24,318 bases of DNA, from contig JAMCRH010000144.1 of the NCBI GenBank assembly GCA_023380515.1, positions 1 to 24,318 of the forward strand, written 5' to 3'. The stretch is from Gammaproteobacteria bacterium (GTDB taxonomy: Bacteria > Pseudomonadota > Gammaproteobacteria > Enterobacterales > Alteromonadaceae). Position numbers and translations under genes: made by a program. Shown piece after piece: positions 1 to 24,318 of the stretch; position 1 is the first letter of the stretch; each line of letters begins with the position of its first letter. The notes beneath the pieces were generated by a model. The model was given only the letters and a program-made list of their open reading frames with translations, had not been told where the DNA came from and searched no databases.

Positions 1-21
1 GCGCCTTGAGGCGCTTCTTTT
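1..21 (+). terminator. Probable intrinsic terminator of a gene upstream of the window
   Basis: A GCGCC stem (1-5), a TTGA loop (6-9) and a GGCGC stem (10-14) are followed directly by TTCTTTT (15-21). The stem may extend to the left of the window, so only its inner part is visible. It probably ends a + strand gene lying outside the window. Confidence 0.5.
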
Positions 22-27
22 ACTTCG

Positions 28-61
28 CATGTACGGCAAGCCGTTCGTACATGTTGGCTTG
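28..61. repeat. Overlapping inverted repeats upstream of the carboxypeptidase gene
   Basis: CATGTACG (28-35) and CGTACATG (46-53) form a perfect 8-bp inverted repeat. CAAGCC (37-42) and GGCTTG (56-61) form a second, interleaved 6-bp one. Both lie just upstream of the AGGGGA ribosome-binding site (70-75) of the next gene. They could be an operator or an mRNA leader hairpin; nothing in the sequence decides between these. Confidence 0.35.
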
Positions 62-84
62 TCAACAACAGGGGACAGAAACCT

Positions 85-1212
85 ATGATGATCTCAACGG
101 AATTTGATAGCGGCAATATTGAAGTTGTCTCGGCTGATGCGCCGGATCAAATTCGTTTGCGTATTCGCAAAGATAATGAAAGTGAGTTTTTCCAGTGGTA
201 TCACTTTAAGTTATTTGCGCAAACTGATGTCAAACATACCCTGATTATCGAGAACGCGAGTGAATCAGCTTATCCGAAAGGCTGGGAACACTATTATTCG
301 TTTGCCAGTTATGATCGCGAGCACTGGTTTCGTGTGCCGACTAGTTTTGATGGTAAGAAATTAACCATTACCCACACGCCTGAACAAGAAACTGTGTTTT
401 ACGCGTATTTCGTGCCTTACAGCTGGGAGCGCCACCTCGATTTACTGCAGTGGGCACAGCAATCAGCGTGGGTTGAACAGCGCTGCTTAGGCCTAACGCT
501 CGATGGCCGAGAAATGAACTTGTTGGTCGTTGGTGAAGAGAGTCCGAAGAAGCGGAAAGTCTGGATTACTGCGCGTCAGCATCCTGGCGAGACCATGGCT
601 GAATGGTTCGTGGAAGGCCTGTTAGAGCACCTTCTCAATGAAGATGAGCCGGTTTCACGTCAGCTACTTGATCAAGTGGTATTTTATATCGTACCTAACA
701 TGAACCCCGATGGCAGTGTGCGCGGGCATTTGCGTACCAATGCTGCGGGTGTGAACCTGAATCGGGAATGGGCAGAACCAACCTTGGAGAAAAGCCCGGA
801 AGTATTCCATGTGTTGAAGGCGATGGACGCGATTGGCGTCGATATGTATCTCGACATTCATGGTGATGAAAATCTGCCCTACAACTTTGTGGCTGGGTCC
901 GAAGGTATTCCGTCTTATGACGAGCGTCACACAAATTTAGAACGCTTATTTAAAGAAGCTTATTTACGTGCGACTGCTGAATTCCAAACGAAATATGGCT
1001 ATGACGTCGATGCACCAGGTCAAGCTAATTTAACCGTTGCGAGCAACGCAGTGGGCGAGCGCTTTAAATGTTTAGCGTTTACGGTGGAAATGCCATTTAA
1101 AGATAATGATGATCTGCCAGAACCTTATCAGCAATGGTCGGACATTCGTTCACGTTTGCTTGGGCGTGACACGTTAAAAGCTATTCTCGATGTAGCGAAC
1201 GATTTGCGTTAA
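85..1212 (+). CDS. M14-family zinc carboxypeptidase (cytosolic carboxypeptidase-like)
   Basis: This is a 375-residue metallocarboxypeptidase. Residues about 1-115 look like the beta-rich N-terminal domain found in bacterial relatives of cytosolic carboxypeptidases, followed by the M14 catalytic domain. Visible active-site elements are HPGE (zinc ligands H166 and E169), NMNPDG (205-210), NLNR (R227 as substrate-binding arginine), DIHGDE (third zinc ligand H259) and FTVEMPF (E335 as catalytic glutamate). No signal peptide is seen, so it should act in the cytoplasm, removing C-terminal residues from peptides or modified proteins; the natural substrate cannot be read from the sequence. AGGGGA at 70-75 sits 9 bases before the first of two consecutive ATG codons (85 and 88); either could be used. 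The gene stands alone and converges with the symporter gene downstream. Confidence 0.88.
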   Translation: MMISTEFDSGNIEVVSADAPDQIRLRIRKDNESEFFQWYHFKLFAQTDVKHTLIIENASESAYPKGWEHYYSFASYDREHWFRVPTSFDGKKLTITHTPEQETVFYAYFVPYSWERHLDLLQWAQQSAWVEQRCLGLTLDGREMNLLVVGEESPKKRKVWITARQHPGETMAEWFVEGLLEHLLNEDEPVSRQLLDQVVFYIVPNMNPDGSVRGHLRTNAAGVNLNREWAEPTLEKSPEVFHVLKAMDAIGVDMYLDIHGDENLPYNFVAGSEGIPSYDERHTNLERLFKEAYLRATAEFQTKYGYDVDAPGQANLTVASNAVGERFKCLAFTVEMPFKDNDDLPEPYQQWSDIRSRLLGRDTLKAILDVANDLR

Positions 1213-1234
1213 TCAGTTGTGGCACGAGTATAGA

Positions 1235-1271
1235 AAAGGGCGCTGTCAGATGACAGCGCCCTTTGTATTTT
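1235..1271. terminator. Bidirectional intrinsic terminator between convergent genes
   Basis: GGGCGCTGTC (1238-1247) pairs perfectly with GACAGCGCCC (1252-1261) around an AGAT loop. A run of A precedes the stem (1234-1237) and TTTGTATTTT follows it, so the hairpin carries a U-tract in either direction. It lies between the ends of the carboxypeptidase gene (+) and the symporter gene (-) and most likely ends both transcripts. Confidence 0.9.
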
Positions 1272-1296
1272 CAACGGCAGTATTTCTAGAACGATA

Positions 1297-2808
1297 TTAT
1301 TTCTCGACTTCTTTTTCCGCTGCACGTTGTTTGGCTAACCGTTTTTCCCAGAACTCAGCTTTTTGAATACCGAGTTTTTGTGGGTCAAAGATAATTGGTT
1401 TACCAAGCTTTTTCTGTTCTTCGTAGTCACGCAAACACATAATTGCCGGTCGGGCGACAAAGAAAATCGCGAGAATACCGAGGATGTTGATCCACGCCAT
1501 GAGGCCGACACCGATATCACCTAGGTTCCAAATGTAGCCGGAACTATTGACGGTGCCGTAAGCGACCATAAACATAATCACCATTTTCACTAAGAACAAC
1601 GAGAAACGGTTCTTAAAGTAACGGTTTAAATAGGCAACGTTGGTCTCTGCGATATAGTAGTAGGCGAGGATAGTCGTAAATGCGAAGAAGAATATCGCGA
1701 CCCCAACAAAGCCTTGGCCAAAGTTACTGAAGACGCTCGACAGCGCTAATTGCGTGAATGCTGGCGAAGCAACTTCTGTGCCTGCGGCAACGTTTTGCAC
1801 AATAAGGTCACCGGTTACTTCGTTGACGATGTTGTACTGCTGAGTAATCAAAATCATCAATGCGGTTGCTGTACACACAAAAAGGGTGTCGACGTAAACT
1901 GAAAATGCTTGAACGAGTCCTTGCTGAGCAGGGTGGTCTACTTCCGCAGCTGACGACGCATGTGGGCCAGTACCTTGACCCGCTTCGTTCGAGTAGATTC
2001 CCCGTTTAACACCCCAACCAATCGCCGCACCGAAACCCGCTTGTGCAGTAAACGCGTCGGTGACAATCATGGCTAAAATGCCCGGCACTTTATTCAGGTT
2101 AAGGAAGACAATCACCAGTGCCATGATGATATAGGCCAGCGCCATAAATGGGACGACGATCTGAGTAAAGCTAGCAATCCGCTTAATACCACCAAAAATG
2201 ATAAAGCCGAGGACAATTAGAATGACCGCAAGCGCAATTAATTTGTGGCTGCCAACTTCGCCGTAATCAGTGACGACCATATTGCCATCGCCAAAGACGT
2301 GGGTGACTGCATTGCCGACCGCATTAGCTTGAATGCCCGGAAGGAAAATACCGCAGGCAATGATGGCAGAGACTGCAAATAGAATCGCCAACCATTTTTG
2401 TCCGAGAGCTTTTTCGAAGTAATATGCCGGACCACCGCGATATTGGCCTTGATCTTCAACTTTGTAGATTTGACCTAAGGTTGATTCTGCATAGGCGGTA
2501 CTAGCACCAAGGAATGCTACGACCCACATCCAGAACACTGCACCAGGACCACCGAAGCCGATGGCTGCGGCAACACCGGCAATATTACCGACGCCGACCC
2601 GACCCGAAAGTGTTACGGCTAATGCCTGAAAGGACGAAATGCCTTTGGTGGAGTCATTGCCACTGAACAACAAGCGCACCATTTCGCGAAAATGACGAAC
2701 CTGAGCAAAACGTGTAAGGATTGAGTAAAAGAGACCTGCTGCGAGGCAGAGAAATACCAGTGCAGGGCTCCAGACTATATTATTGATGGTATTGACGATG
2801 CTCTCCAT
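1297..2808 (-). CDS. Alanine/glycine:cation symporter (AgcS/AlsT family)
   Basis: This is a 503-residue integral membrane protein with about ten or eleven hydrophobic helices. It imports alanine or glycine together with Na+ (or H+) across the inner membrane. GGPGAVFWMW at residues 86-95, with the following V-V-A-F-L-G, fits the sodium:alanine symporter family signature, and the family's glycine-rich GRVGVGNIAG lies just before it (69-78). Length is normal for the family. A GGGAG ribosome-binding site lies upstream of the ATG at 2808. The gene is a single unit ending at the shared terminator with the carboxypeptidase gene. Alanine versus glycine, and Na+ versus H+, cannot be told apart from sequence alone. 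Confidence 0.93.
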   Translation of the reverse strand: MESIVNTINNIVWSPALVFLCLAAGLFYSILTRFAQVRHFREMVRLLFSGNDSTKGISSFQALAVTLSGRVGVGNIAGVAAAIGFGGPGAVFWMWVVAFLGASTAYAESTLGQIYKVEDQGQYRGGPAYYFEKALGQKWLAILFAVSAIIACGIFLPGIQANAVGNAVTHVFGDGNMVVTDYGEVGSHKLIALAVILIVLGFIIFGGIKRIASFTQIVVPFMALAYIIMALVIVFLNLNKVPGILAMIVTDAFTAQAGFGAAIGWGVKRGIYSNEAGQGTGPHASSAAEVDHPAQQGLVQAFSVYVDTLFVCTATALMILITQQYNIVNEVTGDLIVQNVAAGTEVASPAFTQLALSSVFSNFGQGFVGVAIFFFAFTTILAYYYIAETNVAYLNRYFKNRFSLFLVKMVIMFMVAYGTVNSSGYIWNLGDIGVGLMAWINILGILAIFFVARPAIMCLRDYEEQKKLGKPIIFDPQKLGIQKAEFWEKRLAKQRAAEKEVEK

Positions 2809-2967
2809 CAGCGTCTCCCGATTGTTATGGATTTGTTGTTTTTGTATTTATGCGCTACTTTGCCACAGAATTTATTCAAGCTCTATGCGCTTTATCGAGT
2901 TTTTTTGCTAGATGAGCAGGAATTACACGGTTGTTGCTCGCTTTCGGATGATCCCTTGGCAGATGGC

Positions 2968-2976
2968 TGATATGAT
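2968..2976 (+). promoter_or_regulatory. Candidate extended -10 promoter for the zinc-ribbon/yeaC/msrC/proQ/prc operon
   Basis: TGATATGAT matches the extended -10 pattern (TG, one base, then TATGAT, five of six to consensus). It lies about 48 bases before the first ATG of the six-gene operon. No convincing -35 box is seen, as expected for this promoter type. The rest of the 215-base gap between the divergent genes shows only a T run near 2900. Confidence 0.45.
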
Positions 2977-3023
2977 TAGTGCTCGAGAGTTAATCAACAC
3001 CCAAGTACGGAACGAGAGTAACG

Positions 3024-3356
3024 ATGGCTATTATTAACTGCCCAGGTTGTATGAAAAAAGTTTCGGATCGAGCGGCGGTCTGTGAGCATTGTGGTTTTAT
3101 GCTCGGCGCACATGATGCCGAGAGCCTGGCGCGCAAGGCTCGGACCGAGCGTTCAATCCGGGTGAATAAATTAGTAAGCCAGCAAATGCTTGCCATTGTA
3201 TTTTTTGTTGCAGGAATTGGTGCGACTTTCTATGATTGGAGTGGCAGTCAATTTGCTGCTTGGATGCCCATTGCCGGTCCAGCATTAGCCGGCGCAAGTT
3301 TTATTTGGTACCTGATTACCCGTGCACGAATTTATTGGTTAAAGCGGCAAAAATAA
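3024..3356 (+). CDS. Small zinc-ribbon membrane protein of unknown function
   Basis: This is a 110-residue protein with an N-terminal zinc ribbon. CPGC (C6, C9) and CEHC (C20, C23) give four cysteines suited to bind one zinc ion. A charged linker (about 30-48) leads to two hydrophobic segments (about 52-68 and 76-98), so it is probably anchored in the inner membrane with the ribbon in the cytoplasm. The tail is basic. It is the first gene of the operon; its stop codon is separated by one base from the yeaC start, so the two are probably translationally coupled. A weak GAG-containing ribosome-binding site lies about 8 bases before the ATG. I do not recognise a specific function. Confidence 0.75.
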   Translation: MAIINCPGCMKKVSDRAAVCEHCGFMLGAHDAESLARKARTERSIRVNKLVSQQMLAIVFFVAGIGATFYDWSGSQFAAWMPIAGPALAGASFIWYLITRARIYWLKRQK

Positions 3357-3357
3357 T

Positions 3358-3654
3358 ATGCAGTATGATGATGTATTGAAAGCCATGACGCCTGAGATTT
3401 ATGAGCGAATGGTGCAAGCAGTAGAAACTGGACGTTGGCCCGATGGCAATAAGCTCACGCCTGAGCAACTTGAAAACACCATGGAACTCGTCATGGTGTA
3501 CCAAGCCCGACGGTTGAATCAAACCGACCATTTTTCAATTGGCGCAAACGGTGAATTGGTCATGAAGACCAAAGGCGATTTGCGTTCTGAATTACGGATG
3601 CGTGCCGAAGCTGATATTGCTCGGTTTGACTTAAAATCTGACCATGAACATTAA
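3358..3654 (+). CDS. yeaC: YeaC-like DUF1315 family protein
   Basis: This is a small soluble protein of 98 residues resembling E. coli YeaC (DUF1315), whose role is unknown. Recognisable features are the GRWPDG stretch (residues 25-30), LTPEQLENTM just after it, and a Y-Q-A-R-R motif near residue 48. It has no signal peptide, membrane segment or cysteine. It starts one base after the stop of the zinc-ribbon gene and ends 27 bases before msrC. As I recall, yeaC sits next to msrB in E. coli, so its position beside a methionine sulfoxide reductase gene here may not be coincidence; that link is inference. Confidence 0.8.
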   Translation: MQYDDVLKAMTPEIYERMVQAVETGRWPDGNKLTPEQLENTMELVMVYQARRLNQTDHFSIGANGELVMKTKGDLRSELRMRAEADIARFDLKSDHEH

Positions 3655-3681
3655 TTCTCTCTGTTTGGAGCTCTAATTTCC

Positions 3682-4185
3682 GTGTTTTCCGCAACGACGA
3701 CTGAACAGCCGGGTTCGCCGGCCTTTTATGCAAGCCTTACTCAGCAAATTACCGCGCTAGTCGATGGTGAGCCTGATTTAATCGCAAATTTGGCCAATAT
3801 TAGTGCATTTCTATATGATCAACTTCCGAACCTCAATTGGTTAGGCTTCTATTTAAGCCAAGGTGATACGCTTGTGCTTGGGCCTTTTCAGGGGAAGGTT
3901 GCGTGTGTCCGCATTCCATTCGCTAAGGGCGTTTGTGGCGCCGCGGTGACGACACGAGAAATTCAGCGGATAGCCGATGTCCACGCGTTTCCCGGACATA
4001 TTGCGTGCGATAGCGCGAGCAATTCAGAAATCGTCTTACCGATTATTGTTGGTGATAAAGTCGTCGCAGTACTTGATATCGACAGCCCGATACATGATCG
4101 CTTTTCAGCCGATGATGAAGCCGGGCTAGCAAGCTTGTTACCGCTGCTAGAGTCATTAAATTGGTCACAATATGAGCCAATTTGA
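3682..4185 (+). CDS. msrC: Free methionine-(R)-sulfoxide reductase (fRMsr, GAF domain)
   Basis: This 167-residue protein is one GAF domain that reduces free L-methionine-(R)-sulfoxide to methionine in the cytoplasm, using thioredoxin-type reductants. The three redox cysteines are C75, C85 and C109. Their spacing (10 and 24 residues) is identical to C84, C94 and C118 of E. coli MsrC, which supports an active enzyme. Conserved stretches include NWLGFY (52-57) and VAVLDIDS (128-135). Translation starts at GTG, with GGAG at 3667-3670 eleven bases upstream. The last 14 bases overlap the next gene. The neighbouring msrC-proQ-prc order is also found in E. coli. Confidence 0.93.
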   Translation: MFSATTTEQPGSPAFYASLTQQITALVDGEPDLIANLANISAFLYDQLPNLNWLGFYLSQGDTLVLGPFQGKVACVRIPFAKGVCGAAVTTREIQRIADVHAFPGHIACDSASNSEIVLPIIVGDKVVAVLDIDSPIHDRFSADDEAGLASLLPLLESLNWSQYEPI

Positions 4186-4474
4186 TATTCGTCCTTACTT
4201 GGTTTCAATCCACGATATGGATTATTTTGAAGATGACGCCGAGTTAGCGGCTGATCATCTCAACTTAATGCTGTATACAATTGAAGAACACACGGCAGAT
4301 AACGAATTTTGGACACTAGAAAGACGTGAACAATTGGTTCTGGAAATTAGCGACATGTGGTTACGTGAACCAGGCCTCATTGAAGCTGAAGCGGATGAAC
4401 TAGAAGATTACATAACCCATCTGATCCAACGCATAGAACAAGACGATCAGATCCTTGAGAACGATGAAGGTTAA
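4172..4474 (+). CDS. Unrecognised very acidic 100-residue protein between msrC and proQ
   Basis: I do not recognise this family. The protein has 29 Asp/Glu against 5 Arg and no Lys or Cys, giving a net charge near -24. It looks helical, with acidic and hydrophobic residues alternating (for example ELAADHLNLMLYTIEEH, 24-40, and AEADELEDYITHLIQRIEQ, 72-90), and has no signal peptide or membrane segment. Its start overlaps msrC by 14 bases with no clear ribosome-binding site, suggesting translational coupling; an alternative ATG lies at 4217. Its stop is four bases before the proQ ATG, and the proQ ribosome-binding site lies inside its last codons. This tight packing argues that it is a real gene. 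A charge-based contact with the basic protein ProQ is possible but speculative. Confidence 0.7.
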   Translation: MSQFDIRPYLVSIHDMDYFEDDAELAADHLNLMLYTIEEHTADNEFWTLERREQLVLEISDMWLREPGLIEAEADELEDYITHLIQRIEQDDQILENDEG

Positions 4475-4478
4475 TTCA

Positions 4479-5177
4479 ATGGAAAATACGGCAAAACTCT
4501 CTACCAGCAAAGAAGTCATCGCGTACTTGGCAACTAAGTTTCCAAGTTGCTTTACGTTGGAGGGAGAGGCACGGCCTCTGAAAATCGGGATTTTCGACGA
4601 TTTAGCAGCACGTCTTGCAGACGACGACAACGTGAGCAAGACCCGTTTACGGGCAGCGTTGCGTCAATACACCAATAGCTGGCGCTATCTTCGTGGCGTG
4701 AAAGTGGGTGTGCAACGGGTTGATTTGGACGGCGCCGATGCGGGTGCAGTGGAAGAAGATCATCAAACACATGCGCTTGAACAGTTAAAAGAGTCGCAAG
4801 CTAAAGTTAAGGAAAAACAAGCGAAGCGTGCGGTAGAAGGCAAGTCTGTTGCGACTAAAGGGCAGAAGCCGGCGAACAAAACAGGCGATAATCAGGTCAG
4901 AGATACTAGACGTAAGAAAGTATCTGTACCTCGTCGAGCGTCGGTGAAAACCGACAATAAAGCGACAGCGACGACCGAGGCTCGCACGGTTAGTGCATCA
5001 AAGTCTCTTGAAACCGTGCAGCCGGAGCAAGTCGTGGTTGGACAGAAAATACAGATCAAACTCGGTGGTTTAGCCGTACAAGGTACTGTTGAAGCGATTG
5101 AAAAAGATGAGGTTCAAGTTCAGTTACCATCAGGCATGACCGTTCGGGTCGCGCGGACTGAGCTGTTCCGCAGCTAA
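4479..5177 (+). CDS. proQ: RNA chaperone ProQ
   Basis: This is a 232-residue RNA-binding protein, the same length as E. coli ProQ. It has an N-terminal FinO-like domain (about 1-115) that binds structured sRNAs and mRNA 3' ends. A very basic Lys/Arg/Ala/Thr-rich linker (about 115-175) leads to a C-terminal Tudor-like domain (about 180-232). The FinO domain includes AYLATKFPSCF and RPLKIGIFDDL. I chose the ATG at 4479 because GAAGG (4466-4470) lies eight bases before it and the protein then begins like known ProQ; in-frame starts at 4455 (TTG) and 4464 (ATG) are less likely. The stop is 11 bases before prc, so both are probably on one transcript. Confidence 0.92.
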   Translation: MENTAKLSTSKEVIAYLATKFPSCFTLEGEARPLKIGIFDDLAARLADDDNVSKTRLRAALRQYTNSWRYLRGVKVGVQRVDLDGADAGAVEEDHQTHALEQLKESQAKVKEKQAKRAVEGKSVATKGQKPANKTGDNQVRDTRRKKVSVPRRASVKTDNKATATTEARTVSASKSLETVQPEQVVVGQKIQIKLGGLAVQGTVEAIEKDEVQVQLPSGMTVRVARTELFRS

Positions 5178-5188
5178 CAGGAGTTCGA

Positions 5189-7240
5189 ATGATTAAGCAG
5201 GTTGTCTCTAGCGTTGTTCTGACGACAGCGTTACTACTAAGCTTTCCGGTTGCTAGCGCGCAGGGGCAAGACACAGGTGGTCTTGAAACGGAGTACACGT
5301 TAGCGAGCCTGCCGAAACTGGCCCCAGAAGGCCAACATAAGGCTGCGAGTCGGCGCATTGCTTCCTATTTTACACGCTATCATTACAGCCGCGTTGAGTT
5401 AGATGAAGCAATGGCGGAGCAAATATTCAACCGCTACTTCGAGCAGTTAGACTACAATCGGATGTTTTTCCTTGCCAGCGACGTTAACGAGTTTAATCGT
5501 CACCGTAAGAATTTCCACGAACAACTCCTGAACGGTGACCTCGAAGCCGCCTATGCAATTCACCAACGTGGCATGCAACGTCGTTTCGAACGTTTTCAGT
5601 ATGCTCTCAGTGTCGTTGCGAGTGGCATCGACTTTGAAGAACAAGCTGAAGAATTTCGCTTTGATCGCAGCGAAGCAGAGTGGGCTACAAGCTCTGCAGA
5701 GTTAGACGAGATTTGGCATAACCGAGTGTTAAATGATGCACTTAATTTAATGTTGGCTGGCCGCAGCGATGAAGAAATTCGTGACAATCTGAAGCGTCGT
5801 TATCGCTCTGCTATCCATCAACTGACACAAACTCAAAGCGAAGACGCATTTCAAAATGTGATGAATGCATTTGCACGTAGTGTCGATGCGCATACAAGCT
5901 ACTTGTCGCCGCGCAATGCCGAGCGTTTCCAGCAGAACATGAACTTATCCCTCGAGGGTATTGGCGCAGTGCTGCAGGCTGAGTTTGACTATACCGTCAT
6001 CCGCTCATTAGTGCCTGGTGGTCCGGCGGATAAATCTGGCAAATTAAGTCCCGACGACCGCATTATCGCGGTGGCCCAAGGTGATCAAGAATTCGTTGAT
6101 ATTATCGGTTGGCGACTCGATGACGTTGTTGAAATCATCAAAGGCCCGAAAGGTAGTGTTGTTCGCTTACAAGTTTTAAAAGGCGGTGAGGCTCCAGGCT
6201 CGTCTCCTGTTGAAGTTGAAATTGTGCGTGAAGAAGTTCGCCTTGAGGATCGCGAAGCGAAACTTAGTTTTGAAACCGCTGACGACGGCACCAAATATGC
6301 CGTTATTACAATTCCAGGCTTCTACAATAAGCTGACCGAGAAGGTACAACAGTTATTGGCGGAGGTTCGCGCAAGCGATGCCGAAGGTTTGTTAATTGAC
6401 TTACGCGGCAATGGCGGTGGTGCGTTAAACGAATCAATCACATTAACTGGCTTGTTTATACCATCGGGTCCAGTGGTGCAAGTGCGTGATAGTACAGGTC
6501 GAATTGACGTGAGCGGTGATCCAGACCCACAAGTGCATTACGACGGCCCAATGGTCATTATGATTGATCGCTTTAGTGCTTCAGCATCTGAGATTTTCGC
6601 TGCTGCGCTGCAGGATTATCGCCGGGCGTTAGTGGTTGGCGAAAATAGTTTCGGAAAAGGCACCGTGCAACAGCATCGCGGCTTAGCTCGTCGCTTTGAT
6701 CTTAACGCAAATCCAATGGGTAGCGTGCAATATACCATGGCGAAGTTCTATCGTATTGATGGGGGCAGCACGCAACATAAAGGTGTGGTGCCAGACATTC
6801 AATATCCAAGTCTGATTGACCCAGAAGAGTTCGGAGAAAGTCGCGCAGATAACGCATTACCTTGGGATCAAATTGAACCGGTCGATTTCCAACGCTTTGG
6901 TTATATTAATGACGAAATATTGGCCGCTTTAAATGCGAAACACGCGCAACGCGTCGCGGATGACCCTGAGTTTGCCTACATTCAAGAAGACGCTGAGCGT
7001 TTTAAAACAATGCGTAAGCGCACGCACATTAGCTTAGTGAAGGCAGAACGTGAGGCTGAGTCTGCCCGCGAGCGCGAACGGAATTTGGCGCGCGTCAATG
7101 AACGCTTAGTTCGTGCCGGTTTAGAGCCGGTTGAAAGCCTCGACGATGTTGACGATGAGCTGCGTAGCCCAGACATCTTTATGCGCGAGACATTGCGCGT
7201 CGCAAGCGACTATTTGCGTTTATTGCGGCAAGAAAATTAA
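5189..7240 (+). CDS. prc: Periplasmic tail-specific protease Prc (C-terminal processing peptidase, S41)
   Basis: This is a 683-residue serine protease that cuts proteins at hydrophobic C-terminal tails in the periplasm; in E. coli it matures PBP3 and, with NlpI, degrades the murein hydrolase MepS. Residues 1-24 form a signal peptide ending in ASA before Q25. Next come an N-terminal helical domain (about 30-245), a PDZ domain (about 250-335), the S41 catalytic domain (about 340-545) and a charged helical C-terminal domain. The catalytic Ser/Lys pair is S465 and K490, with D476 between them, in SASASEIFAAA and GKGTVQQ; the spacing matches E. coli. AGGAG at 5179-5183 sets the start. It is the last gene of the operon and is followed by a hairpin terminator. 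Confidence 0.96.
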   Translation: MIKQVVSSVVLTTALLLSFPVASAQGQDTGGLETEYTLASLPKLAPEGQHKAASRRIASYFTRYHYSRVELDEAMAEQIFNRYFEQLDYNRMFFLASDVNEFNRHRKNFHEQLLNGDLEAAYAIHQRGMQRRFERFQYALSVVASGIDFEEQAEEFRFDRSEAEWATSSAELDEIWHNRVLNDALNLMLAGRSDEEIRDNLKRRYRSAIHQLTQTQSEDAFQNVMNAFARSVDAHTSYLSPRNAERFQQNMNLSLEGIGAVLQAEFDYTVIRSLVPGGPADKSGKLSPDDRIIAVAQGDQEFVDIIGWRLDDVVEIIKGPKGSVVRLQVLKGGEAPGSSPVEVEIVREEVRLEDREAKLSFETADDGTKYAVITIPGFYNKLTEKVQQLLAEVRASDAEGLLIDLRGNGGGALNESITLTGLFIPSGPVVQVRDSTGRIDVSGDPDPQVHYDGPMVIMIDRFSASASEIFAAALQDYRRALVVGENSFGKGTVQQHRGLARRFDLNANPMGSVQYTMAKFYRIDGGSTQHKGVVPDIQYPSLIDPEEFGESRADNALPWDQIEPVDFQRFGYINDEILAALNAKHAQRVADDPEFAYIQEDAERFKTMRKRTHISLVKAEREAESARERERNLARVNERLVRAGLEPVESLDDVDDELRSPDIFMRETLRVASDYLRLLRQEN

Positions 7241-7261
7241 AATAGACCAATTGGCAAAAGT

Positions 7262-7290
7262 AAGGGCTTGTTGAACACAAGCCCTTTATT
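7262..7290 (+). terminator. Intrinsic terminator after prc
   Basis: AAGGGCTTGT (7262-7271) pairs with ACAAGCCCTT (7277-7286) around the five-base loop TGAAC and is followed by TTATT. The stem is strong and the U-tract short. It lies 21 bases after the prc stop and closes the six-gene operon. Confidence 0.8.
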
Positions 7291-7317
7291 GTGTCCGGTA
7301 TGGACAAAAAACTTGGT

Positions 7318-7347
7318 TTTACAGCGATAAAAGACATACAGTAGAAT
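7318..7347 (+). promoter_or_regulatory. Candidate sigma70 promoter for nhaC
   Basis: TTTACA (7318-7323) and TAGAAT (7342-7347) each match five of six consensus bases and are 18 bases apart. They lie after the prc terminator and would give an nhaC leader of roughly 75 bases. Confidence 0.5.
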
Positions 7348-7428
7348 CATCTTCTCAGTGCTGCAGGGAAAACTCATAGAATAAGTCTTGCTAGCATTTA
7401 CACATTCATCACTATGGAATAATAACTA

Positions 7429-8889
7429 ATGACGGTCACCACTAAACGTCCTTCTTATTTACAGGCGCTCATTCCTTTATTGGCGCTGATTGCCATGTTG
7501 AGCAGTTCGGTCTTTCTGTTCGGTGAAGACTCGTCGTATGGCCCAAATCAAATTGCCTTGCTGATTGCTGCTGCGATCGCTACGGTTATTGCATTTGCCA
7601 ATGGTTATCGTTGGGAAGCAATCGAAAAGGGTATTACGGATGGCATTTCAGTTGCACTCGGCGCGATTCTGATCATTTTAATGGTGGGTGCGCTTATCGG
7701 TACCTGGCTGCTCGCTGGGATTGTTCCGACCATGATTTACTATGGCCTAGAGTTGCTGAGTCCGAGTTGGTTCTATGCAGCCGCCTGTATTATCTGTGCC
7801 ATCGTTGCACTCTCGATTGGTAGTTCTTGGACTACTGCTGCGACAATCGGTGTCGCATTGATTGGTGTTGCGACAGGTATGGAGCTATCATTGCCAATTA
7901 CAGCAGGTGCCGTCGTTTCTGGAGCCTATTTCGGCGACAAAATGTCACCGTTATCAGACACAACAAACCTTGCTCCAGCTGTCAGTGGTACCGAGTTATT
8001 TGCGCATATCCGCTATATGAGTTGGACTGCATTCCCAGCACTTGGTATTTCTATTGTATTGTTTTTGATTCTCGGCTGGTCAGCTTCAAGCAGTGCCAAC
8101 CTTGACTCTCTTGATGCCATGCAGTCAGAGCTCCGCAACCTATTTAATATTAGCCCGGTGATGCTGATTCCATTGGCCGTGTTGTTTGTTCTTGCGGTGG
8201 CGAAAAAGCCTGCATTGCCATCCATTTTAATCGGTGCGTTGGTCGGTGGTTTATGGGCGTTATTATTTCAACAAGATGTTTTAGCTACGTTAGCTAATGC
8301 AGACCGCACCAGTGCCATTGTTGCCGCCTTTGAAACCGTTTGGTTAGCTTTGGCAAGTGGCGTGCAAATTGCCTCTGACAATGCTGATTTAGAATCGTTG
8401 ATCAGCGGCGGCGGCATGGAAAGCATGATCAACACGGTCTGGTTGATTATTAGTGCAATGACGTTCGGCGCCGTCATGGAAACCACTGGGCTGTTACAAA
8501 AACTAATTCGCGGCATTTTAAAAGTGGTGAAGGGCACAACGTCCTTGGTCACTGCAACCGTATTTACCTGTTTTGGTGCTAACGTTTTAACCGCTGATCA
8601 GTACATGGCTATCGTTCTGCCAGGACGGATGTTCCGTGAAGCGTACGCTGAAGCGGGGCTTGATCCACGCGTACTGTCGCGGACACTCGAGTCTAGCGGT
8701 ACAATTACATCGGCCTTGATTCCATGGAACACGTGTGGTGCATACATGTTCTCGGTGCTCGGGGTTTATCCATTGCATTACGCACCGTTTGCGTTCTTCT
8801 TACTGCTCGTTCCTATGCTAACGATTTTGTATGCCTACACGAACTTTAAAATTTTACGTTTACCTGAAAAGAACATGACGGTAGCTTAA
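7429..8889 (+). CDS. nhaC: NhaC-family Na+/H+ antiporter
   Basis: This is a 486-residue inner membrane protein with about eleven or twelve hydrophobic helices. It resembles the NhaC antiporters, which expel Na+ in exchange for protons. The region GAYFGDKMSPLSDTTNLAPA (residues 165-184) is characteristic of the family, and the mid-protein SIGSSWTTAATIGVA stretch is also typical. Length is normal. Start ATG at 7429 has a weak GGAA-type ribosome-binding site. Some family members exchange malate or other metabolites for Na+, so the exact substrate is open. The stop codon lies inside a stable hairpin, and pepN starts 26 bases later, so the two genes may share a transcript. Confidence 0.9.
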   Translation: MTVTTKRPSYLQALIPLLALIAMLSSSVFLFGEDSSYGPNQIALLIAAAIATVIAFANGYRWEAIEKGITDGISVALGAILIILMVGALIGTWLLAGIVPTMIYYGLELLSPSWFYAAACIICAIVALSIGSSWTTAATIGVALIGVATGMELSLPITAGAVVSGAYFGDKMSPLSDTTNLAPAVSGTELFAHIRYMSWTAFPALGISIVLFLILGWSASSSANLDSLDAMQSELRNLFNISPVMLIPLAVLFVLAVAKKPALPSILIGALVGGLWALLFQQDVLATLANADRTSAIVAAFETVWLALASGVQIASDNADLESLISGGGMESMINTVWLIISAMTFGAVMETTGLLQKLIRGILKVVKGTTSLVTATVFTCFGANVLTADQYMAIVLPGRMFREAYAEAGLDPRVLSRTLESSGTITSALIPWNTCGAYMFSVLGVYPLHYAPFAFFLLLVPMLTILYAYTNFKILRLPEKNMTVA

Positions 8890-8901
8890 GGGCTACCGTC
8901 A
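8876..8901 (+). other. Stable stem-loop embracing the nhaC stop codon
   Basis: TGACGGTAGC (8876-8885) pairs perfectly with GCTACCGTCA (8892-8901) around the loop TTAAGG, which contains the nhaC TAA stop. No T run follows, so this is not a classical terminator. It ends five bases before the GGAG ribosome-binding site of pepN (8907-8910). It could stabilise the nhaC 3' end, serve as a processing site, or adjust pepN expression. Confidence 0.65.
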
Positions 8902-8915
8902 CTAGCGGAGTTGTT

Positions 8916-11615
8916 ATGGCGCTGATGACTGATACTGTACAAACGAGTGGTTCGACATTAACGTCTGAGCAGACGTCTGAACAGGCCAAAACAGCTCCGC
9001 AAGCTAAACTACGGCTTGATTATCAAGCGCCGTTATTTGCGATCGACGAAGTTGACCTAGTGTTCGATTTGCAACCAACGGCTACTACCGTGGTGAGTGA
9101 ACTTAAAGTTCGGCGTCTCGGTGATGAAACCACTCTCGTTCTCGATGGTGAACAACTATCATTGGTCGAACTGCAGTTAGATGGCGTTGAACTTGAAGCA
9201 AAACAGTTTCACGCAACCAGCAATAAGCTCACTATTTTTAACCTGCCGTCTGAAGGCACCTTGCGTGTTGTCACCAAGCTTAATCCACTTGCGAATACAG
9301 CGCTCGAAGGCCTATACCTTTCAGCCGGCACTTTTTGCACCCAATGTGAAGCCGAAGGCTTTCGGCGCATTACCTATTTCCTTGACCGTCCTGATGTCCT
9401 CTCGGTATACCGCACCACTGTGATTGCCGATAAAGCCAGTTACCCGTACTTATTAGCCAACGGTAATGCGATTGCACGAGAAGATCTTGGCCAACGACAC
9501 AAAGTCATTTGGCACGACCCTTTCCCCAAGCCTTGCTATTTGTTTGCTTTAGTTGCTGGTGATTTTGATGTCTTGAGGGATACCTTTGTGACGCGAGACC
9601 ATCGCACAGTGGCGCTTGAGCTATTCGTTGATAAGGGCAACTTGCCGAAAGCTGATTACGCTATGGGGGCTTTAAAGCGAGCGATGAAATGGGACGAGGA
9701 GCGTTTTAATCTCGTCTACGACCTCGATATCTACATGATTGTCGCCGTCGACTTCTTCAACATGGGCGCGATGGAAAATAAAGGCCTGAATATTTTTAAT
9801 TCAAAATATGTTCTGGCTAACGATAAAACGGCGACCGATCAGGACTTTTTGAATGTTGAATCGGTTATTGGTCATGAATATTTTCACAACTGGACCGGCA
9901 ACCGAATTACGTGCCGAGATTGGTTTCAACTGAGTTTGAAAGAGGGATTAACGGTCTTTCGTGATCAAGAGTTTAGCGCCGATCTGGGTATGCGCTCGGT
10001 AAACCGTATTCAGGATGCACGAATTATTCGTACTCATCAGTTTGATGAAGACTCGAGTCCTATGGCGCATCCGATTCGACCGGACCGTGTCGTGGAGATG
10101 AATAATTTTTACACCGTGACAGTGTATAACAAAGGTGCCGAAGTCATTCGTATGCTGCATACTTTGCTGGGCGAAGAGGGCTTTCAACGCGGTATGGCAA
10201 TGTATGTCGAGCGCCATGATGGCCAAGCGGTTACCTGCGAGGACTTTGTTTGCGCCATGGAGGACGCCAATCAAGTCGATTTAAGCCAGTTCAGATTGTG
10301 GTATAGCCAAGCCGGAACGCCGCACGTTTATGTCGAAGAACATTATGACGCAGAAAAACAATGTTTTACCCTCGATGTGACACAGTCACTGCCGGCGACA
10401 ACTGGGCAGAATCATAAACTACCCATGCATATTCCACTGCGTGTCGAGTTTGTCAATAAGGCTGGGCAACCTAAACAACTGAATGACGAGCAGGGCCATG
10501 CGGTTACGCTACTCGAGTTACGAAAAGCACGGCAACAGTTTGTCTTTCACGGCGTGAATGAGCCAGTCATCGCAGGCTTGCTAGCAGACTTTTCTGCACC
10601 CATTCGAGTAGAGGTTCAACGCAATGAGCAACAGCTACTGGCCCTCATTGCTGGTGGTCGAGACCCATTTTTGCGCTGGGACGCGGTGCAAACATTCTAT
10701 TTGCAGACCTTAAAAAACGCCGTCGCACTGCTACAAACGGACCCACAACTCGAACATCAAGCGTTACAGGTGCCGTCGGCTTTAATTCAGCTCTTACAGC
10801 AAGAGCTCGAACGAACTAATACGGATCAAGCACTACTCGCTCTATTATTGCAAATCCCTAACGAAGAAGCGTTGAGTCAAGAGTACGACTGTATTCCGGT
10901 TGAATCGATTGCAACGGCAGTAGGGAGCTTAAGAAAGCAGCTCGCGGTGGCATTACAAGCACCGCTCTTAAAAGTTATTGCGCAAGCGCGGAATGAAATT
11001 CAATCGCTCGACTCAGAGGCGATTGCAGAACGGATGCTAGTTAATACCTGTATGGCCTTACTCGCTCAGTTGTCGGACAACGACCAAGTCAACGTTCGTC
11101 TCCAGTCACAGTTTGCCAGTGACAACATGACTTTAAAATTCGGTGCTTTGCAGGCTGCAGTGCATGCAGCACATCCATACGCTAAGACATTCCTAGATGA
11201 ATTTGCCCAACACTGGGCTCAAGACGTTCTGGTCATGGACAAATGGCTTGCGGTTCAAGCTACGTCACCGCAGCTAGAAAGTGTTACTGAAATAGCGAAT
11301 CTAACGGGGTCAAAATACTTCAACTGGCAAAACCCGAATCGGATTTATGCGCTGCTTGCTGCGTTCACTCATAACTTGGCGGCATTGCATCATGCCAGTG
11401 GCGAAGGCTATCAATTAATCGTGGGTGCAATTCGACGTTTGAATACGACTAATCCACAAGTTGCCTCACGGCTACTGTCACCACTGTTGAAATGGCGAAA
11501 GCTACCTACTAAGCAGCAGGTGCTACTCAAAAAGGAGCTCATTTCGCTTAGTCGATTGGATAATTTAGCGCCTGATTTATATGAAAAAGTTAATCAAACG
11601 TTAACCGAAAATTAA
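8916..11615 (+). CDS. pepN: Aminopeptidase N (M1 family)
   Basis: This is an 899-residue cytoplasmic zinc aminopeptidase that removes N-terminal residues from peptides. The exopeptidase motif GAMEN is at 284-288. The zinc site HEYFH is at 320-324 with the third ligand E343, all displaced by 23 residues from the E. coli enzyme. Four-domain length fits: N-terminal beta domain, catalytic domain, short beta domain and helical C-terminal domain. The start at 8916 is fixed by GGAG (8907-8910) five bases upstream. The first roughly 27 residues form a Thr/Ser/Gln-rich extension with a TSEQ duplication before the usual family start around AKLRLDYQAP. It follows nhaC closely and is followed by a structured region before gdhB. 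Confidence 0.96.
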   Translation: MALMTDTVQTSGSTLTSEQTSEQAKTAPQAKLRLDYQAPLFAIDEVDLVFDLQPTATTVVSELKVRRLGDETTLVLDGEQLSLVELQLDGVELEAKQFHATSNKLTIFNLPSEGTLRVVTKLNPLANTALEGLYLSAGTFCTQCEAEGFRRITYFLDRPDVLSVYRTTVIADKASYPYLLANGNAIAREDLGQRHKVIWHDPFPKPCYLFALVAGDFDVLRDTFVTRDHRTVALELFVDKGNLPKADYAMGALKRAMKWDEERFNLVYDLDIYMIVAVDFFNMGAMENKGLNIFNSKYVLANDKTATDQDFLNVESVIGHEYFHNWTGNRITCRDWFQLSLKEGLTVFRDQEFSADLGMRSVNRIQDARIIRTHQFDEDSSPMAHPIRPDRVVEMNNFYTVTVYNKGAEVIRMLHTLLGEEGFQRGMAMYVERHDGQAVTCEDFVCAMEDANQVDLSQFRLWYSQAGTPHVYVEEHYDAEKQCFTLDVTQSLPATTGQNHKLPMHIPLRVEFVNKAGQPKQLNDEQGHAVTLLELRKARQQFVFHGVNEPVIAGLLADFSAPIRVEVQRNEQQLLALIAGGRDPFLRWDAVQTFYLQTLKNAVALLQTDPQLEHQALQVPSALIQLLQQELERTNTDQALLALLLQIPNEEALSQEYDCIPVESIATAVGSLRKQLAVALQAPLLKVIAQARNEIQSLDSEAIAERMLVNTCMALLAQLSDNDQVNVRLQSQFASDNMTLKFGALQAAVHAAHPYAKTFLDEFAQHWAQDVLVMDKWLAVQATSPQLESVTEIANLTGSKYFNWQNPNRIYALLAAFTHNLAALHHASGEGYQLIVGAIRRLNTTNPQVASRLLSPLLKWRKLPTKQQVLLKKELISLSRLDNLAPDLYEKVNQTLTEN
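8961..8984 (+). repeat. 12-bp tandem duplication inside the pepN N-terminal extension
   Basis: ACGTCTGAGCAG (8961-8972) is followed directly by ACGTCTGAACAG (8973-8984), differing at one base. It encodes TSEQ twice in the apparently unstructured N-terminal extension of PepN and probably arose by replication slippage. Confidence 0.85.
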
Positions 11616-11670
11616 CTCATCGCACCAGCCCGGAATACGTTGATTTTCCTTTCTTAAAGGCCGACAATAT

Positions 11671-11721
11671 GGCAACAACCATACCACCGCCCGGCGGCGG
11701 TTGTCATGCCAACACTTTTTT
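11671..11721 (+). terminator. GC-rich hairpin plus T run between pepN and gdhB (terminator or leader attenuator)
   Basis: Two alternative foldings exist. GGCAACAACC (11671-11680) can pair with GGTTGT (11699-11704) and TGCC (11707-11710) across a two-base bulge. Alternatively ACCGCC (11686-11691) and GGCGGT (11696-11701) form a tight stem around CGGC. Six T residues follow at 11716-11721, five bases after the outer stem. It probably terminates pepN transcription. If transcription of gdhB starts upstream of it, it could act as an attenuator. Confidence 0.5.
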
Positions 11722-11744
11722 GCCTCAGACAAGGATTAATCATC

Positions 11745-14700
11745 ATGGCATCGGTCAACAGTCAACCACCGGTTATCCTCGAAAAAGTTTCAGAGACCAT
11801 TCATCAGCGCTTCCCGAAAGCCAGTGCAGCGCTTGTGGATGAATTTGCTCAACGCCTCTATCGAAATGTTTCTCGCGACGACTTAGCGGGACGCGATCAT
11901 AGTAATATCTATGGCGCTATCGTAGGCCTTTGGCACAGCTTTAACGATTACGAGTCGAACACCAAAGCGACTATTAAAGTTTATAACCCAGAGGTGTCAA
12001 AGCACGGCTGGGAATCACCCCATACAATTATCGAGATTATTCAGACCGACATGCCGTTTATGGTTGACTCGGTGCGTATGGCATTGAGCCGTTTAGGCAT
12101 CAACTCACAGTTATTATTGCATTCACCATTGGTTCATCGTCGCAATGATGAAGGCAAAATTGTCGAAATTTTACCGGCAGGTCAAACCGATGAAGCTGCG
12201 CAGACCGACACTGTTTTCTTGGTGGAAGTTGATCGTCAAAACGATGCGAATGAACTTAAAGAGTTAAAAGCTGAACTGGTTTCGGTCATGAATGAAGTTG
12301 CGCTCGCTGTGAGTGACTGGCGCCCCATGCGTGCGAAGCTCAAGTCGATTGCAGAAACGCTAGACCAACGCAACTTCCCTGGTGCGCCAGAAAAGCTTGA
12401 ACAAGCACAGCGGTTTTTAACGTGGTTAGCCGAAGATAATTTCACGCTGATGGGATATCGCAGTTACACCGTGAACGCAGTCGAAGGTGACCACGAGCTT
12501 GTTCAAGACAAAGATTCAAGTTTAGGTTTGTTGAAAAACTCCAAAGACAACAAGCCACTTCGCTTAGGTAACATGAGCAAATTAGCACGCGCAACGGCTC
12601 TTGCGAACGATGAAATACTGTTACTGACCAAAACCAATGCGCGTTCGCGAGTGCATCGTCCGGCGCACAATGACTACATTGGCATTAAACGTTTCGATAA
12701 GAAAGGCAAGGTAATTGGCGAAGACCGCTTTATTGGTCTGTACGCTGCGACTTTCTATAACGATAGCGTCATGGACATCCCTTTGGTCAGCGATCGTGTG
12801 AAAGCGGTTCTGGACAAATCACGTTACGCAAAAGGTACGCATGCAAGTAAAGCATTGCTTAATATTATGCAAACCTACCCACGTGACGAAATCGTGCAAA
12901 GTAACGAAGAAGACCTGCTGAAAACGGCGTTAGGTGTTCTCCAAATTCAAGAGCGTGATATCACCCGAGCGTTTTTACGCCGGGATATTTTTGGTCGCTT
13001 TATTACCGCGATGGTGTATGTGCCGAAAGAGCGCTACAACACCTTGTTACGGGTTAAAACCCAAAATATTTTGGCGAAAACACTTGGTAGCACTGAAGAA
13101 GTGGATTTCACCACCTATTTCTCTGAATCGGCACTGGCGCGCACGCAATATACGATCCGCGTAAAAAACAGCGACCAGGAAATCAATATTAAAGAATTGG
13201 AAGAGAACCTAATGGAAGCATCACGCAGTTGGGAAGATAACTTAGAGCGCTTGCTGGTAACAGCAAAGGGTGAAGGGGCTGCTCGCGACTTAATGAAGCG
13301 GTATGCTGCAGGTTTCCCACGTGCATACAAAGAAGATGTTTTGCCGTCCGTTGCACTAGCAGATATCGAACAGTTAGAAGCGTTAGACGATGAACATCGT
13401 CTTGGCATGCTGTTCTATCGCGCGCAAGAAGTTCAGGACGACTCAAACCGAGTTAAATTGAAATTGTTCCACCGTGATGAGCCGATTCACTTATCGGACG
13501 TTTTGCCAATGTTGGAAAACTTTGGCTTGCGAATCATTAACGAAAGTCCATATCAAATTAAGACCAATGACGGTCATATTTTCTGGGCGCTTGACTTCTT
13601 TATGCTGCATACCGCTGGCAAACTCGATTTAGAGCAGAGCCGAGAAGCGTTTCAAAACGCCTTCGCTAAGGTTTGGGCGGGCGAATATGAAGACGACGGC
13701 TTTAACCGTTTGGTACTTGGTGCCGGTATGGAAGGTCGTCATGTGGTTATTCTTCGAATGTTTGCCAAGTACATGCGCCAAATCGGTGTCACGTTCAGCC
13801 AAAGCTATATTGAGAGTACGTTCACGCGTTACCCGAATATCGCAGCATTGTTGGTAAAACTTTTCTACACCCGCTTTGAGCCGGGCGTGAAGAATGTGAA
13901 GAAGAAAGTTGAAGCGCTTGTCAGCAAAATCCAAGGCGAACTCGAGAAAGTCGCAAGCTTGGACGACGACCGCATTATCTGTCGCTACTTAGACCTGATT
14001 CAAGCTGCTTTACGGACCAACTTCTTCCAAGTCGACAAAGATGGTAACGAGAAGCCATATGTGTCAATCAAGTTCTTGCCTGAACTGATTGCGGAAATGC
14101 CGTTACCGTTACCGAAATATGAGATCTTTGTGTATTCACCGCGGGTTGAAGGTGTTCATTTACGTGGCGGTAAAGTTGCCCGCGGCGGTTTACGTTGGTC
14201 CGATCGTCGTGAAGACTTCCGTACTGAAGTTCTCGGTTTAGTAAAAGCACAACAAGTTAAGAACACGGTCATTGTGCCAGTTGGCGCGAAAGGTGGTTTC
14301 GTCTGTAAGCAGTTGCCTGAAGAACGTGATGCTATGCTTGAAGAAGGCAAATCTTGCTACCGCACGTTTATTCGTGCGCTGCTCGATATTACCGACAACA
14401 TCATCGACGGTGAGATCGTTCACCCAGCGAACGTTGTTCGTCACGATGAGGACGACCCGTACTTAGTTGTTGCGGCCGACAAGGGAACGGCAACCTTCTC
14501 AGATATCGCCAATGGTATTTCAGCCGAATACAACCACTGGCTAGGCGACGCATTTGCGTCTGGCGGTTCAGTCGGTTACGACCATAAGAAAATGGGCATC
14601 ACTGCTCGCGGTGGTTGGGAATCAGTCAAACGTCACTTCCGTGAAATGGGCATCGACTGCCAGACCACTGATTTCACCTGTGTTGCAATCGGGGATATGG

Positions 14701-16589
14701 CCGGTGACGTGTTCGGTAACGGGATGTTGTTATCGAAACATACGCAGTTAGTTGGTGCGTTCAACCACATGCATATCTTTATTGACCCAGAGCCAGATGC
14801 GGCGAAGTCATATAAAGAGCGCGAGCGTTTGTTTAATCTCCCACGTTCGAGCTGGGACGATTATGATCGCAGTCTTATTAGCGAAGGTGGTGGGGTATTC
14901 CTACGTAGCGCTAAATCGATTGAATTAACCACGCAAATGAAACGACTGCTGGGTACGCAAAAACGTACCATGACGCCTACCGAGTTGATTCGCGCACTAC
15001 TAATGGCGGAAGTAGACCTGATATGGAACGGCGGTATCGGCACATACGTAAAAGCAAGTAAAGAGACCGATGCGGAAGTCGGTGATCGTGCGAATGACGT
15101 TCTGCGCGTTAACGGCAAGGACTTACGCTGCAAAATCGTCGGCGAAGGCGGTAACTTAGGCTTTACGCAACTGGGTCGAATCGAGTACGCCATGCGCGGT
15201 GGCCGAATCAACACGGACTTCGTCGACAACGTCGGCGGCGTTGACTGTTCAGATAACGAGGTCAACATTAAGATCTTGTTGAATGGGTTAGTGCGAGCAG
15301 GTGAATTAACCAAGCAACAGCGCGACCAGTTGTTGTATGAAATGACCGATGATGTTGCGCATATCGTTTTGCATGACTGTAATCGTCAGACGCAATCGAT
15401 CTCTGTGACCTTGTTACGTGGCGCTGATCAAATTAAAGAAATGCAACGCTTTATTCATCACCTAGAGAAAGAAGGGTTGTTGGATCGTGCGCTTGAGTAT
15501 TTGCCAGATGATGATGAGCTAGCCGAACGCACTGCAGCGGGTAAAGGTTTAACTCGCCCAGAGCTCGCCGTGCTTAATGCCTATGGCAAAATGGTCTTGA
15601 AAGACGAATTAGTCACAGAAGAAATCACCAATGATCCGTTCCATGCCAAGGAACTCGTTGCAGCGTTCCCGAAACAGCTTCAAGAGCAATTCGCTGAAGC
15701 GATGAACGATCACCCATTGAAAGCGCAAATTATCGCAACTAAGTTAGCGAATAATATTGTCAATGACATGGGGCCAAACTTCATTTATCGGAAACAAGAA
15801 GCAACAGGTGCAACGGTCGCTGAGATTGCTGCCGCGTATATTATTGCGCGTGAAGTATTCGAAAGCCGTTATATTTGGAGCGAAATTGAGAAGCTGAATA
15901 ATAAGATTCCCGCGAATGTGCAGAATCAAGTCTTGTTCCAAGTTCGCCGTATGGTGCGGCGTGCAACTCGTTGGTTCCTGCGTCATCGCAATCCAGCGTT
16001 TACGTCGATTCAAGAGCATATCGACTTTTATAAGAAAGCCTTTAATGACCTGAACAAAAATGCGTTGGATTACATGAATGATGCCGAGCGTAAAGTCATT
16101 GTTGCGCGCATTGATGAACTGGTTGAGCAGGGCGTACCGGCTAAATTAGCCCAACGGGTTGGTATTTTAAGTACTGTCTTCTCAGCAATGGATATTGCCG
16201 AAGTTGCCGCAGAGACGGGTCAAAAAATTCCAATGGTTGCTGAGACTTATTTCCGCTTGGGTGCTGAAATTCAGATTCACTGGTTCCTTGATCAAGTGAA
16301 TAAACAGCCGGTAGCAAACCATTGGCAAGCACTCGCCCGTGCTGCTTTCCGTGAAGAGCTCGATTGGCAACAGCGGTTGTTAACAGGAACCGTGCTGAAG
16401 TATGCGGAAGACAAAAAGTCCGCTGACGAAATTTTGGCTCTGTGGTTAGAGAATAACACCAGCTCAGTTGAGCGTTGGAAGTCAACTTTGGCCGACTTCA
16501 AAACAACGAAGAGTCATGAGTTTGCTAAATTCTCGGTGGCGTTGCGTGAACTAACCTTACTCGGTCAAAAATGTAGTCTTGGTAGCTGA
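11745..16589 (+). CDS. gdhB: NAD-dependent glutamate dehydrogenase, large (about 180 kDa) class
   Basis: This 1614-residue enzyme converts glutamate and NAD+ to 2-oxoglutarate, NADH and ammonia, mainly for glutamate catabolism. About 500 N-terminal residues match the ACT-like regulatory part of the family. The catalytic core lies near 750-1200: GAKGGFV (K849), VVAADKGTATFSD (D912, K913), HWLGDAFASGGSVGYDHKKM and the nucleotide-binding GDMAGDVFGNGM (983-994). A long helical C-terminal domain follows. I prefer the ATG at 11745, which has AAGGA at 11731-11735 nine bases upstream. An in-frame ATG at 11706 would place 13 extra residues inside a terminator-like hairpin. pyrD starts 25 bases after its stop with no terminator between, so read-through is likely. 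Confidence 0.96.
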   Translation: MASVNSQPPVILEKVSETIHQRFPKASAALVDEFAQRLYRNVSRDDLAGRDHSNIYGAIVGLWHSFNDYESNTKATIKVYNPEVSKHGWESPHTIIEIIQTDMPFMVDSVRMALSRLGINSQLLLHSPLVHRRNDEGKIVEILPAGQTDEAAQTDTVFLVEVDRQNDANELKELKAELVSVMNEVALAVSDWRPMRAKLKSIAETLDQRNFPGAPEKLEQAQRFLTWLAEDNFTLMGYRSYTVNAVEGDHELVQDKDSSLGLLKNSKDNKPLRLGNMSKLARATALANDEILLLTKTNARSRVHRPAHNDYIGIKRFDKKGKVIGEDRFIGLYAATFYNDSVMDIPLVSDRVKAVLDKSRYAKGTHASKALLNIMQTYPRDEIVQSNEEDLLKTALGVLQIQERDITRAFLRRDIFGRFITAMVYVPKERYNTLLRVKTQNILAKTLGSTEEVDFTTYFSESALARTQYTIRVKNSDQEINIKELEENLMEASRSWEDNLERLLVTAKGEGAARDLMKRYAAGFPRAYKEDVLPSVALADIEQLEALDDEHRLGMLFYRAQEVQDDSNRVKLKLFHRDEPIHLSDVLPMLENFGLRIINESPYQIKTNDGHIFWALDFFMLHTAGKLDLEQSREAFQNAFAKVWAGEYEDDGFNRLVLGAGMEGRHVVILRMFAKYMRQIGVTFSQSYIESTFTRYPNIAALLVKLFYTRFEPGVKNVKKKVEALVSKIQGELEKVASLDDDRIICRYLDLIQAALRTNFFQVDKDGNEKPYVSIKFLPELIAEMPLPLPKYEIFVYSPRVEGVHLRGGKVARGGLRWSDRREDFRTEVLGLVKAQQVKNTVIVPVGAKGGFVCKQLPEERDAMLEEGKSCYRTFIRALLDITDNIIDGEIVHPANVVRHDEDDPYLVVAADKGTATFSDIANGISAEYNHWLGDAFASGGSVGYDHKKMGITARGGWESVKRHFREMGIDCQTTDFTCVAIGDMAGDVFGNGMLLSKHTQLVGAFNHMHIFIDPEPDAAKSYKERERLFNLPRSSWDDYDRSLISEGGGVFLRSAKSIELTTQMKRLLGTQKRTMTPTELIRALLMAEVDLIWNGGIGTYVKASKETDAEVGDRANDVLRVNGKDLRCKIVGEGGNLGFTQLGRIEYAMRGGRINTDFVDNVGGVDCSDNEVNIKILLNGLVRAGELTKQQRDQLLYEMTDDVAHIVLHDCNRQTQSISVTLLRGADQIKEMQRFIHHLEKEGLLDRALEYLPDDDELAERTAAGKGLTRPELAVLNAYGKMVLKDELVTEEITNDPFHAKELVAAFPKQLQEQFAEAMNDHPLKAQIIATKLANNIVNDMGPNFIYRKQEATGATVAEIAAAYIIAREVFESRYIWSEIEKLNNKIPANVQNQVLFQVRRMVRRATRWFLRHRNPAFTSIQEHIDFYKKAFNDLNKNALDYMNDAERKVIVARIDELVEQGVPAKLAQRVGILSTVFSAMDIAEVAAETGQKIPMVAETYFRLGAEIQIHWFLDQVNKQPVANHWQALARAAFREELDWQQRLLTGTVLKYAEDKKSADEILALWLENNTSSVERWKSTLADFKTTKSHEFAKFSVALRELTLLGQKCSLGS

Positions 16590-16614
16590 TTCGAGTTTCT
16601 AACGAAGGATATAA

Positions 16615-17649
16615 ATGATTGTGAAGCTTTATCCAATCATGCGGAAGGCATTATTCAGCAAGGACGCTGAATGGTCTCATGACTTTACCTTACGGCGTCT
16701 GCAGCAACTAAATCATAGTCCGCTGCGGTGTTTGATTAAACAAGACTTACCGACCAAACCAGTTGAGCTTTTAGGTTTGTCGTTTCCGAACCCAGTTGGC
16801 CTTGCCGCTGGGTTAGACAAAAACGCGACCTGTATTAATGCCTTTGCTGCAATGGGCTTTGGCTTTATTGAAGTGGGGACGGTTACTCCGAAACCACAAG
16901 CTGGTAACCCCAAGCCACGTATGTTTCGCTTACCTGAGCAACAAGCGCTAATTAACCGGATGGGTTTTAACAACGATGGTGTTGATGCATTAGTAGAACG
17001 CGTGCGAGCGGAGCAACAACGACCCGATGGCTACCGCGGTATCTTAGGGATTAATATTGGCAAGAATAAGGACACACCGGAAGAACAAGGGCACTTAGAT
17101 TACTTGTATTGTTTGGAACGAGTTTATCCCTATGCAAGTTATGTGACGGTGAATATTTCTTCGCCAAACACACCAGGCTTGCGCGCATTTCAACAAGGGG
17201 ATTCGTTAACACGGTTGCTTTCGGAGCTTCGTAAGAAACAACTTGAATTAGCTGCGACCAATGAGCGTTATGTGCCAATTTTAGTGAAGATAGCTCCCGA
17301 TATGACGCGCGAGCAAACCCACAGTTTTGCCCATGCGATCCAAGAGCATCAGCTTGACGGTGTCATTGCCACCAACACTACACTCGATCGCGAGCAAGTG
17401 AGTCATTTAGCGCACGGAAGTGAGGCCGGAGGCTTGAGTGGTCAGCCACTCACGAGCAAAAGTACGGAAGTGATCCGTTGGTTACGCGAAGTGTTGCCTG
17501 CTGAATTCCCAATTATTGGCGCGGGTGGTATTGCTAGCGCAGAACAGGCCAAAGAAAAGCTGGCCGCCGGTGCTCAACTGGTGCAAATTTATACAGGGTT
17601 TATCTACCAAGGACCTGCATTAATAAAAGAAATTGTTAGAAGCTTGTAA
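16615..17649 (+). CDS. pyrD: Dihydroorotate dehydrogenase (quinone), class 2
   Basis: This 344-residue FMN enzyme oxidises dihydroorotate to orotate in pyrimidine synthesis, passing electrons to quinone at the inner membrane. The N-terminal helices (about 1-40), typical of class 2 enzymes, provide membrane association. Visible FMN and substrate elements are GLAAGLDKN (62-70), NRMGFNN (114-120), [11 protein letters not shown] and [11 protein letters not shown] (180-190), with S183 as the catalytic base. The C-terminal part has ATNTTLDR and GAGGIASAE. It is slightly longer than the E. coli enzyme because of a short insertion near residue 134. AAGGA (16605-16609) sets the ATG at 16615. pyrD next to zapC is also the E. 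coli order. Confidence 0.96.
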
Positions 17650-17650
17650 A

Positions 17651-17670
17651 ACTGAGGGTTTTCCCTTAGT
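17651..17670 (+). terminator. Weak hairpin just after pyrD
   Basis: ACTGAGGG and CCCTTAGT pair over eight positions (one G-U) around a TTTT loop, directly after the pyrD stop. The following bases (ATTATGATAT) are AT-rich but not a proper U-tract, so termination may be partial. Confidence 0.35.
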
Positions 17671-17691
17671 ATTATGATATAGGTTGTTTTA

Positions 17692-17716
17692 TGACCAATA
17701 AGAGGTATTTTGGTCA
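17692..17716. repeat. Inverted repeat in the pyrD-zapC gap
   Basis: TGACCAA (17692-17698) and TTGGTCA (17710-17716) are perfect inverted copies separated by 11 bases. They lie about 90 bases before the zapC start. This could be an operator or a leader hairpin. Confidence 0.4.
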
Positions 17717-17803
17717 GCGTTGATTCGTGTAATTGCTCAACACATTAAGCATGGTTACGAATCTAGCAACAACATAGCGATACATTTTCACAGGATTGAA
17801 ACG

Positions 17804-18349
17804 ATGCAAAATTGGCATTGGTCGTTAAATAACAATAAAGCTCTAACAATCGAATTAGGGAAAAACATTTCGCATACACTGAAGTTTAAGCGTTCAGTGC
17901 TGCGTGATCGCCTACCTGAATCGGTTGCTTTCTCAATGGACGATGCGAGCCAGTTCCAGCGTTTCGCCGACTATTTAGACAGCTACAGTTCCCTTGCACC
18001 CACGCAACAATTTGAAATCGCGCTGCATGCAACAGCGCTGGTTCGCTTTGGCAAATTGATGCTACCGCAAAGTTGGCATTTTAAATTCGGTGAGTTCGAT
18101 GAACAGAACCAGTGGCCAAACGCTCATTTGTTTTGCACCTTAGATTCAGGTTTCTCGCAAGCAGACTTTCTGATTATTGAGCAAGACGAACGCTGTGCTC
18201 TTTGTATGCTAGTTGATGAGTCATTCGATATGAATGGTCTACTAAGTATGCAGCAATTTGATGTCGTGCGAGTTCTTAATGATCGGCTACAGCCTTCACA
18301 ACGCCATCCTTTACCGATTTCTCGATCTCATCTACAGCAGCGGGCTTAA
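17804..18349 (+). CDS. zapC: Cell division protein ZapC
   Basis: This 181-residue cytoplasmic protein resembles E. coli ZapC (180 residues), which binds FtsZ and promotes bundling of its filaments in the division ring. Support comes from NWHWSLN at the N-terminus (NWRWYY in E. coli), the mid-protein LPQSWHF stretch, RCALCMLV, and VLNDRLQP near the end (IMNDRLKP in E. coli). I chose the ATG at 17804 because AGGA (17792-17795) lies eight bases upstream and the length then fits. The reading frame stays open upstream to 17720, but that part is unlike the family. The gene follows pyrD as in E. coli. Its last 18 bases overlap the 3' end of the convergent cardiolipin synthase gene. Confidence 0.87.
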   Translation: MQNWHWSLNNNKALTIELGKNISHTLKFKRSVLRDRLPESVAFSMDDASQFQRFADYLDSYSSLAPTQQFEIALHATALVRFGKLMLPQSWHFKFGEFDEQNQWPNAHLFCTLDSGFSQADFLIIEQDERCALCMLVDESFDMNGLLSMQQFDVVRVLNDRLQPSQRHPLPISRSHLQQRA

Positions 18350-19762
18350 GAAGTACATAAATCGCTCAGCCAGGTGGCGGTATTTACGCCGCTGACTCCA
18401 ACGCTCTAGTGACACTGGCTCGCTTTGCTCTGCGTAGTGACGGAGTAATTCACATATCTTGTCGCAGCAATCCTGATCGTAAAGCGCCAATGAAAGCTCG
18501 AAGTTCAGTTGCAGGCTGCGCATGTCTAAGTTCATACTTCCGACTAAAGCAAGCTCACCGTCAACTGTAATGGCTTTGGTGTGCAACAATCCATTTCCAA
18601 ACAAATGAATCTTTACGCCTGCGCGCAGTAAGCCTTCAAAATAGGATTGGCTGGCAATAGCAGCCATTTTTGAGTCACTCACTTGCGGTAACAATATCGT
18701 GACGTTAATGCCTCTGTGTGCAGCATGACACAAGGCTGCATAAATACTGTCCGATGGGACAAAGTAGGGCGTCGAAATGAAAATCTCACTGTTGGCCCGG
18801 TGTAAAACCGACAACATAATCTGATGCATGTATTCTTCGTCGTGTCCCGGTCCGGACGGGATAATCGACAATCGCTTAGGTGATTCAGTGAGTGGGAATT
18901 GCAACTGTGGGAAGTTCCGTTGTCCAGTTTCAAGCTCCCAATCCCATGAGAAGACTTTCGAGACTCCAAAGGCTGCCGTTCCGGTAAAGCGAATCATCAT
19001 ATCGACCCAAGGGCCAAATTTTTTATTGGCATTAAAGAAACGTGGATCAGCCATGTTCATGGAACCGGTGTAACAAATTTGGTGATCGATAAGCAATAAC
19101 TTGCGATGTAGGCGAATATCGGCGCGGCGAAATAAATTACGGAACAGATTAACGGGTAAAGCAGGAACAACTTTAATACCCGCATCGCGCATCACTCGCT
19201 CTGCGGCTGAAAATGTGAAAAACCGCCAACTTCCCGCATGGTCGATGAGTAATTCAATTTCAACGCCACGTTTCGCGGCAGCCAGCAAGGCTTCAGTTAC
19301 TTCGCTAACACGTCCGTACGGATGCCAAATATAGAACTCCATACGAATGTTCTGTTGAGCTGCATTAATATCGGCAATCCAAGCGTCGAAAATTTCGTCA
19401 GGTGAAGCTAACAGACTGAAGTCATCGTAACTAAGCGCGCCGATACCATCACGATGATGAATGAGCTGAAAAATGGCGTTGGCCGTTTGTTGTGGTGGGG
19501 CAGGCGGTTCGTGGCCGCGGAGATGGCTATTATAATTTTCTAGAAATGGCTTGCGTAAGGCTAGTGCCCGGTCGGCACGTTTTTGGCCAAGCTGAATTTC
19601 GCCAAAGAACAAATAGATAATCACACCGAAAATAGGGAATACAACGATAATCAGCACCCACGCTAAAGACGCAGAAACCGAACGGCGTTTAAAAATAATG
19701 CGTAAAAAAACGGTGGCAATAATAAACCAGTAGAAAACCACCAGTAAATCGGTTAGTTGCAC
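18332..19762 (-). CDS. cls: Cardiolipin synthase (ClsA type)
   Basis: This 476-residue inner membrane enzyme joins two phosphatidylglycerol molecules into cardiolipin and glycerol. Two N-terminal transmembrane helices (about 5-23 and 32-53) are followed by two phospholipase D domains. Each domain has an HKD motif: H219, K221, D226 and H394, K396, D401, each followed by a GSMN motif. Length and architecture fit ClsA better than ClsB or ClsC. Translation starts at GTG (19762), with a weak AAGAG-type ribosome-binding site and a good promoter about 30 bases upstream. The 3' end overlaps that of zapC by 18 bases with no terminator visible between them. Confidence 0.94.
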   Translation of the reverse strand: MQLTDLLVVFYWFIIATVFLRIIFKRRSVSASLAWVLIIVVFPIFGVIIYLFFGEIQLGQKRADRALALRKPFLENYNSHLRGHEPPAPPQQTANAIFQLIHHRDGIGALSYDDFSLLASPDEIFDAWIADINAAQQNIRMEFYIWHPYGRVSEVTEALLAAAKRGVEIELLIDHAGSWRFFTFSAAERVMRDAGIKVVPALPVNLFRNLFRRADIRLHRKLLLIDHQICYTGSMNMADPRFFNANKKFGPWVDMMIRFTGTAAFGVSKVFSWDWELETGQRNFPQLQFPLTESPKRLSIIPSGPGHDEEYMHQIMLSVLHRANSEIFISTPYFVPSDSIYAALCHAAHRGINVTILLPQVSDSKMAAIASQSYFEGLLRAGVKIHLFGNGLLHTKAITVDGELALVGSMNLDMRSLQLNFELSLALYDQDCCDKICELLRHYAEQSEPVSLERWSQRRKYRHLAERFMYFLSPLL

Positions 19763-19792
19763 TTTCGACTCTTGCTGTGACGTTATCTGGAA

Positions 19793-19821
19793 ACTATAGA
19801 CATTTGGTGCTATTAAAGCAA
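19793..19821 (-). promoter_or_regulatory. Candidate sigma70 promoter for cardiolipin synthase
   Basis: Read on the minus strand, TTGCTT (19821-19816) and TATAGT (19798-19793) are separated by 17 bases. Transcription would start near 19786, giving a leader of about 24 bases before the GTG. Confidence 0.65.
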
Positions 19822-19861
19822 CAAGGTAGTGATTTTACGAGAAAAATAAGAGGGTAATAGA

Positions 19862-19960
<99 letters not shown>

Positions 19961-19967
19961 GGGGCGT

Positions 19968-19995
19968 ATCTTAACAGCGTCGAACTTAATTGCAA
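19968..19995 (-). promoter_or_regulatory. Promoter of the tRNA-fMet gene with GC-rich discriminator
   Basis: On the minus strand, TTGCAA (19995-19990) and TAAGAT (19973-19968) are 16 bases apart, followed by ACGCCCC. A GC-rich discriminator after the -10 box is typical of stable-RNA promoters under stringent (ppGpp) control. Confidence 0.75.
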
Positions 19996-20032
19996 GCAGT
20001 AAACTTAAATAAATAGGCGTTTGCCGTCTAAC

Positions 20033-20080
20033 TGCTGAAATAAACAGCAAAACCTGGCTTTTTACTCAGCTTTTGCTGTT
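20033..20080 (+). other. Overlapping alternative stem-loops upstream of rlmKL
   Basis: AACAGCAAAA (20043-20052) and TTTTGCTGTT (20071-20080) form a perfect 10-bp inverted repeat with an 18-base loop. The CAGCA part (20045-20049) can instead pair with TGCTG at 20033-20037. The two hairpins exclude each other. They lie upstream of the candidate rlmKL promoter and also about 50 bases upstream of the divergent tRNA promoter. The large hairpin could be a protein-binding site. Confidence 0.45.
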
Positions 20081-20097
20081 ATCTAGTCTTGCCGCAA

Positions 20098-20126
20098 CAG
20101 ACAGTTCGTTGTGATTAGGTTATACT
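20098..20126 (+). promoter_or_regulatory. Candidate promoter for rlmKL-grx-uup
   Basis: A good -10 box TATACT (20121-20126) has a weak -35 CAGACA (20098-20103) at a spacing of 17. Transcription would start near 20133, about 33 bases before the ATG at 20166. Confidence 0.5.
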
Positions 20127-20165
20127 GACCGCTATTAATTTGACTCTGTGATTAGCGAAATTTAC

Positions 20166-22325
20166 ATGCAACAGTTTGAGTATTTTATTCCCTGCGGGAG
20201 AGGCCTTGAAGAGCTTTTACTCGCCGAAGTAACAAGTCTTGGTGGCGAACAAGTGAAAGCCACCAATTCAGGTGTTCATTGCACTGGTAGCCTCCAATTG
20301 GGTTATGAATTATGTTTATGGAGTCGACTCGGCAGCCGTGTACTCATGCGCTTAACCGCAGGCGAAGTTCACGATCGCTACGGATTGGAGAAAGTTGCCG
20401 CCCAGTTTGACTGGCCCGAGATTTTTAATGAGCGCAATACCTTTGCGGTGCGCTTCAACGGCACGAGCGAAACACTCAAAAATACACAATTTTCAGCACA
20501 AGTCATTAAGGACGGTGTCGTCGATTCATTTCGCCGCCGTGGCTTGCGGCGTCCTGATGTAGCCGTGCAGCGCCCGGAAATTAATATCCAAGGTTACTTA
20601 CATAAGAGTGAAGTAACGATTTACCTTGATTTGGCCGGCAGTGGCCTACACGAGCGCGGTTATCGACAAGCCAAAGGCGCAGCTCCAATTCGCGAGACAT
20701 TAGCTGCCGCATTGGTGCAAAGAGCTGGACTAACCGAATCAGCAATTCTTGCACCAGACCAGTGGCCTGCGTTAATTGCGGACCCAACCTGTGGTTCAGG
20801 GACTCTATTAATCGAAGCAGCCATGGTCGCCACTGACCGAGCACCCGGTTTGGGGCGCAGCGATTGGGGGTTCAACGCTTGGCGTGGACACAAAGCGCAA
20901 GTCTGGAATGACGTTAAAGCTGCGGCGCAAGAACGTTTTGAGCGCGGCCGTGCTGCATGCAAAACGCAATTTCATGGTGTTGAAGAAGATGCACAGATTG
21001 TGCAAGCAGCACAACAGAATATTCATGCGCTTGAATTTGATGATTTGATTAAAATCGAGCAGGGCAATGCAACAGCTGACTGGGTATTGAAGCGTTACCG
21101 TCACGCCAGTAGCGGTTTAATGTTGGCGAACCCACCTTATGGCGAGCGGCTCGGCAATACCTTCAGCGCTTGGCGTTTCTACCGCGATTTCGGGCGTCAG
21201 TTACGTAAAGGCATTCCAGGTTGGCGAGCGGCAATTTTGGCACCAGATGAAGCCATGATTAAAGCGATGCGTATTCGCACTGAAAAAAAATACAAACTGA
21301 ATAACGGTGGTATTTCTGTTTTGCTCGCAATTCTGCAACTCAATGATGAGCAAGAAGAGTTTGCTCGACCAGAAGTTGAAGCATTACAAAACCGATTACT
21401 TAAGAATTGGCAAGCACGGGAAAAATGGGCAGCCAAAGAAGGGGTTAACTGTTTTCGAGTGTATGACGCCGATATTCCTGAGTTTAATGCTGCCATTGAT
21501 TTTTACGATGGTCATTTGATTATTCAAGAATATGCAGCACCTGCAAATATCCCGGTGCAAGTCACCGAGAAACGTTGGTGGCAAATCATTGAAGCCGTAC
21601 TCGATAGCTTACCGATTGATGCTGACAAGATACATACCCGGCAACGCCAACGTCAGAAAGGCGAGTCTCAGTATAATCGCGTTGCTGAAGAAGGCGTTAT
21701 GATTGAAGTTCAAGAGTATAACGCTAAGTTCCTTGTGAACCTCACCGACTATCTTGATACCGGGTTATTTCTCGATCATCGCTGGGTGCGTAAAGATATT
21801 CAAAAACGCGCAATGGGTAAACGCGTGCTTAACTTGTTCGCTTATACAGGCTCGGCATCGGTGCATGCAGGGTTAGGTGGTGCAGAGCAAATTACCACGG
21901 TTGATTTATCAAAAACCTATTTGAATTGGGCGAAAGATAACTTCCGTTTAAACCATCTGACGATTAATCGTCACGAGTTTATCCAAGCGGACTGTGTGAA
22001 ATGGCTCGAAGAGCAAAGTACGCAAGCTGAACCAGAACAATGGGATTTAATCTTTATCGACCCACCAACGTTTTCGAATTCAAAGCGTATGAGTGATGTC
22101 TTTGACGTGCAACGCGACCATGTTGCGATTCTTCGCGCAGCGAAATCATTACTGAGTAAGAATGGTTTACTTATTTTCACCACCAATAAGCGCGGTTTTA
22201 AGCTTGCTAGCGAGGAACTCGCTGCACTTGGTTTAGTGAGTGAAGATCACACCCGTGACAGTATTCCGCCTGACTTCGCGAAACAGCGAGCGATTCATTA
22301 CTGTTGGTATTTGCGTCATGCGTAG
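20166..22325 (+). CDS. rlmL: Bifunctional 23S rRNA methyltransferase RlmKL (m2G2445 / m7G2069)
   Basis: This 719-residue fused enzyme methylates two guanines of 23S rRNA, using S-adenosylmethionine. It has an N-terminal THUMP domain (about 45-155). The RlmL domain follows, with the SAM-binding DPTCGSG (206-212) and catalytic NPPYGERL (322-329). The RlmK domain has NLFAYTGSASVHAG (556-569) and DPPTFSNSKR (632-641). Length is close to the 702 residues of the E. coli fusion. I prefer the ATG at 20166 because MQQFEYFIPCGRGLEELL resembles known N-termini; an in-frame GTG at 20148 would add six residues. Neither start has a clear ribosome-binding site. The stop overlaps the next gene by eight bases. 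Confidence 0.95.
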   Translation: MQQFEYFIPCGRGLEELLLAEVTSLGGEQVKATNSGVHCTGSLQLGYELCLWSRLGSRVLMRLTAGEVHDRYGLEKVAAQFDWPEIFNERNTFAVRFNGTSETLKNTQFSAQVIKDGVVDSFRRRGLRRPDVAVQRPEINIQGYLHKSEVTIYLDLAGSGLHERGYRQAKGAAPIRETLAAALVQRAGLTESAILAPDQWPALIADPTCGSGTLLIEAAMVATDRAPGLGRSDWGFNAWRGHKAQVWNDVKAAAQERFERGRAACKTQFHGVEEDAQIVQAAQQNIHALEFDDLIKIEQGNATADWVLKRYRHASSGLMLANPPYGERLGNTFSAWRFYRDFGRQLRKGIPGWRAAILAPDEAMIKAMRIRTEKKYKLNNGGISVLLAILQLNDEQEEFARPEVEALQNRLLKNWQAREKWAAKEGVNCFRVYDADIPEFNAAIDFYDGHLIIQEYAAPANIPVQVTEKRWWQIIEAVLDSLPIDADKIHTRQRQRQKGESQYNRVAEEGVMIEVQEYNAKFLVNLTDYLDTGLFLDHRWVRKDIQKRAMGKRVLNLFAYTGSASVHAGLGGAEQITTVDLSKTYLNWAKDNFRLNHLTINRHEFIQADCVKWLEEQSTQAEPEQWDLIFIDPPTFSNSKRMSDVFDVQRDHVAILRAAKSLLSKNGLLIFTTNKRGFKLASEELAALGLVSEDHTRDSIPPDFAKQRAIHYCWYLRHA

Positions 22326-22557
22326 TTTCTATTTGTTGACGAAGGACAACTGTCCACTCTGTATCCAAGCTATTCAGATTATTCACCTCACTGAGCTAGA
22401 AGAGCCGATTGAGCTCGGGGTAGTCGACATCGCGACAGATGCTGATCTGCTAGAAGAGTACGCCACCTTGGTACCCGTGCTAATCCGTGGCAGTGACGAA
22501 CAAGAATTGAAGTGGCCGTTTCAGGCGGAGAAGTTGAAGGAATTTTTGCAATCATGA
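22318..22557 (+). CDS. Small glutaredoxin-like protein (DUF836 type)
   Basis: This 79-residue protein has a thioredoxin-like fold: a first beta strand (FYLLTK), the CPLC active-site motif at 12-15, and LVPVLI with the cis-proline P53. It is probably a cytoplasmic thiol-disulfide protein; its partner is unknown. The ATG at 22318 overlaps the last eight bases of rlmKL (ATGCGTAG) and its stop overlaps the uup start in ATGA. It is therefore likely to be translated by coupling, since no clear ribosome-binding site is seen. The frame is open further upstream inside rlmKL, but the extra residues do not look like the family. Confidence 0.82.
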   Translation: MRSFYLLTKDNCPLCIQAIQIIHLTELEEPIELGVVDIATDADLLEEYATLVPVLIRGSDEQELKWPFQAEKLKEFLQS

Positions 22558-24299
22558 GTGTTGTTCTGCGCTTAGCTAACGCCCAACTTGCGTTTGGCAC
22601 CGCGCCCGTTCTCGATCAAGCTGAATTGGTCGTGGAGCAGGGTGAACGTGTGTGTATTACTGGCCGAAACGGTGCTGGTAAATCAAGTTTATTGAAAGTA
22701 TTGCAAGGGGATCTTCAACTCGACGGTGGTGAATTGCACTATGTCGGCAATACACGTGTCGCGATGTTACCGCAAGATCCGCCGCCGCGCACCGAAGGCA
22801 GTGTCTTTCACTATGTGATCGGTGCTTTCGCGGAAACTGGCGCCTTATTAGAGCAGTATCAAGAGCTCAGTCAGCGCTTAGCGAACCACCCTGATGACGC
22901 AGCAGCATTAAGTAAATTAACGCAGATTCAAAGTCGTATCGAAGCGGCTCAAGGCTGGCAGTTACAAACTCAAGTCGAACAAGTCTTAAGTCGCTTAAGT
23001 CTCGATGGCGCGCAGGCGATGGCGAATTTATCCGGCGGTTGGCTGCGCCGTGCTGCACTTGCACGGGCCTTGGCAACCAATCCAGATATTTTGCTCCTTG
23101 ACGAGCCGACCAACCACCTTGACGTCAACGCCGTTAAATGGCTTGAGAATATGCTGCTCGAATTTCGTGGGGCGATTATTTTTATCAGCCATGACCGGGT
23201 GTTTATTCGTCGCTTGGCAACTCGAATCGTTGACCTTGATCGCGGCACGTTAACTAGCTTTCCAGGGGATTACGCAGCTTTTCTCGTGGAGAAACAACGT
23301 TTACTCGAGGTTGAAGCTAGTCAGAATGCTGAGTTTGATAAGAAATTAGCTCAAGAAGAAGTTTGGATCCGGCAAGGAATTAAAGCCCGTCGCACACGCA
23401 ATGAAGGCCGCGTACGTGCGCTACAAGAGCTACGGAAACAGCGCTCGCAACGGCGACAAGTACAAGGTCAAGTGAAGTTCGATAGCACAACGTCGGAACG
23501 TTCAGGCAAGGTGGTTTTCGAAGCTAAAGACTTGGCATTGGGCTTTGGCGATAAGACATTGATTGAAAATTTAACCATTACGATTCAACGTGGTGATAAG
23601 TTAGCACTCGTTGGGCCGAACGGCTGCGGTAAAAGTAGTTTGATTCGCTGTATCTTGGGCGACTTAGAGCCGCAAAGCGGCACCTACAAACTTGGCACTA
23701 ATTTACAAGTTGCATACTTCGACCAGCACCGGCAATTACTCGATGAAAACCTTTCGGTCGCAGATAACGTTGCTGAGGGTAAGAAAGAAGTTACTCACGG
23801 CGGGCGTACACGTCATATCTTTAGTTACTTGCAGGACTTCTTATTCTCACCACAGCAAGCGCAGATGCCAGTCCGAGCGTTATCTGGCGGTGAGAAAAAC
23901 CGCGTGATGCTGGCAAAAATCTTACTTCGCGAAAGCAACTTATTAGTATTGGACGAACCGACTAACGACCTCGACATCGATACCCTTGAACTATTAGAGC
24001 AGGTCGTTGTTGAGTATCCGGGAACCGTATTTGTTGTTAGCCATGACCGAGAATTTATTGACAACACAGCAACGTCTGTATTGCTTTTTGAAGGTGCTGG
24101 GAAAGTCACAGAGATAGTCGGTGGCTTCAATGAAGTGGCTCATTACCAAGCTGCACAACAAGAAGTGTCGGAAAAAGCGAAAGAAAAAGGAACTATTTCA
24201 ACCAGCGAGCACTCAGACAAGCAATCCTCTTTAGCTAAGAGCTCGAACAAGTTATCATACAAATTAAAGAGGGAATTAGAGCTGCTGCCAAAACAAATT
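22554..24299 (+). CDS. uup: ABC-F ATPase Uup, truncated at the 3' end by the contig end
   Basis: 582 codons are present of a protein normally near 635-640 residues. Two ATP-binding cassettes are visible. The first has Walker A GRNGAGKS (37-44), signature LSGGW (159-163) and LLLDEPTNHLD (180-190). The second has GPNGCGKS (354-361), LSGGE (443-447) and DEPTNDLD (467-474). A charged inter-domain linker lies at about 240-310. The C-terminal DNA-binding coiled coil has just begun (KLSYKLKRELELLPKQI) when the sequence turns into adapter. There are no transmembrane segments; ABC-F proteins act at the ribosome, and Uup is also linked to precise excision of transposons and to DNA branch intermediates. 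GAAGGA near 22536 precedes the ATG, which overlaps the stop of the glutaredoxin-like gene (ATGA). Confidence 0.95.
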
Positions 24300-24318
24300 A
24301 GATCGGAAGAGCACACGT
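24300..24318 (+). other. Illumina TruSeq adapter remnant (sequencing artefact)
   Basis: AGATCGGAAGAGCACACGT, the last 19 bases of the window, is identical to the first 19 bases of the common Illumina TruSeq adapter. It is not genomic DNA. The uup frame happens to stay open through it (R-S-E-E-H-T), so a protein predicted across it would end in six false residues. Confidence 0.95.

Follow-up and report, generated by a model that had tools for sequence, protein, structure and literature searches.

The 33-base read-1 adapter considered here is that of Illumina TruSeq. It reads AGATCGGAAGAGCACACGTCTGAACTCCAGTCA (PMC10038132). Sequence beginning like this adapter also occurs in other assembled data: a scan of the viral contigs of IMG/VR gave at least 120 stretches with at least 127 matches of its first 19 bases (the 19-mer), and the reversed 19-mer, taken as a control, had no match in that collection. 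Among the matches listed, 125 of 127 point outward and lie no more than 250 bp from where the retrieved stretch ends, a distance that refers to the stretch, some stretches being shorter than their contig; the other two (L104 and L140) are not outward at an end. Again among the matches listed, the adapter continues to 33 bases or to the stretch end in 119/127 and breaks off before both in 8/127. Among 398 genomes sampled from the phylum, three held the 19-mer, at four places in all, of which three are outward and 5 to 8 bases from the contig end, with adapter running for 24 to 27 bases up to that end. The fourth (L210) is inward, lies 99 bases from its contig end and has 20 matching bases, after which it is unlike the adapter. 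The outward positions at ends and the continuation as adapter, together with the lack of matches for the reversed 19-mer, indicate that the 19-mer in the IMG/VR matches listed and the sampled genomes is mostly adapter at contig ends.

Two of 5426 complete Escherichia coli genomes have a match to the 33-base adapter, with 100% identity in the first and 97% in the second. Inside chromosomes listed as complete, the matches to the 33-base TruSeq adapter lie at NZ_AP046542.1 2224713-2224745 (exact) and at NZ_AP040990.1 4842175-4842206 (97%). In the phylum sample, the genome G323 is rated 100% complete and has the adapter at two contig ends (L208 and L211). A literature search gave no papers quoting adapter-encoded peptides and, among the titles listed, none devoted to the rate of adapter contamination at contig ends or in assemblies.

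The reading frame at the end of the DNA studied here (22554-24317) is uup, which encodes an ATPase of the ABC-F family. Its closest counterpart is the Uup protein of the near-identical genome G001, with 639 residues. The Pfam domains of Uup comprise PF00005 (ABC ATPase) in two stretches, the linker ABC_tran_Xtn (PF12848) at residues 226-302 and, in G001, ABC_tran_CTD (PF16326) at residues 566-634.

Results

The window, by which we mean the whole stretch of 24,318 bases that was analysed, reads AAAACAAATT up to base 24299 and AGATCGGAAGAGCACACGT from base 24300 to its very last base, on the plus strand. A sequence-only reading had taken these last 19 bases for the start of the Illumina TruSeq adapter, and the comparison bears this out: from adapter base 1, they are identical at 19 of 19 positions to the 33-base read-1 adapter given in PMC10038132. 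Bases 14 to 19 of the 19-mer are ACACGT, as in the read-1 adapter, and not GTCGTG, as in the read-2 adapter (both given in PMC10038132); a read-2 adapter was rejected. Beyond these bases, the full adapter would continue with CTGAACTCCAGTCA..., whereas the window stops there, with 19 of the 33 bases. The remnant is oriented outward, as for read-through at a contig 3' end.

The 13-base core of the adapter occurs a single time in the window, both strands counted, and in 0 of 100 dinucleotide shuffles of the window. Outside 24300-24318, no read-through 12-mer of either TruSeq adapter was found in the window. A Nextera adapter was rejected, as the window held no Nextera 14-mer. The coordinates of the features are compiled in Table 1.

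Table 1. Features at the 3' end of the window, with the evidence for each
Feature	Position	Strand	Evidence
TruSeq read-1 adapter read-through, almost certainly non-genomic	24300..24318	+	Exact adapter match; G001 alignment stops at 24299; encodes RSEEHT in the uup frame
True part of uup (ABC-F ATPase), 582 of expected 639 codons from ATG 22554	22554..24299	+	581/582 residues identical to G001 Uup; cut inside the C-terminal domain by the window end
Genome/adapter junction	24299..24300	.	G001 GACGAATTAGAAG... vs window AGATCGGAAGAG...

G001 has 100% of the window's sampled 31-mers in common with it and comes from a distinct assembly. Its alignment spans window 1-24299; the identity is 99.75%, the differences being 49 mismatches and a single gap of 12 bases. 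With window 22319-24318 as the query, G001:C1:437279-439259 corresponds to window 22319-24299, with zero bases further; the three other matches of this query in G001 are 35 to 47 bases long, internal to the query and away from the junction. The last mismatch is at 23579, and hence the two sequences agree throughout the 720 bases that precede the junction. After the junction, G001 has GACGAATTAGAAGCAGAGC, identical to the adapter at 4 of 19 places and different at 15, and runs on into a normal, intact uup tail. At base 24300 itself, the window reads A and G001 reads G. Related genomes in which these 19 bases run on as genomic sequence had been named as a refutation of the adapter reading; the outcome speaks against a genomic origin, with G001 matching up to 24299, intact in uup thereafter and devoid of the adapter core.

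In the uup frame, whose codons are counted here from ATG 22554 (the list of open reading frames starts the same frame at the upstream GTG 22512), base 24300 is the first position of a codon, and the adapter is translated as R-S-E-E-H-T. The earlier count of six false residues was thus correct, and the window protein consists of 582 true and 6 adapter-encoded residues. It differs from G001 Uup after residue 582, and the junction falls inside ABC_tran_CTD, a C-terminal domain that had been presumed to be a coiled coil. Cut at residue 582 by the window end, the window protein has no match to this domain. Compared with G001 Uup, the window copy is 57 residues short at its C-terminus, a consequence of where the sequence stops, and there is no sign of a biological variant.

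The same picture emerged from an alignment of 81 Uup proteins, made up of that of G001 and those of the 80 best among 515 relatives from the genome collection. By sequence, the nearest named relatives are Aliidiomarina and the related Idiomarina and Pseudidiomarina, and the window therefore probably belongs to Aliidiomarina or a close relative. Past the junction column, 81/81 run on for 54 to 60 residues, and RSEEHT is found in none of the 81. Directly behind the junction, 71 of the 81 proteins have E, 8 have A and 2 have D, as opposed to R in the window. Three positions further, E is present in all 81 and also in the window, where it derives from the adapter's GAG. Furthermore, the adapter core was absent from the loci of the best 80 of 515 relatives on either strand (0/80). 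That uup departs from its family exactly at 24300, as had been stated from the letters of the window, is therefore confirmed by G001, identical at 581 of 582 residues until then, and by the best 80 of 515 relatives, which continue otherwise.

Discussion

Our data leave hardly any doubt that the last 19 bases of the window are residual Illumina TruSeq adapter from read-through of read 1, an ordinary assembly artefact. This rests directly on a perfect match to the adapter, an alignment that breaks off cleanly at 24299, a uup that is intact in G001, and the lack of the sequence in the relatives examined. It is most likely that uup is intact in the organism and that the truncation is only apparent; the 639-residue Uup of G001 likewise supports the earlier view of the truncated gene as an artefact. 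The further claim that the assembly contains untrimmed adapter holds as far as the adapter is concerned, with an exact match at 24300-24318, while "untrimmed" is inseparable here from "incompletely trimmed."

As for how the adapter came to lie there, we infer a sequence of events in library chemistry, trimming and assembly. A library fragment most likely ended at genome base 24299, was A-tailed and was then ligated to the adapter. A-tailing is a step of TruSeq-type ligation, and the A at 24300 is consistent with such a tail. A read would then have passed beyond the insert into the adapter, which would have escaped trimming, and the assembler would have lengthened the contig by 19 false bases at this end on the strength of the adapter-bearing read. 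In being outward and at an end, the remnant resembles the adapter at contig ends, or near them, in IMG/VR and the sampled genomes. The window ends exactly at the 19-mer; among the IMG/VR matches listed, the stretch ends no more than 25 bases from the 19-mer in 61/127 and exactly at it in 2/127.

Two other origins have to be considered. The 19 bases could stem from a chimeric read or another library artefact, for example a dimer of the adapter or its ligation within a chimeric fragment. Such forms may exist, and at L208 and L211 in G323, the bases preceding the adapter look like further adapter. In the window, however, the adapter is preceded by plain genome that is collinear with G001 over window 1-24299, and the window holds no other TruSeq 12-mer. 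Simple read-through suffices, and we regard a chimera or dimer as very improbable.

Still less probable is that the 19 bases are real genome of this strain, with uup truncated by a rearrangement or insertion specific to it and a likeness to the adapter that arose by chance. G001 is a different assembly, with 49 mismatches and a 12-base gap relative to the window, and therefore, G001 alone leaves room for a strain difference at the junction. Neither is the 19-mer adapter at a contig end in every instance, the exceptions being 1/4 matches in the phylum sample and 2/127 among the IMG/VR matches listed. Against this stands the base composition of the window, from which only about 2e-7 occurrences of the 19-mer are expected on both strands together. 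Moreover, the 19-mer begins exactly where the G001 alignment stops and ends exactly where the window ends, it follows directly on the 720 bases free of mismatches to G001, and it had no match in 196 sampled genomes of the family, G001 included. A chance match was therefore rejected on the expected count and the stop of the alignment at 24299, and among the analyses run, none yielded evidence in favor of a genomic origin. Least credible of all is a real, strain-specific break of uup whose first 19 bases equal TruSeq by coincidence and whose Uup lacks most of its C-terminal domain, a genuine truncation that was rejected on the G001 alignment and on the Uup proteins of G001 and of the 80 best among 515 relatives.

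The terminal 19 bases are thus a common kind of artefact and no real feature. Their relevance is one of data quality, and they carry no information on the biology of uup. They should be removed, and the uup fragment should be marked as incomplete, which keeps the RSEEHT tail and the missing C-terminal domain from being mistaken for real properties of the protein. An adapter screen of the remaining contig ends in this assembly is also warranted.

The left end of the window is collinear with G001, base 1 corresponding to G001:C1:414949. Window 1-14 is terminator-like by eye, with a hairpin and then a T-rich run, and no TruSeq 12-mer was found there. Apart from the 3' end, the window differs from G001 at 8960, where it has 12 bases fewer, equal to a single copy of the unit in an imperfect tandem repeat of period 12. 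This gap keeps the frame and lies near the start of the aminopeptidase-N-like reading frame 8916-11615. Of the 49 mismatches to G001, 31 fall into four tracts with a total of 401 bp (window 7980-8112, 10872-10937, 13979-14042, and 14313-14450), and the other 18 are scattered; the clustered tracts look like recombination between strains or a mixed-strain consensus.
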